DNA from: Bacteroidales bacterium KHT7
GTDB taxonomy: Bacteria; Bacteroidota; Bacteroidia; Bacteroidales; Bacteroidaceae
DNA length: 64,000 bases
Assembly (NCBI GenBank): GCA_900102385.1
Contig: FNBQ01000003.1
Span: 6,787-70,786 of the forward strand
Reading direction: 5' to 3'
A program made the position numbers and the translations under genes. The notes under the pieces were generated by a model that was not told where the DNA came from, did no database searches, and saw only the letters and a list, made by a program, of their open reading frames with translations. Positions 1 to 64,000 of the stretch are shown here, in pieces; positions within the stretch are counted from its first letter, which is position 1; each line of letters opens with the position of its first letter.

Positions 1-66
1 CCTACCTTCTTCCTACCTTCTTCCTACCTTCTTCCTACCTTCTTCCTACCTTCTTCCTACCTTCTT
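1..66. repeat. 11-bp tandem array, six exact copies
   Basis: Six perfect head-to-tail copies of the 11-mer CCTACCTTCTT fill positions 1-66 and a partial seventh (CCTAC) follows. The array probably continues left of the window edge. It is the 11-bp part of a composite repeat also found near 31.5 kb and, inverted, near 59.6 kb. There are no spacers between units, so it is not a CRISPR array. Confidence 0.95.
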
Positions 67-84
67 CCTACGACGCATATACTA

Positions 85-114
85 AACGAACAATTTCTGA
101 CGAAATTGTTCGTT
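85..114. other. perfect 13-bp hairpin between the two repeat arrays
   Basis: AACGAACAATTTC (85-97) is the exact reverse complement of GAAATTGTTCGTT (102-114), with a 4-base loop TGAC. No T-run follows on the plus strand, so it is not a clear terminator. It lies between the 11-bp and 7-bp arrays of repeat copy A. Confidence 0.8.
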
Positions 115-145
115 ATAAATCCTCGGCAATTATAAAAGCAATTTT

Positions 146-208
146 GAATTATGAATTCTGAATTGTTAATTGTCAATTGTCAATTGTCAACTGTGAATTG
201 TGAATTGC
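146..208. repeat. degenerate 7-bp tandem array (copy A)
   Basis: Nine consecutive 7-mers of the form (G/C/T)AATTGT run from 146 to 208 (GAATTAT, GAATTCT, GAATTGT, TAATTGT, CAATTGT twice, CAACTGT, GAATTGT, GAATTGC). The same 7-bp motif accompanies the 11-bp arrays near 31.7 kb and 59.5 kb, so both belong to one dispersed composite element. Confidence 0.85.
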
Positions 209-230
209 TTTGAATTGTCAAAGAATAAAC

Positions 231-261
231 TTGCAGATGAGGCAAACATTGGCTATCTTTG
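231..261 (+). promoter_or_regulatory. sigma-ABfr promoter of the MalY/PatB gene
   Basis: TTG at 231-233 and TATCTTTG at 254-261, spaced 20 bp, match the Bacteroidota -33/-7 consensus. The position excludes an upstream in-frame start at 200 and supports the ATG at 296. Confidence 0.7.
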
Positions 262-295
262 CCCATACTATAACATTTTTCACCAATCATTTTAT

Positions 296-1462
296 ATGGA
301 GACATACAATTTTGACGAGATAGTGAACAGACGCGGCACAAACTCGTACAAGTGGGACGTTTCGGACAAGGAGAACTTTCTGCCGATGTGGGTTGCCGAC
401 ATGGATTTCAGAACATTACCTTATATTATAGAACGACTTCAGCAGAGGGTTGCACACGGCATCTTTGGCTATACAGCCGTGCCCAACAGCTATTACGATG
501 CGGTTACAAACTGGTTTGTACATCGCCACAACTGGCTCATGCAGAAGGAATGGATAATCTACACATCGGGCGTTGTGCCTGCCATCTCGGCAATAATAAA
601 GGCAATGACGCAGACGGGCGACAAAGTGCTGGTGCAGACTCCGGTATACAACTGCTTCTTTTCGTCGATAAAAAACAACGGATGCGAGGTTCTATGCAAC
701 GAACTGATATACGAGGACGGCACTTACAGAATTGACTTCGACGACCTTGAGCAGAAGGCTGCCGACCCTAAGACAACGGTAATGATTCTGTGCAATCCGC
801 ACAACCCTGCCGGACGCGTGTGGACACGCGACGAACTCGTCCGCATAGGCGAAATATGCCTGAAGAACGATGTCTTCGTAATTGCCGACGAAATTCATTG
901 CGAACTTGTGATGCCGGGACACCGCTACACTCCATTCGCCTCAATATCGCCAGAAATTCTGGACAACTGCGCCGTGTGCACATCGCCAAGCAAGGCATTT
1001 AACATTGCTGGACTACAGATTGCAAACATCACGATTGCAAACAACAAGATAAGGCGAAAAGTAGACCGCGCCATAAACATAAACGAGGTTTGCGACGTAA
1101 ATCCGTTTGGCGTGGAGGCTCTGCAAGCGGCATACAGCAGCAAGGGAGCGGAATGGCTCGAACAACTGAACGCGTATCTGTACGACAACTACTTGTGTCT
1201 GTGCGAGTTCTTCGAGAACAATCTGCCTCAGTTCCCCGTTACTAAGCTCGAAGGAACGTATCTTGTGTGGGTTGACTGCTCGGTTCTGGGCAAGCCGTCG
1301 GACGAACTTTGCAGCGAACTTCTTCAGGCTCAAGGGCTTTACCTGAACGAAGGAACGATGTACGGCACATCGGGCATCGACTTTGTGCGCATAAATATAG
1401 CCTGCCCAAGAGCGGTTTTAATAGAAGGTCTGCAACGATTCAAGAATTATGTAGTTTACTGA
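296..1462 (+). CDS. MalY/PatB-type PLP-dependent C-S lyase / aminotransferase
   Basis: A 388-residue fold-type I PLP enzyme. Family members (MalY, PatB, cystathionine beta-lyase-like) cleave C-S bonds of cystathionine or cysteine conjugates. Visible features are the N-terminal WVADMDF segment, the NPHNPAGRVW motif, the ADEIHCEL segment and the PLP-binding lysine in TSPSKAFNIAGLQ (about K233). Length is normal for the family. I start it at ATG 296 because the open frame upstream to 200 crosses a good promoter. A bidirectional terminator follows. The exact substrate cannot be read from the sequence; methionine or cysteine metabolism is likely. Confidence 0.88.
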   Translation: METYNFDEIVNRRGTNSYKWDVSDKENFLPMWVADMDFRTLPYIIERLQQRVAHGIFGYTAVPNSYYDAVTNWFVHRHNWLMQKEWIIYTSGVVPAISAIIKAMTQTGDKVLVQTPVYNCFFSSIKNNGCEVLCNELIYEDGTYRIDFDDLEQKAADPKTTVMILCNPHNPAGRVWTRDELVRIGEICLKNDVFVIADEIHCELVMPGHRYTPFASISPEILDNCAVCTSPSKAFNIAGLQIANITIANNKIRRKVDRAININEVCDVNPFGVEALQAAYSSKGAEWLEQLNAYLYDNYLCLCEFFENNLPQFPVTKLEGTYLVWVDCSVLGKPSDELCSELLQAQGLYLNEGTMYGTSGIDFVRINIACPRAVLIEGLQRFKNYVVY

Positions 1463-1485
1463 TTTTCTGAATTTAAGATATAAAA

Positions 1486-1526
1486 AACTGCCGTCCGATT
1501 TTCTTGCATCGGGCGGCAGTTGCCTT
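1486..1526. terminator. bidirectional rho-independent terminator
   Basis: AACTGCCGTCCGAT (1486-1499) pairs with ATCGGGCGGCAGTT (1508-1521), with one G-U, and a T-rich tract follows. It serves the convergent genes on either side. Confidence 0.85.
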
Positions 1527-1539
1527 TTCTTCTTCCAAA

Positions 1540-1926
1540 TCAATAGTCGTTTTTCGTAAAAGTTTCTGAAATAATCAGTTTTCCGTTTCCGTAGAACTTG
1601 TATTGCAGCGTTGCGCCCTCGTCCTTCTGCTGTTTCAGGCTCACATCGTTTACAATATTGTCCCGCAGAGTCTCCCTCATCTTCGACTTCAGTCTTTGCT
1701 GAACATCGGGCTTAAGAAATTCGCCGTCGAACGAATAGTAGAATACGAAAACGTTCTTGTCCTCGTCGTAACTTACGCTGTCGAGCACGTTGTTCTTGTC
1801 TATCCGCACCGGACAACGGTCGTTCTGCAGCTCGGCAAACTCCTTGATTTTCGTTCTTTTAAGGTTTCGCGATGCACATCCGGCAACGAGAAGAGCCGAC
1901 AGAACTATAATCAGATATTTTCTCAT
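1540..1926 (-). CDS. small predicted lipoprotein, unknown function
   Basis: A 128-residue protein with a lipoprotein signal peptide (hydrophobic core, then LLVAGC with lipidated Cys about residue 17). The mature part is charged and soluble, with no family I recognise. I chose ATG 1926, because a -7 box (TATTTTTG, complement of 1951-1958) lies just upstream and rules out the longer frame from 1953. It is convergent with the lyase gene and shares its terminator. The function is unknown. Confidence 0.75.
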   Translation of the reverse strand: MRKYLIIVLSALLVAGCASRNLKRTKIKEFAELQNDRCPVRIDKNNVLDSVSYDEDKNVFVFYYSFDGEFLKPDVQQRLKSKMRETLRDNIVNDVSLKQQKDEGATLQYKFYGNGKLIISETFTKNDY

Positions 1927-2019
1927 CGTTTTATGTTTTTTTTGGTTGCGCAAAAATAAAGAAGAAAAAATAAAAAATAACTAATAAATGTTAAAAAAAT
2001 GCATTTATATTTAATAATA

Positions 2020-2051
2020 TTTGTTCATATTATATATTTTTTGTTTCTTTG
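2020..2051 (+). promoter_or_regulatory. promoter of the small transcription unit
   Basis: TTTG at 2020-2023 and TTTCTTTG at 2044-2051 are 20 bp apart, matching the Bacteroidota promoter except for T instead of A at the second -7 base. Confidence 0.55.
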
Positions 2052-2070
2052 CTCCCGATTACAGAACTCA

Positions 2071-2089
2071 TAGCGAAATCGCTATTTTT
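2071..2089 (+). other. leader hairpin followed by T-run
   Basis: TAGCG/CGCTA with a 4-base loop (2071-2084), then TTTTT, sits about 20 nt into the predicted transcript. It resembles a small attenuator. The stem is only 5 bp, so this is tentative. Confidence 0.4.
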
Positions 2090-2148
2090 AGTAAACAGTA
2101 TTATACTTTAAAGAACTTTTATTTTAACAATTAAACAAGAGAGGAAAG

Positions 2149-2226
2149 ATGGAACAAGTCATTAGAATTATGGTAGCGGCATTTTCAGCCGTATTGCTTT
2201 ACATCTGCAATATGCTGATTATGTAA
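2149..2226 (+). CDS. 25-codon hydrophobic micro-ORF
   Basis: ATG 2149 to TAA 2226 encodes 25 residues: a short charged start (MEQVIR) followed by a hydrophobic stretch long enough for one membrane helix (IMVAAFSAVLLYICNMLIM). A purine-rich GAGAGGAAAG precedes the ATG, which is unusually Shine-Dalgarno-like for this genome. It has its own promoter (2020-2051) and a strong terminator (2281-2322), so it is the only ORF in an mRNA of about 260 nt. I recognise no family. It could be a small membrane peptide, or the RNA itself could be the product. Confidence 0.5.
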   Translation: MEQVIRIMVAAFSAVLLYICNMLIM

Positions 2227-2280
2227 AAGCATCATTCGCAACGACAAACAACAAAGCTTTAAATGTAAGAAGATTTAATG

Positions 2281-2325
2281 AGTGGCATTGTTCGCTTTCA
2301 AGCGTCAATGCCACTTATTTTTATG
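2281..2325 (+). terminator. strong terminator of the small transcription unit
   Basis: AGTGGCATTG (2281-2290) pairs with CAATGCCACT (2306-2315), with an inner CGCTT/AAGCG stem, followed by a T-rich tract. Confidence 0.85.
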
Positions 2326-2343
2326 CCTTCGCGAGGCTGCCGA

Positions 2344-2375
2344 TTTGGTGCTTTACGTTCTTTTTTGTATCTTTA
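2344..2375 (+). promoter_or_regulatory. lepA promoter
   Basis: TTTG at 2344-2347 and TATCTTTA at 2368-2375, spaced 20 bp, lie about 30 bp before the lepA start. Confidence 0.65.
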
Positions 2376-2406
2376 CACCCAATTTTCGAATCGTATTTTA
2401 TAACAG

Positions 2407-4188
2407 ATGAAACATATCAGAAATTTCTGCATCATAGCGCACATCGACCACGGAAAGTCAACGCTGGCCGACCGTCTGCTCGAATACACAAACACCATAA
2501 AGGTTACCGAGGGACAAATGCTCGATGACATGGATCTTGAGAAGGAAAGAGGAATCACCATCAAGAGCCACGCCATACAGATGGAGTACGAATACAAGGG
2601 CGAGAAATACATTCTGAACCTTATCGACACTCCGGGACACGTAGACTTCTCTTACGAGGTGTCGCGCTCTATCGCCGCATGCGAGGGCGCGCTGCTTGTT
2701 GTCGATGCCACTCAGGGCGTTCAGGCACAGACCATCTCGAACCTTTACATGGCTATAGACCACAACCTCGAAATCATTCCGGTTATAAACAAATGCGACA
2801 TGGTTAATGCCATGCCCGAGGAGGTTGAGGACGAAATCATCGACCTTATAGGCTGCGACCGCGAAGACATAATACGCGCATCGGGAAAGACCGGCGAGGG
2901 CGTTGAGGACATCCTCCATGCCATTGTCGAAAAAGTGCCTCATCCTGTAGGCGACGAAAACGCTCCTCTTCAGGCACTTATCTTCGACTCTGTCTTCAAC
3001 AGTTTCCGAGGCATCATTGCTTACTTCAAGATTGTAAACGGCTCGATAAAGAAAGGCGATCAGGTTGAGTTCATCAACACCGGAAAGCAATATTCAGCCG
3101 ACGAAATCGGTGTCCTGAAGATGGATTTGTCGCCACGTCAGGAACTACATTGCGGCGACGTGGGCTACATTGTTTCGGGCATCAAGACAGCCACCGAGGT
3201 TAAGGTGGGCGACACGCTTACGCACATTGCCAACCCAAGCAAGGAGGCTATTGCCGGATTTGAGGAGGTAAAGCCGATGGTGTTTGCCGGCGTCTACCCT
3301 ATCGAGACCGAGGATTTCGAGAATCTGAGAGCATCACTCGAGAAACTTCAACTTAACGACGCATCGCTTACTTTCATGCCTGAGAGTTCTGTTGCGCTTG
3401 GCTTCGGATTCCGCTGCGGATTCCTCGGACTGCTGCACATGGAGATTGTTCAGGAGCGACTCGACCGCGAGTTCAACATGGACGTGATAACCACCGTGCC
3501 CAACGTATCGTACATGGTTTACGACAAGCACGGCGAGTGCAAGGAGGTTCACAACCCTGCCGGAATGCCCGACGTTACGCTTATCGACCGCATCGAAGAG
3601 CCTTACATTCAGGCATCTATCATAACCACAGCCACTTACATCGGCCCTATCATGACTCTGTGTCTGGGCAAGCGCGGCGAGCTGATAAAGCAGGATTTCA
3701 TCTCGGGCAACCGCGTTGAACTTCAGTTCTACATGCCTCTGGGCGAAATCGTCATCGACTTCTACGACAAACTGAAGAGCATCTCGAAGGGTTACGCATC
3801 GTTCGACTATCATCAATGCGGATTCCGTCCAAGCAAACTGATAAAACTCGACATTCTGCTTAACGGCGAGCCTGTTGACGCGCTCTCAACACTTACGCAC
3901 GTTGACAACTCGGTAGACTTCGGCCGACGTATGTGCGAGAAGTTGAAGGAACTTCTGCCACGCCAGCAGTTTGACATCGCTATTCAGGCAGCCATAGGCG
4001 CAAAGATTATCGCCCGTGAGACTGTAAAGCAGGTTCGAAAGGATGTGACAGCGAAGTGCTACGGCGGTGATATCAGCCGAAAGAGAAAACTGCTCGAAAA
4101 GCAGAAACGAGGCAAGAAGCGCATGAAGCAAATCGGCAACGTTGAAGTTCCGCAGAAAGCCTTCCTCGCTGTATTGAAACTTGATTAA
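2407..4188 (+). CDS. lepA: elongation factor 4 (LepA), ribosomal back-translocase GTPase
   Basis: A 593-residue translational GTPase of full family length. The G1 motif AHIDHGKS (about residues 11-18), DTPGHVDF (G3) and NKCD (G4) are intact, followed by domain II, EF-G-like domains III and V, and the LepA-specific basic C-terminal domain ([22 protein letters not shown]). LepA binds ribosomes, acts in translation under ionic or temperature stress and contributes to initiation and 30S biogenesis. It is monocistronic, with its own promoter and a terminator immediately after the stop. Confidence 0.98.
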
Positions 4189-4198
4189 AAGATGATAT

Positions 4199-4240
4199 AA
4201 AAAGCGGTTGCAAAACAGATATCTGCAACCGCTTTTATTA
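4199..4240. terminator. bidirectional terminator between lepA and mcrC
   Basis: AAAAGCGGTTGCA and TGCAACCGCTTTT form a 13-bp stem with T-runs on both strands. It serves convergent lepA and mcrC. Confidence 0.9.
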
Positions 4241-5515
4241 TCATCTTTTGATGACTGGCAATCTTATTCCAGTTTTAAAGATATCTTCATATCTACCTTC
4301 TTCTACCCATTTTGTATAATCTTCCAGAAATTCGCACTTATTTTGGTCTGGATATATTATAACACATGGAATCAGAGATTTATCATCAATTCTAAATTTC
4401 GAACGGATAGCCTTCAATCTTGCGTATCCCGAAACCTGACGAATATCATCAATATCTACTGAACGTTCCGAATAACGTTTGTATTTTGCGTCTGCCACAT
4501 ATGGAGGTCTGTCGGTATCAGGCATTATAAGATAGTCAGGTTCTTGCTTTCCAAAATGAGGGTGATAAATAACACAATCGCCAAACAAATTGCGAAGTTT
4601 TGCAAAAACAAACATTTCAAAAAGTTTAGTCATATCAATCCAATACGGCGGAACCTCTGTTTTTTCATCGCCATGCAAAACTTGATTGTAAGACAAGACT
4701 TTCAACAAAATCTTCGCAATCTCTATTGCCATATGATACTCCTTGTAGAACGAGTTTATCTTGCAAGTACTTACGTCTTTTACGTCAACTTTATCACCAA
4801 CGCCTTTCCACTTTGGTTTTAATCCAATAAGCCTTTGTTTGAGGATTACAACAATATCATCATTATAACTGTCAAGAACATGCAAACAATATTTCATCGC
4901 TTTCTTCAGTATTCTGTTCTCTGGAATATCAATGCCATATTCCTGATAACGGCAATAGTTATCGGACAAATTACCTTTGACGATGTTATACTTCAAATTT
5001 TTAGGCAACAATATCTTTCCTTTTATTTTCGAACGCTGGTTTTCCTCAACAAAATAGTAAGACTTCATTATTCCCTTAGCCGTGATTCGAGCCATTATGT
5101 GGATGAACTCCGAAATAAGGAAAAGCGACAATCCATCCTCCTGTTTAGGGACGGCAATAGGCGGACGCTTGAAATCGACATTAAGCAAGCCTTCGAGATG
5201 CTCAAAATTCTTCGGTTCCGTCAAGGCATCTTCAAGCATTTTAAGATAGTCGATTTCAAAATTATCTTTGTCTTCCGTGAATTTGGGAAAGACACGGATT
5301 GCAAGTATATCTTTTTCAATCCAATCTACACCAATGAAATATGAGGTTGACAAATGCCATTTTTCTTCCCGTCTCTCAAGAGAGAAGCATTCGGAAGGCT
5401 CTTTATCGTTTGGACGGGCAAAATTATGTTTATAAACCTTCCCGATTAAATAATATTGCCCGTCCAACACCTTATTTTCCCAATGTTCTGAGGCGTCAAT
5501 CAACTTCGGGTTCAT
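4241..5515 (-). CDS. mcrC: McrC-like subunit of a McrBC modification-dependent restriction system
   Basis: A 424-residue protein of the McrC family. The N-terminal half carries the McrC beta-rich region. The C-terminal nuclease domain shows a PD-(D/E)xK arrangement: P326-D327 in QEPDYLIM and D342-A-K344 in VADAKYK. McrC pairs with the McrB motor and cuts DNA that contains modified cytosine or other recognised modifications. The gene overlaps the 3' end of mcrB by 20 nt, so translation is probably coupled. Activity looks intact from the visible catalytic residues. The specificity cannot be read from this subunit. Confidence 0.9.
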   Translation of the reverse strand: MNPKLIDASEHWENKVLDGQYYLIGKVYKHNFARPNDKEPSECFSLERREEKWHLSTSYFIGVDWIEKDILAIRVFPKFTEDKDNFEIDYLKMLEDALTEPKNFEHLEGLLNVDFKRPPIAVPKQEDGLSLFLISEFIHIMARITAKGIMKSYYFVEENQRSKIKGKILLPKNLKYNIVKGNLSDNYCRYQEYGIDIPENRILKKAMKYCLHVLDSYNDDIVVILKQRLIGLKPKWKGVGDKVDVKDVSTCKINSFYKEYHMAIEIAKILLKVLSYNQVLHGDEKTEVPPYWIDMTKLFEMFVFAKLRNLFGDCVIYHPHFGKQEPDYLIMPDTDRPPYVADAKYKRYSERSVDIDDIRQVSGYARLKAIRSKFRIDDKSLIPCVIIYPDQNKCEFLEDYTKWVEEGRYEDIFKTGIRLPVIKR

Positions 5516-7622
5516 ACTCTCTCAAAGATTTTATTACCTCATTTACTTTTTCTGCATCCTTAAAAATTCCGTCTTTAATGTATTCCTTAAGAATAGGGAT
5601 AATTTCATATTCAATTTTTAATCGTGTACAATCTTTGCCGTCATCATCCTTCATAATAAAGTAACTTTGTCCAATCCAAACATCTTCTGGCAGAATATCA
5701 TCCGACAAGTATGGAGACGGAATAAGTTCAATGTCATAACTTTCTTTATATTCATCGTAATTGTCGATGAATAGTTTGCTTACTTTTTCAAACAAATCAT
5801 CATTAAAGCCATCCAAGCTTAAAGCCATAGGCTTATATTTTACAAAGGCAAAACGACGACGCATTGCATAGTCGAGAGTATCTATACTACGGTCGGCAGT
5901 ATTCATTGTTCCGATAATATAAACATTGTCTGGCACAGAAAAGCATTTCTTTGAATATGGCAATGTTACCTCTGTTTCTGCCTTGCAACCTATTCTTTTG
6001 TCAGACTCAATCAAGGTTATCAACTCTCCGAAAATTTTCGAAACATTACCACGGTTTATTTCATCAATAACCAAAACATAAGGACGGTCGTTCTTCTTGA
6101 TTTCAGTCTGTTTTCCAACTCCATATTTGTTCAATATGGCAAAAACATCCTCTAAATCAATATTTTTCAAACGGTAAACAGTTGCTAAAGTCATTGATGT
6201 GCGACCATTCATTTCATAGATATCTTCATTTATGCCTTTTATCAGCCATTCAACCTTTCGGACACGCTTATAATTATCATATTCATCGTGCCATTCGGCA
6301 TCGCCTGTTACCACACCTATCGCATCAATGCTTCGCGATGAATAACAAGAAAAGACTATGTCTCCAATCTGCATACGATCGTAAAATGCATTGAGAATTG
6401 CTCTTCCATCGGAATGTGCCTCATCAACTTGCGAAAGATCTTCTCCTAAAGCATCCCATCCTATACGAATATGATTATTTTTCATACATTCGGTGCGTAT
6501 AGGATTATCTCCTGCCCGAAACAAAGAAACCTTCCAAATATTAGCATCATCGTTTATTTTAAATGAATTCTCCTCTACGATTGGCTTTTGGGCATTTTCG
6601 CATATTCGCTTAAAAATTCCAGATTCTACGTCATAAGAAATAGTACCGCTTTCGTTTGTGTGAGGGCGGATTCCTTCAACGAACTCTTCATAATCCATTG
6701 ATTGATGAAATGTTACATATTCTACTTGCTTATTATTCCGTAGCCACTTCATTTTTTCCTTCAAGACACTTTCAGAATAATCTGGTAAATTAAGAAAACA
6801 CAATCTTGTAATTATGCGAGGTAACTCGTAAGTCTTTCCTACTCCCGGAGCACCTTCAATTATAATATTCTTTTTATAGCGAAGCAAATCAACTATTTTA
6901 TCATAAAATTCAGGATCTGTTCCATCGTCTTCAGTGCTATCACTTTCCGGTATACAAGCATTAGATGAAAATTCAGGTATTGACTGCTCTACGATTTCTT
7001 TATTGCTCATTTTTTCCTTTACCTCATCCAACAGAGCCTCATAGTCTATAAAATTCATCTTGTTGATGCTGCCAACATTTATTCCATATTTTTTCTTTAA
7101 ATATTCACGATTATTCTTGTCTAATGCCATATATTTATTTGGACAAATATAGAACAATCCCATTGTCAACTTTGTAATTTTTATGCTATATTGTTTCAAG
7201 ACTTCATCAAAGACCGCCTCCATATCTGGCTTATTTTTCTGAGCCTCTTCGAACAAAAGCCAAAAACGTTCTATATCTTTGCCATCAGCACTTCTGTCTT
7301 TTGAGAAGCAGCAAAAAGCAGAGTTCATATTATTTTGAATAGGTATTCCGTCTAAAGTAGTAGGTATATTTGCTTTGATTTTAAAAACGTCTTTCAATTT
7401 TTTTATCAATGCAAAACGATTATTAACTCTTCTGTTAAAAATTCCGTAAACCGTAAAAGGATCTATTTCTGCATAATCAGAACCATCACTATCATGCAGA
7501 AAACTAATTTCAGAATTCCTATCAAAATTATTGTAAATAATAGACGCCAGCTCATCAGGTTTGTCTTTGTATTTTAGCAACTTTTTTGCTAATTCTTCGT
7601 AAAATGGAATCCAATCAAACAT
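5496..7622 (-). CDS. mcrB: McrB-like AAA+ GTPase with inserted PUA/EVE-like domain
   Basis: A 708-residue motor and specificity subunit. Residues 1-210 form an N-terminal region I cannot name. The AAA+ core has Walker A GAPGVGKT (257-264), Walker B VLVIDEINR (516-524) and the McrB signature MNTADRS (573-579). Between Walker A and Walker B lies an extra segment, about residues 355-505 (IWKVSLFRAGD, IRIGWDALGEDLS, GDIVFSCYSS), that resembles PUA/EVE-like folds, which in other proteins read modified bases. In E. coli McrB this span is only a few residues. Its promoter is uncertain; TAAATTTG (complement of 7645-7652) lies just upstream. It may also be reached by readthrough from the symporter gene. 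Confidence 0.88.
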   Translation of the reverse strand: MFDWIPFYEELAKKLLKYKDKPDELASIIYNNFDRNSEISFLHDSDGSDYAEIDPFTVYGIFNRRVNNRFALIKKLKDVFKIKANIPTTLDGIPIQNNMNSAFCCFSKDRSADGKDIERFWLLFEEAQKNKPDMEAVFDEVLKQYSIKITKLTMGLFYICPNKYMALDKNNREYLKKKYGINVGSINKMNFIDYEALLDEVKEKMSNKEIVEQSIPEFSSNACIPESDSTEDDGTDPEFYDKIVDLLRYKKNIIIEGAPGVGKTYELPRIITRLCFLNLPDYSESVLKEKMKWLRNNKQVEYVTFHQSMDYEEFVEGIRPHTNESGTISYDVESGIFKRICENAQKPIVEENSFKINDDANIWKVSLFRAGDNPIRTECMKNNHIRIGWDALGEDLSQVDEAHSDGRAILNAFYDRMQIGDIVFSCYSSRSIDAIGVVTGDAEWHDEYDNYKRVRKVEWLIKGINEDIYEMNGRTSMTLATVYRLKNIDLEDVFAILNKYGVGKQTEIKKNDRPYVLVIDEINRGNVSKIFGELITLIESDKRIGCKAETEVTLPYSKKCFSVPDNVYIIGTMNTADRSIDTLDYAMRRRFAFVKYKPMALSLDGFNDDLFEKVSKLFIDNYDEYKESYDIELIPSPYLSDDILPEDVWIGQSYFIMKDDDGKDCTRLKIEYEIIPILKEYIKDGIFKDAEKVNEVIKSLREYEPEVD

Positions 7623-7654
7623 TCTATTCTTATTTAGAAGTTAACAAATTTATC

Positions 7655-8578
7655 TTATTCTCCTCTCCCATACCACTTAGCAACAAGTGCGCCGCTGATA
7701 TTGTGCCACACGCTGAAAATCGCTCCAGGGATTGTAGCCAACGGGAAAGCAGCAAAATGAAGTACGGCAAGGCTTGATGCAAGACCTGAATTCTGCATTC
7801 CGACCTCTATACTTATTGCCACATTCTTTGGGTGAGACAGATGCAGAAGATGTCCTATCAGATAGCCCAAGGCCAATCCGCTGACATTATGCAGCATAAC
7901 CACCAGAACAACCAGCAATCCACCGTCCAGCACCTTGCCGGCGCTGTGCGCAACAACAATGGCTACAACCAAGGCAATCATAACTGACGAGAATGCTGGC
8001 AGATAGACCACGGCACTTCGGGTAAACTTAGGCAGAAACTTCTGGCAAAGCAAGCCGAGAACTATCGGCGCAATAACTACATACAATATGCTCTGCAACA
8101 TTCCGAAGGTATCGACATTGACCATAGTTCCGGCCAACAGCCACACCAGCAAAGGCGTAAGCACGGGCGCAAGAATTGTAGAAACGGCGGTCATCCCGAC
8201 CGACAAAGCCAAATCGCCCTTTGCCAGATACGTTATCACGTTCGATGCCGTTCCGCCCGGACAACAGCCTACGAGGATTACTCCAAGAGCGAGTTCTTCG
8301 GGAAGTGCGAAGATGCGCGTAAGAGCCAGAGCCACAAGCGGCATGACCGTAAACTGAGCCAGACAGCCAAGCAAAACATCCCTCGGACGACTTGCCACAA
8401 TGCGAAAATCGGTTGGCGAGAGCGTGAGTCCCATGCCGAACATTATAAGTCCGAGCATCGGGTTGATGAGCCATGTCTCGACAGAGCAGAACGGCTCGGG
8501 AAAAATCATCGACAAAACGGCAACAATCAGCACGAGCGCGCCCATCCAACGCGCAATAAAATTGCATATTTTCAGCAT
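7655..8578 (-). CDS. BASS-family (bile acid:sodium symporter-like) transporter
   Basis: A 307-residue membrane protein with about nine or ten hydrophobic segments. It carries the BASS signature GCCPGGTASNVITYLAKGD and, in the second half, EVGMQNSGLA, the inverted-repeat counterpart. BASS proteins couple sodium entry to uptake of bile acids, pantoate, pyruvate or similar organic anions, and the substrate is not predictable here. It lies 19 bp downstream of mnmA on the same strand and is probably co-transcribed with it. Confidence 0.9.
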   Translation of the reverse strand: MLKICNFIARWMGALVLIVAVLSMIFPEPFCSVETWLINPMLGLIMFGMGLTLSPTDFRIVASRPRDVLLGCLAQFTVMPLVALALTRIFALPEELALGVILVGCCPGGTASNVITYLAKGDLALSVGMTAVSTILAPVLTPLLVWLLAGTMVNVDTFGMLQSILYVVIAPIVLGLLCQKFLPKFTRSAVVYLPAFSSVMIALVVAIVVAHSAGKVLDGGLLVVLVVMLHNVSGLALGYLIGHLLHLSHPKNVAISIEVGMQNSGLASSLAVLHFAAFPLATIPGAIFSVWHNISGALVAKWYGRGE

Positions 8579-8597
8579 TATAAAGGTATTTTAAGGA

Positions 8598-9671
8598 TTA
8601 AAAGATTCGAATCTCACCGCTGCCAATGCACAGGCGGTGCTCCTCGTCGTACACCACACAGAACTGTCCGGGCGCAACGCCGTGAATTGGCTCGTCGGAC
8701 TTTATCCCCCATGTGCCGTCCTCGCGCATCGAAATCGTTCCTGGGTTATACTCGGGCGTGTGGCGAATCTTGAACATTATGCGATGCTCGCCACCATCCT
8801 CGCCCCACGGATTTTCGGTTATGAAGTGGAAATCTTCCATGTACCACTCGGTGCTGTAGGCATCCTTCGGACTGTATCCGTGCGAAACCCACAGAATGTT
8901 ATTCTTCACGTCTTTCTTAACCACAAACCACGGACCGCCACCAAAGCCAAGTCCCTTGCGCTGACCGATGGTGTGAAACCAGAGTCCTTTGTGCTCGCCT
9001 ATTATCTTTCGGCTATCGATGTCGATTACGCGTCCCGGATGCTCTCCCAAGAATCGGCGCACATACTCGCGGAAATCAATCTGACCGAGGAAGCAAACGC
9101 CCTGACTGTCCTTTCTGTTGGCATTGATGAGGTTATTCTTCACGGCAATTTCGCGCACCTCTTCTTTGTACAGAAAGCCGATTGGAAACATCGACTTGCT
9201 TATCTGCTGATAGTTAAGCTGACAGAGAAAATCGGTCTGATCTTTCACCGGGTCGGGACTCGTTGCCAGCCACACCTTACCATTATGAATGGCAGTCTGA
9301 GCATAGTGTCCTGTAGCGGTGAAGTCGAATTCGTGTCCGATTTTCTCTTCGAAACAGCCGAATTTTATGAGTTTGTTGCACATCACATCGGGGTTTGGCG
9401 TGAGTCCGCGACGCTCCTTGTCCATCGTATATTTTACAACCTGATCCCAATATTCGTGATGAAGGTCAATCTGCTCTAACTTGCAGTCGTACTTTCGCGC
9501 AAGCCACTGGCACACTTCCCAATCTTCCTCAGAAGAACAGTTCCACGCTTCCTTCTCTTCGGGACCAATGAGAATATAAAACAGAGTGGGACGATGTCCC
9601 TGCTCACGCAACATATGAAGAGCGACGGCACTATCAACACCGCCCGATAACAACAATGCTATATTTTCCAT
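8598..9671 (-). CDS. mnmA: tRNA-specific 2-thiouridylase MnmA
   Basis: A 357-residue enzyme that thiolates U34 of tRNA-Lys, Glu and Gln using ATP and a relayed sulfur. The PP-loop SGGVDS lies at residues 8-13, and the two redox cysteines are visible in PDVMCNKLIKFG and SQGVCFLG. A GHYAQ motif and the C-terminal beta-barrel domain are present. I chose ATG 9671, because the promoter (complement of 9693-9724) lies immediately upstream and excludes the longer frame from 9836. Confidence 0.96.
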   Translation of the reverse strand: MENIALLLSGGVDSAVALHMLREQGHRPTLFYILIGPEEKEAWNCSSEEDWEVCQWLARKYDCKLEQIDLHHEYWDQVVKYTMDKERRGLTPNPDVMCNKLIKFGCFEEKIGHEFDFTATGHYAQTAIHNGKVWLATSPDPVKDQTDFLCQLNYQQISKSMFPIGFLYKEEVREIAVKNNLINANRKDSQGVCFLGQIDFREYVRRFLGEHPGRVIDIDSRKIIGEHKGLWFHTIGQRKGLGFGGGPWFVVKKDVKNNILWVSHGYSPKDAYSTEWYMEDFHFITENPWGEDGGEHRIMFKIRHTPEYNPGTISMREDGTWGIKSDEPIHGVAPGQFCVVYDEEHRLCIGSGEIRIF

Positions 9672-9692
9672 AAAAGGGTTGATTTTAGACTG

Positions 9693-9724
9693 CAAAATTA
9701 GTGTAAAAAAGTCAGAAAAACAAA
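9693..9724 (-). promoter_or_regulatory. mnmA promoter
   Basis: On the minus strand TTTG (complement of 9721-9724) and TAATTTTG (complement of 9693-9700) are exactly 20 bp apart, a full match to the Bacteroidota consensus. Confidence 0.8.
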
Positions 9725-9765
9725 ATATACCATATAGATGGTATGCGATTACTTTGCTGTCGGTA

Positions 9766-9796
9766 TTGGAACAAACAAAAAAACGCCCTATCTTTG
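9766..9796 (+). promoter_or_regulatory. cysK promoter
   Basis: TTG at 9766-9768 and TATCTTTG at 9789-9796, spaced 20 bp. It diverges from the mnmA promoter, with about 40 bp between them. Confidence 0.8.
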
Positions 9797-9838
9797 CAAT
9801 ATCAAACATAAACAAAAACCATACAAAAAAATACAATT

Positions 9839-10786
9839 ATGAGCAACATCGCAAACCAACTAACCGAACTTATCGGTCGCACACCACTCGTAAGACTGAA
9901 CCGTTTCGGAAAGGAACTTAATCCGGGAGCAGAAATAGTAGTAAAAGTAGAGTCGTTCAACCCCGGCGGAAGTGCAAAAGACCGTATCGCCCTCGCAATG
10001 ATTGAGGATGCCGAGAAGAAAGGCCTTCTTACTCCAGGCGCAACCATCATAGAGCCAACAAGCGGAAATACTGGCGTTGGACTTGCACTCGTAGCTGCAG
10101 TAAAGGGCTACAAACTTATACTTACAATGCCCGACTCGATGAGCATTGAGCGCAGAAACCTTCTGAAGGCTTACGGCGCAAAAATCGAACTCACTCCGGG
10201 AAAGGACGGAATGCAAGGCGCAGTTGACAAGGCTAATGAACTTCACGCACAGACTCCGGGTTCGTTCATCCCAATGCAGTTCGAAAATCCTGCAAATCCT
10301 CAGAGACATTACGCAACAACAGCCGAGGAAATCTGGAAAGATACCGACGGAAAGGTTGATATCTTCGTTGCTGGCGTTGGTACTGGCGGTACAGTAAGCG
10401 GTACAGGAAAGCGCTTGAAGGAACTCAACCCGAACGTTAAAATCGTAGCCGTTGAACCTGCAAGTTCACCTCTCATCACAACAGGAAAGGCTGGTCCTCA
10501 CAAGATTCAGGGAATCGGTGCAAACTTCATTCCAAAGACTTACGACGCAAGCGTTGTAGACGAGGTCTTGACCGTTGAGAACGATGATGCCATCCGCTCA
10601 GGCCGAAGACTGGCTCAGGAAGACGGTCTGCTTGTCGGAATCTCATCAGGAGCGGCAGCATACGCAGCACTTCAACTTGCATTGCGCCCAGAAAACAAGG
10701 GCAAGCGCATCGTTGCCCTGCTTCCAGATACTGGCGAGCGTTATCTGTCAACTGTTCTTTACGCCTTCGAGGAATATCCGCTTTAA
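9839..10786 (+). CDS. cysK: cysteine synthase A (O-acetylserine sulfhydrylase)
   Basis: A 315-residue PLP enzyme that makes cysteine from O-acetylserine and sulfide. The PLP lysine is K47 in [11 protein letters not shown]. The substrate loop TSGNTG, the phosphate-binding loop [12 protein letters not shown] and the C-terminal GISSGAA motif are intact, and the length is typical. A good promoter lies upstream. A small hypothetical gene begins 3 nt after the stop, implying an operon. Confidence 0.97.
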
Positions 10787-10789
10787 ATT

Positions 10790-11083
10790 ATGGCAGACGC
10801 AAAGAAATTTGTCTGCTGCCTCGAATGCGCAAACGGCACTTTCATGCAGTGGTTCGACAATCCGGTGGTGTGCGAATGTAGCGTAAGAACGGCTATCAGA
10901 TTCGTTGCAAAATCGAGCAAGATTTGTTCCGACTTCCGCCCATCGAACAATCCGAATCCCGCCATCAGGCACTTCGACTCGTACGAAGAGTCTCAGGCGA
11001 TGTTCAGAGAAAGAACGGAGACAAAACTGCGAAAGTATCTGCAAGAGGAACTTGACAAGGCTAACGAGAAAAAGAATCCCTAA
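10790..11083 (+). CDS. conserved-looking 97-residue hypothetical protein, cysK operon
   Basis: The ATG at 10790 follows the cysK stop by 3 nt, so co-transcription is likely. The protein is soluble, with a Cys-rich N-terminal part (CCLECANG, VVCEC) and a charged helical C-terminus. I recognise no domain. The Cys residues could suggest metal or redox chemistry, but no standard CxxC pair arrangement is complete. Its 3' end overlaps the convergent gene by 23 bp. Confidence 0.7.
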   Translation: MADAKKFVCCLECANGTFMQWFDNPVVCECSVRTAIRFVAKSSKICSDFRPSNNPNPAIRHFDSYEESQAMFRERTETKLRKYLQEELDKANEKKNP

Positions 11084-12119
11084 AGACAATACGTATCGGG
11101 AGGTGGTCGCTGTACCCTTCCCGATACTTCATGCCGTTATACGTCCTGAAGGGTTTCATTCCACCAAACTTTAAATCGGGTTCGAGCAAGAACTCAAAAT
11201 CGCATATCTGCGCATCCTCATAGGTTGTGCACAGATTTTCTGTGTCAGTAAGCAAGAGTCCGTTTACGATACATTGGTCTATGATGTTCCAATATCCTTT
11301 ATACCGATAAGTACCAATCGTATTACCGTTCTTTTTCTGCTTTCCGTTCATCAGATTATAATACGAATTTGCCTTTATCGAATCGTTCTGCGCAGGCGGA
11401 CGGACCGCACCAACGACCTCGGCAACAGGCTTTGAATCGGGATAATCGTTGAAGTCTCCGATAATGATGATTTTCGGCTTATGCCTTACGCTTTGTATCG
11501 AATCGGCCGTCAGACGGATTTTCTCTGCCACGCAAACTCTGAAAGGCTCGCTCTTCAGCCTTCCGCCAAGCATACTTGGCAGATGCGCCACCATGACATC
11601 GAGCGTGTCGCCACTCATCACGCATCCCGAAACATGAAGTATGTCGCGCGTCGGGCGTTGTCCCGCCTTCTGTTCGATACGAAAGAATTCCGATTGTATC
11701 AGTTTGAAAGTCTCTGGCTGATAGAGCAACGCGACATCTATTCCGCGCGCATCAGGCGATTCGGTAACGCAATATTTGTAGCCCAGGTTTCGCAGAGGAC
11801 TTCGGCGCGTAAGGTCGTACAAAACCGAGTCGTTTTCCACCTCGCAGAGCGCAACGATATCGGGCGGAGTCTGTCCCTCGCCCACCGCCACAATCGTCTG
11901 AGCCGTATGCGCCAGTTTCTTCCAATATCGTCGCGGACTCCAGCCACGAATTGCGCCAGGCAGGAATTCGTTGTCGTTTTTAAGCGAGTCGTGCTTTGTG
12001 TCGAAAAGGTTTTCGCAGTTCAGTTCCATCACGACAAAACGGTTCTGTGCCGTCGTTTCCTGATGCGGAAGAAGGCACACAAAAGCGACAAAAGCCAGTC
12101 GTGCAAAGATGTTTTTCAT
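11061..12119 (-). CDS. secreted endonuclease/exonuclease/phosphatase-family protein
   Basis: A 352-residue protein with a signal peptide (cleavage near TTAQN). It has EEP-superfamily motifs: LNCENLFD near the N-terminus, ALCEVEN with the metal-binding Glu, IIIGDFNDYPDS with Asp and Asn, and the C-terminal YSDHLPI with the catalytic His. EEP enzymes hydrolyse phosphodiesters (nucleic acid, phospholipid or inositol phosphate). The secreted form suggests an extracytoplasmic nuclease or phosphoesterase. It is last in a minus-strand operon with the beta-helix lipoprotein and a small hypothetical gene. Confidence 0.85.
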   Translation of the reverse strand: MKNIFARLAFVAFVCLLPHQETTAQNRFVVMELNCENLFDTKHDSLKNDNEFLPGAIRGWSPRRYWKKLAHTAQTIVAVGEGQTPPDIVALCEVENDSVLYDLTRRSPLRNLGYKYCVTESPDARGIDVALLYQPETFKLIQSEFFRIEQKAGQRPTRDILHVSGCVMSGDTLDVMVAHLPSMLGGRLKSEPFRVCVAEKIRLTADSIQSVRHKPKIIIIGDFNDYPDSKPVAEVVGAVRPPAQNDSIKANSYYNLMNGKQKKNGNTIGTYRYKGYWNIIDQCIVNGLLLTDTENLCTTYEDAQICDFEFLLEPDLKFGGMKPFRTYNGMKYREGYSDHLPIRIVFRDSFSR

Positions 12120-12134
12120 AGGCTTCGTTTTGGT

Positions 12135-13607
12135 TTATTTTTTATACTGATAGCAGCCGATGTCGGGCTTTCCAACGCGTTCAACGCCGTCCTTGTCATA
12201 CGGAAGAAATTCCATAGCCTCCATAACAGCCCGTCCGCGAGCGCACGAAAGCGAGTCGAGATGAAAGTCGTAGACGAAGTTTTCGTGGTCTATATTTCTA
12301 AAATTGGCAGCCTGAATAATCAGCTTTTCGGACTTGTCTTTTTTCGGTATTCCCGGCTTTCCGGCAAGTATTTCATTATCCCAAACAATTTCGGCAAACC
12401 GCGGATTGTCCTTCACTTCCGGAGTTCGGATAAGACATCCCACAAAGTTGTAGTCGAAAGGAATTTCGGGCATTTTCGGCGGAATTCCCATGAGTTCGTC
12501 CTTGCCTATTCCGGTAATTATGCAGTTCACAAAATCGCAGCCAAGCAACGGCGTACGCTCATCAGCAGAGAATCTAAGCGCAACTCCACGGTCGGCGCTC
12601 CACGGATAGAACTGCGCCAAGGTACAATGTACAAAACGACATCGTCCGCCTTCAATGTGAACGCAGTCTCCGCCAGCGTTTGTAATTTGCGAATTCAGCA
12701 CTTCGATGGTGTTATTTTTGCTGAAAATTCCGTGTTTTGTCACATTGTGTACAATAGAATTCCGAAGAAGAAGTTTCGATTTCTCTACACCCGACGAATC
12801 GCAGATAATTCCGTAATTTCCGCTGTGAATATCGGCATTTTCGATGATATTGTCGTTGCTCGACTTGCAGATTTTTATTCCCTCCCATTGCGCATTTACG
12901 CGGTCGTAAGGCAAATACCAGAGCAATCGGTCTGTTCTGTCGCCTCGCATCACGACAGGCTTGTCAACAGAGCCGTTCACTTCGAGCCGCCCATAGACTT
13001 TCAGCCCTGCCCCGCTATGGAAGAACATTCTTACCCCTTCGGCAATTCGGAGCGTAGCACCTTCTGCCACGCAAAGACTATCATAAATCAAATAAGGTTT
13101 TGACGATGAGAGAGTTGTATCGCCGTTTACCACCAATCCACGGCAAACTTCGGCATCTTGCGCGCTCGCCATCAGCAGAACCTTCTGCATCGCGCCGCTT
13201 TCGAGTGTGAAAATCAACGAATCTTTTATCTCCACGGGTTCTTGCTTGCCTGTCATGTCGGCAGTCAATTCAACAAAGACATACATACTGTCATTAGAAT
13301 GAATCTCCACATTGCTGAAATCCGTTCCCATCATGCCGTCCACATTCACTCTGAAGCCAGATGTTCCGCCAGATGCAAGTCGGATATTGCTTATCCTGAC
13401 GCCTTCGTTCTGATTGTTGAAGACACGGATATTCTGAGTAGAAGAGCCTACCGATGTAAACACCGTATCGAACGAAACGGTGTCTTGCGAAAACGAAAGC
13501 AAAGCCGACCTGTCTGTCGTAAAACTCTCGTCTACGCTGCACGAAACAGCAACCGACGCAAGCAGCATGGCAACGGCAAGCGATAAGAGAAACGAAATCC
13601 TTTTCAT
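12135..13607 (-). CDS. lipoprotein with right-handed parallel beta-helix
   Basis: A 490-residue predicted lipoprotein (lipobox ASVAVSC, Cys about residue 23). Residues 40-150 look like an Ig-like or beta-rich domain. From about 160 to 400 there are irregular repeats typical of right-handed beta-helices (GIICDSSG, GIFSKNNTIEV, NAGGDCVHIEGG). It ends with PDIGCYQY, a motif I know from Bacteroidales surface proteins of this type. Such proteins often bind or process polysaccharide, but no catalytic residues can be assigned. It lies 15 bp upstream of the EEP gene in the same operon. Confidence 0.8.
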   Translation of the reverse strand: MKRISFLLSLAVAMLLASVAVSCSVDESFTTDRSALLSFSQDTVSFDTVFTSVGSSTQNIRVFNNQNEGVRISNIRLASGGTSGFRVNVDGMMGTDFSNVEIHSNDSMYVFVELTADMTGKQEPVEIKDSLIFTLESGAMQKVLLMASAQDAEVCRGLVVNGDTTLSSSKPYLIYDSLCVAEGATLRIAEGVRMFFHSGAGLKVYGRLEVNGSVDKPVVMRGDRTDRLLWYLPYDRVNAQWEGIKICKSSNDNIIENADIHSGNYGIICDSSGVEKSKLLLRNSIVHNVTKHGIFSKNNTIEVLNSQITNAGGDCVHIEGGRCRFVHCTLAQFYPWSADRGVALRFSADERTPLLGCDFVNCIITGIGKDELMGIPPKMPEIPFDYNFVGCLIRTPEVKDNPRFAEIVWDNEILAGKPGIPKKDKSEKLIIQAANFRNIDHENFVYDFHLDSLSCARGRAVMEAMEFLPYDKDGVERVGKPDIGCYQYKK

Positions 13608-13637
13608 ACCTTAAATAACGCGCAAAGGATGCAATTA

Positions 13638-13943
13638 TTATATATTGGTACTCTGCATTCGCCACTCCATCTGCGGATGAACGGCACGATATTCGTCCTC
13701 CATTTCCGAGGCAAAGACATTCAGTTCAATTCTGATGTTTTCCTTGTCCTTGAAAGGCACGGCAAACACTCCGCCGGTCTCGTAAAGGTTGTTTTTCAAG
13801 TAGATATCGTACTTTTCGGCAGCCCTTCGGATGAACTTTTCCTTCAAATCCATAGCCGACGGCGATGCACACGACAATCCTTCAACCTCAACCTGAACCC
13901 AGAACAACAAAATCTTTGACTTTTCAATATCGGTAAATATCAT
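13638..13943 (-). CDS. 101-residue hypothetical protein, first gene of a three-gene operon
   Basis: A small soluble protein with no signal peptide and no family I recognise. It lies 30 bp upstream of the beta-helix lipoprotein gene on the same strand. A -7 box TAACTTTG (complement of 13964-13971) precedes it, so it probably leads the operon. The composition is ordinary. Confidence 0.65.
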   Translation of the reverse strand: MIFTDIEKSKILLFWVQVEVEGLSCASPSAMDLKEKFIRRAAEKYDIYLKNNLYETGGVFAVPFKDKENIRIELNVFASEMEDEYRAVHPQMEWRMQSTNI

Positions 13944-13983
13944 AATTATAGGTCTATTTTATGCAAAGTTACAAAAAAAAATG

Positions 13984-13991
13984 TATCTTTG
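13984..13991 (+). promoter_or_regulatory. -7 box of the 69-residue membrane protein gene
   Basis: TATCTTTG, 18 bp before ATG 14010. It is only 12 bp from the divergent -7 box at 13964-13971, so the two promoters overlap and may interfere with each other. Confidence 0.6.
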
Positions 13992-14009
13992 CGGCAAATT
14001 GCGTTTAAA

Positions 14010-14219
14010 ATGATAAAATTAGCACTAACTTGTGTGGCACTACTTGCCGTATCAATGATACTTATGTGTATTAACATTCTGCTGAAGAAAAACGGCAGAT
14101 TCAGAAGCCAGCATGTGGGTGCAAACAAGGCTATGAGAGATAACAAGGTGGGCTGCGTACAGAGTCAAGACTTTCAGATGCGCCTCGACAATCCCAGAGC
14201 CGTGAAAGAACGATTATAA
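14010..14219 (+). CDS. 69-residue single-pass membrane protein
   Basis: One N-terminal membrane helix (ALTCVALLAVSMILMCINILL), then a basic cytoplasmic-type tail containing NGRFRSQHVGANKAMR and GCVQSQD. The tail looks conserved in type, since the invariant-looking His, Asn, Cys and Gln are densely placed, but I cannot assign a function. The start at ATG 14010 is fixed by the promoter at 13984-13991, which overlaps the alternative upstream start. An OmpH-like gene follows 22 bp later, probably in the same operon. Confidence 0.75.
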   Translation: MIKLALTCVALLAVSMILMCINILLKKNGRFRSQHVGANKAMRDNKVGCVQSQDFQMRLDNPRAVKERL

Positions 14220-14241
14220 AATTATATACTATAAAAGAAAA

Positions 14242-14865
14242 ATGAAGAAAATGACTCTTATGTGTGGCAGCCTCGCTGCTGCTACATTACTTCTGTTTAC
14301 CCAGTGTAACCAGACCGCAGAGACAACACCAAGCGCAGCATCTACCGCTGCCGGCACATCAATGAAAATTGCTTATGTCGAGGTTGACTCTCTTATGAAC
14401 AATTACAATTTTGCCAAGGACTATACAGCACTTCTTACAAAGAAAAGCGAGAGCATCCAGAGCACTCTTGCAAGCAAAGGTCAGGCTTTGCAGAACAGAG
14501 CAGCCGACTTCCAGCGCAAGATTCAGAGCAATGCCTTCACTCGCGAGCAGGCAGAGAACGAACAGAGAAACCTTCAGCAGATGCAGCAGAGCCTCGAGGC
14601 TCTTCAGGGACGCCTTGCACAAGAGTTCCAGTCTGAGCAGAACAAGTACAACGAGGCTCTTCACGACTCTCTGAACCACTTCCTTGCACAGTACAACAAG
14701 GACAAGAAGTTCAGCCTCATCCTTACAAAGAGCGGCGACAACATCCTCTATGCCGACAAGACATACGACATCACAAACGAGGTTGTAGCCGGTCTTAACA
14801 AGCGCTACAAGCAGCCAGCCGAGTTGAAGGGCGCATCAACTTCAAAGAAGGAAGAGAAGAAATAA
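14242..14865 (+). CDS. OmpH/Skp-family periplasmic chaperone-like protein
   Basis: A 207-residue protein with a signal sequence and a possible lipobox (LLLFTQC, Cys about residue 22). From about residue 40 the pattern is that of OmpH/Skp: a beta strand (MKIAYVEVDSLM), a long Gln/Glu-rich coiled coil (about 60-150) and a return strand (FSLILTKSGDNILYAD). Skp proteins hold unfolded outer-membrane proteins in the periplasm. The Lys/Glu tail is low complexity. A terminator follows directly. Confidence 0.88.
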   Translation: MKKMTLMCGSLAAATLLLFTQCNQTAETTPSAASTAAGTSMKIAYVEVDSLMNNYNFAKDYTALLTKKSESIQSTLASKGQALQNRAADFQRKIQSNAFTREQAENEQRNLQQMQQSLEALQGRLAQEFQSEQNKYNEALHDSLNHFLAQYNKDKKFSLILTKSGDNILYADKTYDITNEVVAGLNKRYKQPAELKGASTSKKEEKK

Positions 14866-14886
14866 TCAAAAAAAACATAATCAATC

Positions 14887-14925
14887 AAAAAAAAGGGAGT
14901 TTCTATTTCGATTCTCCCTTTTTTT
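14887..14925 (+). terminator. terminator after the OmpH-like gene
   Basis: The A-run plus GGGAG (14887-14899) pairs with CTCCC plus the T-run (14914-14925). Confidence 0.85.
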
Positions 14926-14942
14926 CTTAGACACGTTTCACT

Positions 14943-15185
14943 ATGGTTTTATTCAGTTTCGATTTTCAAGTTCCGGAGAACAGCGAACTCGTAAATGACG
15001 AGATAAACGACCGTGTTCAGGCGGTAATAAGATGCTTTGACGAACGAAGCAAGGTTGTAGACCCTAACGGCCCGTGGATTATCCGCTCCGAAAGCCGAGA
15101 GGCTGCGCGCGAACTGCGATGCAAAATCCTTAACGAATTGGACGACCTTGACGTGATTTTTGGTGCAATTGAAGATTTTCGATAA
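14943..15185 (+). CDS. 80-residue hypothetical protein
   Basis: A small acidic soluble protein (ATG 14943) between a terminator and the tRNA cluster. It has no signal peptide and no family I recognise; segments such as VIRCFDERSKV and LNELDDLDVIFGAIEDF suggest an alpha/beta fold. No clear promoter is visible in the 17 bp between the upstream terminator and the start, so expression may depend on readthrough. Confidence 0.6.
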   Translation: MVLFSFDFQVPENSELVNDEINDRVQAVIRCFDERSKVVDPNGPWIIRSESREAARELRCKILNELDDLDVIFGAIEDFR

Positions 15186-15201
15186 AAAAACTTCCAAAAA
15201 G

Positions 15202-15232
15202 TTTGCAGGTTTAAAAATAAGTTGTATCTTTG
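15202..15232 (+). promoter_or_regulatory. tRNA operon promoter
   Basis: TTTG at 15202-15205 and TATCTTTG at 15225-15232, spaced 19 bp, lie 28 bp upstream of the first tRNA. Confidence 0.8.
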
Positions 15233-15259
15233 CATCGCTTTTGAAAACAAAGCAACCAC

Positions 15260-15332
15260 GCGGAAGTAGCTCAGTTGGTAGAGCACAACCTTGCCAAGGT
15301 TGGGGTCGCGGGTCCGAGTCCCGTTTTCCGCT
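15260..15332 (+). tRNA. tRNA-Gly(GCC), first copy
   Basis: A 73-nt cloverleaf. The acceptor GCGGAAG pairs with TTTCCGC, the D arm is AGCTCAGTTGGTAGAGC, the anticodon loop is TTGCCAA (GCC) and the T loop TTCG-type arm is intact. CCA is not encoded. It is identical to the copy at 15552. Confidence 0.95.
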
Positions 15333-15340
15333 CAAATAAA

Positions 15341-15423
15341 GCCCAGGTGGTGGAATGGTAGACACGTACGTTTCAGGTGCGTATGTCTTTGCGGACATGC
15401 AGGTTCGAGTCCTGTTCTGGGCA
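15341..15423 (+). tRNA. tRNA-Leu(CAG)
   Basis: An 83-nt class II tRNA with a long variable arm. The acceptor GCCCAGG pairs with TCTGGGC. The anticodon stem TACGT/GCGTA holds loop TTCAGGT, giving anticodon CAG. Confidence 0.93.
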
Positions 15424-15447
15424 CGACTGGTATGACCGAGATATTTT

Positions 15448-15530
15448 GGAGAGGTGGCGGAATGGTAGACGCGCTACTTTGAGGGGGTAGTGGGAGTTGT
15501 CCCGTGGGAGTTCGAGTCTCCTTCTCTTCA
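15448..15530 (+). tRNA. tRNA-Leu(GAG)
   Basis: An 83-nt class II tRNA. The acceptor GGAGAGG pairs with TCTCTTC (with G-U pairs). The anticodon stem CTACT/GGTAG holds loop TTGAGGG, giving anticodon GAG. A long variable arm is present. Confidence 0.92.
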
Positions 15531-15551
15531 CAATATAAAACATTCAGTAAT

Positions 15552-15624
15552 GCGGAAGTAGCTCAGTTGGTAGAGCACAACCTTGCCAAGGTTGGGGTCG
15601 CGGGTCCGAGTCCCGTTTTCCGCT
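15552..15624 (+). tRNA. tRNA-Gly(GCC), second copy
   Basis: Identical over all 73 nt to the tRNA-Gly at 15260, so it is a duplicated gene within one operon. Confidence 0.95.
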
Positions 15625-15631
15625 CAATAGG

Positions 15632-15667
15632 AAAGACTTGATTCCTTACGGATTCGAGTCTTTTTTC
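15632..15667 (+). terminator. terminator of the tRNA operon
   Basis: AAAGACTTGATTCC (15632-15645) pairs with GGATTCGAGTCTTT (15650-15663), followed by a T-run. Confidence 0.85.
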
Positions 15668-15750
15668 TGTTTTTATTAAACAGCAGAAAAGAAACAAAAT
15701 AAATATTATCCACAAAAAAATATCTTTTTCAACAGAAAAATCAACAAGAA

Positions 15751-16992
15751 ATGAAAAAACTGAGAATTGCAGCCATTACCGCAGCATGCCTGTTCGTCAT
15801 CATTCAGATAGCCGAATTGATTGTATTTTTTGGCGCACCACAATACAGCGATCAAATATTCCATCTCAAGTGCGCAACCAACGCATTTAACGAGAACTTA
15901 TGGTATCCAACGGTAAACAATCTGCACGACGATTTTATTGTCGCACCAGGACTTATCAACTTTTTGATACTACAACTTAGATTATTCGGCACAACCAATT
16001 ACAACGGAGTTTTTCAGCTCTTCATGAACGTCGCAATGCTATACGAAGTATTTTACATCGCAAAGCATTTCTTTACAGAGAAAGTGAGCTACATCGCTAC
16101 AATTATATACTGCCTGCTCATTTCAAACTATGTAGACATCTTGATATGGGGCACAGAAATGCCATTTTTATTCCTTGGCATGACTGGTTTCTGCCTTTGC
16201 TTGAAAAAAAAATGGTACAACGTACTATTAGCTTCTGTCCTATTCGCAATGAGCAACACAATCAGGCCTATAAGTCTATTGTTCGTTGTAATAATACTTA
16301 TTTATCTAGCAACCAACAAAGTAAACTGGAAACACTACGCATTATTATGCATCCCTTATTTCGTCCTTAATTTTGGTTATGGAAAAATAAACGAAGCGCG
16401 AATAGGTCATTTTGTAAACACATCTACGACTGGCGGAACAAACCTTCTTCAGACTGCACACGACAAAGCAGACGGCACGACAGCCAATGGATTAATAATA
16501 ATGTATCGACACCCCAAATATGCATACATGAAGAACAGAGACAAAACTGTTTTCGAAAAAGACAAGATGTGGAAAGATGCAGGAATTGACTGGATTAAGA
16601 AAAATCCTACAAAATACCTCAAAATGTTTTTCTACAAAGTCCCATACATGTATGCCGACGATACTTGGCCTGTCAGAATATGTTCAGACCAGACGGTTAC
16701 GCAATGCGACCAAAGTAATAAGACAAAACTGATGCTTTCGCTGATAGCAATGAACATTCCGTATTATTGCATCTTCATTTTAGCACTTCTATCAGTTCTT
16801 CTCTTTGGCAAGAAATTGTATAGCGATCACAAAGGTAGTTTTATATTACTACTCTATTTGATTATGGGTACGGCAGGAACAGTTATCATGCCTGTCCTTC
16901 CAAGATATCACTACCCATTCATGTTTACAATAGTAATTCTTGCCGCCTATAGTGCAGAATGCATTTATAATAAAAGAACAAAGAAATCATAA
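15751..16992 (+). CDS. multi-pass membrane glycosyltransferase-like protein (GT-C type)
   Basis: A 413-residue protein with about ten hydrophobic segments. It has an early acidic loop (APQYSDQIFHL) typical of dolichol/undecaprenyl-phosphate-sugar-dependent GT-C enzymes, where the Asp in the first periplasmic loop is catalytic, and a late PRYHYPF motif common in this class. It probably transfers a sugar from a lipid-phosphate donor on the periplasmic side. A -7-like box TATCTTTT (15721-15728) precedes it and a terminator follows, so it is a single gene. The acceptor is unknown. Confidence 0.65.
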   Translation: MKKLRIAAITAACLFVIIQIAELIVFFGAPQYSDQIFHLKCATNAFNENLWYPTVNNLHDDFIVAPGLINFLILQLRLFGTTNYNGVFQLFMNVAMLYEVFYIAKHFFTEKVSYIATIIYCLLISNYVDILIWGTEMPFLFLGMTGFCLCLKKKWYNVLLASVLFAMSNTIRPISLLFVVIILIYLATNKVNWKHYALLCIPYFVLNFGYGKINEARIGHFVNTSTTGGTNLLQTAHDKADGTTANGLIIMYRHPKYAYMKNRDKTVFEKDKMWKDAGIDWIKKNPTKYLKMFFYKVPYMYADDTWPVRICSDQTVTQCDQSNKTKLMLSLIAMNIPYYCIFILALLSVLLFGKKLYSDHKGSFILLLYLIMGTAGTVIMPVLPRYHYPFMFTIVILAAYSAECIYNKRTKKS

Positions 16993-16998
16993 AGACAC

Positions 16999-17045
16999 AA
17001 ATGTTATCCTATAAAACCTTTCATTAATTATAGGATAACATTTTT
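16999..17045 (+). terminator. terminator after the GT-C-like gene
   Basis: AAATGTTATCCTAT pairs with ATAGGATAACATTT, followed by TTTTT. Confidence 0.85.
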
Positions 17046-17108
17046 CTTATTATCTCTCCTGCTTTTCATTTCTTTGTTTTTTATTCCCTTAAAACTAAAA
17101 AAATATAT

Positions 17109-17116
17109 TATCTTTG
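17109..17116 (+). promoter_or_regulatory. -7 box of the speD operon
   Basis: TATCTTTG, 20 bp before the speD start. No clear -33 element is visible. Confidence 0.6.
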
Positions 17117-17135
17117 CCGCCAAATATTTAACAAA

Positions 17136-17468
17136 ATGGCAAAAGAAATATTAATCGATTTCTTTAATTGTGACACGTTGGTTATTGATAATTTGGAAGC
17201 ATTAAAGAAAATTACGAAACTTATCGTAGAGGAAATCAATTCAAAAATCGTGGAGGAAACTTGGCATGTTTTTCAACCCGTTGGAATTACATACGTGGCT
17301 GTTATCGCCAAATCTCATGTTACTATTCATACATGGCCTGAAAAAAAGGCTGCTGCTGTTGATATATTTTCGTGCGAAGATTCTATTCCTGACAATTTCA
17401 TCGAAAGAATCCAATCCGAATTTCATGCAGAATCTCATAAAAAACAAATTGTCATTCGCTATATTTAA
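17136..17468 (+). CDS. speD: S-adenosylmethionine decarboxylase proenzyme (SpeH/SpeD class 1b)
   Basis: A 110-residue pyruvoyl-enzyme precursor that makes decarboxylated AdoMet, the aminopropyl donor for spermidine. The catalytic set is present with exact family spacing: S60 (pyruvoyl source), H65 and C80, within SHVTIHTWPE and VDIFSCE. In well-studied members the residue before the serine is Glu and self-cleavage occurs between them; here it is Lys (AKSH). Processing may be altered, or the protein may be a tolerant variant. The speE gene starts 3 nt after the stop. Confidence 0.88.
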   Translation: MAKEILIDFFNCDTLVIDNLEALKKITKLIVEEINSKIVEETWHVFQPVGITYVAVIAKSHVTIHTWPEKKAAAVDIFSCEDSIPDNFIERIQSEFHAESHKKQIVIRYI

Positions 17469-17470
17469 CA

Positions 17471-18976
17471 ATGGGGAAATACAGACTTCTGATGCTTACA
17501 ACCTTGATAATTTCAGGTTGTTCAATTTGTTATGAACTGATAATAAGTGCATTAAGTTCGTTTCTAAAAGGAGATAGCGTTTTGCAGTATTCCGTTACAA
17601 TAGGAATATATATGTTCGCAATGGGACTGGGTTCTTACTTGAGCAAATTCTTCAAGAACAATCTTTTCAATTGGTTTGTTTCCGTAGAAATAGGAGTTGG
17701 ACTCATAGGCGGACTTTCAACTTTAATTCTATTTTTATCCAACATATACCTCGTTTGTTATCAGATTATTATGTATCTTATAATTCTGATAATCGGTATT
17801 CTTGTAGGATTGGAAATTCCAATCCTGACACGAATAATTGAAAACAACGAAAACAATCTCAGAGTTACAATTTCGTCTATTTTCAGTTTTGATTATATCG
17901 GCGGTTTAATTGGCTCTATCGCATTTCCCCTGCTTCTGCTGCCGTATTTGGGATACTTTTGTACGGCCTTTTTAGTCGGTTCGCTTAATATTATTGTTTC
18001 TCTGATTATAATTTTAAGCTACAAAAACAGTATCGTACATTACAACAGATATCTAACGGCAACTTTATTTATTTTAGGAGGAATGATTATAGGAACCATT
18101 TTCTCTGAGAACATTTCAAATTTTGTAGAAGACGGACTTTACCGCGACAAGGTTATATTTGTAAAACAAACAAAATACCAGCATATTGTACTGACAAAGC
18201 ACCGTGACGACCTGCGGCTTTTCATCAACGGAAACGTTCAATTCTCCTCTGTTGACGAATATCGTTATCATGAAGCCCTTGTTCACCCCGCAATGTCAAA
18301 AGCCTCAAAACAAGAAAATGTTCTGATTCTTGGTGGCGGCGACGGTCTGGCTGCTCGTGAAATTTTGAAATATCCTACAATTCAGAAAATTACACTTGTC
18401 GACCTCGACCAAGAAATCATCTCACTCTGCCGCGACAACAAGACAATAGCAAACATCAACAAAAACTCTCTGAGTAATCCGAAAATGGACATTGTGGTTG
18501 ACGACGCCTATAATTTCCTGACAAAAAACACATTTAAATACGATGTAATTTTTGTTGATTTGCCCGACCCTAACAATGAAGCACTCAACAAACTATACTC
18601 AAATATTTTTTACCGTTTGTGCAAAAGATCACTCTCTGAAGGCGGAATTCTCACCGTCCAGTCAACAAGCCCGTATTTTGCAACAAAAGCATTCTGGTGC
18701 ATAAATAAGACCATCGAAAGTGAAGGCTTTAACGTAATGCCTTATCATTTGGAAGTTCCAAGTTTCGGAGACTGGGGATTTAATATCGCATCATTGAAAC
18801 CGCTGGATCAGAATTTCAATTACACCGTAGAAACCAGATATTTAACCTCCGAGAATTCACATTCGATGTTTTTGTTCGGGAAGGATGAACTGGAAAAAGA
18901 CGATATTTGTATCAATACTATGTCAAAACCAATGTTGATGCAATATTATATCGAAGCTGATAAGATATGGAAATAA
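17471..18976 (+). CDS. speE: membrane-anchored spermidine synthase (SpeE with N-terminal TM domain)
   Basis: A 501-residue protein. About residues 5-215 contain seven or so membrane helices. Residues 225-500 form an aminopropyltransferase domain with FSSVDEYRYHEALVHP, the AdoMet-binding GGGDGLAAREILKY, VDLD, VVDDAYNFL and the catalytic-region VDLPDP. It would transfer an aminopropyl group from the SpeD product to a diamine or to another amine presented near the membrane. The fusion to a transporter-like membrane domain is a known sub-architecture of this family. It is operonic with speD (3 nt) and the DUF4178 gene (26 nt). Confidence 0.88.
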   Translation: MGKYRLLMLTTLIISGCSICYELIISALSSFLKGDSVLQYSVTIGIYMFAMGLGSYLSKFFKNNLFNWFVSVEIGVGLIGGLSTLILFLSNIYLVCYQIIMYLIILIIGILVGLEIPILTRIIENNENNLRVTISSIFSFDYIGGLIGSIAFPLLLLPYLGYFCTAFLVGSLNIIVSLIIILSYKNSIVHYNRYLTATLFILGGMIIGTIFSENISNFVEDGLYRDKVIFVKQTKYQHIVLTKHRDDLRLFINGNVQFSSVDEYRYHEALVHPAMSKASKQENVLILGGGDGLAAREILKYPTIQKITLVDLDQEIISLCRDNKTIANINKNSLSNPKMDIVVDDAYNFLTKNTFKYDVIFVDLPDPNNEALNKLYSNIFYRLCKRSLSEGGILTVQSTSPYFATKAFWCINKTIESEGFNVMPYHLEVPSFGDWGFNIASLKPLDQNFNYTVETRYLTSENSHSMFLFGKDELEKDDICINTMSKPMLMQYYIEADKIWK

Positions 18977-19002
18977 TAACTTTACAATAATACTTAAATA
19001 TA

Positions 19003-20079
19003 ATGGCAATATTCTTTAATGTAGGTGATGAAATAAGTCTTTACGGGACTAATTATACCGTAAAAGGAAAAATCACATTTTCCAGCAATAATTCAGAATG
19101 GTGGGACGAATATAAGATTGTTTCCGGCTTAGGCAAGGAGCATTGGCTCAGCATTGATGGCGACGAGATAACTTTGTGGCAAACGACAAGTTACGTAAAC
19201 ATCAGCAATATGAAACTTTTAGATTCAGGCACAAAAAAAGCTGTTGCCTGTTTTGGAGATGTAGATGTTGACCGTGGCGAAAAAGCAAATTATAAGGAAT
19301 ACAAGAAAAGTCACAGCGACTATATAGAAATAGAAACTTGGGACGACGAAACCGAATATTCATTAGGAAAAATCTGTTCATCGAATAGTATAACCATAAT
19401 AAAGCGTTCCTCTACAAGAATAGGTTCGGCGAGATTTTTATCAGAGAAAAAAGTCATTGGAGGAGTTTTAATTTTAGGCATACTATCTGTCATTTTTACT
19501 ATATTCTGTTTTTCTCCAAAGCTAAACTTAAAGCACAAAATAGACTCTGATAATACAAATTATAAATTTGAGACAGCCATCACCGGACTTGAAAACAAGA
19601 CTGCCGATATTTACACAAGTACTGAATCAAGCGACTATGTAGCAAAGGATATTATAAAAAAGATAGAAGGCGACATTGAGTATGTTCAGGAAAACCCTCT
19701 TGACACAAATACAATCGCCATTCTTACCAAAGATGAAATGTGCATTGTATACCGCAGTTCAGTAAACAATTCGACCCTTGTGCACTTGGCTGAACGCAAA
19801 TGGACATTCAACAATCTGGACGCACCTCTGTATGCAGCTGATTCTATAACCGACGATTTTTACAGAAGTTTTTATGAGTATACAGCATTCGCATCGGATT
19901 CTTGTCAATACAAATCATCAAATAGCAACCATTCGCATTTTCATACTCACGGCGTTCACTTCCCTATTTTCTACGGTTGCAGCAACAGTCGTTATAATTC
20001 ATACGCATCAACCGTGCGCGAATCGTCCTTAAGCAGACGTACAAGCTCTGGTGGCGGTAGCAGTGGCGGCGGAAAATAA
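19003..20079 (+). CDS. DUF4178-type membrane protein with His-rich and Gly/Ser tail
   Basis: A 358-residue protein. Residues 1-125 match the DUF4178 pattern (VGDEISLYGTNYTVKG, WDEYKIVSG, WLSIDGDEITLW). One membrane helix lies at about 150-172 (VIGGVLILGILSVIFTIFCF). The distal part has a His-rich stretch (HSHFHTHGVHF) and ends in SSGGGSSGGGK. From general knowledge, DUF4178 genes recur beside speD/speE genes, though the function is undetermined. The C-terminal glycine-lysine tail is low complexity and could be a modification or protein-protein contact site, which is speculation. It closes the operon, with a terminator 22 bp on. Confidence 0.78.
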   Translation: MAIFFNVGDEISLYGTNYTVKGKITFSSNNSEWWDEYKIVSGLGKEHWLSIDGDEITLWQTTSYVNISNMKLLDSGTKKAVACFGDVDVDRGEKANYKEYKKSHSDYIEIETWDDETEYSLGKICSSNSITIIKRSSTRIGSARFLSEKKVIGGVLILGILSVIFTIFCFSPKLNLKHKIDSDNTNYKFETAITGLENKTADIYTSTESSDYVAKDIIKKIEGDIEYVQENPLDTNTIAILTKDEMCIVYRSSVNNSTLVHLAERKWTFNNLDAPLYAADSITDDFYRSFYEYTAFASDSCQYKSSNSNHSHFHTHGVHFPIFYGCSNSRYNSYASTVRESSLSRRTSSGGGSSGGGK

Positions 20080-20100
20080 TATCAGAATGCAGATAAGAAA

Positions 20101-20137
20101 AAAGACGGCAACCCTACTTCGGATTGCCGTCTTTTCT
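20101..20137. terminator. bidirectional terminator after the DUF4178 gene
   Basis: AAAGACGGCAA pairs with TTGCCGTCTTT. A-runs and T-runs on both sides let it serve the convergent GLUG gene too. Confidence 0.88.
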
Positions 20138-20158
20138 TATATATATTTACTAAAGTTT

Positions 20159-21823
20159 TTATTCTGCAAACTTCACATCTACGGTCTTGATTTCGCTACC
20201 GATGTTAAGGTCGAAGTAGCCGCGGAATGGAAGAATCTTGACAGCCTGCTGATCCTCAACACGCATGAACTTGTCTGCCTGATAAACATACATGTTCTGG
20301 TGGCTCACAACGCTTGTATAGTTACCGTTAAATACGCCCATGCCCTTCAAATCTACAGCATCTCTTGTAGCAGCCATCTTAATCTGCTTCAGACGCATGA
20401 AAGGCTGGTTTACAGAACTTACAAACATATAAGGCTTGTTAGGAACAGGATTTGCACAAGGAGCGAAGTACAATGTATTTCCTGCAAAGTTCTGATACTC
20501 GTAAATCTTGCATCCGTCAGGAAGCTGCGCCTTATCAATAAAGAACGGAAGAGTAACAGTATTTACTGTTCCCGGCTTGAACACACGATAGAACAAAAGC
20601 AACGAAGTTGTTGTCTCGTATGGCATGAAATAATCCTTGCCATCCATGATAAAGATACACTTTGCTGTGTATTTTCCGTTGTTGTTGCGGATTACGTTAT
20701 TACCAAGGACACGGTCGTTGAATGCAGGATTTGTCTCGTCGATCACAGCAATATAGTTGTTCTCGCCGCTCTGCTTACCGATTGGAATAGCCTCGCCTTT
20801 TTCACCACCGCGGTTGCTGCCGTCTGGATTCATGTAAACAACCATTGTCTCGCGTGAGCCTTTGTAAACGATAGCCTTGTACATCATGTTACTGAAGTCA
20901 GCCTTGCGGAATACAGGAGAATCATCCTTTCCAAGAGTAAGACCGTAAGCATCGCCAAGCAAGCCAGCCACAGTTCCGTTCTTGAACTCCTCATCGCTCT
21001 TAACAGTCTCAGGAGAGTTGTTGTAAGCCTTCTTGCTATAGCAATTCTCTACCGCAACCTGTCCGTTCTGATAACCGATAACGCCACCGGCATTCTTTGA
21101 GCCACTCACGATGTTTGAAATGCTATAGCAGCCTGTAACCATTGTCTCGACTGACATTCCTGATGCCTGACCAATGATACCACCGGCATTACCACTCTGA
21201 CGGTCCATTGAGATTACGGTACCCTTAGAGAAACAATATCTGACGTTTGCTCCAGAAGCGTAACCTGCAATACCACCGGCATTACTCATTGTTGCAACAA
21301 CATAGCCCTCATAACTACACTTGTTGATAGTATTCATGTTGTTACCAGCAATACCGCCCATATTCTTCATTCCAAGAATATAACTGTCTGCTACGTTCAG
21401 GTCGTGGATAACACCCTTGTTTGTACCAAACAAGCCTACGTTGGTTGATGCTGAATTCTCGGCAGAAATATACACACCTGAAATTGTATAGTTATTTCCC
21501 TTGAACTCTCCGCTGAAAGGAAGTTTGTCTGTCTTGCCGATAGGCGTCCATCTCTTCAACCCTTCGCCGTTTGAGTTCATACCGTCACTCAGAATCTTAA
21601 GTGTGCCAAGTACATTCTCGTTGATGGTAATATTGGCCTTCAATTCAGCCTTGATGCCACCATTTCCATTGTTTACCTGATCGCGGAACCACTCCAAATC
21701 TGAGAGGTTTGTAATCTGGTAATATTCCCCCTTTAGGACTGGATCAGCCCACAAAAAACCTGCTATTGAAAGAGCCGACAAACACAATGTCATTCTCTTC
21801 GTTGATTGTTGAAAAATCGACAT
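20159..21823 (-). CDS. secreted GLUG-repeat protein
   Basis: A 554-residue secreted protein with a signal peptide (cleavage near FLWA). It opens with ITNLSDLEWFRDQVNNG, common in surface proteins of this phylum, then has glycine-rich GLUG-like repeats (NVGLFG, GGIAGN, GGIAGY, GGIIGQ, GGVIGY) over about residues 110-260, which build a beta-helix-like solenoid. The C-terminal 280 residues are a beta-rich region I cannot name. The role is probably at the surface (adhesion or carbohydrate binding). It has its own promoter at 21879-21909. Confidence 0.75.
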   Translation of the reverse strand: MSIFQQSTKRMTLCLSALSIAGFLWADPVLKGEYYQITNLSDLEWFRDQVNNGNGGIKAELKANITINENVLGTLKILSDGMNSNGEGLKRWTPIGKTDKLPFSGEFKGNNYTISGVYISAENSASTNVGLFGTNKGVIHDLNVADSYILGMKNMGGIAGNNMNTINKCSYEGYVVATMSNAGGIAGYASGANVRYCFSKGTVISMDRQSGNAGGIIGQASGMSVETMVTGCYSISNIVSGSKNAGGVIGYQNGQVAVENCYSKKAYNNSPETVKSDEEFKNGTVAGLLGDAYGLTLGKDDSPVFRKADFSNMMYKAIVYKGSRETMVVYMNPDGSNRGGEKGEAIPIGKQSGENNYIAVIDETNPAFNDRVLGNNVIRNNNGKYTAKCIFIMDGKDYFMPYETTTSLLLFYRVFKPGTVNTVTLPFFIDKAQLPDGCKIYEYQNFAGNTLYFAPCANPVPNKPYMFVSSVNQPFMRLKQIKMAATRDAVDLKGMGVFNGNYTSVVSHQNMYVYQADKFMRVEDQQAVKILPFRGYFDLNIGSEIKTVDVKFAE

Positions 21824-21878
21824 AGTTTTTCAGTTATTTTAGATTATCTAATTCCAAAATTTTATTTTTTATCATTGG

Positions 21879-21909
21879 CAAATATAATAAAATTTAAATT
21901 AACTGCAAA
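21879..21909 (-). promoter_or_regulatory. promoter of the GLUG-repeat gene
   Basis: On the minus strand TTTG (complement of 21906-21909) and TATATTTG (complement of 21879-21886) are 19 bp apart. Confidence 0.75.
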
Positions 21910-21932
21910 AAAAAAGTTAAAAAATGCTAAAA

Positions 21933-23120
21933 TCAGCACATTCTATCACGATAATCCTCGTATTTATAATTCCTCAGCACCAAAATATCTCCGTTTTCAC
22001 GCAAGAATGCGATTGAAGGGTGATGGATTCCGTTGAACATATTTGTCTTTACGGTGGTGTAATGAATCATATCCTCGAAGATAATCTTCTCACCAATCTG
22101 AAGTTCGTGGTCGAATTGCCAACTTCCCATGTAGTCGCCGCTCAAGCAACTGTTCCCGCCAAGGCGATATATGTGACGCGCCACGGCATCGGGCTGCTTG
22201 CAGGCATCGGCATCGAGAGTCTCTGCACATCGAACGGCCGGCTGATAGGGCATTTCCAAGCAATCGGGCATGTGGCATGTAAAACTTACGTTGAGGATTG
22301 CTGTCTGAATTCCGTAATTCTCGACAATATCGACAACCTTTGCCACAAGCGGACCTGTCTGCCATGCAAAGGCACTTCCCGGCTCGAGGATGATGCGAAG
22401 GTTTGGATATTTCTGCTTGAATGCCTTCAAGATTGAAATTAGATGTTCAACATCATAATCGGCACGCGTTACCAGATGGCCGCCGCCCAAATTGAGCCAA
22501 TTGACTTTGGTGAGCCACTTGCCAAACTTCTCGTCGATAACCTTTAATGTTGCCTCGAGCGCATAACTGTCGTTCTCGCAATGACAATGGCAATGCAATC
22601 CGTCTATGCCTTCGGGAAGAACATCGGGCATTTGCGACTGAAGAACGCCAAAACGCGAGCCCGGCGCACACGGGTTGTAGAGTTCGGTCTCAATCTCGGA
22701 ATGTTCGGGATTTATTCGGATTCCGCACGAGATTTTCTCGTCGGACACCTTATTATAATTGCTAACCGTCTCGATAAAACGATTGTACTGCGAAAAAGAG
22801 TTAAAAGTAACATGACTCGCACATTTCAGAATCTCGTCGAACTCGCCTTCCTGATAGGCCGGCGAATAGACGTGTGCACGGCTACCAAACTCCTCGAAGG
22901 CAAGACGAGCCTCGTAGAGCGAACTCGCCGTTGTATGACCGATGTACTCGCGGAACACCGGAAATGTCTTCCAAAGGGCGAAAGCCTTGAAAGCCAGAAT
23001 AAACTCGACCTCTGTCCTATCCATTATAGAGCGGATAAGCGAGAGATTGCGGCGCAAGAGTTTCTCCTCCATTACATAACACGGATTCGGAATAGAATCC
23101 AACCATTTGTCTTCAACCAT
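21933..23120 (-). CDS. nspC: carboxynorspermidine/carboxyspermidine decarboxylase
   Basis: A 395-residue PLP enzyme of alanine-racemase fold. The PLP lysine is K45 in FILAFKAFALW. HCHCHCEN, LGGGHLVTRADYD, EPGSAFAWQ and the late GGNSCLSGD with the catalytic Cys are all intact. It removes CO2 from carboxy(nor)spermidine, the last step of the aspartate-semialdehyde-dependent polyamine route common in gut Bacteroidales. Its partner dehydrogenase is not in the window. It lies 39 bp downstream of the helicase gene and may share its transcript. Confidence 0.95.
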   Translation of the reverse strand: MVEDKWLDSIPNPCYVMEEKLLRRNLSLIRSIMDRTEVEFILAFKAFALWKTFPVFREYIGHTTASSLYEARLAFEEFGSRAHVYSPAYQEGEFDEILKCASHVTFNSFSQYNRFIETVSNYNKVSDEKISCGIRINPEHSEIETELYNPCAPGSRFGVLQSQMPDVLPEGIDGLHCHCHCENDSYALEATLKVIDEKFGKWLTKVNWLNLGGGHLVTRADYDVEHLISILKAFKQKYPNLRIILEPGSAFAWQTGPLVAKVVDIVENYGIQTAILNVSFTCHMPDCLEMPYQPAVRCAETLDADACKQPDAVARHIYRLGGNSCLSGDYMGSWQFDHELQIGEKIIFEDMIHYTTVKTNMFNGIHHPSIAFLRENGDILVLRNYKYEDYRDRMC

Positions 23121-23159
23121 ATTTTACCTATATTTTAAGCGGTTTGGAAAGCCGCATTT

Positions 23160-25538
23160 TTAAATCTTTTTGAATTTCGCAAATTTCAGCAGAAGGGTCT
23201 TCTCGCCTGCGTTTACGAACTGTACTTTTGCCTTTGCCGAATCTGCCGAGCCAAGCAACTCAACTACCCTGCCCTCACCAAAACGTTCGTGCGCGATTCT
23301 GTCGCCAACGCTAAGTCCGCCAAGCGATGCAACCGATGTTTTATCGACAGATGCCGTTGGTGTAACGACCTTTTTCAATTTCCGTGGCGAAAAGTCGGTC
23401 TGGCGAGGCTGAGCAACTCTTTTGGCCGAGTTTGCCACCTGCGAAACCCTTGAATAATCTATCCGACTTTTCTGCATCCACTCCGGCACATCTTCGTCGT
23501 AGCCCGAACTTCTGCCAAACGGCGAACCGCCATAAGTCTTTTCAGAAGGTGACTCCATGCCGAAACTGCTGCCGCCCATCATACGAATGCACTTAGGGTC
23601 GAGTTCGCGCAAGAATCGGCTTGGCGAACTGAATTCCATCGAGCCAAAGCGGAATCGGCTTCGGGCAAACGACAGAACGCAGTTTTTCTCGGCTCTCGTA
23701 ATTGCAACGTAAAACAGGCGGCGTTCTTCCTCGATTGCGCGCGGCGATTCGTAACTCATAGCACTTGGGAAGAGATTTTCTTCCATTCCGACAACAAAAA
23801 CCGTATCGAATTCGAGTCCTTTTGCCGAATGTATCGTCATAAGAGTAACCTTGTCTCCACCGTCATCAGACTCATCAAGGTCGGAAATAAGCGATACCTC
23901 GGAAAGGAAATCGGGCAGCATAATCTCATCGATGCCTTGCTCCTGACGCTCTTCGACAAAGCTTGCCAAGGCATTCTTCAACTCCTCGATGTTTTCGAGT
24001 CTGTCCTGACTTTCGCTGTTCTTTTCGGCATACAAATCCTTCAGAATTCCGCTTTCTGAAATTATCTTCAAACCTATTTCCGAAGCGTTCATCTGCTTGG
24101 CAGCCTCCTGAAAGCCGAATATCAAATCCTGAAAATTCTGCAATTTCGTGAGAGTTCCCTTGTTTACGTCGAGTCCGAATTTAACAGGTTCAGAAAGGAC
24201 ATTCCACATCGAAACTTCGTTAGAAACGGCGCACGCAGAAACCTTTTTAATTGTTGTTTCGCCAATTCCGCGCGCCGGATAGTTGATGACTCGCTTCAAC
24301 GCCTCCTCGTCGTTCGGATTTATTGCCATTCGCAGATAGGCGATGATGTCTTTTATCTCCTTTCGCTGATAGAACGAAAGTCCGCCGTAGATTCGGTAAG
24401 GAATGTTGTTGTGCATCAACTCGTCCTCAAAGATTCGGCTCTGCGCGTTGGTGCGATAAAGAATGGCAAAGCGTTTGTAACTGCGCTCGCCCGAATTGTA
24501 ATATTCGCGAAGCCTCTTAACGATGGTTATTCCTTCCTCGCGGTCGGAATAAGTATTGTAAACCTCGATTGGCTCGCCTATTTTATTTTCAGAAAAGACA
24601 TTTTTGTCTATCTGATTGCTATTCTTTGCAATAACGCTATTCGCAGCATTAACGATGGTCTGGGTTGAACGATAATTCTGCTCCAATTTGAAGACCTTGG
24701 CGCAATTATATTGCTTTGTAAAGCCGAGGATGTTCTCGATGTTTGCTCCGCGGAACGAGTAGATGCTCTGTGCATCGTCGCCAACCACGCACACACGCTG
24801 CTTGTCCTTCGTCAACTCCCATACAATCTTGTGCTGGGCCACGTTTGTATCCTGATACTCATCGACCATAACATATTCAAATCGGTCGGCATACTGTCGG
24901 CGCACCTCTTCGTTCTTGGAGAAAAGGAAATATGTGTAGACAAGCAAATCGTCGAAATCCATGGCATTCGCCTTTCGGCAACGATCTACGTAAGTCTGGT
25001 ACAGAAGTCCTGCCTTTGGGATTCGCGCACGCTCATCAGCCTCGACGGTTGCCCTGTCGCCGAGATATGCGCCGGGAGTTACAAGATGGTTCTTTGCACT
25101 CGAAATTATTCCAGCGATGGTCGAAGGCTTGTACGTTTTATCGTCAAGCCCCATTTCTTTGATGATGGACTTTATCAAACTCTTCGAATCGCTGGCATCG
25201 TATATCGTAAAATCGCGGGTAAAGCCTATCTTATCAGCCTCAACACGCAGAATTCTCGAAAAAATTGAATGGAACGTTCCCATCCACAGATATTTAGAGC
25301 GATTGTAGCCAACCTCTTGGGCAATACGCTCTTTCATCTCGCGCGCCGCCTTGTTGGTAAACGTAAGCGCAAGAATCCGTGAAGGGTCGAGTCCAAGATT
25401 CATCAGATATGCAATCTTGAACGTCAGCACTCTGGTCTTTCCAGAGCCTGCGCCAGCAATCACGAGCGACGGTCCGTCGTTATACAACACAGCCTCGCGC
25501 TGACTCTGATTAAGTTCATCAAGAAAGTTTTCTTTCAT
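23160..25538 (-). CDS. UvrD/PcrA-type 3'-5' DNA helicase (SF1A)
   Basis: A 792-residue SF1 helicase with all conserved motifs visible: Q motif LNQSQREAV, Walker A AGAGSGKT (28-35), TFTNKAAREM, Walker B VDEYQDTN, GDDAQSIYSFRGA, QNYRST, TIHSAKGLEFD and VAITRAEK. The C-terminal tail (about 690-792) ends in a Tudor-like segment (VGDRIAHERFGEGRVVEL), as in PcrA, which in other bacteria binds RNA polymerase. It unwinds DNA in repair and in transcription-replication conflict. A -7 box (complement of 25562-25569) lies upstream. Confidence 0.95.
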   Translation of the reverse strand: MKENFLDELNQSQREAVLYNDGPSLVIAGAGSGKTRVLTFKIAYLMNLGLDPSRILALTFTNKAAREMKERIAQEVGYNRSKYLWMGTFHSIFSRILRVEADKIGFTRDFTIYDASDSKSLIKSIIKEMGLDDKTYKPSTIAGIISSAKNHLVTPGAYLGDRATVEADERARIPKAGLLYQTYVDRCRKANAMDFDDLLVYTYFLFSKNEEVRRQYADRFEYVMVDEYQDTNVAQHKIVWELTKDKQRVCVVGDDAQSIYSFRGANIENILGFTKQYNCAKVFKLEQNYRSTQTIVNAANSVIAKNSNQIDKNVFSENKIGEPIEVYNTYSDREEGITIVKRLREYYNSGERSYKRFAILYRTNAQSRIFEDELMHNNIPYRIYGGLSFYQRKEIKDIIAYLRMAINPNDEEALKRVINYPARGIGETTIKKVSACAVSNEVSMWNVLSEPVKFGLDVNKGTLTKLQNFQDLIFGFQEAAKQMNASEIGLKIISESGILKDLYAEKNSESQDRLENIEELKNALASFVEERQEQGIDEIMLPDFLSEVSLISDLDESDDGGDKVTLMTIHSAKGLEFDTVFVVGMEENLFPSAMSYESPRAIEEERRLFYVAITRAEKNCVLSFARSRFRFGSMEFSSPSRFLRELDPKCIRMMGGSSFGMESPSEKTYGGSPFGRSSGYDEDVPEWMQKSRIDYSRVSQVANSAKRVAQPRQTDFSPRKLKKVVTPTASVDKTSVASLGGLSVGDRIAHERFGEGRVVELLGSADSAKAKVQFVNAGEKTLLLKFAKFKKI

Positions 25539-25729
25539 TTACATCTTATTATATAGGAGTGCAAAAATACAAAAATACGGCAATTTCTCCGATTTTTTCA
25601 GCAAAAACAATCGGGCGGCGCACGAATGAAGTTTTGCCAAGGCTGAGATTTTTCGGGAAAAAGAACAATAAGTTCAAGCATCAGACAAAATTAGCCGCCG
25701 AAAACGTCCGACTTTTACTTTTTTTTAAT

Positions 25730-25737
25730 TACTTTTG
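25730..25737 (+). promoter_or_regulatory. -7 box of the thiamine operon
   Basis: TACTTTTG, about 13 bp before the riboswitch aptamer. No good -33 box is seen at the expected distance. Confidence 0.55.
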
Positions 25738-25750
25738 CAGCCGTATATGA

Positions 25751-25830
25751 CAAAGGGGTGCCTGAAAAGGCTGAGATTATACCCTTATAACCTGATCCGG
25801 TCAATGCCGGCGTAGGGATTGTTTCTACAG
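25751..25830 (+). ncRNA. TPP riboswitch (THI element)
   Basis: The conserved aptamer parts appear in order: GGGGTGCC, GGCTGAGA, ACCC, ACCTGATC, CCGG-TCAATGCCGG and CGTAGGGA. It binds thiamine pyrophosphate and represses the downstream genes. About 40 nt separate the end of the aptamer from ATG 25873. No strong terminator hairpin is visible there, so control is more likely at translation initiation. Confidence 0.95.
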
Positions 25831-25872
25831 TTCACATTCATCCGCCCTTGTCTATATATAAATTAAGGTAAG

Positions 25873-28276
<2,404 letters not shown>

Positions 28277-28279
28277 CGA

Positions 28280-28306
28280 AAAATGCACTTCGGTGCATTT
28301 TTTTTT
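28280..28306 (+). terminator. UUCG-tetraloop terminator of the thiE-thiC operon
   Basis: AAAATGCAC (28280-28288), loop TTCG, GTGCATTTT (28293-28301), followed by a T-run. Confidence 0.9.
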
Positions 28307-28307
28307 A

Positions 28308-28315
28308 TACCTTTG
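28308..28315 (+). promoter_or_regulatory. -7 box of the TenI/ThiE-like gene
   Basis: TACCTTTG, directly after the terminator T-run and 28 bp before ATG 28344. The gene is therefore likely expressed apart from thiE-thiC and outside riboswitch control. Confidence 0.55.
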
Positions 28316-28343
28316 CAAGCAAGTTATAAATAGCCGAAAGAAG

Positions 28344-28952
28344 ATGAAGCTTATTTTAATGACAACTCCCGATTTTTTTGTTGAGGAGGATAAAATTTTG
28401 ACCGCCTTGTTTGAAGAAGGCTTAGACATTCTTCACCTAAGGAAGCCAAACACAGCCCCTATATACTCGGAACGTCTACTTTCGCTCATTCCCAAACAAT
28501 ACTACAAGCAGATTGTTGTTCACGATAACTTCTACTTAAAGGATGAGTACGGTCTTCTCGGCATTCACCTTAACAGTCGCAACCCGCAGATTCCGGCAGG
28601 ATATAACGGACACGTCAGCCGCTCGTGCCACTCGCTCGAAGAGTTGAAAAACGAGCGACGCAAGTGCAACTACTGCTTTCTGAGTCCGATATTCAACAGC
28701 ATCTCGAAAGAGGGATACGAATCAGCCTACACCTTCGACGAACTGAAGGATGCCAACCATGCCGGCATCATAGACAAAAAGGTGATGGCTCTTGGCGGCA
28801 TCAGCATAGACAACATTGCGCAGGTAAAGAAAATCGGATTCGGCGGCGCCGTGATTCTGGGCGACTTGTGGAACCGTTTCGACATTCACAGCACATCAGA
28901 CTATAAGGAACTGATTGACCACTTTAAACTGCTAAGGCAGGCAACCGAATAA
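28344..28952 (+). CDS. TenI/ThiE-family thiamine phosphate synthase paralog
   Basis: A 202-residue TIM-barrel protein related to ThiE: DILHLRKPN, IVVHDNFYL, LLGIHLNSRN, CFLSPIFNSISK and MALGGISIDNI. It lacks several ThiE residues, such as the FTTTKK loop found in the first paralog, and is closer to TenI, which aromatises the thiazole, or to the ThiE2 proteins of Bacteroidales. I chose ATG 28344, as the longer frame reads back through thiC. A terminator and new promoter separate it from thiC. prs follows 41 bp later. Confidence 0.82.
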   Translation: MKLILMTTPDFFVEEDKILTALFEEGLDILHLRKPNTAPIYSERLLSLIPKQYYKQIVVHDNFYLKDEYGLLGIHLNSRNPQIPAGYNGHVSRSCHSLEELKNERRKCNYCFLSPIFNSISKEGYESAYTFDELKDANHAGIIDKKVMALGGISIDNIAQVKKIGFGGAVILGDLWNRFDIHSTSDYKELIDHFKLLRQATE

Positions 28953-28993
28953 AGAACTGAATAGAAAAACAAAACATATATCATTTCAAAATA

Positions 28994-29932
28994 ATGAGCG
29001 AAAGAGCACCTTTTGGAGTATTCTCGGGTACCAAGACAAGATACCTTGCAGAAAAAATTTGCGCAGCCCTCGGCTGTCCGCTTGGTAAGATGGACATCAC
29101 ACACTTTGCAGATGGCGAGTTTGCCGTCTCATTCGAGGAGTCTATCCGTGGAAAAGTAGTTTTCCTTGTACAGTCAACCTTCCCAAACTCTGACAACCTG
29201 ATGGAGTTGCTGCTTATGATCGATGCAGCCAAGAGAGCATCGGCAAAGAGCATCGTTGCCGTTGTGCCTTACTTCGGATGGGCACGACAGGACCGTAAGG
29301 ACAAGCCAAGAGTTTCTATCGGCGCAAAACTGGTTGCCGACCTGCTGAGCGTTGCCGGCATCGACCGCCTCATAACAATGGATCTGCATGCAGATCAGGA
29401 GCAGGGATTCTTTGATGTTCCGGTAGACCATCTGTACGCATCGACAGTTATGATGCCATACGTTCAGAGCATGAAACTGAAGGACCTCTGCATTGCAGCC
29501 CCTGATGTTGGCGGCTCTAAGCGTGCCAACACATACGCAAAATACTTCAACTGCCCTCTTGTGCTTTGCAACAAGACACGCGCAAAGGCTAACGTTGTAG
29601 CAACAATGCAGGTTATTGGCGACGTAAAGGGCAAGGATGTTATCATCGTTGACGATATGGTTGATACAGCCGGCACAATAACAAAGGCCGCAAACATCAT
29701 GAAGGAGCAGGGTGCAAACTCGGTTCGCGCCATCGCATCGCACTGCATCATGAGCGGTCCGGCAAGCGACCGTGTTCAGGATTCAGCCCTCGAAGAGATA
29801 ATCTTCACAGACTCAATTCCATACACCGACCGCTGCGCCAAGGTTAAGCAGATCTCGGTAGCCGAGATGTTTGCCGAGACTATCCGTCGCGTTATGGACA
29901 ATGAATCAATCAGTTCACAGTACCTTATTTAA
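28994..29932 (+). CDS. prs: ribose-phosphate pyrophosphokinase (PRPP synthase)
   Basis: A 312-residue enzyme that makes PRPP from ribose 5-phosphate and ATP. The GTKTRYLAEKI N-terminal region, the flexible ATP loop FGWARQDRKDKPR, the MDLHADQEQGFFD segment and the PRPP-binding VIIVDDMVDTAGT motif are present. Length is typical. It may be co-transcribed with the upstream TenI-like gene; no separate promoter is obvious. A terminator follows. Confidence 0.97.
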   Translation: MSERAPFGVFSGTKTRYLAEKICAALGCPLGKMDITHFADGEFAVSFEESIRGKVVFLVQSTFPNSDNLMELLLMIDAAKRASAKSIVAVVPYFGWARQDRKDKPRVSIGAKLVADLLSVAGIDRLITMDLHADQEQGFFDVPVDHLYASTVMMPYVQSMKLKDLCIAAPDVGGSKRANTYAKYFNCPLVLCNKTRAKANVVATMQVIGDVKGKDVIIVDDMVDTAGTITKAANIMKEQGANSVRAIASHCIMSGPASDRVQDSALEEIIFTDSIPYTDRCAKVKQISVAEMFAETIRRVMDNESISSQYLI

Positions 29933-29956
29933 TCAGAACTGATTCTCAACAAGATA

Positions 29957-29997
29957 CAAAATCCGGATGCATTTGCTTGATGTGTCCGGATTTTTTT
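29957..29997 (+). terminator. prs terminator
   Basis: AAATCCGGA (29958-29966) pairs with TCCGGATTT (29985-29993), followed by a T-run. Confidence 0.85.
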
Positions 29998-30010
29998 CAG
30001 AATCCACAAT

Positions 30011-30805
30011 ATGATAAACAAACTATTAGTCATAATCTTTGCCTTCACCTTGTGCAATAACGCCAATGCTAAATGTAAAGCCGATTTGTTTGCCGACAAA
30101 GTAAACATCAGCATTTGGATAAATGGCATATTTTTCGAAAGCAACTTTACAATTACCGAAAATCAACTTGTTTACAGTCGAAAATATTGCAACGTTGAAA
30201 AACAGAAATCAAACAACAACGGGAAAATACGCAAGATTGTTTTAGACAACGATTCGGCTAAAACATGTATCGAATACGCAAGAAATCTGTTCTTCGAACA
30301 CAATAGACATCTCGTAAGAAGCACGAAATCAGAAGAGAAATCATACGATACGCCAATAATCAAAATAACCTACTACAAAGGAAAAGACATCATACTAAAA
30401 AAGTGTTTCCTGTATTCAGAAAAACTTGCAGAATACGACGAACAGTTCACCTTTATGTACCAGTTTTTCAATTCGATAATAAATAAGGAGAACAAAATTG
30501 TCGGCTACAAAGAAAGTGAGTTTTTCTGGCTTGAATATGACAATATTGACATGTTTCAGCAAACAGAAATAAACCGCAAGACTCAAGAGGTTTTCAGCAA
30601 TGATTCATACGGAACAATACTAATCTTAAAAAAGTTAGCAGAATACAAAGAAGAACTCAACAAAAAATACAACAAGAAAAGGTTCAATTCGGCAAAACGA
30701 ATTAAGCATAAAATCCAGAAAACAAGAAAGAAAAACCTTAAACCCAAATCGGTCATTAGAAATTTTGCCTTACATAATGTTCAGATAAGTGTTCGGAGCC
30801 TATAA
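30011..30805 (+). CDS. secreted hypothetical protein whose C-terminus is supplied by an inverted-repeat element
   Basis: A 264-residue AT-rich protein with a signal peptide (FAFTLCNNANA). No domain is recognised. The C-terminal third is strongly Lys/Arg-rich (KKYNKKRFNSAKRIKHKIQ). The last 21 residues, from KPKSVIRN on, are encoded by the left arm of the inverted-repeat element at 30741-30896. The natural C-terminus has therefore probably been replaced or extended by insertion. Base composition is lower in GC than the flanking prs gene, consistent with accessory DNA. Confidence 0.6.
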   Translation: MINKLLVIIFAFTLCNNANAKCKADLFADKVNISIWINGIFFESNFTITENQLVYSRKYCNVEKQKSNNNGKIRKIVLDNDSAKTCIEYARNLFFEHNRHLVRSTKSEEKSYDTPIIKITYYKGKDIILKKCFLYSEKLAEYDEQFTFMYQFFNSIINKENKIVGYKESEFFWLEYDNIDMFQQTEINRKTQEVFSNDSYGTILILKKLAEYKEELNKKYNKKRFNSAKRIKHKIQKTRKKNLKPKSVIRNFALHNVQISVRSL

Positions 30806-30896
30806 AAATATAAGCGAAAATTGCTAATGATTGACTCTGAATAATTAAACCAACTTACATTTTGCTACTTATTTTTTCTAATGACCGTTTTGGGTT
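30741..30896. mobile_element. 156-bp inverted-repeat (MITE-like) element, copy 1
   Basis: The left arm AACCCAAATCGGTCATTAGA (30741-30760, plus AA) is matched by its reverse complement at 30875-30896 with one mismatch over 22 bp. The interior is AT-rich and non-coding. The ends match those of a second element at 33166-33347, which shows they are one family. There is no transposase inside. It ends the upstream ORF. Confidence 0.75.
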
Positions 30897-31036
30897 AAAA
30901 AACAAAAAAGATATTACAACAGAAACATAAAGAATCTGTCGCCAACATCATCAGTATAAAAACCGAAAAATCCATCATCACAATTCTTCAGTTTGAATTT
31001 TGATGATAGATTTTCAGCCTTTTCACCGAGAAGAAG

Positions 31037-31342
31037 TCAAATCTCGAAGTCGAGGCACGAACGCTGAACGGTGTAAGGTCGAACCTTTCCGTTTGCCACG
31101 GCAACGTGTTCTGGGTGAACGGCGTAATTCTTCAGAGCCTCCTCGGATTCGAGCGTGCTGTCGAGCATCACGTCGGCATTTGACGATGCCAGACGACCGT
31201 CGATGTTAACCTTCACGTCAATAAGTCCCGGAACCTTGCCGACCAAGCCTTCGAGTCCTTCCTTTATACCTTTCTTAACACTCGACTTCTCCTCTTCTGA
31301 GAGTTCGGAACTCAATGTCCACAAAATTATATGCTTTACCAT
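31037..31342 (-). CDS. Dabb-type stress-responsive A/B barrel protein
   Basis: A 101-residue protein of the Dabb (dimeric alpha/beta barrel) family. It has the MVKHIILWTL start, EGLEGLVGKVPGLIDVKVNID and the late YAVHPEHVAVANGKVRPYT with the family HPxH-type motif. Members are small dimers, often stress-linked or catalytic in plants and bacteria; the role here is unknown. ATG 31342 is chosen because the -7 box TACATTTG (complement of 31384-31391) lies within the longer frame. It probably forms a single-gene unit. Confidence 0.88.
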   Translation of the reverse strand: MVKHIILWTLSSELSEEEKSSVKKGIKEGLEGLVGKVPGLIDVKVNIDGRLASSNADVMLDSTLESEEALKNYAVHPEHVAVANGKVRPYTVQRSCLDFEI

Positions 31343-31491
31343 AATCTTATATTTTAATTTGTTATTTGTGAAAATTACATCTGCAAATGTAAGAAAAAAA
31401 ATCAACATCACGCAGCACTTTCGGCTTATGATGTTACGTCAAATCGACTTTAATTCACCTATATTCGTTGTAAACCTTCACTAAATATACG

Positions 31492-31634
31492 GCTTATGTG
31501 CGGCTTGCTTCTCCGAATCTTCCTCGAACCTTCTCCGTACCTTCCCCGTAGCTACTCCCTTACCATCCCCTTACTTTCGGCTTACTAACGGCTTACCATC
31601 GGCTTGGCATCGGCTTACTTCAATATAGCTTGCC
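31492..31634. repeat. degenerate 11-bp tandem array (copy B)
   Basis: Thirteen consecutive 11-bp units can be marked, for example CGAATCTTCCT, CGAACCTTCTC, CGTACCTTCCC, GCTTACTAACG, GCTTACCATCG and GCTTGGCATCG. The period is kept strictly while the sequence drifts. It is the same kind of unit as in copies A and C. Confidence 0.85.
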
Positions 31635-31783
31635 TCAATGTAAAATCTATCTTGATGTGAATTTTCAACTTTCTCTACTAAAGAAATTGTCAATTGTCAC
31701 CTGTCATTTGTGGATTGCTTAAGTTTTTTCAACTTTCAAGTTTCAATTCTCAACTAAGAAAATTATCAATTGTGAATTGTAAA
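31620..31783. repeat. composite repeat copy B: conserved core plus 7-bp array
   Basis: The core at 31620-31677 (AATATAGCTTGCCTC then ATGTAAAATCTA) matches the complement of 59540-59598 at about 51 of 58 positions by hand count. It is followed by 7-bp units (CAATTGT, CACCTGT, CATTTGT) at about 31688-31718 and a tail CAACTTTCAAGTTTCAATTC also shared with copy C. There is no gene in 31343-31863 apart from this element and the permease promoter. Confidence 0.85.
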
Positions 31784-31824
31784 CCCATCGGCGTTTTTGC
31801 CTTTCACTTGCAAGAATTATTGCA

Positions 31825-31832
31825 TACCTTTG
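31825..31832 (+). promoter_or_regulatory. -7 box of the permease gene
   Basis: TACCTTTG, 31 bp before the ATG. TTTG at 31796-31799 is 25 bp away, longer than usual. Confidence 0.5.
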
Positions 31833-31863
31833 CAACCAGAAAACAAAAAAAACGAAATACATT

Positions 31864-33162
31864 ATGCACGAAATTATTCACCTCATCAACGAGATGTCGC
31901 CCTACCTTCTTCTGGGCTTCCTTCTTGCCGGACTGATGCATTCGTTTATTCCCGGCTGGTATTACACAAAGTTTCTTGCCAAGAAATCATTCAAAAGCGT
32001 TATAAACGCTGCACTCTTCGGCATTCCGCTGCCGCTCTGCTCGTGCGGAGTAATTCCGACGGCAATGTCGCTGCGCAAGGAAGGAGCATCGAAAGGCGCG
32101 GTAGCCTCGTTCCTAATTGCCACTCCGCAGACGGGCGTAGACAGCATAATTGCCACATTCAGTCTGATGGGACTACCGTTCGCCATCGTCCGCCCAATAG
32201 CCGCTCTTCTGACTGCCGTTTTTGGAGGAGCAATGGTTAATACAACCGATGACTGCAAGGAGAAACCTGTAGAGACAAGCGGTAAACACAACGACCACAA
32301 ACACGAGGGATTTATTGATAAACTGCGCGAGGCACTGGAATATGCCTACATCGAGATGATGGAAGACATTGGCAAATGGCTTGTAATCGGTCTTGTGATA
32401 GCCGGACTGATTACAGTCTTCGTCCCAGCCGAAATGTTTGCCATCTTCAACGGAAACACGCTCGCATCTATGCTATTGGTTCTGTGCATCGCCCTTCCAA
32501 TGTACCTGTGTGCCACCGGAAGCATTCCGATTGCCGTGGCTCTGATGATGAAGGGGCTTACTCCGGGCGCGGCACTCGTTCTGCTGATGGCTGGTCCTGC
32601 ATGCAACTTTGCATCAATGCTGGTAATCCGAAAGGTGCTTGGCGTGCGCACTCTCATCACCTATTTGGCATCAATAATCGTCGGCTCGATAGCCTTTGGA
32701 TATATGATTGACTATCTTCAGTATAACGGAATAGTCGATTTTCTTGAGCACCTCACCTACCAGCAGGCTTGCTGCACCGAAGGCGACGGCTGGTTCGAGT
32801 GGGCTTGCACTATTCTGATGATTCTGATGCTGATAAACGCCATCGTTCTGCCAAAACTCGGACTTCGCAAGGCACACCACTGCCATTGTCACGACGGGCA
32901 TCATCACGATGAGGACAGCTGTTCGTGCGGATGTGAATCAGACGAGTGCCACAGCGAACAGAATGTAGTAAAATACATTGTTGAGGGCATGAACTGCAAC
33001 CACTGCCGCATGAATGCCGAGAAAGCCTTGCAGCAAGTCGAGGGAGTTGAGAGCGCAACGGTAGACTTGGCATCGAAAGAGGCTGTAGTTAAGGGCTCTG
33101 CCACCGAGGAACAACTCAAACAAGCCATCGAAGCTATAGGCTTCGAACTGAAAAAGGCATAA
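31864..33162 (+). CDS. SO_0444-type Cu/Zn efflux permease with C-terminal HMA domain
   Basis: A 432-residue permease with about eight to ten membrane segments in two homologous halves: PLPLCSCGVIP (55-65) in the first and CIALPMYLCATGSIPIA in the second, the latter followed by a GPACNFASM segment. A His/Cys-rich linker (HHCHCHDGHHHDEDSCSCGC) leads to an HMA metal-binding domain with GMNCNHC (about 375-381). The cysteines in both membrane halves and the metal domain point to soft-metal or zinc export, though the true substrate is not proven. Inverted-repeat element 2 begins 4 bp after the stop. Confidence 0.88.
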   Translation: MHEIIHLINEMSPYLLLGFLLAGLMHSFIPGWYYTKFLAKKSFKSVINAALFGIPLPLCSCGVIPTAMSLRKEGASKGAVASFLIATPQTGVDSIIATFSLMGLPFAIVRPIAALLTAVFGGAMVNTTDDCKEKPVETSGKHNDHKHEGFIDKLREALEYAYIEMMEDIGKWLVIGLVIAGLITVFVPAEMFAIFNGNTLASMLLVLCIALPMYLCATGSIPIAVALMMKGLTPGAALVLLMAGPACNFASMLVIRKVLGVRTLITYLASIIVGSIAFGYMIDYLQYNGIVDFLEHLTYQQACCTEGDGWFEWACTILMILMLINAIVLPKLGLRKAHHCHCHDGHHHDEDSCSCGCESDECHSEQNVVKYIVEGMNCNHCRMNAEKALQQVEGVESATVDLASKEAVVKGSATEEQLKQAIEAIGFELKKA

Positions 33163-33165
33163 ATA

Positions 33166-33349
33166 AACCCAAATCGGTCGTTAGAAGTTCATAAATTCGT
33201 GGTTAAGTTTGTAAAGCCTTGAAAGTAAGGTGCTTGTAAAGTCGTTTTTCTAATGGCGGTCATTAGATAATTCAATTTATAAAGTGTTTGTTATCAAACG
33301 GTTATGAAAGCAACCACGAAAATAGCCATCCTAATAACCGATTTGGGAT
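33166..33349. mobile_element. inverted-repeat (MITE-like) element, copy 2
   Basis: The left end AACCCAAATCGGTCGTTAG (33166-33184) pairs with CTAATAACCGATTTGGG (33331-33347), two mismatches. An internal palindrome TCTAATG/CATTAGA lies near 33248-33266. It is non-coding and starts just after the permease stop. It shares its termini with copy 1 at 30741-30896, but the interior differs and is longer. Confidence 0.7.
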
Positions 33350-33353
33350 AAAG

Positions 33354-33398
33354 AAAAAAACGTAGAATTTCACTTTGTTACGAAATTCTACGTTTTTT
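33354..33398. terminator. bidirectional terminator
   Basis: AAAAAACGTAGAATTTC pairs with GAAATTCTACGTTTTTT. It lies directly after the TAG at 33404 that ends the restored reading frame of the neighbouring pseudogene, which supports 33404 as the original gene end. Confidence 0.88.
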
Positions 33399-33403
33399 CA
33401 ATT

Positions 33404-34093
33404 CTACAATCTGAAATAAACACCCATTGTAAATTCCGACTTCATCTTTAAGTCAACAATTGTACTCCAATTCTTTTCATCCAACAATTCATTCTTGGCA
33501 CGAACAAAACTCTAATTGCCAAGATGAGCCTCGAAACTAACGCCATCGCTAATCTTGTAAGAAAGTCCTGGACTGACGAAAGCGCCATAGCCGTAAATCT
33601 TATAATCCGCTTTTGTATAATTAACTTTTATATTCTTTGACGAATCGTCATAATAAAAAGAATCATCTGAAATATTTAAATAGCAATAACCTTCAGTCAA
33701 AAAATCATAAACATGAGAAATATTATACGCAAGCACCGCATCGACAAAGAGACCAAGATTGCCGACCTTGGCAAACTTGCAGCGCACAAAAGGAGCAATC
33801 TCCCACATCGTGGTCTTTTTTTTGTCAGTGGTAACGTATAGTTCTCTGTATCTTCCTTGTCCGTCATCAAGCAAGTTCCACCTTTTAGACGAAGTGGTGT
33901 AATTGGTGTGCTGATAGCCAAATGACATACCAATCGACCACGTTTTGTTCAGATCATAGAATAATTCAGGCGAACAAGTAAAGGCTTTGTTTGGCTTTGC
34001 ATAATAGTAACCCACTTCGCCACCAATCCAAAGTTGAGCCTTGACAGACATAGCAAAAAACACAGCAAACGCCACAAGTAATGTTTTTTTCAT
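33404..34093 (-). pseudogene. outer-membrane beta-barrel protein, interrupted by in-frame amber codon
   Basis: A signal peptide (MSVKAQ) and a porin-like barrel closely related to the intact neighbour at 34309-34878: QLWIGGEVGYY, SPELFYDLNKTWSIGM, APFVRCKFAKVGNLGLFVD, SPGLSYKISDGVSFEAHLGN. A TAG at 33512-33514 follows HLGN exactly where the paralog has Leu (HLGNLSY). Reading on in the same frame gives SFVRAKNELLDEKN and ends in EFTMGVYFRL, matching the paralog's AFTFGVYFKF. A single base change of a leucine codon explains it. As it stands the protein lacks its last barrel strands. Its promoter is intact. Confidence 0.85.
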
Positions 34094-34151
34094 GATTTTT
34101 TCTGTATTAAATCAGTTTATAAGTTTTATTTCAGTTTTTGCAATAGTTCAG

Positions 34152-34181
34152 CAAAAATACATTATTTTCAAAAAGCACCAA
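34152..34181 (-). promoter_or_regulatory. promoter of the interrupted barrel gene
   Basis: On the minus strand TTG (complement of 34179-34181) and TATTTTTG (complement of 34152-34159) are 19 bp apart. Confidence 0.65.
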
Positions 34182-34243
34182 GGAAATTATTGAAGATAAT
34201 ACATTTTTTTTATTTCATCCATAGAAAAAAATGAACGAAGTCA

Positions 34244-34286
34244 AAAAAATCGCTACCGTCTTTTTCCAAAAACAGTAGCGATTTAT
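34244..34286 (-). terminator. terminator of the intact barrel gene
   Basis: AATCGCTAC (34250-34258) pairs with GTAGCGATT (34277-34285). The T-run follows on the minus strand. Confidence 0.8.
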
Positions 34287-34308
34287 ATTTTGTTTTCTAT
34301 CGTTCAAA

Positions 34309-34878
34309 TTAGAACTTGAAGTAAACACCGAAAGTGAATGCAGATGCAGCCTTAAGTTCGAAAGCATTAGTCTTTTCATCACCCTGCTTTGCGAACATAT
34401 ATGACAAATTGCCAAGGTGTGCATCGAAGCAAACATTGTCGCTAACCTCGTATGAAAGCCCCGGTCTTACGAAAACGCCATAGCCCTCAGCATTATCAGC
34501 ACCAGTTGAATTGAAATGTACTGACTCATAAGCCAAACCACCATCAAGGAAGAACTTAACATCGCCAGCCTCAGCAAACTTGTAACGAGCAAATGGCTCA
34601 ACAGACCAAGCGTTTGTTGTAACAGAGCTACTATTGTTTGAGTGCTTGAAACCAAGAGCAAAACCAAGTGACCAGTTGTCGTTCAAATCGTAAACCAACT
34701 CAGGCTTGAAAGTAAAGCCACTGTTGTCAGCTATGGTTTGAGTTGTAGTTGTATTATAAACCGTCTGCTCAATCTTTGTCTTACTTGAATTGTAACCAAG
34801 TTCACCACCGACCCAAAGCTGAGCCTTTGCAGTTGTTGCAGCAAGTGCGATAACTGCCATCAAGAAAAATTTCTTCAT
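34309..34878 (-). CDS. outer-membrane beta-barrel protein (OmpA/opacity-like barrel)
   Basis: A 189-residue protein with a signal peptide (AATTAKAQ) and alternating aromatic/hydrophobic strands: LWVGGELGYNSSK, WSLGFALGFKHSN, PFARYKFAEAG, VRPGLSYEVSDNV. It ends with FTFGVYFKF, a terminal aromatic residue as expected for an outer-membrane barrel assembled by BAM. It probably has eight strands. The function is unknown. It is the intact sister of the broken gene at 33404-34093. Confidence 0.82.
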   Translation of the reverse strand: MKKFFLMAVIALAATTAKAQLWVGGELGYNSSKTKIEQTVYNTTTTQTIADNSGFTFKPELVYDLNDNWSLGFALGFKHSNNSSSVTTNAWSVEPFARYKFAEAGDVKFFLDGGLAYESVHFNSTGADNAEGYGVFVRPGLSYEVSDNVCFDAHLGNLSYMFAKQGDEKTNAFELKAASAFTFGVYFKF

Positions 34879-34924
34879 GTTAATTGTTTTTAATAATTTA
34901 ACAAATCCTTTATATTTTGCTCGG

Positions 34925-34954
34925 CAAAACTAAAGCATAAATGACAAATATCAA
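34925..34954 (-). promoter_or_regulatory. promoter of the intact barrel gene
   Basis: On the minus strand TTG (complement of 34952-34954) and TAGTTTTG (complement of 34925-34932) are 19 bp apart. Confidence 0.65.
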
Positions 34955-35017
34955 GTATTCGATACGCCAAAACATGCTTTACAACACGTTTTCTTGACAA
35001 ATATCAAAAAACTGCGC

Positions 35018-35055
35018 AAAAAAGGTCGGCATCTACAAAAAAGCCGACCTTTTAT
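35018..35055 (-). terminator. terminator of the flavin reductase-like gene
   Basis: AAAAGGTCGGC pairs with GCCGACCTTTT, with A/T runs on both sides. Confidence 0.85.
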
Positions 35056-35113
35056 TCTGTTTATTCAATTTTAATGTTACGAATTAAATACAATTCTTCC
35101 ACAAAACAGACGA

Positions 35114-35626
35114 TTATTTTGTATAAACGCTCTCGATTTCAACGATATACAGAGTATGGTCTGTTCCGCCAGCATTGGCGTTGTAGAACTTCTTGTACAA
35201 CTCGGCATCGGCAAAATCAGCCTCAATCATATCCGTAGCGAATAGTTTTCGACAGCAAACGGTCATTCGCGCCTCATCGAAAGTCATTGTTCCATCCTCG
35301 AGTTTCAACGGAGTAAGTCCGGCAAGCGCAACCTTGTCGGTATCTCTTCCGCTCTTACTTCCGCAAATCTGCAATGCTTTTCGGTATTCTTCGGCATAGA
35401 ACGAAAGCGTAAGACGGCTGTTCTGCTCGATAAACTGATGAGTGAATCGCTCCTTGCGCACGAAAAGGAAAGCAACCGGTCTGTTCCAGAGCCAGCCCAT
35501 TCCGCCCCACGAAGCCGTCATGGTGTTAAAGTTGCTGCTGTCGCCAGCGGTTATCAGCATCCATTCCTTATTTATAAGGTCGAACACGTTTTCTTTTGCA
35601 AGAACCTCAAAATTTAATTTGTTCAT
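35114..35626 (-). CDS. flavin reductase-like FMN-binding protein
   Basis: A 170-residue split-barrel flavoprotein. The NTMTASWGGMGWLWNRPVA region binds FMN, and the RKERFTHQFIEQNSRLTLSFY and ICGSKSGRDTDK segments fit the family. It may reduce flavins or act as a small oxidoreductase; the partner is unknown. ATG 35626 is chosen because the -7 box TATTTTTG (complement of 35659-35666) lies inside the longer open frame. A single-gene unit with its own terminator. Confidence 0.88.
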   Translation of the reverse strand: MNKLNFEVLAKENVFDLINKEWMLITAGDSSNFNTMTASWGGMGWLWNRPVAFLFVRKERFTHQFIEQNSRLTLSFYAEEYRKALQICGSKSGRDTDKVALAGLTPLKLEDGTMTFDEARMTVCCRKLFATDMIEADFADAELYKKFYNANAGGTDHTLYIVEIESVYTK

Positions 35627-35772
35627 AATAAATTCATTGTTTTTCGTTATTCGTTGTGCAAAAATAGTCATAAAATCGGTGCATTCATAACTCCGCGAGC
35701 CATTTGTGTGGCAAAACGCCGCAATTTGGCACAAAAAAAGCACCCAACCGACAAATAAATAAAATTATTTTA

Positions 35773-35780
35773 TATTTTTG
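35773..35780 (+). promoter_or_regulatory. -7 box of the lipoprotein gene
   Basis: TATTTTTG, 40 bp upstream of ATG 35821. Confidence 0.6.
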
Positions 35781-35820
35781 TAGCCGATATGTTTAATTAT
35801 TAACAAATTGAAGAAACAAA

Positions 35821-36312
35821 ATGAAGACAATAAAGAAACTGATGATGCTGCTTGTTGCGGTATTCTCACTAATGACATTCTCGGCATGTGATTCCGACAC
35901 AACCACAAGATGGGAACTCGAAGGTGTCTGGACTGGCGACTTTGCTATGCAGCTTTATCTTGGAGGTCATTACAGCAAAGAAGCTTACAAGACAACTCTT
36001 TATTTATACGACAATAGAGAAGGTAAACAGGTTGACTATTACAGAATAGGTAATACCTCAACCATCGACACAAACTACTTTACTTGGGATGTAAGAGGCG
36101 GCAGAATCATAATGAATTATGATGACGGCACAATGCGCGGACAAACAGTAACAATTGACAGTTATACATTGTATAACGGATATTGGGAAGGCATTGTTGA
36201 AGGTCATAACTTTAGAATGTACAAAGAGGCCAGCGCATACGACAGCTACTACGACGACTATTACGCAAAACAGCGCAACAATACATCACTGCAATCAGCA
36301 GAGGAAGAATAA
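35821..36312 (+). CDS. predicted lipoprotein, unknown function
   Basis: A 163-residue protein with a lipoprotein signal (SLMTFSAC, Cys about residue 23). The acidic CDSDTTT just after the cysteine is of the kind linked to surface export in Bacteroidota. The mature part is beta-rich and tyrosine-rich (WELEGVWTGDF, WDVRGGRIIMNYDDGT, NGYWEGIVEGHNF), suggesting a lipocalin-like or small barrel fold. I recognise no family. A bidirectional terminator follows. Confidence 0.72.
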   Translation: MKTIKKLMMLLVAVFSLMTFSACDSDTTTRWELEGVWTGDFAMQLYLGGHYSKEAYKTTLYLYDNREGKQVDYYRIGNTSTIDTNYFTWDVRGGRIIMNYDDGTMRGQTVTIDSYTLYNGYWEGIVEGHNFRMYKEASAYDSYYDDYYAKQRNNTSLQSAEEE

Positions 36313-36315
36313 GAC

Positions 36316-36358
36316 AAAAACTCCTTGCAGAAAAATTCGATTCTGCAAGGAGTTTTTT
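36316..36358. terminator. bidirectional terminator ending the polysaccharide operon
   Basis: AAAAACTCCTTGCAGAA pairs with TTCTGCAAGGAGTTTTT around a short loop. It serves the lipoprotein gene (+) and the long minus-strand operon. Confidence 0.92.
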
Positions 36359-36402
36359 TACAAATTACATCTGCGGATTATTCGCAGGGCAAGACGCCAA
36401 AA
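36358..36402 (-). pseudogene. 3' remnant of a deleted GT2 glycosyltransferase gene
   Basis: Between the stop of the last operon gene (36404) and the terminator, the minus strand reads FWRLALRIIRRCNL-stop. The intact GT2 gene at 39029 ends WRLALRVINKFNL-stop, and 17 bp (CGCAGGGCAAGACGCCA) are identical at 36383-36399 and 39056-39072. This is best explained as the tail of a lost GT2 paralog, left after a deletion or gene replacement. Confidence 0.7.
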
Positions 36403-36403
36403 C

Positions 36404-38041
36404 TTATTTGCCTTTTACTGGTTTATAAACAGAATACGCTTCACTCTTATAAACAAGATAATAACTATCATTATACGATTTTACAAATCTAAGTTCTGAA
36501 TTCTCGGCATCGCTCGAATAATGTTCAACAATAACTATCGGTAATTGTTTGTTTCGGACATAAGCCTTCTGCATCTCATTATACACTCTGTCGGCCGAAT
36601 GCCAATTTCTGACCCTCAGCACAAAAGGAGATACCGATGCAGAGTTAACAATATACAAATCGGAAGTAGAAGGAACAGCAAGACACTTATCTTTGTCGAT
36701 ATATTGACTTATAGTATTGAGTTCGGAATACTGCTTAAACTGCTCTTTAGTGATTTTTATTCCACCGATGGTTTTGTTATCTATTTCATATTGCTTACCG
36801 CTAACAGTATTCTGAATATTATCTCCAACTCTATAGACAAACAAAAGGAAGAATAATAAACAGAATAACTTTGCAGACATCAAATTATATCGTCTTATTT
36901 CGTTAACTATAACATATACAACAAGCGGAGTTGACAGGTATAGCGCATAATATCCTACGGTTTCCAGATACATATCAGAACCTAAAGGTATTACAAAAAT
37001 CATATAGATTATGCTCAGACAAGCAAATGCCGACTTTAGGTCACGATTACGGTATAAATAGCACAATAATGCTAAAACGTGGACAGAGTACAGAAAGACA
37101 ATCCAACGTACACCATAAAACAAGAAAAACACAGATGCTCCCAAAAAGAAAACCAAAACTACACTTAAGATTCTTTGCCAATTTGAATAACTTTTAAAAC
37201 GAACATCAATAAATCGCAACAGAACCCAAAACAAACCTAACGCACCTCCGTATATTACAGTCATCTTTAAGAAATACAAAACAACCATAATCATAGCAGC
37301 CATATTATGAGATTCAGCACCAGCCTCAGCAACACCGGCAAGCGATTTTAATCCTACCATATAAGCACCAAGATGCCCCAAAGATAACATCAGCACTATT
37401 ACGGCAAACACTCCAACAAGTGTGCCGTAGAAGAAAGCCAGCAGATGTTTTCTTATTGATTTTTTACAAAAGAAACAGAACAAAACAAGAAGGAAGCCCA
37501 ATCCTAAATATACCACGTTTGGTGTTCTTACAAAAATATTTATTCCTACAAGAAATCCAGATATTGCAATTTTCTTATACGAGTCTTTTTCAAATCCTTT
37601 GACAAAGAAATATAAAATCCATACGGCAAACGTTACAGACAACGAATCGTAATAAAATTCCATTTGTCTATCATAAAAACATACTACAGGAATTAGTAAA
37701 CTCAACATAAGTATTTTATTCGTCATTATGTTTTTGTACAACAGACAAAGTCCCAAAAGCATAATAGTATCACTACATACCTGCAAAAAGCGCAATCCTA
37801 ACAATTCATTTTCATTCCATACAGACAAAAAAACATGTCCCAACAAGTTCGCCATATAGAAGTTTTGAGTAAACGGCATCGCATCGGCATTATTCAAAAA
37901 AAGCTTATAAGATAGAATATAATAAATTGAATCACCACATATTTTCCAGTATGGCAACATTACTATCTTAAACAAAAATATAAGAGCAAATACGAATATC
38001 AAAAAATAATTCTGCTCAATAAATCTTTTAAAAACTGTCAT
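36404..38041 (-). CDS. multi-pass membrane glycosyltransferase-like protein
   Basis: A 545-residue protein with about eleven hydrophobic segments and a C-terminal soluble domain (about 430-545). The first loop holds an acidic patch (KICGDSIYYILS), and the overall shape is that of GT-C/ArnT-type enzymes that use lipid-phosphate sugars. No family is certain. It could decorate the polysaccharide on the periplasmic side. I start it at ATG 38041; an upstream TTG at 38047 is less likely. It is the last gene of the operon, 15 bp after the preceding GT2 gene. Confidence 0.65.
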   Translation of the reverse strand: MTVFKRFIEQNYFLIFVFALIFLFKIVMLPYWKICGDSIYYILSYKLFLNNADAMPFTQNFYMANLLGHVFLSVWNENELLGLRFLQVCSDTIMLLGLCLLYKNIMTNKILMLSLLIPVVCFYDRQMEFYYDSLSVTFAVWILYFFVKGFEKDSYKKIAISGFLVGINIFVRTPNVVYLGLGFLLVLFCFFCKKSIRKHLLAFFYGTLVGVFAVIVLMLSLGHLGAYMVGLKSLAGVAEAGAESHNMAAMIMVVLYFLKMTVIYGGALGLFWVLLRFIDVRFKSYSNWQRILSVVLVFFLGASVFFLFYGVRWIVFLYSVHVLALLCYLYRNRDLKSAFACLSIIYMIFVIPLGSDMYLETVGYYALYLSTPLVVYVIVNEIRRYNLMSAKLFCLLFFLLFVYRVGDNIQNTVSGKQYEIDNKTIGGIKITKEQFKQYSELNTISQYIDKDKCLAVPSTSDLYIVNSASVSPFVLRVRNWHSADRVYNEMQKAYVRNKQLPIVIVEHYSSDAENSELRFVKSYNDSYYLVYKSEAYSVYKPVKGK

Positions 38042-38056
38042 TTTCAACTCGCAAAA

Positions 38057-39025
38057 CTAAAACAACCGTTTATAAAATACAACAATATTAAGAAACAGCG
38101 AAACTGAAAAAGTCAGAAACAATGCCTCGGTTTTAGCAAAGAGACTTCCGCTGTTATTCAGGCAAAAGACCAGACGATCTTTATTTGCCTCAACAGCCTT
38201 TATGTAATCGCTTTTCTGTGTTTTATTCATCATTGGACAATCGCACGTCCATATCATATTGGCGATATCTGCTGCAAACTTCAAAAAGCATCTGTCTTTC
38301 TTGTATTCGTACAGTTTAATAGCAGAATCGACAACGGCAAACAAACTATACGGTTTACGCTCGTTGAACTTGTTTGTTATCGATGTTTCCTGAATAATAT
38401 ACTCGTATATTGATTCTGGAACATAAGTTATTCTGTCGGCATAGCCGAACAGTTTCAGCCCAAATTCAACGTCGTCGGGAACAACGCCGTTGGTAAACGA
38501 GATGTCGTGTTTTTTCAGATACGAGGCTGATATTATGTTTCTCCACGGACAAACAACGTAATTTTTCTTGAAGAAATCTATACCGCTAATACTCTTTGAG
38601 ACCGGCATATCGCGTTTTTCAACCACAAGTTCGTCGGGATAATGAAATCTGGCATCGAAAGTTATGATTTCCTCGTCGGGATAGTCGGAAATGGCTTTTA
38701 GAACGATAGCCAAACTTCCGTCAGAAATATAGTCGTCGCCATCGAGAATCCACAGATATTCGCCTTTTGCAACCGACAATCCCGTATTCTTGGCTGCACA
38801 CACACCACCGTTCTGTTCGCAGCAGACAAGGCGGATGTTTCTGTCGGAAAACCTTGCAATATAATCGGAAATAACGCTTACAGACGCATCTTTCGACACA
38901 TCATCAACAACGATTACCTCAACATCGGCATTGTATGCATCATCGAGTTGTTTTACCACGCTGTCGATGCATCGGACTATTACAGCCTCGAAATTATAGC
39001 ATGTTATTATTACAGACAGTTTCAT
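38057..39025 (-). CDS. GT2-family glycosyltransferase
   Basis: A 322-residue GT-A-fold enzyme with SVIITCYNF at the N-terminus, VIVVDDVSKDAS, CAAKNTGLSVAKGEYLWILDGDD holding the DxD-type metal site, and a hydrophobic C-terminal segment (LFLTFSVSLFLNIVVF) that may touch the membrane. It adds one sugar to the growing repeat in the cytoplasm. Donor and linkage cannot be read. It lies 3 bp from the next GT2 gene. Confidence 0.85.
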   Translation of the reverse strand: MKLSVIITCYNFEAVIVRCIDSVVKQLDDAYNADVEVIVVDDVSKDASVSVISDYIARFSDRNIRLVCCEQNGGVCAAKNTGLSVAKGEYLWILDGDDYISDGSLAIVLKAISDYPDEEIITFDARFHYPDELVVEKRDMPVSKSISGIDFFKKNYVVCPWRNIISASYLKKHDISFTNGVVPDDVEFGLKLFGYADRITYVPESIYEYIIQETSITNKFNERKPYSLFAVVDSAIKLYEYKKDRCFLKFAADIANMIWTCDCPMMNKTQKSDYIKAVEANKDRLVFCLNNSGSLFAKTEALFLTFSVSLFLNIVVFYKRLF

Positions 39026-39028
39026 TGG

Positions 39029-39976
39029 TTACAAGTTGAATTTATTGATTACACGCAGGGCAAGACGCCATCCAAACAACGATTTCAGAATCGTCAAGGT
39101 TCTTCTTTTGGGCAGAATGAACGAAAGTTCGTTTTCGCGCAATCCGTCGAAGAATACCCGCTCTACATCTTTCGAAAACGGATAATTCTCGTATAGCCAA
39201 TATCCGTAGCCACGAGATATAGCATTTCTGTTCTCTTCGGTATTCTGATAGTCGAGAATCATCTTGGCTATGCCTTTGAAGGTTGAAATATACGATGCCA
39301 ACGCTTTTTCATTCTTGTTTCGACTAACCGTGCCCTTGCGCTGCCGCCAGATGGCATATTCATTCTTGCCAGAAAAAAGCATCTTGTCGGCAGCATTGTA
39401 CACGCGAGCAAAAAACTCACCGTCTTGATTCTTCAGCACGCTCTCGTCCCATCTGCCAACAGAATCGACAAGATGGCGCGGAACAAGATGGCAGTGAGGA
39501 CATCTGAATCCAGCTCCAGTCCAAATGCCAACAAGCATTTCAATGCCCGGAACAAAATCGTGGTCGATGGTTGTGGGAGGCTGCCACAATTTGCCGTCAG
39601 CCTCGAGCATGTAGATTGGAGAAAAAGCGGCAGATTCGCTTGTTCCTCGTTGCATTATTGCATCCATCAGCGATTGAATGTGCCCTTTTGTTATAAGGTC
39701 ATCGGCATCATGAAACAGCACATAGTCTCCGTGGCTCATCTCGAAAGCATAGTTCCGTGCCGAATTTCCGCCCTTCTTCGGATTTGTGTAAAGGCGGACT
39801 CTGTCCGACAGAAATCTCTGCACCACCTCGACCGAATTATCGACAGAATGGTCGTCAACAACGACAATCTCAATATTCGGATAAGTCTGGGCGAGGCAAC
39901 ATTCTATCGTCTCAGCAACAAATCCCCCAGAATTGTAGAGAGGAATCAATATGGATACTAAAGGTAATTTTTCCAT
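39029..39976 (-). CDS. GT2-family glycosyltransferase
   Basis: A 315-residue GT-A enzyme: LVSILIPLYNSGGFV, IVVVDDHSVDNS, NSARNYAFEMSHGDYVLFHDADD with the DAD motif. The C-terminus WRLALRVINKFNL is repeated in the gene remnant at 36358-36402. ATG 39976 is chosen, 4 nt after the preceding stop; a start at 40018 would overlap that gene by 38 nt. It makes one linkage of the exported polysaccharide. Confidence 0.85.
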   Translation of the reverse strand: MEKLPLVSILIPLYNSGGFVAETIECCLAQTYPNIEIVVVDDHSVDNSVEVVQRFLSDRVRLYTNPKKGGNSARNYAFEMSHGDYVLFHDADDLITKGHIQSLMDAIMQRGTSESAAFSPIYMLEADGKLWQPPTTIDHDFVPGIEMLVGIWTGAGFRCPHCHLVPRHLVDSVGRWDESVLKNQDGEFFARVYNAADKMLFSGKNEYAIWRQRKGTVSRNKNEKALASYISTFKGIAKMILDYQNTEENRNAISRGYGYWLYENYPFSKDVERVFFDGLRENELSFILPKRRTLTILKSLFGWRLALRVINKFNL

Positions 39977-39980
39977 GTTG

Positions 39981-40865
39981 TCAGATGTTGTACCCGTCTC
40001 TTCTGCAATTGTCATCAAAATCAGAATCCAAGTCTGGGAATGAGTGGTTGAACGGCTGACTCAACCTAAAAATAAAGTTGCTTCGCCATTTGTTAAGCAG
40101 AATTTTAAACGGACTCATATTCTGCCCGTCATCCAGCATCAGAACTGGCAGGTGCTTTATTTTCAGTCCGTTATGCTGGCAATAAAGCGGCAGCAGAATC
40201 TCGCCCATAAAGCCGTATGTACGTTTCTGGAAAGGATAATCAACCACCTTTATATATCGTTCAAGTTCCTCGAGCATCGGGAAAAGCCACTGGCAATAAT
40301 CCTCGAAAATCTCCTTTCGGGTGAAGAACATATTATATGCAATCCATCGATTGTCCATGCACCAGAATTTGCGGATGCTCTCCTTGTATTCGGGATGATT
40401 TTTCAGCAGAATTCTGCCAAGCAAATGATATTCTTCGGGCAGATGCGCCTTTATGTAACACTCCGAAACAGATTCGTTCATGTACCACGGATTTGGAAGA
40501 ATGATATCGCAATCGCCCAAAGCATCAGCAGGATTCTGCCATGTTTTCTGAAGTTTGCAGAAATCATCGACAGAAATATGTCTTACATAGTCAATTTTCG
40601 ACGCATTTTTAGAGAAATCAAAATAGCGGCGATAGTGAGCCAGACCGACATAATCATAATCCTTCAGATTCTTCCATGCCCAATAAAGTCCCGTCAATTC
40701 GCAATAATTAGGATTCTTGCTACTGATGTTGTCGCCCGTATCATCGCCGTCAAATCCAAGGTTTACAGACGACTGAGCCTTACCAACCTGCAAAGGTCGG
40801 AACACATCGTTGCTCAGAACAAAATCGTTTTTGTGAGCACAAACTATTATTTTGCTTTTTGCCAT
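39981..40865 (-). CDS. DUF4422-type glycosyltransferase
   Basis: A 294-residue protein with the DUF4422 pattern: IIVCAHKND at the start, NPNYCELTGLYWAWKN, YVGLAHYRRYFDF, and WIAYNMFFTRKEIFEDYC further on. Members are found in capsule and LPS loci and are believed to be galactofuranosyl- or related transferases. It has no membrane segment. Central position in the operon fits an assembly enzyme. Confidence 0.85.
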   Translation of the reverse strand: MAKSKIIVCAHKNDFVLSNDVFRPLQVGKAQSSVNLGFDGDDTGDNISSKNPNYCELTGLYWAWKNLKDYDYVGLAHYRRYFDFSKNASKIDYVRHISVDDFCKLQKTWQNPADALGDCDIILPNPWYMNESVSECYIKAHLPEEYHLLGRILLKNHPEYKESIRKFWCMDNRWIAYNMFFTRKEIFEDYCQWLFPMLEELERYIKVVDYPFQKRTYGFMGEILLPLYCQHNGLKIKHLPVLMLDDGQNMSPFKILLNKWRSNFIFRLSQPFNHSFPDLDSDFDDNCRRDGYNI

Positions 40866-40884
40866 AATTGCAAATGTAACTCTT

Positions 40885-41844
40885 TTATTTTACTTTTGAA
40901 AGCAACGAGAGAATTTTGTCCTTACCCGATGCCGACAGAGGTTTCAGCAACGCCAAAAGTCTGAATTTCTTGTTCTGGCAAGATGAAACCGAGTCTCCAA
41001 AGATTTGCCAGAACAGATTGTGAAGTCTGATTCTTTCATCGGGACTCAACTGCTTGATTTCGTGAAGGTAGCAAGCCGTTGCCATATCAACTTCAGCCCT
41101 CAGAATCTCGGAATAATATTCATCAGAAAATAGTTCCTTGTAACGTGCAAAAGTCAGACTCAAACCACGAAGCGTGTAGTAATATGTGTAGTCGTTCTTT
41201 GGCTGCAAGAAGAAATAGTGATAATGACACTCAGGCAACATTCTGATGCTCTGCACATGCTTCATGTAGTGCGTAATGAACTCCATGTCCTCCTGACATT
41301 TCATATCCTCGCGGAAGCGGATTTTATTGTTTTCGATGATACTTCTCTTGTACATCATCGTCCACAGATAGCCGAGTTGATTGCGTTTGTAAAGCATGAA
41401 CAAGGCGCTCTGCAAGTCGCCTTTCTGCAAAGAAGCCTCGCGAACCTCGTCGAAATCGAAGGTCTTTGAATACATCTTGCCGTCCATGTGCCAGAACCTT
41501 CCTTGAACAAGAACGTCGCTGTCAGCAATGTTTCCGACGAAAGCCGAAAGATAAGTAGGCTCAAGAATGTCGTCAGCATCGACAAAGCAGATGTATTCAC
41601 CTCGTGCTTTGTCGAGTCCTGTGTTTCGTGCTGCACTCGCACCTCGGTTTTCCTGACGGATATAGATAAAGCGACTGTCGGCAGCACAGAATTCGCGACA
41701 AATTGCGGAACTTCCGTCGGTGCTGCCGTCATCAACCAGAAGCACCTCAAAATCCTTAAAATTCTGAGATGCCACCGATTCGAGGCACTCCTTCAGTCGC
41801 GCCTCTGCCTGATAAATCGGGATTATAATGCTTATTTGCAGCAT
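40885..41844 (-). CDS. GT2-family glycosyltransferase
   Basis: A 319-residue GT-A enzyme with ISIIIPIYQAEARL, LLVDDGSTDGS, SAARNTGLDKARGEYICFVDADD (DxD). ATG 41844 overlaps the upstream gene by 13 nt, suggesting translational coupling. The longer frame from 41883 would give a non-family leader. Confidence 0.86.
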   Translation of the reverse strand: MLQISIIIPIYQAEARLKECLESVASQNFKDFEVLLVDDGSTDGSSAICREFCAADSRFIYIRQENRGASAARNTGLDKARGEYICFVDADDILEPTYLSAFVGNIADSDVLVQGRFWHMDGKMYSKTFDFDEVREASLQKGDLQSALFMLYKRNQLGYLWTMMYKRSIIENNKIRFREDMKCQEDMEFITHYMKHVQSIRMLPECHYHYFFLQPKNDYTYYYTLRGLSLTFARYKELFSDEYYSEILRAEVDMATACYLHEIKQLSPDERIRLHNLFWQIFGDSVSSCQNKKFRLLALLKPLSASGKDKILSLLSKVK

Positions 41845-42623
41845 CGACTTATCCTGTTTACAATTTTCTCGCCCAATCTCCACAGAGGATAGAAAAACGG
41901 ATAGTAATTCCTAATCTTATAGCCGATGCCCGATGAATGCTCGGTCCAGCTTCCGTTGCAGAGGTGAATAGCATAACTTTCTTTCGAAAGCATGAGTGCA
42001 TTTCCGACGAAAATATCGGATTTGTAAATGTGCATATCATCGGCGAGATGCTGTTCTTCGTCAACGTAACGATAGCCGTATTTTTCCATCTGTTTTGTGA
42101 TGTACAAACCAATGACCAAATCGCAAGTTTTGTTTACATCGAATGTCTGCTGATTGTAGAAATCGAGGCAATTCTTCAGGAAAGGCAATCCTGCCGATGC
42201 GCCCATGATAGCAGCCTGAACGCCGAATCCTTTCACGCTCTCGTCGGTCGTATTCCTGCCTTCCGAATCGAGTTTCCGAGCCTCGACTTCGTTATACACA
42301 CCCGGATTTATCTCGTGAGAAGTGAAGAAATTGCAGTCGAGAAACTTATCGAAATTTCGAAATACTCTGACATCAGAATCCATATAAATTCCGCCTTCGG
42401 TGTAAAGGGCATAAAGCCGAATGTAATCGGCAACGAAAGCCCACTTGCGAGCCTTGTACGCCTCGCGGACAAACGGAACGCTGTCGAAATCGAAACTATC
42501 GGAATCCCAGACTTTTATCTTGTAATCGGGCAGAAACTCCTTCCACGTATCTATGCATTGCTTGATGAAAGGCGAATATTCCTCACCGCTAAACCAGCAC
42601 AAGTGTATTATTTTCGGAATCAT
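41832..42623 (-). CDS. GT32-like capsular polysaccharide glycosyltransferase
   Basis: A 263-residue enzyme of the Gly_transf_sug/OCH1-like group: IPKIIHLCWFSG, WKEFLPDYKIKVWDSD, FVADYIRLYALYTEGGIYMDSDV with the DSD metal site. A C-terminal tryptophan region (HLCNGSWTEHSSG) matches family members in capsule loci. It adds a hexose to the repeat unit. Confidence 0.88.
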   Translation of the reverse strand: MIPKIIHLCWFSGEEYSPFIKQCIDTWKEFLPDYKIKVWDSDSFDFDSVPFVREAYKARKWAFVADYIRLYALYTEGGIYMDSDVRVFRNFDKFLDCNFFTSHEINPGVYNEVEARKLDSEGRNTTDESVKGFGVQAAIMGASAGLPFLKNCLDFYNQQTFDVNKTCDLVIGLYITKQMEKYGYRYVDEEQHLADDMHIYKSDIFVGNALMLSKESYAIHLCNGSWTEHSSGIGYKIRNYYPFFYPLWRLGEKIVNRISRCCK

Positions 42624-42626
42624 ATT

Positions 42627-43385
42627 TCAATAGAACATGGTATGGCTACCATCGAATTTATATTTCAGATTTTTATTTCGCTCGCCAATCTGCCTTGCCG
42701 GAACACCGCCGACAAGCATGTAAGGCTGAACATCTTTCGTAACTACGGCACCGGCAGCCACAACCGCTCCCTCGCCAATCTCCACTCCCGGCAGAATGGT
42801 TACATTCGGACCAATCCACGCATATTTTCCAATTTTCACACGTTTCGTGCCCGGCGAACACGCAAACATCGGGTCGTTATAGTCGTGCTGCTCCGTCCAT
42901 ATTCTAACGTCGGTGCTGATGTTCACATGTTCAGCAATCTCAATGCCATTGCGCGCATCAAGCAGACATCTGTCGCCCACAACCGTAGCCTCACCAATCT
43001 TCAGTCGCGACGGACAGCGAATTTCGGCTCCGTAATAAACGACAACATCTTTTGCCAACTGAGTCATATACAGATGTTTATAAAGAAATCTGCGGATATA
43101 ATGCGACGGAATAAAGCCTATCTTTATTATCAGATATTTCTGGCTATACGACTGTACAAGAGTGATTAAGAAGTGCTTTACCGATGATTTTTTTTCTTGC
43201 TCGGCACATTGAGGCGCGCTCGCAGAACCGTTGTTTCCGTAGTCTTGTGGCATATTGGCAAACATCCGGCTTTCGCGCTTATTATAAACCCAGACAATAG
43301 GCAACGACAAGACGAAAATGACATACGGCATCAGCCACAAGAAAGCAACGACAGCGCAAAAATATATCATAAAATCCTTAATCAT
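42627..43385 (-). CDS. left-handed beta-helix acyltransferase (hexapeptide), WcaF/NeuD-like, with N-terminal membrane segment
   Basis: A 252-residue protein. An N-terminal hydrophobic stretch (FCAVVAFLWLMPYVIFVLSLPIVW) suggests membrane attachment. From about 115 the hexapeptide repeats form the LbH fold: IRCPSRLKIGEATVVGDRC, WIGPNVTILPGVEIGEG, VVAAGAVVTKDV, ending VGGVPARQIG. The His in TEQHDYNDP is the likely catalytic base. It would O-acetylate a sugar. ATG 43385 is preferred over GTG 43391, which directly abuts the preceding stop. Confidence 0.87.
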   Translation of the reverse strand: MIKDFMIYFCAVVAFLWLMPYVIFVLSLPIVWVYNKRESRMFANMPQDYGNNGSASAPQCAEQEKKSSVKHFLITLVQSYSQKYLIIKIGFIPSHYIRRFLYKHLYMTQLAKDVVVYYGAEIRCPSRLKIGEATVVGDRCLLDARNGIEIAEHVNISTDVRIWTEQHDYNDPMFACSPGTKRVKIGKYAWIGPNVTILPGVEIGEGAVVAAGAVVTKDVQPYMLVGGVPARQIGERNKNLKYKFDGSHTMFY

Positions 43386-43391
43386 AAGCAC

Positions 43392-43982
43392 TTAAACTTT
43401 CTCCCACTCAGAAGTTTCTTCGTTATATCTTTTTATAATCCTTGCCGGATTTCCTGCAACCACGCAGAAATCGGGAACACTATGCGTAACGATGCTTCCG
43501 CCGCCAACAACACAATGCTTGCCTATCGTAACACCCGAATAAATCTGGCATCCGAGCCCAAGCCAACTGCCCTCACCAATTCTCACAGCTCCTTTTGTAA
43601 CAATAGGCTGCTCGTTTATCGGCTTTGTTACATCTGAATAGTCGTGATCCCTGTCCGAAATATGAACGTTTGGTGCAAAAAGAACGTTGTCTTCTATAAT
43701 AACTTCAAAACTACATCCTATCCGGCAAGCCTCACCAATGCGAACGTTGTTGCCTATCTTCAGAAGAGGCGGCTCGGAAGAATCGGATCTACAAGCCGAC
43801 ACACACAATTCAACATCGCGGCACAACTGCACGTTCTCTCCCATCTCTACATTTTCGGGATGCGAAACTCGCACATTTTCTCCCAAGAATGTTGAATGAT
43901 ACGACTTTCTGAACGGTTTCAAAAACCACCAAAGTCTGACGAGATACGGAATGTGAGTTATACGATATTTCCAATTGCCCAT
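43392..43982 (-). CDS. left-handed beta-helix O-acetyltransferase
   Basis: A 196-residue hexapeptide-repeat enzyme: VRVSHPENVEMGENVQL, LLKIGNNVRIGEACRIG, DRDHDYSD with the catalytic-type His, WLGLGCQIYSGVTIGKH, VVGGGSIVTHSV, and the closing VAGNPARIIKRYN. It transfers an acetyl group from acetyl-CoA to a sugar. It is a second acetyltransferase in the operon, unlike the first in lacking the membrane segment. Confidence 0.9.
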   Translation of the reverse strand: MGNWKYRITHIPYLVRLWWFLKPFRKSYHSTFLGENVRVSHPENVEMGENVQLCRDVELCVSACRSDSSEPPLLKIGNNVRIGEACRIGCSFEVIIEDNVLFAPNVHISDRDHDYSDVTKPINEQPIVTKGAVRIGEGSWLGLGCQIYSGVTIGKHCVVGGGSIVTHSVPDFCVVAGNPARIIKRYNEETSEWEKV

Positions 43983-43989
43983 AGATGTA

Positions 43990-45036
43990 TTATTTTAGCA
44001 ATTTTACTACATTAACATTCAATCTATCCAACAAGTTCTTTATAACTAATGGCACACTAACCCCAACTATCGTATACAACAACCAAAAGGCAATATTGTG
44101 ATGTGCACCAACACACGTAAAATCGCTCAGATTATCTATCGTCAAGTCACCATACATCAATATCTTCAAGCCATCGACAATCTTAAATGAAAGCAAATGT
44201 AATCCTAATATATACAATGATTCATTTCCCATTGTTACAAATATCTTCTTCAACTTACCACAAGCAAGCATTTGTATCGATATATAATAAATCAAATATA
44301 TACCGGCAACAACTCCAAGATAAAACTGCCAATAATCCCAAAAATCAGCAGAAACAATACTTATTCCACTAAAATATGTCAGCAAGCACAAACACAAAAA
44401 ACATCCAGAAGCAATATAAACATTAACAGGTATCTGTTTTTCGTGCTTTTTGAACATCTCCCCAAAATACAATATCAGAATAAGTATAAACGACGACTCT
44501 ATATAATATATTGTTATAAAACCAACCTTCTTCAATATGATACCTATCACAAACGACACAATCATAAAAAAGGCCATCAAATAGTCTCTATTTTTTTCAT
44601 CTGCTAAATTGACAATATATCTTATTATAAAATATAAGAATACACATACAAACGCACTTACTATATACCAAAACGGCATTAAAAGCAGTTCTGCTTGCAC
44701 AAACTTCAATACAGAAAAACATCTTCGTGCTACTTCATTTATCCCATAATATGATTTACATATGTGAAAATATGCAAACACATTGTGCAATAAAATAAAA
44801 GCCAATTGCCACTTCACAAATGTAAGATACAACCCTTTAAACTTCCTTTTTACAAAATCAAAAGGATTCTGCAGATAACTTTCTTTAAAGAAATAACCTA
44901 TTGCAAAATAAAATATCGGCAAATTAAAATAAGATGTAAAATTAAAAAATTCACCAGGACAAAGACAATGAACCATAACAACCACCATGATTGCTATCCC
45001 CTTCATTACGGATAATATTTCATTATTTTTTTTCAT
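43990..45036 (-). CDS. acyltransferase-3 family membrane protein
   Basis: A 348-residue protein with about ten membrane helices. It starts with VMKGIAIMVVVMVHCLCPGEF, the AT3 motif whose His is catalytic, and continues with LPIFYFAIGYFF and PFWYIVSAFV. AT3 proteins move acyl groups across the membrane to decorate polysaccharides or LPS. The DNA is more AT-rich than its neighbours, suggesting separate acquisition. Its 3' neighbour is 7 bp away. Confidence 0.87.
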   Translation of the reverse strand: MKKNNEILSVMKGIAIMVVVMVHCLCPGEFFNFTSYFNLPIFYFAIGYFFKESYLQNPFDFVKRKFKGLYLTFVKWQLAFILLHNVFAYFHICKSYYGINEVARRCFSVLKFVQAELLLMPFWYIVSAFVCVFLYFIIRYIVNLADEKNRDYLMAFFMIVSFVIGIILKKVGFITIYYIESSFILILILYFGEMFKKHEKQIPVNVYIASGCFLCLCLLTYFSGISIVSADFWDYWQFYLGVVAGIYLIYYISIQMLACGKLKKIFVTMGNESLYILGLHLLSFKIVDGLKILMYGDLTIDNLSDFTCVGAHHNIAFWLLYTIVGVSVPLVIKNLLDRLNVNVVKLLK

Positions 45037-45833
45037 CCAACTATTTTTTTTACTATCTTGGCAAAAACATAAATTATCTTTGCTGAAAAACTTCCCTTAT
45101 CAAACTCATTCATAAAAGAATGAAATCTGTCGATAGACGTGTTATATCTGTCTTCATATTCCCTAACGATAGCCTGCGGAAAAAGTTGTTGCATAACGCT
45201 GTGTTCCTCGGCAAGTCTTGTGTCTTCGTTGTAACTTACCCCATTCAAATCGTATTGGGCAACGATTATATTGAGATGCTGATACGAACGCTCGTTTTTC
45301 ACAAGCTCTTGCAACCAGAATTTCCAGTCGGCACAGATTTTCAGAGTTTCGTCATACGGATTATTCAAGAGCAACTGTCTTTTTATGAATGCAGACTGAT
45401 GATTTATGCCGATATATACTCTCCAAAGCGTGATGTATTCGGGAGCATAAGCATAGCGGTTTTCAGACTCGTTTTTGTAAAAATATGTATTTCCAACGGC
45501 TATGTCGACGCCACCTTTCAGTTCCTTAGCCACGCACTCCAGAACATCGTTGGAATAAAACAAATCTCCCGAATTCATAAATATACAATATTCGCCCGAT
45601 GCATACTGAACGCCCTTGTTCTGTGCGTTATATACGCCCTTGTCTGGCTCGCTTACGCCAAAAGTTATGTACTTTCTGTACTCTTCGAGCAACGCTGCAC
45701 CGCCATCTGTCGAACCACCGTCGATAACAATCAGTTCGTAGTCGGTAAAAGTCTGGCAGACAACGCTATCAAGCGTTTTCCGAAGTCCTTCTTTGTTATT
45801 GAAATTTATGGTTATTATCGAGAATTTTTTCAT
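45033..45833 (-). CDS. GT2-family glycosyltransferase (WcaA-like)
   Basis: A 266-residue GT-A enzyme: FSIITINFNNKEGLRKTL, ELIVIDGGSTDGG, DKGVYNAQNKGVQYASGEY, FMNSGD in place of a classic DxD, and INHQSAFIKR further on. This pattern is typical of colanic-acid WcaA/WcaE-like enzymes. The stop overlaps the start of the next gene by 4 nt. Confidence 0.87.
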   Translation of the reverse strand: MKKFSIITINFNNKEGLRKTLDSVVCQTFTDYELIVIDGGSTDGGAALLEEYRKYITFGVSEPDKGVYNAQNKGVQYASGEYCIFMNSGDLFYSNDVLECVAKELKGGVDIAVGNTYFYKNESENRYAYAPEYITLWRVYIGINHQSAFIKRQLLLNNPYDETLKICADWKFWLQELVKNERSYQHLNIIVAQYDLNGVSYNEDTRLAEEHSVMQQLFPQAIVREYEDRYNTSIDRFHSFMNEFDKGSFSAKIIYVFAKIVKKIVG

Positions 45834-46687
45834 TCTATAAAATATTCTTGTTTCTGTTCGTCGAGTATGATGCGCTTGCCGTTTTCGAACAAATCGAGCG
45901 CAACTACCTTTGAAAAAGAGTCAATTTTGATATTCATTTTATCCCTGAGAATCAAGTACAACGGAACGTCTCCGTAGAACGAAGCCCACTGCGAATAACT
46001 GCTCGGAGGCCCGATGATAAGGTCGCATCTGCTAAGAGCGTACAAATCGGTTATTCCGTCGGATTTTTCAATCATGAACATATCATGAGCCCCCTCGGGA
46101 ATGTTGAATTTCTCGTTCGAGCATAGCAGAAAGCGGATTTTTCTGCCATCGTACAACGCTCGAATTTGATCGATGATACGCAGATAACATTCGCCAGAGA
46201 AATAGTATTTTCCGCCAAGATACGACTTGTAATCGCCTCGCCGAATGTGAACTCCGACAGTCATGCCATCGTAATTTTCGAAATATTTTCCGACTTTCGT
46301 CACTATTTCTTCGGCAGGTCTAAGAAGTTTTACTATTTTATTCTTCTGTTCTGCAATGAACGAAACGTCGTTACGATGCTGCCATCCGTCTACAAAAGAG
46401 AGGAGTCTGACCTCTTTTAGATTTCGTAAATCGTCCTTTATTTCAAGATTGAATTTCTCTGAAAAAATAATGAACCGCCATGCAAGAAAAGTCGGTTCTG
46501 CGCTGTCGTTCGAAAGCATGAAACGCAACATTCCACATCGTTTCAGGTGCGGAAAGGCATCTACATACTTTCTACCGGCAAAGAACACATACATTCTTTG
46601 CTGGCGGTGCAATGCGTAGGCAAGTGCCGGCACGAAAGCCCACAGCCGGTTGCACATCTGTGCATAGTGTTTCACGTAGAGTAGCAT
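45830..46687 (-). CDS. GT11-type fucosyltransferase-like protein
   Basis: A 285-residue protein with the GT11 motifs: HIRRGDY (about 147-153), which contacts GDP-fucose, and GPPSSYSQWASFYG near residue 226. The N-terminal Asn-Arg region (QMCNRLWAFVPALAYA) also fits. It probably adds an alpha-1,2-linked fucose, a mark that mimics host glycans, but the donor should be treated as probable. ATG 46687 is chosen over TTG 46693. It overlaps the next gene by 4 nt. Confidence 0.82.
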   Translation of the reverse strand: MLLYVKHYAQMCNRLWAFVPALAYALHRQQRMYVFFAGRKYVDAFPHLKRCGMLRFMLSNDSAEPTFLAWRFIIFSEKFNLEIKDDLRNLKEVRLLSFVDGWQHRNDVSFIAEQKNKIVKLLRPAEEIVTKVGKYFENYDGMTVGVHIRRGDYKSYLGGKYYFSGECYLRIIDQIRALYDGRKIRFLLCSNEKFNIPEGAHDMFMIEKSDGITDLYALSRCDLIIGPPSSYSQWASFYGDVPLYLILRDKMNIKIDSFSKVVALDLFENGKRIILDEQKQEYFIE

Positions 46688-46693
46688 CTGCAA

Positions 46694-47824
46694 CTATCTT
46701 TTATGACAAACCATTTTATAGACTTCGGCTAGTTCCTGAGCCGATTCTTTCCACGAAAAATTATTCAAGGCTTTGTATCCTTTATCTATCAAAGTTTGTT
46801 TCTGTTCGTTCTGCAAAGTTAAGAAAATTCTCAGACATTCCGTCAAAGTGTTTTCTTTTTCGTTGAGAGAAAAATACATCGCCCCATCTTTTGCAATCTC
46901 AGGAAAGCAACTTGCATTGTTCAGCAGAACGGGGCAACCGCATCGCCATGCCTCCAGAATTGGGATTCCGAAACCTTCGTAGAGCGACGGATAGATGAAA
47001 CATTCTGCATTGACATACAATGTTGCCAGTTCGTCGGCCGAAACGAACATCTGATGTACTCTGTCCTCTATTCCGTGTTGTCTGAACAACGTCATTTCAT
47101 CAGCAGAGAAAGGCGTTCCGGTGCAAACAATATTCAGATTCTGACGTTCGCGCATTATAGGCAGCACAGCCTCTACGAAAGGTACAAAATTCTTGTACGT
47201 CCATCTACTTCCGACATACAGAATGTACGGATATCCCATCGGATTACCTTTAAGCGAATACGACGACAAATTCTTCGGCGCACCATGATAAATGACCGTA
47301 ATTTTATCCTCGGGAACGCCGTAAAATTCAATCACATCCTTCTTTGTATTCTCGCTTACAGCCACGATGTGGTCGGCTCTCAGAGCGAGTTTCTTCTTGC
47401 GTCTCATCTCCAAGCCAGAGAGCGGAAACATCTCAGGATATCTCTCCATAGCCATGTCGTGAATTGTGACAACAAGAGGCTTATCGCCCAAATAAGGCAT
47501 GAAATAATCATCGAAGAACGTAGGATGAAATACGTCGAAATCGCCTTTTTTCAGCATATCAAGACAGATTTCTCTATCCATCAGATACTCATTCAGTTTA
47601 TTTTTCTGAATTTTATACCTTAAAGTTCTGTATAGTATCTTGCCCGAAAATGTCTTTTTGTAGAAATGTTCAATCGGCTTCATGTAGACATTTTCGCACA
47701 TCGACGCGCCCACGACAGCCTCAACATCATCTGGAAGACAATGAATCAGTTCTGCGAAACAACGCGATACTCCACCGTGTGTCTGCATCTGAAATGCCTG
47801 AAAGTCAAACAAAGTTCTTATCAT
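46694..47824 (-). CDS. GT4-family glycosyltransferase
   Basis: A 376-residue GT-B enzyme. The N-terminal domain has HGGVSRCFAEL and VVTIHDM. The donor-binding C-terminal domain has YILYVGSRWTYKN, the E(x7)E-type region YPSLYEGFGIPILEAWRCGCPVL and GAMYFSLNE. It transfers a hexose, often mannose or rhamnose. Residues appear intact. It lies 43 bp from the pyruvyltransferase gene. Confidence 0.9.
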   Translation of the reverse strand: MIRTLFDFQAFQMQTHGGVSRCFAELIHCLPDDVEAVVGASMCENVYMKPIEHFYKKTFSGKILYRTLRYKIQKNKLNEYLMDREICLDMLKKGDFDVFHPTFFDDYFMPYLGDKPLVVTIHDMAMERYPEMFPLSGLEMRRKKKLALRADHIVAVSENTKKDVIEFYGVPEDKITVIYHGAPKNLSSYSLKGNPMGYPYILYVGSRWTYKNFVPFVEAVLPIMRERQNLNIVCTGTPFSADEMTLFRQHGIEDRVHQMFVSADELATLYVNAECFIYPSLYEGFGIPILEAWRCGCPVLLNNASCFPEIAKDGAMYFSLNEKENTLTECLRIFLTLQNEQKQTLIDKGYKALNNFSWKESAQELAEVYKMVCHKR

Positions 47825-47867
47825 ATCACCAACCCAAAATTAATTTTCTGTATTTGAATGATGGAAT

Positions 47868-49031
47868 TTATGAATATATAGCATCAAGTAAAAAAGAGGA
47901 CGATTCTGCAACTTTCTCTTTTAAAAGCCGATTGCATTTTGAGTAGTCAATCTCAAAAGAAGCAACATCGTTAAAGGTTCTGCCATCAGAAATGCATTTT
48001 TCCTCGATTTTCAAATCAGATAACAAATTGAGCACACGGGCATTTCCGCCAGAATGTACTCCATTGAGCGGAATGTAAACAAAATTCTTGCGGAACAGAA
48101 TTGAAAAAACTATTCCATGGAAAGATGTCGTTATAACGATTTCGCTGTATCTTATCAACGAGAGCCATTCTGGAATTGACGGATAGACATATTTTGCACC
48201 TTTCAGTATTTCCCGTCCTTCGAAATAGCCGCTCGATGCCGTGGCAATCATATCCCAATGTTTCTCACTGCAATATGCTCGTGCATCGGTCCAACGAATC
48301 TCATCGGGAGATGCGATATTTAGTTGATAGACAAAGGCATATTGGTTTGAATTCATCCTTTTTGCAGTAATATTTTCGAAAGCCTTTGTTCCTAACAATA
48401 AAGTCGGGTCTACAACCTTTGTTGCTTTTGTTCCTACGCTGTTGCAGATGCCGATGCCCTGCGTTTCGCGAACGCTTACGGCATTTAGGCGACTGAGATT
48501 TTCAGCCAGTTTCGACCTGAGGTTTTCGGGATATTCACTCATCGAGAAACTCGCGGCATAAGCAATTCGCTTCGTTTTTTCATCTCCAAAATCAAGGAAA
48601 AAGACAGAATTCTCAGACTTAGAAAGCAACTGTGCCCACACCTGATCGCTTCCAACTATATAGCAATCGGCAATTGGAGGATTTTTCTGCAAATCAACTA
48701 GATTGTTGTATATTTCCGACCTCCTTATATTTTTATTCAGAAAATCCTCGAAATTTCGTTTCTTTTCGTGTTGATATTTCTCAAATTCCTCGTTGGCGAG
48801 TTGTCTTTTCTCTACGCACATTCCAAGCAAGGACACCAACGGATAAATTACATAGACTTTAAGAAGCATTTTCCACAACGGAGTGTACTGCCGTTCTTCC
48901 TTTATGAATCTGTAAGATATAAGATATGGTTCGTGTCCTTTTTCACGCAGATATTGTTGCAGAGCATAACACTGCAACATCTGCCCGTAATTATCTTTCG
49001 ACTGCCATAATGTTAATACGCCGATTTGCAT
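47868..49031 (-). CDS. polysaccharide pyruvyltransferase family protein
   Basis: A 387-residue CsaB/WcaK-type GT-B-like enzyme: IGVLTLWQSKDNYGQMLQCYAL, YIVGSDQVWAQ, VVDPTLLLG, ITTSFHGIVFSILF, which are typical for the family. It moves the enolpyruvyl group of PEP onto a sugar to form a ketal, giving the polymer negative charge. ATG 49031 is chosen; a longer frame to 49073 adds an unrelated leader. Confidence 0.87.
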   Translation of the reverse strand: MQIGVLTLWQSKDNYGQMLQCYALQQYLREKGHEPYLISYRFIKEERQYTPLWKMLLKVYVIYPLVSLLGMCVEKRQLANEEFEKYQHEKKRNFEDFLNKNIRRSEIYNNLVDLQKNPPIADCYIVGSDQVWAQLLSKSENSVFFLDFGDEKTKRIAYAASFSMSEYPENLRSKLAENLSRLNAVSVRETQGIGICNSVGTKATKVVDPTLLLGTKAFENITAKRMNSNQYAFVYQLNIASPDEIRWTDARAYCSEKHWDMIATASSGYFEGREILKGAKYVYPSIPEWLSLIRYSEIVITTSFHGIVFSILFRKNFVYIPLNGVHSGGNARVLNLLSDLKIEEKCISDGRTFNDVASFEIDYSKCNRLLKEKVAESSSFLLDAIYS

Positions 49032-49080
49032 AAAAAAATGGTTTTGAATACAAAATATCCTTTCGCTAATCAAACGAGTT

Positions 49081-50427
49081 TTATTTTCTATAAAATTTTA
49101 ATCCGTTATCATATATTCTCACATAACTGCCGCTTGGCACAGAGTCAACAGAAGTTACATACATGAATTTATAATTTGAGATTCGAGGATTCATCCAATA
49201 TCCAATGAAATATTCGTCGTTCGTAACTTTATAACTATAATGCAAGTCGCTCATCTTTACAGAATCTGTAACTACATAGATTTTGTTTTTCTCGGCAATT
49301 CGTGCAAGATTCTGAAAATATTCAGGATAGTATGTTCTGTTATAAGATGTTGACTCCCCCATCACGACGATATTCTTTACAGATTTATACAGCAACAAGC
49401 ACAAAAAGACATACAAAACATATTTTATTTTTTCATGCTGCAACAAGTTGTTAAACGTCTTGCACATAGATGGTAATGCCAAAATCACAGCTGGTGTAAA
49501 ATAATATCCGTCATTTAATTTTAAGATGAAATACGCTATACTATATGCAACAGACATTAGCAGAAAGGAATCCAATACAGATATTTCCCTATTTTTCAAA
49601 ACCGCATATACTCTATAAACCAAGAATCCGAAAATAGCAATCAAAAATGGCTGATGCTTTGCAGATTCAGCTACATTCTGAATATAAGTCAACTGCACGC
49701 GTCCCTGATTGTAAAACGAATCTGAATGTAAAAATACGATATAATAGTACAATAACATATAAACGACAGCGTTTAGCAGACAGAAATAGCCAAACATCTT
49801 TTCCATGGCATTCGTTTTTCTTCTTCTGAAAAGAAGATTTACTAAAGAAAAGACCAAAAAAATTCCGAATACAGGTTCTTTAGCATACGTTATATACAAA
49901 ACAACGATGCACAATAACATCAGATAAATCAAAGAGGTCTTCTCATGTAATTTATAAAACAGATACATGAAAAGAGCAAGACCCAGCAATACAACTTTTT
50001 CTGAATATATTATTGTTAAATAAACATTATAGGTTTCATATACAAGAAAAGAATAAGCCACAAGCAGCAATACTCCATTTAAATTTGAAGTATATCCTCT
50101 TAACAATTTTACATATGCAATTGAAGTCAATAGAAATATTAACGCAACCAATAAATAGTGCACCAAAGCCGTATACCCGTATGGCAACAATAACGTAAGA
50201 TTTGAATCATAATGACATAATGGGATAAAACGTCCCTTTCCTACATGTTGCGACATTGGTTCTATTATTCCGATGGCAGTACTTCTTATCCATTCAAGTT
50301 CATCACCAATTACCCAGTTTGCATTATGCAGAATGAAAAATACCGCTAACGAGGCAACTGCCGCTATACAGAAATAGCAGAAATTGTCCAAAGATACATT
50401 GCGAATATTTAATTTTTCACCCAACAT
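49081..50427 (-). CDS. multi-pass membrane protein of the polysaccharide locus
   Basis: A 448-residue protein with about eleven membrane helices and a C-terminal soluble part (about 370-448). The early loop WVIGDELEWIRST is acidic. No family is certain: it resembles GT-C glycosyltransferases more than a Wzy polymerase. It is AT-rich. Its start overlaps the 3' end of the Wzt gene by 11 nt, so it is translated together with it. Confidence 0.65.
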   Translation of the reverse strand: MLGEKLNIRNVSLDNFCYFCIAAVASLAVFFILHNANWVIGDELEWIRSTAIGIIEPMSQHVGKGRFIPLCHYDSNLTLLLPYGYTALVHYLLVALIFLLTSIAYVKLLRGYTSNLNGVLLLVAYSFLVYETYNVYLTIIYSEKVVLLGLALFMYLFYKLHEKTSLIYLMLLCIVVLYITYAKEPVFGIFLVFSLVNLLFRRRKTNAMEKMFGYFCLLNAVVYMLLYYYIVFLHSDSFYNQGRVQLTYIQNVAESAKHQPFLIAIFGFLVYRVYAVLKNREISVLDSFLLMSVAYSIAYFILKLNDGYYFTPAVILALPSMCKTFNNLLQHEKIKYVLYVFLCLLLYKSVKNIVVMGESTSYNRTYYPEYFQNLARIAEKNKIYVVTDSVKMSDLHYSYKVTNDEYFIGYWMNPRISNYKFMYVTSVDSVPSGSYVRIYDNGLKFYRK

Positions 50428-51688
50428 TCCACTCAGGTTTTACAACTACAAGACCGTTATTTACACCGTTGTATTTCAGATAGTCTGTTCCGTTGTCGAA
50501 AATTTTGCAGGCGCAGATTTCTCTCACGGCATCGAGAATCTGAACGTTTGGCACATGAAGAACGATGTCGAACGCATAGTCGCCCGGCGCAAATATACAA
50601 CTTGGCAACTTCAGGTCGAACATGTATTCGCCGTCCTTCTCGGAGGCTTCGGATATCAGATACTCGAAAGTACACATTTTTACCCTGTTCTGCGTGTAGA
50701 AACCAACGCCAAGAACGCACTTCGAATCAACAACAAATCCGCTCTGCTTGCCGAGTTTTATCGACAGATGGATGCCTTCGTCAAACTTATACATTCCTAT
50801 CTGCTGATTTTCTGTTCCAAGAAGCGATGCCTCCTTTACAAACAGATTCTTGCTGCTCGACTTTTCGTTGGCAACATATTTTGAATCGCGCGAACCGCCT
50901 TGCAGATAGTACGACACGGTTTCCTGAATTGTCGATGCATACTTTACCGTTCCGTTTTCGAGCAGAATGCCTTTCTGACAGAGGTTTAGCATCGAGTCCA
51001 TATTGTGGCTCACGAACAGAACCGTTCTACCCTCGCCCTTCGACACATCCTGCATCTTGCCGATTGCTTTCTTCTGAAATTCGGCATCACCAACAGCAAG
51101 GACCTCGTCAACAACCAAGATTTCAGGCTCCAGAAAGGCTGCGATGGCAAAGCCAAGACGCACGGTCATACCGCTCGAATAGCGTTTTGTTGGAGTATCA
51201 AGATAGCGAGCAACTCCTGCGAAATCTACGATTTCATCGAGTTTGCGAGTAATCTCGCTCCTCGTCATGCCCATGATAGAGCCGTTCATGTATATGTTCT
51301 CGCGTCCTGTCAGTTCAGGATGAAATCCTGTTCCGACTTCGAGCAGAGAAGCGATTCGTCCTCTTGCCTTTATCGTTCCAACGGTCGGAGTTGTTACTCT
51401 CGAAAGAAGTTTCAGAAGAGTAGATTTTCCGGCTCCGTTTCGGCCGATAATGCCAACTACATCGCCTTTATTTATATCGAACGTAATATTCTGCAAAGCC
51501 CATACATAGTCGGATGTTCCTTTTGTTGAACGGTCGTTCACCTGACCGACTTTCAGGTATGGATCTTCCTTTCCAAGAATCCTCGTCTGCCACCAACGGT
51601 TAAGATCGTGCGACAAAGTTCCCGTTCCCATTACTCCAAGCTGATAAAGTTTTCCTACACCCTCAAATTTGATTGCTACGTTACTCAT
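50417..51688 (-). CDS. wzt: Wzt-type ABC transporter ATPase with C-terminal carbohydrate-binding domain
   Basis: A 423-residue protein. The N-terminal 250 residues form an ABC ATPase: Walker A GRNGAGKST, ABC signature YSSGMTVRLGFAIA, Walker B ILVVDEVLAVGD. The C-terminal about 170 residues form a beta-sandwich like Wzt_C, which in E. coli O9a reads the modified end of the O-antigen. It powers export of the finished polymer. It lies 12 bp after the permease gene. Confidence 0.92.
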   Translation of the reverse strand: MSNVAIKFEGVGKLYQLGVMGTGTLSHDLNRWWQTRILGKEDPYLKVGQVNDRSTKGTSDYVWALQNITFDINKGDVVGIIGRNGAGKSTLLKLLSRVTTPTVGTIKARGRIASLLEVGTGFHPELTGRENIYMNGSIMGMTRSEITRKLDEIVDFAGVARYLDTPTKRYSSGMTVRLGFAIAAFLEPEILVVDEVLAVGDAEFQKKAIGKMQDVSKGEGRTVLFVSHNMDSMLNLCQKGILLENGTVKYASTIQETVSYYLQGGSRDSKYVANEKSSSKNLFVKEASLLGTENQQIGMYKFDEGIHLSIKLGKQSGFVVDSKCVLGVGFYTQNRVKMCTFEYLISEASEKDGEYMFDLKLPSCIFAPGDYAFDIVLHVPNVQILDAVREICACKIFDNGTDYLKYNGVNNGLVVVKPEWNVG

Positions 51689-51700
51689 ATCTGTTCAGAA

Positions 51701-52543
51701 TTAAATGGTATCCATAAAGTTACGCTCGGTCTTGCTGAATAGCACAAGTCCGATGAAGAGTGAGACAACAAGGCATACGGCCGAATACAAAAGCATCATC
51801 CAATCTACAACACCTGCTCCGGTTACGCTGTATCTGAAGAACTCAAAGATTGAACTCAGTGGATTGAGTTGCAACAGCCAGCGGTATTTTTCGGGAGCCG
51901 CGCTGAGCGGATAGATTATCGGAGTGGCATACATAAAGAGTTGAATGCCAAATGTTACGAGCATATTCAAATCGCGATACTTGGTTGTGAGCGATGTCAC
52001 AATAAGCCCCCACGACATGGCAAACAATGCCGTCATGGCAATCAGCAACGGAAAGAGGATTATCGTCCAGTTTACCGACATCTGAACTCCCGTGAATACG
52101 TAATAGAGGTAAACACCAAGCCACAACACAAACTGTATTGCAAATTTCACCAAGTTCGATGTCAAGCCAGAAAGCGGCACAACCAATCGCGGAAAATAGA
52201 CCTTTCCAAACACAGCGGCATTAGTCATGAACACCGTAGAAGATGCCGTGAAGCAAGCGTTGAAATAGTTCCAAAACAGAATTCCACTCATATAGAATAC
52301 AGCCTGCGGAACACCGTCGGTAGAGATTCCAGCCAATCCGCCAAACACCACGATGTACATGATGGTTGTAAACACCGGCTGAATGAAAAACCACAGCGGT
52401 CCTAAGATTGTCTGCTTATAAACCGTTACGATATCGCGCTTGACATACATTCTGTATAGGTCGCGATATCTCCAAATTCCCTTAATGTCAATATCAAACA
52501 GGCTCTTACTCGGAGTAATAACCATGTCCCACTTTTCTTCCAT
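51701..52543 (-). CDS. wzm: Wzm-type ABC transporter permease
   Basis: A 280-residue ABC-2 permease with six membrane segments. It contains RDLYRMYVKRDIVTVYKQT, the amphipathic N-terminal helix that contacts the ATPase, LGPLWFFIQPVFTTIMYIVVF, and ATPIIYPLSAAPEK in the C-terminal part. With Wzt it moves an undecaprenyl-linked polysaccharide across the inner membrane. It lies 6 bp after the Wza-like gene. Confidence 0.92.
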   Translation of the reverse strand: MEEKWDMVITPSKSLFDIDIKGIWRYRDLYRMYVKRDIVTVYKQTILGPLWFFIQPVFTTIMYIVVFGGLAGISTDGVPQAVFYMSGILFWNYFNACFTASSTVFMTNAAVFGKVYFPRLVVPLSGLTSNLVKFAIQFVLWLGVYLYYVFTGVQMSVNWTIILFPLLIAMTALFAMSWGLIVTSLTTKYRDLNMLVTFGIQLFMYATPIIYPLSAAPEKYRWLLQLNPLSSIFEFFRYSVTGAGVVDWMMLLYSAVCLVVSLFIGLVLFSKTERNFMDTI

Positions 52544-52549
52544 AATATT

Positions 52550-53356
52550 TTATTTAACCAAGGCAATAACTGCAACTATTGTCGAAACAACTCCCAAGCC
52601 TGTACCAACCAAACTCCACCACTTTGCAAAAGGGCTGTTGTCTATCAGCACCGTAGAACTTGGCTCGACATAAATAATGTCATTTTGCTGAACATAATAG
52701 CAAGGAGAGTTGAAAAGTTTGGCATCCGTTATGTCAAAACGATACATTATACGCTCGCCATTCACTTCTCTGTAAAGTCTGATGTTCTGTCTGTGTGCTC
52801 CAACCGTAACATCGCCTCCGCACTGTCCAAGAACATCGAGGATTGACGTACGCTCCGATGAAAGGCTGATTACTCCGCCGTTTATTGCTCCGAGCACAGT
52901 TATGTGAGCGTCCTGAAAATCGACCTTCACCGTCGCATCGTTAATATATCCTTTGTCCTTTATCAGTTGTTCGAGTTTACGGGCACATTCTTCTCTTGTC
53001 ATTCCAAGTACACTTATTTTGCCAAGAAGCGGAACGATGATATCACCTTCAGGCGAAACAGTAAATCCGCCTTGTCCTTCGGCCAAACCACCTTGCACAC
53101 CCGATGTGGTTCCACCCAATGTAATCTCGTTTGTAAAAGGTTCGAGCAACTCTTTGTCCTGACAATGAACCTTTATCGTCAAACGGTCGGCAGCCTTTAT
53201 GCGCAACTGATAATCCTGCATAATCTTCTGTGGACTGGCAAAAATCGAGTCTGAACCTTGCAGCAATATCACTTTCTTGGGAGAAACACATGATGTCAGG
53301 CTACAGATAAATGCAGCAACAATAATACTTACAAGAATATTAAAATGTCTATTCAT
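52550..53356 (-). CDS. Wza-like polysaccharide export lipoprotein
   Basis: A 268-residue protein with a lipobox (SLTSC, Cys about residue 23). It carries a poly-export domain (LRIKAADRLTIKVHC, VSPEGDIIVPLLGKISVLGMT), then SLBB (VLGAINGGVISLSSERTSILDVLGQCGG). A C-terminal helix (WWSLVGTGLGVVSTIVAVIALV) could span the membrane. It is the first gene of the operon and acts as the outer-membrane or periplasmic conduit. No Wzc-type kinase is seen, in keeping with ABC-dependent export. Confidence 0.9.
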   Translation of the reverse strand: MNRHFNILVSIIVAAFICSLTSCVSPKKVILLQGSDSIFASPQKIMQDYQLRIKAADRLTIKVHCQDKELLEPFTNEITLGGTTSGVQGGLAEGQGGFTVSPEGDIIVPLLGKISVLGMTREECARKLEQLIKDKGYINDATVKVDFQDAHITVLGAINGGVISLSSERTSILDVLGQCGGDVTVGAHRQNIRLYREVNGERIMYRFDITDAKLFNSPCYYVQQNDIIYVEPSSTVLIDNSPFAKWWSLVGTGLGVVSTIVAVIALVK

Positions 53357-53384
53357 CTATATAAATTCATTCTAAAGTATTTTG

Positions 53385-53415
53385 CAAAGATATGTTAATT
53401 TTACAAAACCACAAA
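53385..53415 (-). promoter_or_regulatory. promoter of the polysaccharide operon
   Basis: On the minus strand TTTG (complement of 53412-53415) and TATCTTTG (complement of 53385-53392) are 19 bp apart. It is the only good promoter found upstream of this 17-kb operon. Confidence 0.8.
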
Positions 53416-53479
53416 ATTCAGACTATTCAAATCAGCGCAATCTTTTTGTTTCGGGTTTTCTTTAATAAATTTATTTGTA

Positions 53480-53487
53480 TATTTTTG
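53480..53487 (+). promoter_or_regulatory. -7 box of the GH35 gene
   Basis: TATTTTTG, 64 bp before the start. No -33 match at the usual distance. Confidence 0.5.
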
Positions 53488-53551
53488 CAGAACTTTTGAT
53501 AACAAAAGCAACACTAAAAGACAATTATTTCCAACAAACAGTAATCAAAAT

Positions 53552-55627
53552 ATGAAAAGACTAATAATATCGGTAATGTCATTTTTCTGTGCTACAGCAC
53601 TTTTTGCCCAAAGCACATTCGAGTTTGGCACGAACGCGAATCCCGACGGAGTGAAGATTGAGGTCGACTCGCACGGACTTATCGTTGGCGGAAAGCACAT
53701 TCTGCCCGTGATGGGCGAGATTCATTACTGCCGAGTACCGCAGAACGAATGGCGACGCGAGATTAGAAAGATGCGCGCCGGAGGAATAAACATCGTGGCA
53801 ACATACGTCTTCTGGATTCATCACGAGGAGGAAGAAGGCATCTGGAACTGGAGCGGAAACCGCGATTTGCGCCGTTTCATCCAGACCTGCAAGGAAGAGA
53901 ACATGCCCGTGGTTCTGCGCATCGGCCCATTCTGCCACGGCGAGGTTTATCAGGGCGGATTTCCGAAATGGCTGGTTGAGAAGTCACAAGGAAACAAAGA
54001 ATACAAACTACGCTCCGAAGGCAAAGGCTTCATTGAGGAGACACACAAACTTTACAGCAACATCTTTGCGCAGGTTAGCGGTCTGATGTGGAAATACGGC
54101 GGACCAATCATCGGAGTCCAGATTGAGAATGAATGTCGCGGTCCGTGGTCGTATTACATGAAACTGAAGGACATGGCGGTGAAAATCGGCTTCGACGTGC
54201 CGTTCATGACCCGAACAGGCTGGCCGAAACTCAACGGAAAGGAAGAGTTCGGAAAACTTCTGCCGCTTTATGGCGACTATGCCGACGGATTCTGGGACAG
54301 AAAACTCACAGACATGCCGGGCGAATACCCTAAAGCCTTCATAATGAAGGACACACGACTGAGCGGAGCGATTGCGACCGAGACATTCGGTACTAATCAG
54401 GATACAAAAATGGAGGCCTCGTCGCTAAAATATCCGTACCTGACATGTGAATTGGGCGGCGGAATGATGCCGTCATACCATCGCCGAATAAACATCAGCG
54501 GAAACGAGGCTTTTCCGCTTGCCATCTGCAAACTCGGCTCGGGCTCTAACCTTCCGGGATACTATATGTATCACGGCGGAACGAATCCGTACAATCCAAA
54601 GCACACGATGGCCGAATGTCAGGCGTCTGCCGTTACAAACTACAATGACATGCCGCACATGTCGTACGACTTTCAGGCTCCGCTTGGCGAAATGGGACAG
54701 CCAAACTGGAACGCATTTCATCAGACAAGATGGCTTCACCAGTTTCTTGCCGACTGGGGCGACGAACTGAGCCAGATGGACGTAGATTCGCTATCGAAGC
54801 ACTACGCACGCCGCGGCTGCTTCGAGTTCAGAAATACATACGTCAGAATAAAGAACGAACAGGGCGTTGCAAGCGTCACGCCAAAAGAGATGATGTGGAA
54901 CGGACAGAGCATCTCGTCATCGACCGTGCAGCCGTTTGCCAAGACCGAAAGCACGCTCTACTTCATCGGCGTAAAGGGCGCAAAGAAATCTTTTCTGACT
55001 ATCGGAAAGAAAAAATACACTCTGAAAGCCGACAAACCGATTATCATAGGCGGAAAGGAATTCGTGGCTCTTTCAGAAGAGAAAGCGAAATCGGCCTTCG
55101 TCATCGACGGAAAGATGCACTACGCCAAGAACGGCGGAATCCTTTACAAAACGCAGGACGGCATTGTTGAGGAATGTTGGAAGAGCATCGGTACTATCGA
55201 AGCAAGCAAACAGAAAGAGCACGACGGATTGCGCGAGGTGAAACTCGGCACGCAGAAGGTGGCCGAACAGCCTTACGAGGCGGATTTCGGCAAGGCTGCC
55301 GTGTGGAGCATCGACTGCAACAGTCTGAAAGACGCCGAAAACAAAAACGACCTCTTCCTGAAGATTTCGTACAAGGGCGACTGCGCACGCATCTATGCCG
55401 ACGGACAACTTGTAGAAGACAACTTCTGGAACGGCAAGCCGATGTATGTCCGTGTATCCGACATAGCCGGAAAGCGAATAGAACTGAAGATTCTTCCGCT
55501 TGGCAAGAACTACCCAGTCTACTTGCAAGAGGCTCAGAAAAAAGAACTTGAGACGGCAACAGACGGTCTTCTGCTTTCGCTCGACGGCATCGAACTGATT
55601 GAGCGTTCAACCGCCCTGCTGAAATAA
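53552..55627 (+). CDS. GH35-family beta-galactosidase
   Basis: A 691-residue secreted enzyme with a signal peptide (ATALFAQ). The GH35 barrel (about 35-400) includes VMGEIHYCRVPQNEWRREI and FWIHHEEEEG. The acid/base Glu lies in GVQIENEC (about E194) and the nucleophile Glu in YLTCELGGG (about E300). The rest is beta-rich (about 400-691). It would release terminal beta-galactose from plant-type polymers such as pectic galactan. The adjacent GH28 gene supports that role. No SusC/SusD pair lies nearby. Confidence 0.9.
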   Translation: MKRLIISVMSFFCATALFAQSTFEFGTNANPDGVKIEVDSHGLIVGGKHILPVMGEIHYCRVPQNEWRREIRKMRAGGINIVATYVFWIHHEEEEGIWNWSGNRDLRRFIQTCKEENMPVVLRIGPFCHGEVYQGGFPKWLVEKSQGNKEYKLRSEGKGFIEETHKLYSNIFAQVSGLMWKYGGPIIGVQIENECRGPWSYYMKLKDMAVKIGFDVPFMTRTGWPKLNGKEEFGKLLPLYGDYADGFWDRKLTDMPGEYPKAFIMKDTRLSGAIATETFGTNQDTKMEASSLKYPYLTCELGGGMMPSYHRRINISGNEAFPLAICKLGSGSNLPGYYMYHGGTNPYNPKHTMAECQASAVTNYNDMPHMSYDFQAPLGEMGQPNWNAFHQTRWLHQFLADWGDELSQMDVDSLSKHYARRGCFEFRNTYVRIKNEQGVASVTPKEMMWNGQSISSSTVQPFAKTESTLYFIGVKGAKKSFLTIGKKKYTLKADKPIIIGGKEFVALSEEKAKSAFVIDGKMHYAKNGGILYKTQDGIVEECWKSIGTIEASKQKEHDGLREVKLGTQKVAEQPYEADFGKAAVWSIDCNSLKDAENKNDLFLKISYKGDCARIYADGQLVEDNFWNGKPMYVRVSDIAGKRIELKILPLGKNYPVYLQEAQKKELETATDGLLLSLDGIELIERSTALLK

Positions 55628-55630
55628 CAT

Positions 55631-55689
55631 AAAAACCCGGACGAATCCCGAAGGCATCCCGAACTTAGGCTTCGTCCGAGTTTATTTTA
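55631..55689 (+). terminator. GH35 terminator
   Basis: AAACCCGGACGAA (55633-55645) pairs with TTCGTCCGAGTTT (55671-55683) with one mismatch, followed by a T-rich tract. Confidence 0.75.
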
Positions 55690-55732
55690 AGTCGTCGGCA
55701 ACGATAATTAAAAAAATATCACTAACTTTGCC

Positions 55733-55740
55733 CTCAATAC
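55733..55740 (+). promoter_or_regulatory. -7 box of the GH28 gene
   Basis: TAACTTTG, 34 bp before ATG 55775. The enzyme gene is therefore probably transcribed separately from the GH35 gene. Confidence 0.6.
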
Positions 55741-55774
55741 TAATTTTATATTAAAACAAATATTCTTAAAAAAC

Positions 55775-57247
55775 ATGAAAAAGATTTCTATTCTTGCCTT
55801 GCTTATGTGCTGCGCAAGCGTGATGTGGGCACAGTCTTCGCTTGACGACAAGTTCAAGGAAGCCGACAAGATTGTTGAGAACATCAAGAAGACATCGTTC
55901 CCAAATGCCAAGTTCAACATTAAGGATTTCGGCGCAGTAGAGGGCGACGAGAAGAAACTGAACCACGAAGCGATTGACCGCGCCATAATCGAGTGTACGA
56001 CAAACGGCGGCGGAAGCGTCATCATCCCAAAGGGCGTTTGGTACACAGGTCCGATAACGCTGAAGAGCAACGTAAACCTTCATCTCGAAGAAGGTGCCGA
56101 ACTGCGCTTCACAACCGACGACTCGTACTACTACCCTGCCGTAAAGACTCGCTGGGAAGGCCTCGACTGCTACAACGCCCATCCGCTCATCTATGCCTAT
56201 GGCGAGACTAACATAGCCGTTACCGGAAAAGGAATCATCGACGGACAGGGCGCACCCGACAAATGGTGGTACATGAAGGGCAAGCGATTCAACCCCGACA
56301 ATAAATACCGCGACCAAGAAAAGGACGGCGGACGCGACAAACTTCTTGCCTACGCCGAGACATTCACTCCGGTAGACCGCCGTCAGATGAAGGCCGAAGA
56401 CTGTCTCCGCCCTCAGCTTATCAACTTTTACAACTGCAAGAGCGTTCTGATTGAGGATGTTACGCTTCAGAATCCTCCGTTCTGGGTTATCCACCCTCTT
56501 TTCTGCAACGACCTCATCGTCAGAGGCGTAACCATCAACAGCGGCGTGCCAAAGGGCGCAACTCACGGAGTTCACGCACCTAACGGCGACGGTTGCGACC
56601 CAGAGAGTTGCAAGAACGTGCTCATCGAGAACTGCCAGTTCAACACCGGCGACGACTGCATCGCCATAAAGAGCGGACGAAATGCCGACGGAAGAAAGCG
56701 CGTTGTGCCAAGCGAGAACATCGTTGTAAGAAACTGCAAGATGAACGACGGACACGGTGGCGTGGTTGTAGGAAGCGAGATTTCGGGCGGATTCAGAAAC
56801 CTTTACGTCGAGAACTGCCAGATGGACAGTCCTAACCTCGACCGCGTAATCCGCATCAAGACAAGCAACTGCCGCGGCGGAGTGATAGAGAACATCTACG
56901 TCCGCAACATCGAGGTTGGCGAGTGCGGCGAGTCGGTAATGCGCATCAACCTTCAGTACGAGAACAAGGAGAAGTGCGACCGCAGTTTCCCGCCATCTGT
57001 AAGAAACGTGTATCTTGAGAACGTTACCTGCAAGAAGGCTCAGTACGGACTTCAGGTAAACGGCCTGAGCGACGACGACAACGTGTACAACATCAACATG
57101 ACAAACTGCACGTTCGACAACATCGCAAAGGACAACTACAAGTGCGACGGCAAGTTCCACGACATCAACCTTACAAACGTAAAGATGAACGGCAAGAACG
57201 TGAAGTTCTCAAATGTTACTAAAAAGGCATCTAAAAAGAAAAAATAA
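55775..57247 (+). CDS. GH28-family polygalacturonase-like enzyme
   Basis: A 490-residue secreted right-handed beta-helix enzyme. Signal peptide ends near ASVMWAQ. Catalytic positions are visible: NGDGCD (D272), TGDDC (D293, D294), GHGG (H327) and RIK (360-362), the GH28 set. The N-terminal region FNIKDFGAVEGDE is the family start. The tail ends in Lys-rich KKASKKKK. It cleaves galacturonic acid linkages in pectin. It lies beside a GH35 enzyme, which may remove galactose side chains. Confidence 0.93.
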   Translation: MKKISILALLMCCASVMWAQSSLDDKFKEADKIVENIKKTSFPNAKFNIKDFGAVEGDEKKLNHEAIDRAIIECTTNGGGSVIIPKGVWYTGPITLKSNVNLHLEEGAELRFTTDDSYYYPAVKTRWEGLDCYNAHPLIYAYGETNIAVTGKGIIDGQGAPDKWWYMKGKRFNPDNKYRDQEKDGGRDKLLAYAETFTPVDRRQMKAEDCLRPQLINFYNCKSVLIEDVTLQNPPFWVIHPLFCNDLIVRGVTINSGVPKGATHGVHAPNGDGCDPESCKNVLIENCQFNTGDDCIAIKSGRNADGRKRVVPSENIVVRNCKMNDGHGGVVVGSEISGGFRNLYVENCQMDSPNLDRVIRIKTSNCRGGVIENIYVRNIEVGECGESVMRINLQYENKEKCDRSFPPSVRNVYLENVTCKKAQYGLQVNGLSDDDNVYNINMTNCTFDNIAKDNYKCDGKFHDINLTNVKMNGKNVKFSNVTKKASKKKK

Positions 57248-57271
57248 AGAAAATTCCATCTTTAAAATTTC

Positions 57272-57306
57272 AAAAGGAATTACTTGAAAAAGTAGTTCCT
57301 TTTTTC
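57272..57306 (+). terminator. GH28 terminator
   Basis: AAAAGGAATTACTT pairs with AAGTAGTTCCTTTT (one mismatch), followed by a T-run. Confidence 0.85.
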
Positions 57307-57341
57307 TTGCCATTTGTTTTCTTTGTTGGATATTTTTTGCA

Positions 57342-57349
57342 TATCTTTG
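57342..57349 (+). promoter_or_regulatory. -7 box of the MarC gene
   Basis: TATCTTTG, 28 bp before ATG 57377. Confidence 0.65.
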
Positions 57350-57376
57350 CACCGTTAAATTATATCGTACGAAAAA

Positions 57377-57970
57377 ATGTTTGAACTGTTTAGCTTTCAG
57401 GAATGTCTGAGCGCATTTATCGTGCTCTTTGCCGTGATTGATATCATAGGCTCAATTCCTATAATACTTACCTTGAAAGAACAAGGACGTGACGTAAATC
57501 CATACAAGGCTACGCTCTATTCGCTTGCCCTGCTGGTTACCTTCTTTTTCGTTGGCGACATGCTGTTGCAGTTGTTTCAGGTTGATATCGCATCGTTTGC
57601 CCTTGCCGGCTCGGTGGTAATCTTCCTCGTGGCTCTCGAGATGATTCTCGACATCGAGATTTTCAAGAACCAAGGCCCTATACAGTCGGCAACGCTCGTT
57701 CCGCTTGTGTTTCCGCTCATTGCCGGAGCTGGCGCGTTCACTACCCTTCTGTCGCTAAAGTCAGAATACCACACTCTAAACATTCTCATTGCGCTCATAG
57801 CCAACTCGCTGGTTGTATTCCTGGTTCTCATCTCTACCGACAAGATTGAGAAACTGCTGGGCAAGGGAGGCATCTACGTTATCCGCAAGTTCTTCGGAAT
57901 AATCCTGCTTGCCATCGCCGCCCGACTGTTTACTACGAATCTGCTGCAACTTTTGCATTCAGTAAATTAA
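57377..57970 (+). CDS. MarC-family integral membrane protein
   Basis: A 197-residue protein with six membrane helices. It shows the MarC pattern: FIVLFAVIDIIGSIPIIL, with the Pro after the first Ile-Gly-Ser block, AGSVVIFLVALEMIL, and LVPLVFPLIAGAGA. The function of MarC proteins is unknown; the old link to antibiotic resistance has not held up. It is probably a single-gene unit, and the following transporter has its own promoter. Confidence 0.92.
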   Translation: MFELFSFQECLSAFIVLFAVIDIIGSIPIILTLKEQGRDVNPYKATLYSLALLVTFFFVGDMLLQLFQVDIASFALAGSVVIFLVALEMILDIEIFKNQGPIQSATLVPLVFPLIAGAGAFTTLLSLKSEYHTLNILIALIANSLVVFLVLISTDKIEKLLGKGGIYVIRKFFGIILLAIAARLFTTNLLQLLHSVN

Positions 57971-58018
57971 AAAGTCGAAAATCATTTCTTTTTAACACAA
58001 AAATACCGAAAAAACGAG

Positions 58019-58026
58019 TATCTTTG
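58019..58026 (+). promoter_or_regulatory. -7 box of the NSS transporter gene
   Basis: TATCTTTG, 23 bp before ATG 58049. Confidence 0.65.
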
Positions 58027-58048
58027 CAGTCTGAATTAGAAAACAGAC

Positions 58049-59422
58049 ATGACAAAAGATACTCGTATTTTTTTTGGAAGCAAGATTGGAGCAATACTTG
58101 CCGCAGCCGGTTCGTCGGTAGGACTCGGCAACATCTGGCGTTTCCCAACCGAGACAGGCGCAAACGGAGGCGCGGCATTCATTCTGATTTACGTTCTCTT
58201 CATGTTCATCCTCGGCATTCCGGTAATGATTTCGGAGTTTGCCGTAGGACGATACGGACAATGCGCCGTGGGCAATGCCTTCGAGAAGATGAGCGGCGGC
58301 AAGAAATGGTGGCGGCTGATGGGCTTGGTTCCCGTCGTGTCGGGTTTTCTGGTGCTGAGTTACTATGCCGTTGTTTCGGGCTGGACACTCGAATACGCCT
58401 TCGTTGCCGGAGCAAACGGCTTTGCCGGAAAGACAGCAGCCGAATACACGGCCGATTTTCAGTCGTTCTCTTCCGACCCCATAAAGCCGTGCATCTGGCT
58501 CTTCATTCTGCTTGCCCTAAACTGCGCCATCGTTGCCATGGGCATTCAGAAAGGCATTGAGCGAGGTGCAAAAATCATGATGCCTATTCTGTTCGTCTCT
58601 ATACTCGTGCTTGCCGTCTACTCCATGACGCTTCCCGGCGCAGGCAAAGGTCTTGAGTTCCTTTTCAAGCCCGATTTCAGCAAGGTTACGAGTTCGGTCG
58701 TACTCTCAGCCATGGGACAGGCATTCTTCTCGCTCAGCGTTGGATTGTGCTGTCTGTGCACATACGCCTCTTACTTCCGCAAGGATGTCAATCTGGTAAA
58801 GAATGCCGTGAGCGTGGCTTCGATAGACACTCTTGTGGCCATAATGGCTGGCCTGATAATCTTCCCGGCAGTCTATTCGGTCGACGGTCTGTCGCCCAAC
58901 GAAGGTCCGTCGCTTGTGTTCATCACCCTTCCCAACGTGTTCCAGCAGGTATTTGGAGGTGCTCCGGTGCTTGCCTACCTTTTCTCTCTGATGTTCTATT
59001 TTCTGCTTGTGATGGCAGCCATAACATCATCAATCTCGATGCTCGAGATGCCAGTATCGTTCTTTATCGATTCGTTTGGAACAAGCCGCACAACGGCATC
59101 TGTCATCGTTACAGTCGTGTGTTTTGTTCTGGGAATAGCGTGCGCTCTCTCGTTCGGAATCTGGAGCGACGTAAAAATCTACGGAATGGGCTTCTTCGAC
59201 TTGTTCGACTTTCTTGTAGCCAAGTTCATTATGCCTATAGGCGCACTAATCTTGTCAATCTTCACCGGCTGGATTGTAAACGAAAGACTTCTGAAAGCCG
59301 AACTTACCAACAACGGCACTCTTAAGCAACCAATGTATGGCATTTTCCGCCTCTGCGTGAGATACGTCGCACCAGCCTGCATCATTCTTATATTTCTGAA
59401 TGAACTTGGACTGCTGATGTGA
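58049..59422 (+). CDS. sodium-dependent transporter of the NSS/SNF family
   Basis: A 457-residue LeuT-fold transporter with about eleven or twelve helices. The family start GSSVGLGNIWRFP (21-33) holds the substrate and sodium site in helix 1, followed by GGAAFILIYVLFMFILGIPVM. Helix 6 region AMGQAFFSLSVGLC and helix 8 SSISMLEMPVSF are present. Such bacterial members import amino acids such as tryptophan, tyrosine or leucine with sodium. The substrate cannot be assigned here. A 3' terminator is not evident; a repeat region follows. Confidence 0.93.
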   Translation: MTKDTRIFFGSKIGAILAAAGSSVGLGNIWRFPTETGANGGAAFILIYVLFMFILGIPVMISEFAVGRYGQCAVGNAFEKMSGGKKWWRLMGLVPVVSGFLVLSYYAVVSGWTLEYAFVAGANGFAGKTAAEYTADFQSFSSDPIKPCIWLFILLALNCAIVAMGIQKGIERGAKIMMPILFVSILVLAVYSMTLPGAGKGLEFLFKPDFSKVTSSVVLSAMGQAFFSLSVGLCCLCTYASYFRKDVNLVKNAVSVASIDTLVAIMAGLIIFPAVYSVDGLSPNEGPSLVFITLPNVFQQVFGGAPVLAYLFSLMFYFLLVMAAITSSISMLEMPVSFFIDSFGTSRTTASVIVTVVCFVLGIACALSFGIWSDVKIYGMGFFDLFDFLVAKFIMPIGALILSIFTGWIVNERLLKAELTNNGTLKQPMYGIFRLCVRYVAPACIILIFLNELGLLM

Positions 59423-59429
59423 TTTTAAA

Positions 59430-59598
59430 CAATTCACAATTTTTTTAGTTGAGAATTGAAAGCTGAAAGTTGAAAAACTTGAGCAATTCACAATTGACAA
59501 TGGACAATTGACAATTTTATTTAATTGAAATTTGAAACTTAGAGAAAGTTGATTATTCGTATCAAGGTAGATTTTACATAGAGGCAAGCTATATTTAA
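59430..59598. repeat. composite repeat copy C (inverted): 7-bp array and core
   Basis: On the minus strand this repeats copy B: the tail (complement of GTTGAGAATTGAAAGCTGAA), 7-bp units of the CAATTGT type at about 59484-59515, then the core at 59540-59598. Core identity with 31620-31677 is about 51 of 58 by hand count. The orientation is opposite to copies A and B. There is no gene in the 59423-60092 interval. Confidence 0.85.
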
Positions 59599-59781
59599 GT
59601 AAGCCGACGGTAAGGGGATGTCAAGGGAGTACCAAGCCGAAAGGTATGGAGTAGATACGTTCAAGATACGGAGAAGTAAGCCGGAAGATACGGGGTAGGA
59701 ACGGAGTAGCTACGGGGAAGGTTCGGGGAAGATACGTCCAAGGTACGTCCAAGGTACGTCCAAGGTACGTCCAAGGTACGT
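59588..59781. repeat. 11-bp tandem array of copy C
   Basis: About 17-18 consecutive 11-bp units. The right end is homogeneous: GGTACGTCCAA at 59742-59752, 59753-59763 and 59764-59774, GATACGTCCAA at 59731-59741, and a partial copy to 59781. Towards the core the units drift, yet keep the period of 11. It is homogenised at one edge and degraded at the other. Confidence 0.88.
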
Positions 59782-59817
59782 TATGCAAAAAAGAAGGTGG
59801 CTTCTTTTTTTGCATAA
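59781..59817. terminator. 16-bp hairpin with runs of A and T at the edge of the repeat
   Basis: TTATGCAAAAAAGAAG (59781-59796), loop GTGG, CTTCTTTTTTTGCATAA (59801-59817), with one bulged T. It could stop transcription from either side. It abuts the last unit of the 11-bp array. The rest of the interval to 60092 holds no feature I can support. Confidence 0.6.
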
Positions 59818-60092
59818 CAGGCCCATAGCGCATAAACAGTCATTTGTAAAGTCTCCCAAGGCATAGCCTTGCAAGATAATCAACTGAGCGGAAAAAGAAG
59901 AATCAAAACTCTTGAACGTTGGGAAATGAAAGCCGAAAGATAAATTGAAAATTTTTGAATTGACAATGCTTTTGAAGACAGAGTCGAACGGGTTAATGCA
60001 GAAAAAATTTTTTTAACACATAAAATACATTCAAAATTCTTTTGTTAAAGATATTATTCGTAATTTAGGGGCAGGAAACAAATGCTTAAATT

Positions 60093-60890
60093 ATGAGATT
60101 TAGAATAACACTGCGTATCAACGCGCAACAATTCGGACGCCGACTACCTATCAATTACCAATACGAAATGTCGGCAGCAATATACAAGATTCTGTCGTCG
60201 GCTGACAGCGGATTTGCCACGTGGCTACACGAAAACGGTTTTCAGATGGACAATGGCAAACAGTTCAAACTATTCACCTTCTCGCGGTTGCAAATACCTA
60301 AAAACGGTTTTACAATCATCAAACAATCGAACCAATTGGAATTAAAATCTCAAACCGTTGATTTTCAAATCAGTTTTATGCCCGAAAACTCCACACAGAC
60401 ATTCATTGGCGGCGTGTTTGAAAACCGCACCTTTGAAATCGGCAGAAAAGGAGCGATAGTCCAGTTTGAGGTGGAAAGCATAGAACTTATTCAACCGCCG
60501 GAGTTTAAGGAGACAATGATGTACCATACGCTTTCGCCATTTTCGGTAAGTTGCCACGACGAACAGGGGCGCGACCGCTATCCGCAAACTCCGCAAGAGT
60601 TCAAAGATGCCGAATGGATTCGCGAACGAATGTTGCAAAATCTAATTGACAAGTATTCAGCATTCTATGGAAAAGAATATTCAGGTGAAAAGTTTTTAAA
60701 ATATATGACACTATCCGAGCCAAAATCCTCACTTATAGCCATAAAGGCAGGCACACCTGCCGAAACCAAAGTCAGAGGCTTTATGTGCCAACTTGCCCTC
60801 AACGCCCCGTCCGAACTTCAACGCATAGCCTACGAATCAGGCCTCGGCGAACTCAACAGCCAAGGCTTCGGTTGCTTGGAGATAATGTAA
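60093..60890 (+). CDS. cas6: CRISPR-associated endoribonuclease Cas6
   Basis: A 265-residue RAMP protein that cuts pre-crRNA in the repeat. It has the two ferredoxin-like halves: MRFRITLRINAQQFGRRLPINYQYEMSAAIYKIL at the start, and the C-terminal Gly-rich loop GLGELNSQGFGCLEI (about 249-263). A His such as H46 in ATWLHENGF is the likely catalytic base, which is uncertain. It is the first gene of the type I-B operon, 74 bp before cas8b. Confidence 0.9.
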   Translation: MRFRITLRINAQQFGRRLPINYQYEMSAAIYKILSSADSGFATWLHENGFQMDNGKQFKLFTFSRLQIPKNGFTIIKQSNQLELKSQTVDFQISFMPENSTQTFIGGVFENRTFEIGRKGAIVQFEVESIELIQPPEFKETMMYHTLSPFSVSCHDEQGRDRYPQTPQEFKDAEWIRERMLQNLIDKYSAFYGKEYSGEKFLKYMTLSEPKSSLIAIKAGTPAETKVRGFMCQLALNAPSELQRIAYESGLGELNSQGFGCLEIM

Positions 60891-60931
60891 AAAACATTTA
60901 AGAAATATTGGGTGTGTTAAGAGAAAGTTAG

Positions 60932-60939
60932 TAAATTTG
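60932..60939 (+). promoter_or_regulatory. possible -7 box before cas8b
   Basis: TAAATTTG, with TTG at 60908-60910 (21-bp spacing), 25 bp before ATG 60965. It could start a second transcript inside the cas operon. Confidence 0.4.
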
Positions 60940-60964
60940 GGAATGAATAAAAATTACAACAATT

Positions 60965-62824
60965 ATGATACAGGAAATCATAAATTTTACAAAGTTTATC
61001 GATACAGATATGAAAGATGTCATCAATGATTATTTAGAACCACAGCAAGAAGGATTGTTTGTGGAGTTTTCTAATGATGGATCTTTTATATTCGAATTTT
61101 ATAAAGAGGGTAATTCTATTTCTCCTCTTTTAAGAAGGTGTATCAGTCGGTTAAGATATTCTTGGACAATAGAATACGACAAAAAACCTTTTTATCAAAA
61201 ATGCTTTGATTTGCCTAATAAACGCATCCATAGTGTTTCACCTTTTGTGGTTGCAATAAAACGTAAATATTTAGAAGGTGGAACCGAATTTGATACAAAG
61301 GGCGTTGATTTAACCTACATTCAAACGTATTTAAACAAAGCCATTGCTGCAACTAAATGTAGTAGTAATGTAGATATTGAGGCAACCTTATTCAAGGACA
61401 ATTTGGCAAATAACTTTGTTAAATTATTGTCAATTATAAAAGAACAAAAATGTACAAAAGAGAGTTATGTTTTATTTTTTAGCAATACAGATATAAATAA
61501 TTACAAGAGTACTTATTCTAATTATTTGAAAACAAAGATATTTAATAGTTCAAAATTAGGACTTACAGATATTCAAGGTAAATCTGTTGATGAAAAAAAG
61601 GCTGCTACTTTGAATGAGTTAAGAGGATGGTCGAATTTCTTTAATGGATATAATGCAGGCAAGCCTTTTTTACAACACCAAACTTCATTAACACCAACAA
61701 ATACAATCTCTAATACAGAAGCAACTTATTTGTTTTTGTTTAAAGAGTATTGTCGATTGGATATTTTTCCGAATCCATTACCTATATTTGTGGATTTAAA
61801 TGAATTTAATAAAGATAAAATACAATCTGAGATTATACGAATTTATAATAGTGAAGAAGGGCGAAAATTATTATATCGTGAAATTATTTCCAATATTCTA
61901 TCAAAACCAAATACCGTTTTACAGAAATATTATCTTCTGTTTAGAGTGGGTAATGAAATTAAAGATTTTGATTTTGTGCCTCTATTCCGTTACAAATTCG
62001 ACACTATTATTAATGTTGAAAACGTAACAAAAGACGGTGTTAAAAAAGATAAAAATTTCGAGCCAACGCCTGACAAAACAATCGTAAATATTTTTGATTT
62101 TGAGCGTATTGTAGTTGGAAGTATATTCAATGGCTGGCTTAACTCATCTACATACTTTGGAGAAAAACCAAAAAGTTATAAAGGTAGTGAGTATTTGTGG
62201 CAAATGATTTTAACATACCGCAAGGCGTTTTACGACTACATATATAAATCGCAGACAGAAACATTGACTTGCAGAATGTTTGACGATATGATGTTTAATT
62301 CGATTCTTTTGAATATTCGTAATGACGAAATTAAAATTCGCTTTGAATTCAACTCGTTAATCAAGTGGAAAATAAACATTTGGTTCAGTTTGTATAACTT
62401 ATTCAGTAACAATAATAATAACAATATTATGGCTTCAAAAGTAACAGAATTACAAGCAAAAATGGTTGCTGTCGCAAAAGGAGAAGCGAACATTGAAACA
62501 AAAGAAGAGTTCGCTTTTGGAGCGGGACAGATAGTTTCGTACCTTATCGACCGTAGCGCAGCAAGCAACAAGACATACGCATTGTTGGAACCATATTTGC
62601 AAAAAAGCAAATCAGACCAACTGCAAGACGCAATAGCACAAACAATTGCCGTTTATAAACACGACATTAGTGTTTATAAAGGTACATTTGAAAACCTTTC
62701 GTCGCAGGTACTTACCGACGATTGCAACGCAGATATGAAACCTTTGCTAAAATACTTTTTGGCAGGTTGTTTCAGTCCTTGCGCAGTTTACACAAAAAAA
62801 GACAATTCAAATAACCAACTGTAA
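60965..62824 (+). CDS. cas8b: type I-B Cascade large subunit Cas8b
   Basis: A 619-residue protein between cas6 and cas7. It shows no strong motif, as expected for the fast-evolving large subunit, which recognises the PAM and recruits Cas3. Position and size give the call. Residues 1-480 are very AT-rich (12 G/C among 61441-61500). After a poly-Asn stretch (SNNNNNNI, about 481-488) an internal ATG opens a helical 131-residue C-terminal part with higher GC (31 of 60 at 62521-62580). That part probably also serves as Cas11b, made by internal initiation. The 3' end is 11 bp from cas7. Confidence 0.82.
   Translation: MIQEIINFTKFIDTDMKDVINDYLEPQQEGLFVEFSNDGSFIFEFYKEGNSISPLLRRCISRLRYSWTIEYDKKPFYQKCFDLPNKRIHSVSPFVVAIKRKYLEGGTEFDTKGVDLTYIQTYLNKAIAATKCSSNVDIEATLFKDNLANNFVKLLSIIKEQKCTKESYVLFFSNTDINNYKSTYSNYLKTKIFNSSKLGLTDIQGKSVDEKKAATLNELRGWSNFFNGYNAGKPFLQHQTSLTPTNTISNTEATYLFLFKEYCRLDIFPNPLPIFVDLNEFNKDKIQSEIIRIYNSEEGRKLLYREIISNILSKPNTVLQKYYLLFRVGNEIKDFDFVPLFRYKFDTIINVENVTKDGVKKDKNFEPTPDKTIVNIFDFERIVVGSIFNGWLNSSTYFGEKPKSYKGSEYLWQMILTYRKAFYDYIYKSQTETLTCRMFDDMMFNSILLNIRNDEIKIRFEFNSLIKWKINIWFSLYNLFSNNNNNNIMASKVTELQAKMVAVAKGEANIETKEEFAFGAGQIVSYLIDRSAASNKTYALLEPYLQKSKSDQLQDAIAQTIAVYKHDISVYKGTFENLSSQVLTDDCNADMKPLLKYFLAGCFSPCAVYTKKDNSNNQL
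62429..62824 (+). CDS. cas11b: predicted Cas11b small subunit from an internal start within cas8b
   Basis: An in-frame ATG at 62429 (codon 489 of cas8b) gives a 131-residue, largely helical protein starting MASKVTELQAKMVAVAKG. The preceding bases, AACAATAATAATAACAATATT-like, resemble the leaders of cas8b (AATTACAACAATT) and cas7 (AAAACAATAATT). Internal translation of Cas11 from cas8 is established for types I-B, I-C and I-D. Here it is inferred from the start context, the length and the helical character. Confidence 0.65.
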   Translation: MASKVTELQAKMVAVAKGEANIETKEEFAFGAGQIVSYLIDRSAASNKTYALLEPYLQKSKSDQLQDAIAQTIAVYKHDISVYKGTFENLSSQVLTDDCNADMKPLLKYFLAGCFSPCAVYTKKDNSNNQL

Positions 62825-62835
62825 AAACAATAATT

Positions 62836-63855
62836 ATGGCAGATTTCAAAAACAGAGTTTTCGGTTGTGCGGTTGTTAAAGCCGTAAACGCCAACTACAA
62901 TGCAGACTTTTCGGGACAGCCCCGCACATTGCCAAGCGGCACTGTGTATGCTACAGACAAAGCATTCAAGTACACCGTCAAAAACTACTTGAAAGACGTG
63001 TACGACAAAGAGAGAATTCTCGGTTTCAAGCGTTACAATCAAGTCAAAGAATTTGTTCCTTTTAGCCTTGTTGAGGCGTTCTGCAATTTGTTTCCAAATT
63101 TGATGGAAATCTCCGAGAAGAAGACGAAGAAAAATGAAGCCTCTAATGAAGAAAAAGAATCAACTGAGTCTTTCAAGATAAAAGGCACTAAAAAAGATGT
63201 TGCGAAAGCATTATTATCTTGTATAGATGTCAGAACATTTGGTTTCACCTTTGCGGGAAAAAGCTCTGACAAGAAAGACAACATTGCAATTTCTGTACAC
63301 GGACCTGTGCAAATAAACTATGGTGTGAATATGTGGTCAAAAGGTCAAATCTATACGGATCAAATTATGTCTCCGTTTAGAAACCCTGATGAAAAATCAG
63401 AAGACAAACAAGCATCTACCTTGGGTCGTCAGTCTCGATTAGATGAAGGCCATTACCTCCACCACTTCTCGGTAAATCCGCAGAATCTCCGCGACATTGT
63501 AAAAACAGCGGGCAATGGCTGCCAGACACTTTCCGACGAGGACATCAACAAACTGAAAGAGGCTATGCGCCGTGGTGCTACGTGGTACGATTCGGCATCA
63601 AAGGCTGGTTGTGAAAACGAAATGTTGGTTTGGGTGCAGTTAAAAGATGACTCCAAAATCGTTTTGCCAAATTTCACCAATCTTATCGTTCTGAAAGACG
63701 AAAAAGAAGAAGGCAAATGTGTCTATGATTTCAGCAAGTTGAAAACAGTGTTGGACGGAGTAAGAGGCGAAATTGCTTCTGTTGAAGTATTTTTCAACAA
63801 ACAAACCTGCAAATTGCTGAATCTGCCCGAAGTTACTAAACAAAACGATTTGTAA
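62836..63855 (+). CDS. cas7: type I-B Cascade backbone Cas7 (Csh2-like)
   Basis: A 339-residue RAMP backbone protein that coats the crRNA. Typical I-B segments: CIDVRTFGFTFAG, ISVHGPVQINYGVNMW, IMSPFRNPDEK, GRQSRLDEGHYLHHFSVNPQNL and EMLVWVQL. Residues 75-195 are Lys/Glu-rich and AT-rich, while the following part is much higher in GC, so the gene looks mosaic. cas5 begins 2 bp after the stop. Confidence 0.92.
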   Translation: MADFKNRVFGCAVVKAVNANYNADFSGQPRTLPSGTVYATDKAFKYTVKNYLKDVYDKERILGFKRYNQVKEFVPFSLVEAFCNLFPNLMEISEKKTKKNEASNEEKESTESFKIKGTKKDVAKALLSCIDVRTFGFTFAGKSSDKKDNIAISVHGPVQINYGVNMWSKGQIYTDQIMSPFRNPDEKSEDKQASTLGRQSRLDEGHYLHHFSVNPQNLRDIVKTAGNGCQTLSDEDINKLKEAMRRGATWYDSASKAGCENEMLVWVQLKDDSKIVLPNFTNLIVLKDEKEEGKCVYDFSKLKTVLDGVRGEIASVEVFFNKQTCKLLNLPEVTKQNDL

Positions 63856-63857
63856 TT

Positions 63858-64000
63858 ATGGCGTCAAATCAAAAACTTATATCATTTGATTTGAAAGCGG
63901 AGATGGGCTTTTTTAAAAAGCCTGACATCAACAGCGGCATATACCTGACCTACAATATGCTACACAAACCCGCCTTGCTTGGAATCCTCGGCGCAATAGT
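63858..64000 (+). CDS. cas5: Cas5b, N-terminal fragment (runs off the window)
   Basis: ATG 63858 opens a frame to the window edge giving 47 complete codons: MASNQKLISFDLKAEMGFF, then a KKPDINS segment and YNMLHKPALLGILGAI. The FDLK/AxxGFF/K-P start with the HKPALLGILGAI helix is typical of type I-B Cas5, which binds the crRNA 5' handle. The gene is incomplete here, as the sequence stops at 64000. Confidence 0.85.
   Translation, partial: MASNQKLISFDLKAEMGFFKKPDINSGIYLTYNMLHKPALLGILGAI

What the first reader, a model, noticed from the sequence alone, without database searches (positions are those of the whole stretch)
1..215. First copy of a composite repeat made of an 11-bp array and a 7-bp array
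Two different short tandem arrays, with periods of 11 (1-66) and 7 (146-208), stand next to each other. The same pair occurs near 31.5 kb and 59.6 kb, so it is a dispersed element and not chance. The 11-bp units here are perfectly uniform, which suggests recent expansion. A period close to one helical turn, in spacer DNA, could affect DNA bending or protein binding. I know of no named family for this.
Basis: seen in the sequence. Interest (0 to 1): 0.6.

Follow-up and report, generated by a model that had tools for sequence, protein, structure and literature searches.

The report
Dispersed 11-bp phased intergenic repeat arrays
This rumen-type Bacteroidales genome carries on the order of a hundred intergenic DNA arrays built of variable 11-bp units that keep an exact 11-bp rhythm (about one turn of the double helix), often beside 7-bp arrays; the rhythm seems to be preserved while the sequence varies, which hints that a protein reads one face of the DNA.

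Summary
In detail: window 1-71 is a perfect 11-bp array, 140-207 a 7-bp array. It is one copy of a dispersed family: 24 such 11-bp arrays in 736,847 bp of four large contigs, none in called genes, none in Markov DNA. Seven-bp arrays accompany them far above chance, mostly on the same strand. The 'core' is only more 11-bp units; the copy at 1-215 lacks it and has a hairpin instead. The own 11-bp profile was found in 2 of 61 genomes, both of this genus; 7-bp arrays in 10 of 61. The striking property is register: 263 of 265 unit steps are exactly 11 bp although adjacent units differ at 3.2 of 11 bases. Against a sister species 10 of 13 array indels are 11 or 22 bp, and small indels are six-fold rarer than in adjacent intergenic DNA. 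Another Bacteroidales genome has its own 11-bp arrays, several genera have 21-23-bp ones. Best reading: a minisatellite-like element, similar in kind to BrickBuilt and heptamer arrays, whose helical phasing is selected, probably for protein binding. Binding is inferred; neutral slippage is a serious rival.

The parts
1..71 (+). 11-bp array, unit TACCTTCTTCC, perfect copies; continues left of the window (C32 from 6653) beyond a 10-N assembly gap
87..112 (.). Palindromic hairpin module CGAACAATTTC-TGAC-GAAATTGTTCG (tail type T2); 20 copies in the own genome, 12 in the sister genome, in GAAC/GTTC and GGAC/GTCC versions
140..207 (+). 7-bp array, unit AATTGTS
31505..31636 (+). 11-bp array, copy 2 (12 units as detected)
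   Evidence: orthologous in G001, which has 22 and 11 bp more
31615..31658 (+).
   Evidence: sequence
31661..31781 (+). Region with the 7-bp arrays (TTTCAAC and AATTGTC types) of copy 2
59428..59558 (-). Region with the 7-bp arrays of copy 3
59559..59778 (-). 11-bp array, copy 3 (20 units)

Best explanation
A genus-specific family of dispersed, polar, composite intergenic elements: a run of variable 11-bp units, often followed by a recurrent tail module and by 7-bp arrays on the same strand. Units are gained and lost whole, blocks of array content are copied to or exchanged between loci, and the exact 11-bp register is maintained by selection. The most likely use is as a DNA platform: a protein with relaxed sequence specificity binds once per helical turn on the same face and assembles side by side along the array (nucleoid, partition or regulatory complex). 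Shown: family, polarity, register, whole-unit turnover, scarcity of A-tracts. Inferred: selection as the cause of register keeping. Not shown: the protein and the purpose.
For: Register: 263 of 265 steps are exactly 11, two are 22, none 10 or 12, although the detector reports on average 3.65 of 5 and 13.1 of 20 planted 1-bp indels; 145 distinct units among 289, adjacent units differ at 3.24 of 11 bases. Between species, in 11 retained arrays: indels 8 x 11, 2 x 22, 1 x 10, 2 x 1; small indels (<=6 bp) 2 in 1400 array bases, 25 in 2890 adjacent intergenic, 2 in 2445 coding, 6 in 607 7-bp-array bases; Fisher P = 0.003 against intergenic and 0.012 against 7-bp arrays, bases taken as independent. 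Array substitutions 41/1400 against 785/3164 at four-fold sites. A second Bacteroidales genome, G061, has 276 matches (overlapping and both-strand ones counted) of five CGT exactly 11 bp apart, 0 backwards, with otherwise variable units; 14 of 20 arrays of period 15-40 outside long open frames in 17 sampled genomes have periods of 21-23 bp.
Against: Adjacent non-array intergenic DNA is nearly as conserved (111/2890; 37 non-array regions, median 4.7%, pooled 852/8560), so low divergence alone does not single out the arrays. The small-indel test rests on 2 against 25 events in 11 loci, and set against substitutions P is only 0.028. Two loci hold different array contents in the sister species, which a site-specific role would not predict. 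A per-position test gave no clear anchor positions (on an alignment partly out of register). No consistent orientation to genes. No match to the ribbon-helix-helix family RHH_1 in the own genome.
Confidence: 0.42

Rival explanations
1. Neutral minisatellites. Slipped-strand pairing and ectopic recombination make and turn over 11-bp and 7-bp runs in intergenic DNA; the register is kept because slippage itself copies whole units, and no protein is involved.
For: Array length changes mostly by whole units; contents at one intergenic spot are replaced between sister species at two loci; no fixed orientation to genes; heptamer repeats are the most abundant class in most genomes surveyed and a polymerase-slippage cause has been proposed (Mrazek 2007 as reported in PMC4679880, passages seen).
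Against: Units have diverged a good deal yet show no 10- or 12-bp steps; retained arrays are about eight-fold less diverged than four-fold sites, though so is neighbouring intergenic DNA nearly; 7-bp arrays in the same elements do take small indels (6 in 607); the unbiased scan of the own sample found no 10-bp and two 12-bp arrays among 45, against 22 of 11 bp.
Confidence: 0.33
2. Mobile composite element of the MITE/BrickBuilt sort: leader, minisatellite and tail moved as a unit by a transposase supplied in trans; the arrays are passengers.
For: Three separate places (C32:66k, C32:156k, C44:62k) share a long ordered set of units and the following tail, and a fourth (C32:38k) shares its 3' part; 19 of 24 arrays end in one of four recurrent tails, assigned by eye; BrickBuilt of Porphyromonas gingivalis has the same layout (PMC4596501: abstract and two sections read).
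Against: No terminal inverted repeats seen: longest exact inverted match between flanks 8 bp in 23 composites (imperfect repeats were not sought). No empty site was seen in the loci compared, whereas a MITE-like element at 30738-30899 shows inverted ends and an empty site in G001.
Confidence: 0.15
3. Promoter-associated regulation: unit starts (TANCTT) resemble the Bacteroidales -7 box TAnnTTTG (recalled, not from a call), so arrays act as decoys or weak promoters, their length tuning nearby genes.
For: Perfect TAnnTTTG boxes lie about 46 and 43 bp beyond the 7-bp arrays of copies 1 and 2, at 254-261 and 31825-31832 (sequence); of 18 composite edges facing a gene start, 13 have such a box before the start (no chance level was computed); BrickBuilt segments have promoter activity (PMC4596501 abstract).
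Against: The distance from the composite edge to the box is scattered (43 to 395 bp in the 13 edges), and 5 of 18 edges have none, one of them (copy 1) only because my gene call starts too early; of 21 placed arrays 8 are between divergent and 4 between convergent genes.
Confidence: 0.08

Closest known systems
BrickBuilt, Porphyromonas gingivalis (PMC4596501; abstract and two sections read)
   Same: Bacteroidales; intergenic only; imperfect tandem units of variable number; leader and tail modules; species-limited; 19 copies in strain ATCC 33277
   Different: 23-nt units, inverted-repeat ends and predicted long stem-loops; here 11-bp units, no inverted ends seen, copy 2 not unusually folded as RNA (z -0.69 and -0.97), 7-bp arrays as part of the composite
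Heptamer tandem arrays (TAACTGA repeats, PMC4679880, passages seen; cyanobacterial STRR, recalled)
   Same: 7-bp direct repeats in intergenic DNA with patchy phylogeny; covers the 7-bp half of this element
   Different: Other heptamers; here coupled to 11-bp arrays on one strand
ParR/parC and Omega/parS plasmid centromeres (PMC9426499 and PMC9499535, passages seen)
   Same: Tandem direct repeats of 11 bp (R1), 10 bp (pB171), 20 bp (pSK41) or 7 bp (pSM19035) on which ribbon-helix-helix proteins assemble: similar unit lengths
   Different: Plasmid loci; here many chromosomal loci with varied units; no RHH_1 match found in the own genome

Membership tests
BrickBuilt-type MITE | Tandem units of 23 nt | tested here: not met
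   Period 11 in 263 of 265 steps
BrickBuilt-type MITE | Terminal inverted repeats | tested here: not met
   Longest exact match 8 bp in 23 composites; imperfect ones not sought
BrickBuilt-type MITE | Always intergenic | tested here: met
   0 of 24 in called genes; 21 between two called genes, 3 not placed
BrickBuilt-type MITE | Recurrent tail beside the array | tested here: met
   19 of 24 have one of four tails, assigned by eye
Heptamer (STRR-like) arrays | Contiguous 7-bp repeats in intergenic DNA | tested here: met
   For the 7-bp part only: 38 AATTGTS arrays in 736,847 bp (0 in Markov DNA), 6 called genic; 29 TTTCAAC arrays (3 in Markov DNA), 2 called genic
Heptamer (STRR-like) arrays | Unit of 7 bp throughout | tested here: not met
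   11-bp part
Phased A-tract curved DNA | A-tracts at helical spacing | tested here: not met
   6.8 against 128.6 tract bases per kb
ParR/parC-type centromere | Ribbon-helix-helix binding protein | tested here: inconclusive
   PF01402 has no match in the own genome; other such families not tested
ParR/parC-type centromere | Protein assembly on the repeats | not testable with these tools
   needs binding experiments
CRISPR | Constant repeats separated by spacers | tested here: not met
   Head-to-tail units without spacers

The most novel reading that the evidence does not exclude
Bacteroidales chromosomes carry genome-wide arrays in which the conserved trait is the helical period (11 bp, or 21-23 bp in other genera) and not the sequence: each genus has its own unit and period, read by a fast-evolving protein that polymerises along one face of the DNA, a chromosomal counterpart of ParR/parC or Omega/parS.
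Probability: 0.2. Interest if true: 0.8.

Novelty: new variant of a known kind. Interest (0 to 1): 0.6.

Why it matters
Bacterial intergenic minisatellites are often taken for slippage products. Arrays whose sequence drifts while their 11-bp register does not would be a direct sign that helical phasing is what is selected, and would point to an unknown array-binding protein in gut and rumen Bacteroidales. Period classes of 7, 11 and 21-23 bp across genera make this testable by comparative genomics and by binding assays with shifted spacing. Arrays also lie at gaps and contig ends, so draft genomes may hide their true lengths.

Tried and rejected
A-tract bending, RNA structure of the 11-bp array, known RNA families (only a TPP riboswitch and four tRNAs in the window) and transposition by exact inverted ends were tested and not supported. 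A coding role was set aside because unit indels of 11 and 22 bp are not multiples of three. Orientation to genes showed nothing clear. The per-position substitution test gave no clear pattern of anchor against variable positions, and its alignment was out of register at C32:38291 (28.8% difference there, 2 of 132 when realigned), so the comparison was redone with cheaper gap extension; the per-position test itself was not redone. The first divergence figure for the arrays (6.4%) was inflated for the same reason. Of 12 own arrays with any aligned base, 11 were used; C17:105341 (31 of 44 bases aligned) was left out, and L031 was covered only in part (158 aligned bases of a 308-bp array). Fourteen further own arrays in the compared loci outside C17 and C35 had no aligned base: for several no G001 sequence was held there, and the finding's own array is replaced in G001. 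Period survey: the stretches of G009 and G015 were partly chosen near 7-bp hits known, so their share of 7-bp arrays is biased upward; for the own sample the Markov control covered 180 kb only; at the lower threshold 35 E. coli gave one array (period 18). Of the 21-23-bp arrays in relatives, at least one 21-bp case (L213:229) is a 7-bp array in disguise. The crude open-frame filter put 16 further 21-23-bp arrays into 'within a >=100-codon frame' (of 44 so placed); they are not counted among the 14. The 110-kb G001 sample gave only two arrays in the period scan (periods 11 and 21). Literature searches behind 'no report seen' were made, in an open-licence library only; papers outside it may describe such arrays.

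Full report
What was seen. The window starts inside a perfect 11-bp array (1-71) and has a 7-bp array at 140-207. The window is G000:C32:6787-70786 of a 3.79-Mb, 61-contig genome. The array starts about 134 bp further left, with more varied units, and a 10-N gap lies just left of window base 1. Similar arrays lie at 31505-31636 (+) and 59559-59778 (-).

How many, and where. A 44-position sequence-only model finds 145 matches at E<=0.01 in the own genome; only 150 of 957 candidates were scored, and one array can give several matches. In 736,847 bp (contigs C32, the window's own, C17 and C35 whole, and C21 1-200000) a position-weight scan finds 24 arrays, 0 in second-order Markov DNA; none is inside a called gene and 21 are placed between two called genes: 8 divergent, 4 convergent, 9 co-directional. 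By proportion that is about 120 in the genome. Genes were called by my own codon-usage script, so calls are approximate. The backwards-read control of an earlier scan rang 4 times against 11 real, which I attribute to the periodic, pyrimidine-rich make-up.

Composite and polarity. Of the 24 arrays, 14 have a TTTCAAC-type and 15 an AATTGTS-type 7-bp array within 200 bp; random placement in intergenic DNA gives means of 2.5 and 3.1 and at most 8 in 500 trials. Strands agree 19:0 and 20:3, and the AATTGTS type is on the 3' side in 15 of 20 same-strand cases. The two 7-bp profiles sometimes call the same array; the TTTCAAC profile rang 29 times in real and 3 times in Markov DNA. On the other side, 17 of 38 AATTGTS arrays have no 11-bp array within 300 bp. 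The T2 hairpin has 20 copies in the own genome and 12 in G001, 0 in G009 and G015, with paired GAAC/GTTC and GGAC/GTCC versions. Three separate copies, C32:66k, C32:156k and C44:62k, share a long ordered set of units and differ among themselves by gaps of 11 bp or few multiples of it; C32:38k shares the 3' part. So content was copied as a block.

Register. Steps between units are 11 in 263 of 265 cases and 22 in two. Adjacent units differ on average at 3.24 of 11 bases, random pairs at 5.18, and there are 145 distinct units among 289. The same detector reports on average 3.65, 6.75 and 13.1 off-register steps when 5, 10 and 20 single-base indels are planted, so their absence is real within the arrays detected.

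Sister species. G001 is the MAG Bacteroidaceae bacterium RGIG8161 (water-buffalo rumen), judged by equal contig lengths. In 11 retained arrays the aligned bases differ at 41 of 1400, other intergenic bases within 350 bp at 111 of 2890, and four-fold sites within 3 kb at 785 of 3164. Non-array intergenic regions are also well conserved (37 regions, median 4.7%, pooled 852 of 8560), so low divergence is not special to arrays. The 13 array indels are 8 x 11, 2 x 22, 1 x 10 and 2 x 1, against 2 of 30 of length 11 or 22 in adjacent intergenic DNA (Fisher P = 8e-6). Small indels (<=6 bp) number 2 in 1400 array bases, 25 in 2890 intergenic, 2 in 2445 coding and 6 in 607 bases of 7-bp arrays (P = 0.003 against intergenic, 0.012 against 7-bp arrays, 0.028 when intergenic small indels are set against substitutions). 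Two loci, the finding itself and C44:7.3k, hold different array families in the two species at the same intergenic spot, and the 59.6-kb copy has no counterpart where the alignment with G001 ends beside it.

Wider distribution. The own 11-bp profile was found in 2 of 61 genomes (own and the only other member of the genus searched), 0 of 59 others of the family and order (stricter filters were in force, so weak matches may be missed). The AATTGTS pattern occurs in 10 of 61. A scan of GTDB contigs for one unit type gave 34 stretches: 24 in RGIG8161, 3 in the MAG Bacteroidales AS15tlH2ME_224 and 7 in others. AS15tlH2ME_224 (G061) has 276 matches, overlapping and both-strand ones counted, of five CGT at 11-bp steps, 0 backwards; the own genome has 207, with 24 backwards, and four other genomes reached through one search have 0, 2, 0 and 0. 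G061 units are otherwise variable and some arrays invert around a centre (by eye). A period scan (1-40 bp) shows 11 and 7 as the main periods in the own sample (22 and 11 of 45 at threshold 37), 11 in G061 (5 of 8), and 7 and 21-23 in several other genera, with 0 in third-order Markov DNA (own control 180 kb) and 0 at >=36 in 200 kb of E. coli K-12. Outside >=100-codon open frames, in 17 genomes sampled (18-173 kb each, own and G001 not among them), 45 arrays of period 5 or more were found: 13 of period 7, 5 of period 11 (in G061) and 14 of period 21-23; the last are 14 of 20 with period 15-40. Some stretches of G009 and G015 had been chosen near 7-bp hits, and one 21-bp case is a disguised 7-bp array.

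Mechanism. The register behaves like a reading frame, but units are added by 11, which is not a multiple of three, so the natural frame is the DNA helix. A-tracts are nearly absent in the arrays, RNA folding of copy 2 is ordinary on both strands (z -0.69 and -0.97; the strong fold of 1-215, z -4.88, is due to the hairpin), and no Rfam family matches there. That leaves protein binding at one site per turn as the simplest functional reading. Plasmid centromeres have such repeats of 11, 10, 20 and 7 bp under ribbon-helix-helix proteins (passages of PMC9426499, and PMC9499535); the unit lengths are alike, but RHH_1 (PF01402) has no match in the own genome, so I claim likeness only. Neutral slippage with block copying explains much and is opposed chiefly by the register and indel argument, whose between-species part rests on few events.

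Known kinds. BrickBuilt (abstract and two sections of PMC4596501 read) shares layout, order and intergenic habit but has 23-nt units, inverted ends and predicted stem-loops. Heptamer arrays are known from several phyla (passages of PMC4679880). I saw no report of 11-bp phased arrays in the searches named under Tried and rejected.

Noticed in passing
window 30738-30899: About 160-bp MITE-like element with 25-bp inverted ends (92% complementary); nine copies at 95-98% identity in G001, while the orthologous G001 site lacks it.
   Followed up: partly
G009, G015, G003, G014, G008, G011, G030 samples (L206-L264): Tandem arrays of 21-23 bp, each genus tending to one period, sequence different at each locus; some units look palindromic (by eye and by a simple score without a null).
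   Followed up: partly
G018: 42 matches of the backwards control of the heptamer pattern, i.e. a different heptamer array family in another genus.
   Followed up: no
L151 4132-6535 (own C30): A 2.4-kb segment with a predicted lipoprotein-like gene (by eye) is present in own and absent in G001 directly beside an 11-bp array: arrays may mark sites of gene gain or loss.
   Followed up: partly
own contig ends (C12, C17, C35, C43, C60, C33, C58) and the gap left of the window: Several contigs end in or near these repeats or their hairpin, so arrays may be longer and more numerous than assembled.
   Followed up: no
L123: A contig filed under Ruminococcus MAG RUG10904 carries this genus's arrays and a flanking module also seen at window 59.8 kb; probably mis-binned.
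   Followed up: no
L022, L033, L059: Other palindromic dispersed repeats (e.g. GCCGAATTCGGAAATTCGGC) near arrays, REP-like.
   Followed up: no
window 25744-25835; 15260-15624: TPP riboswitch and four tRNAs.
   Followed up: no
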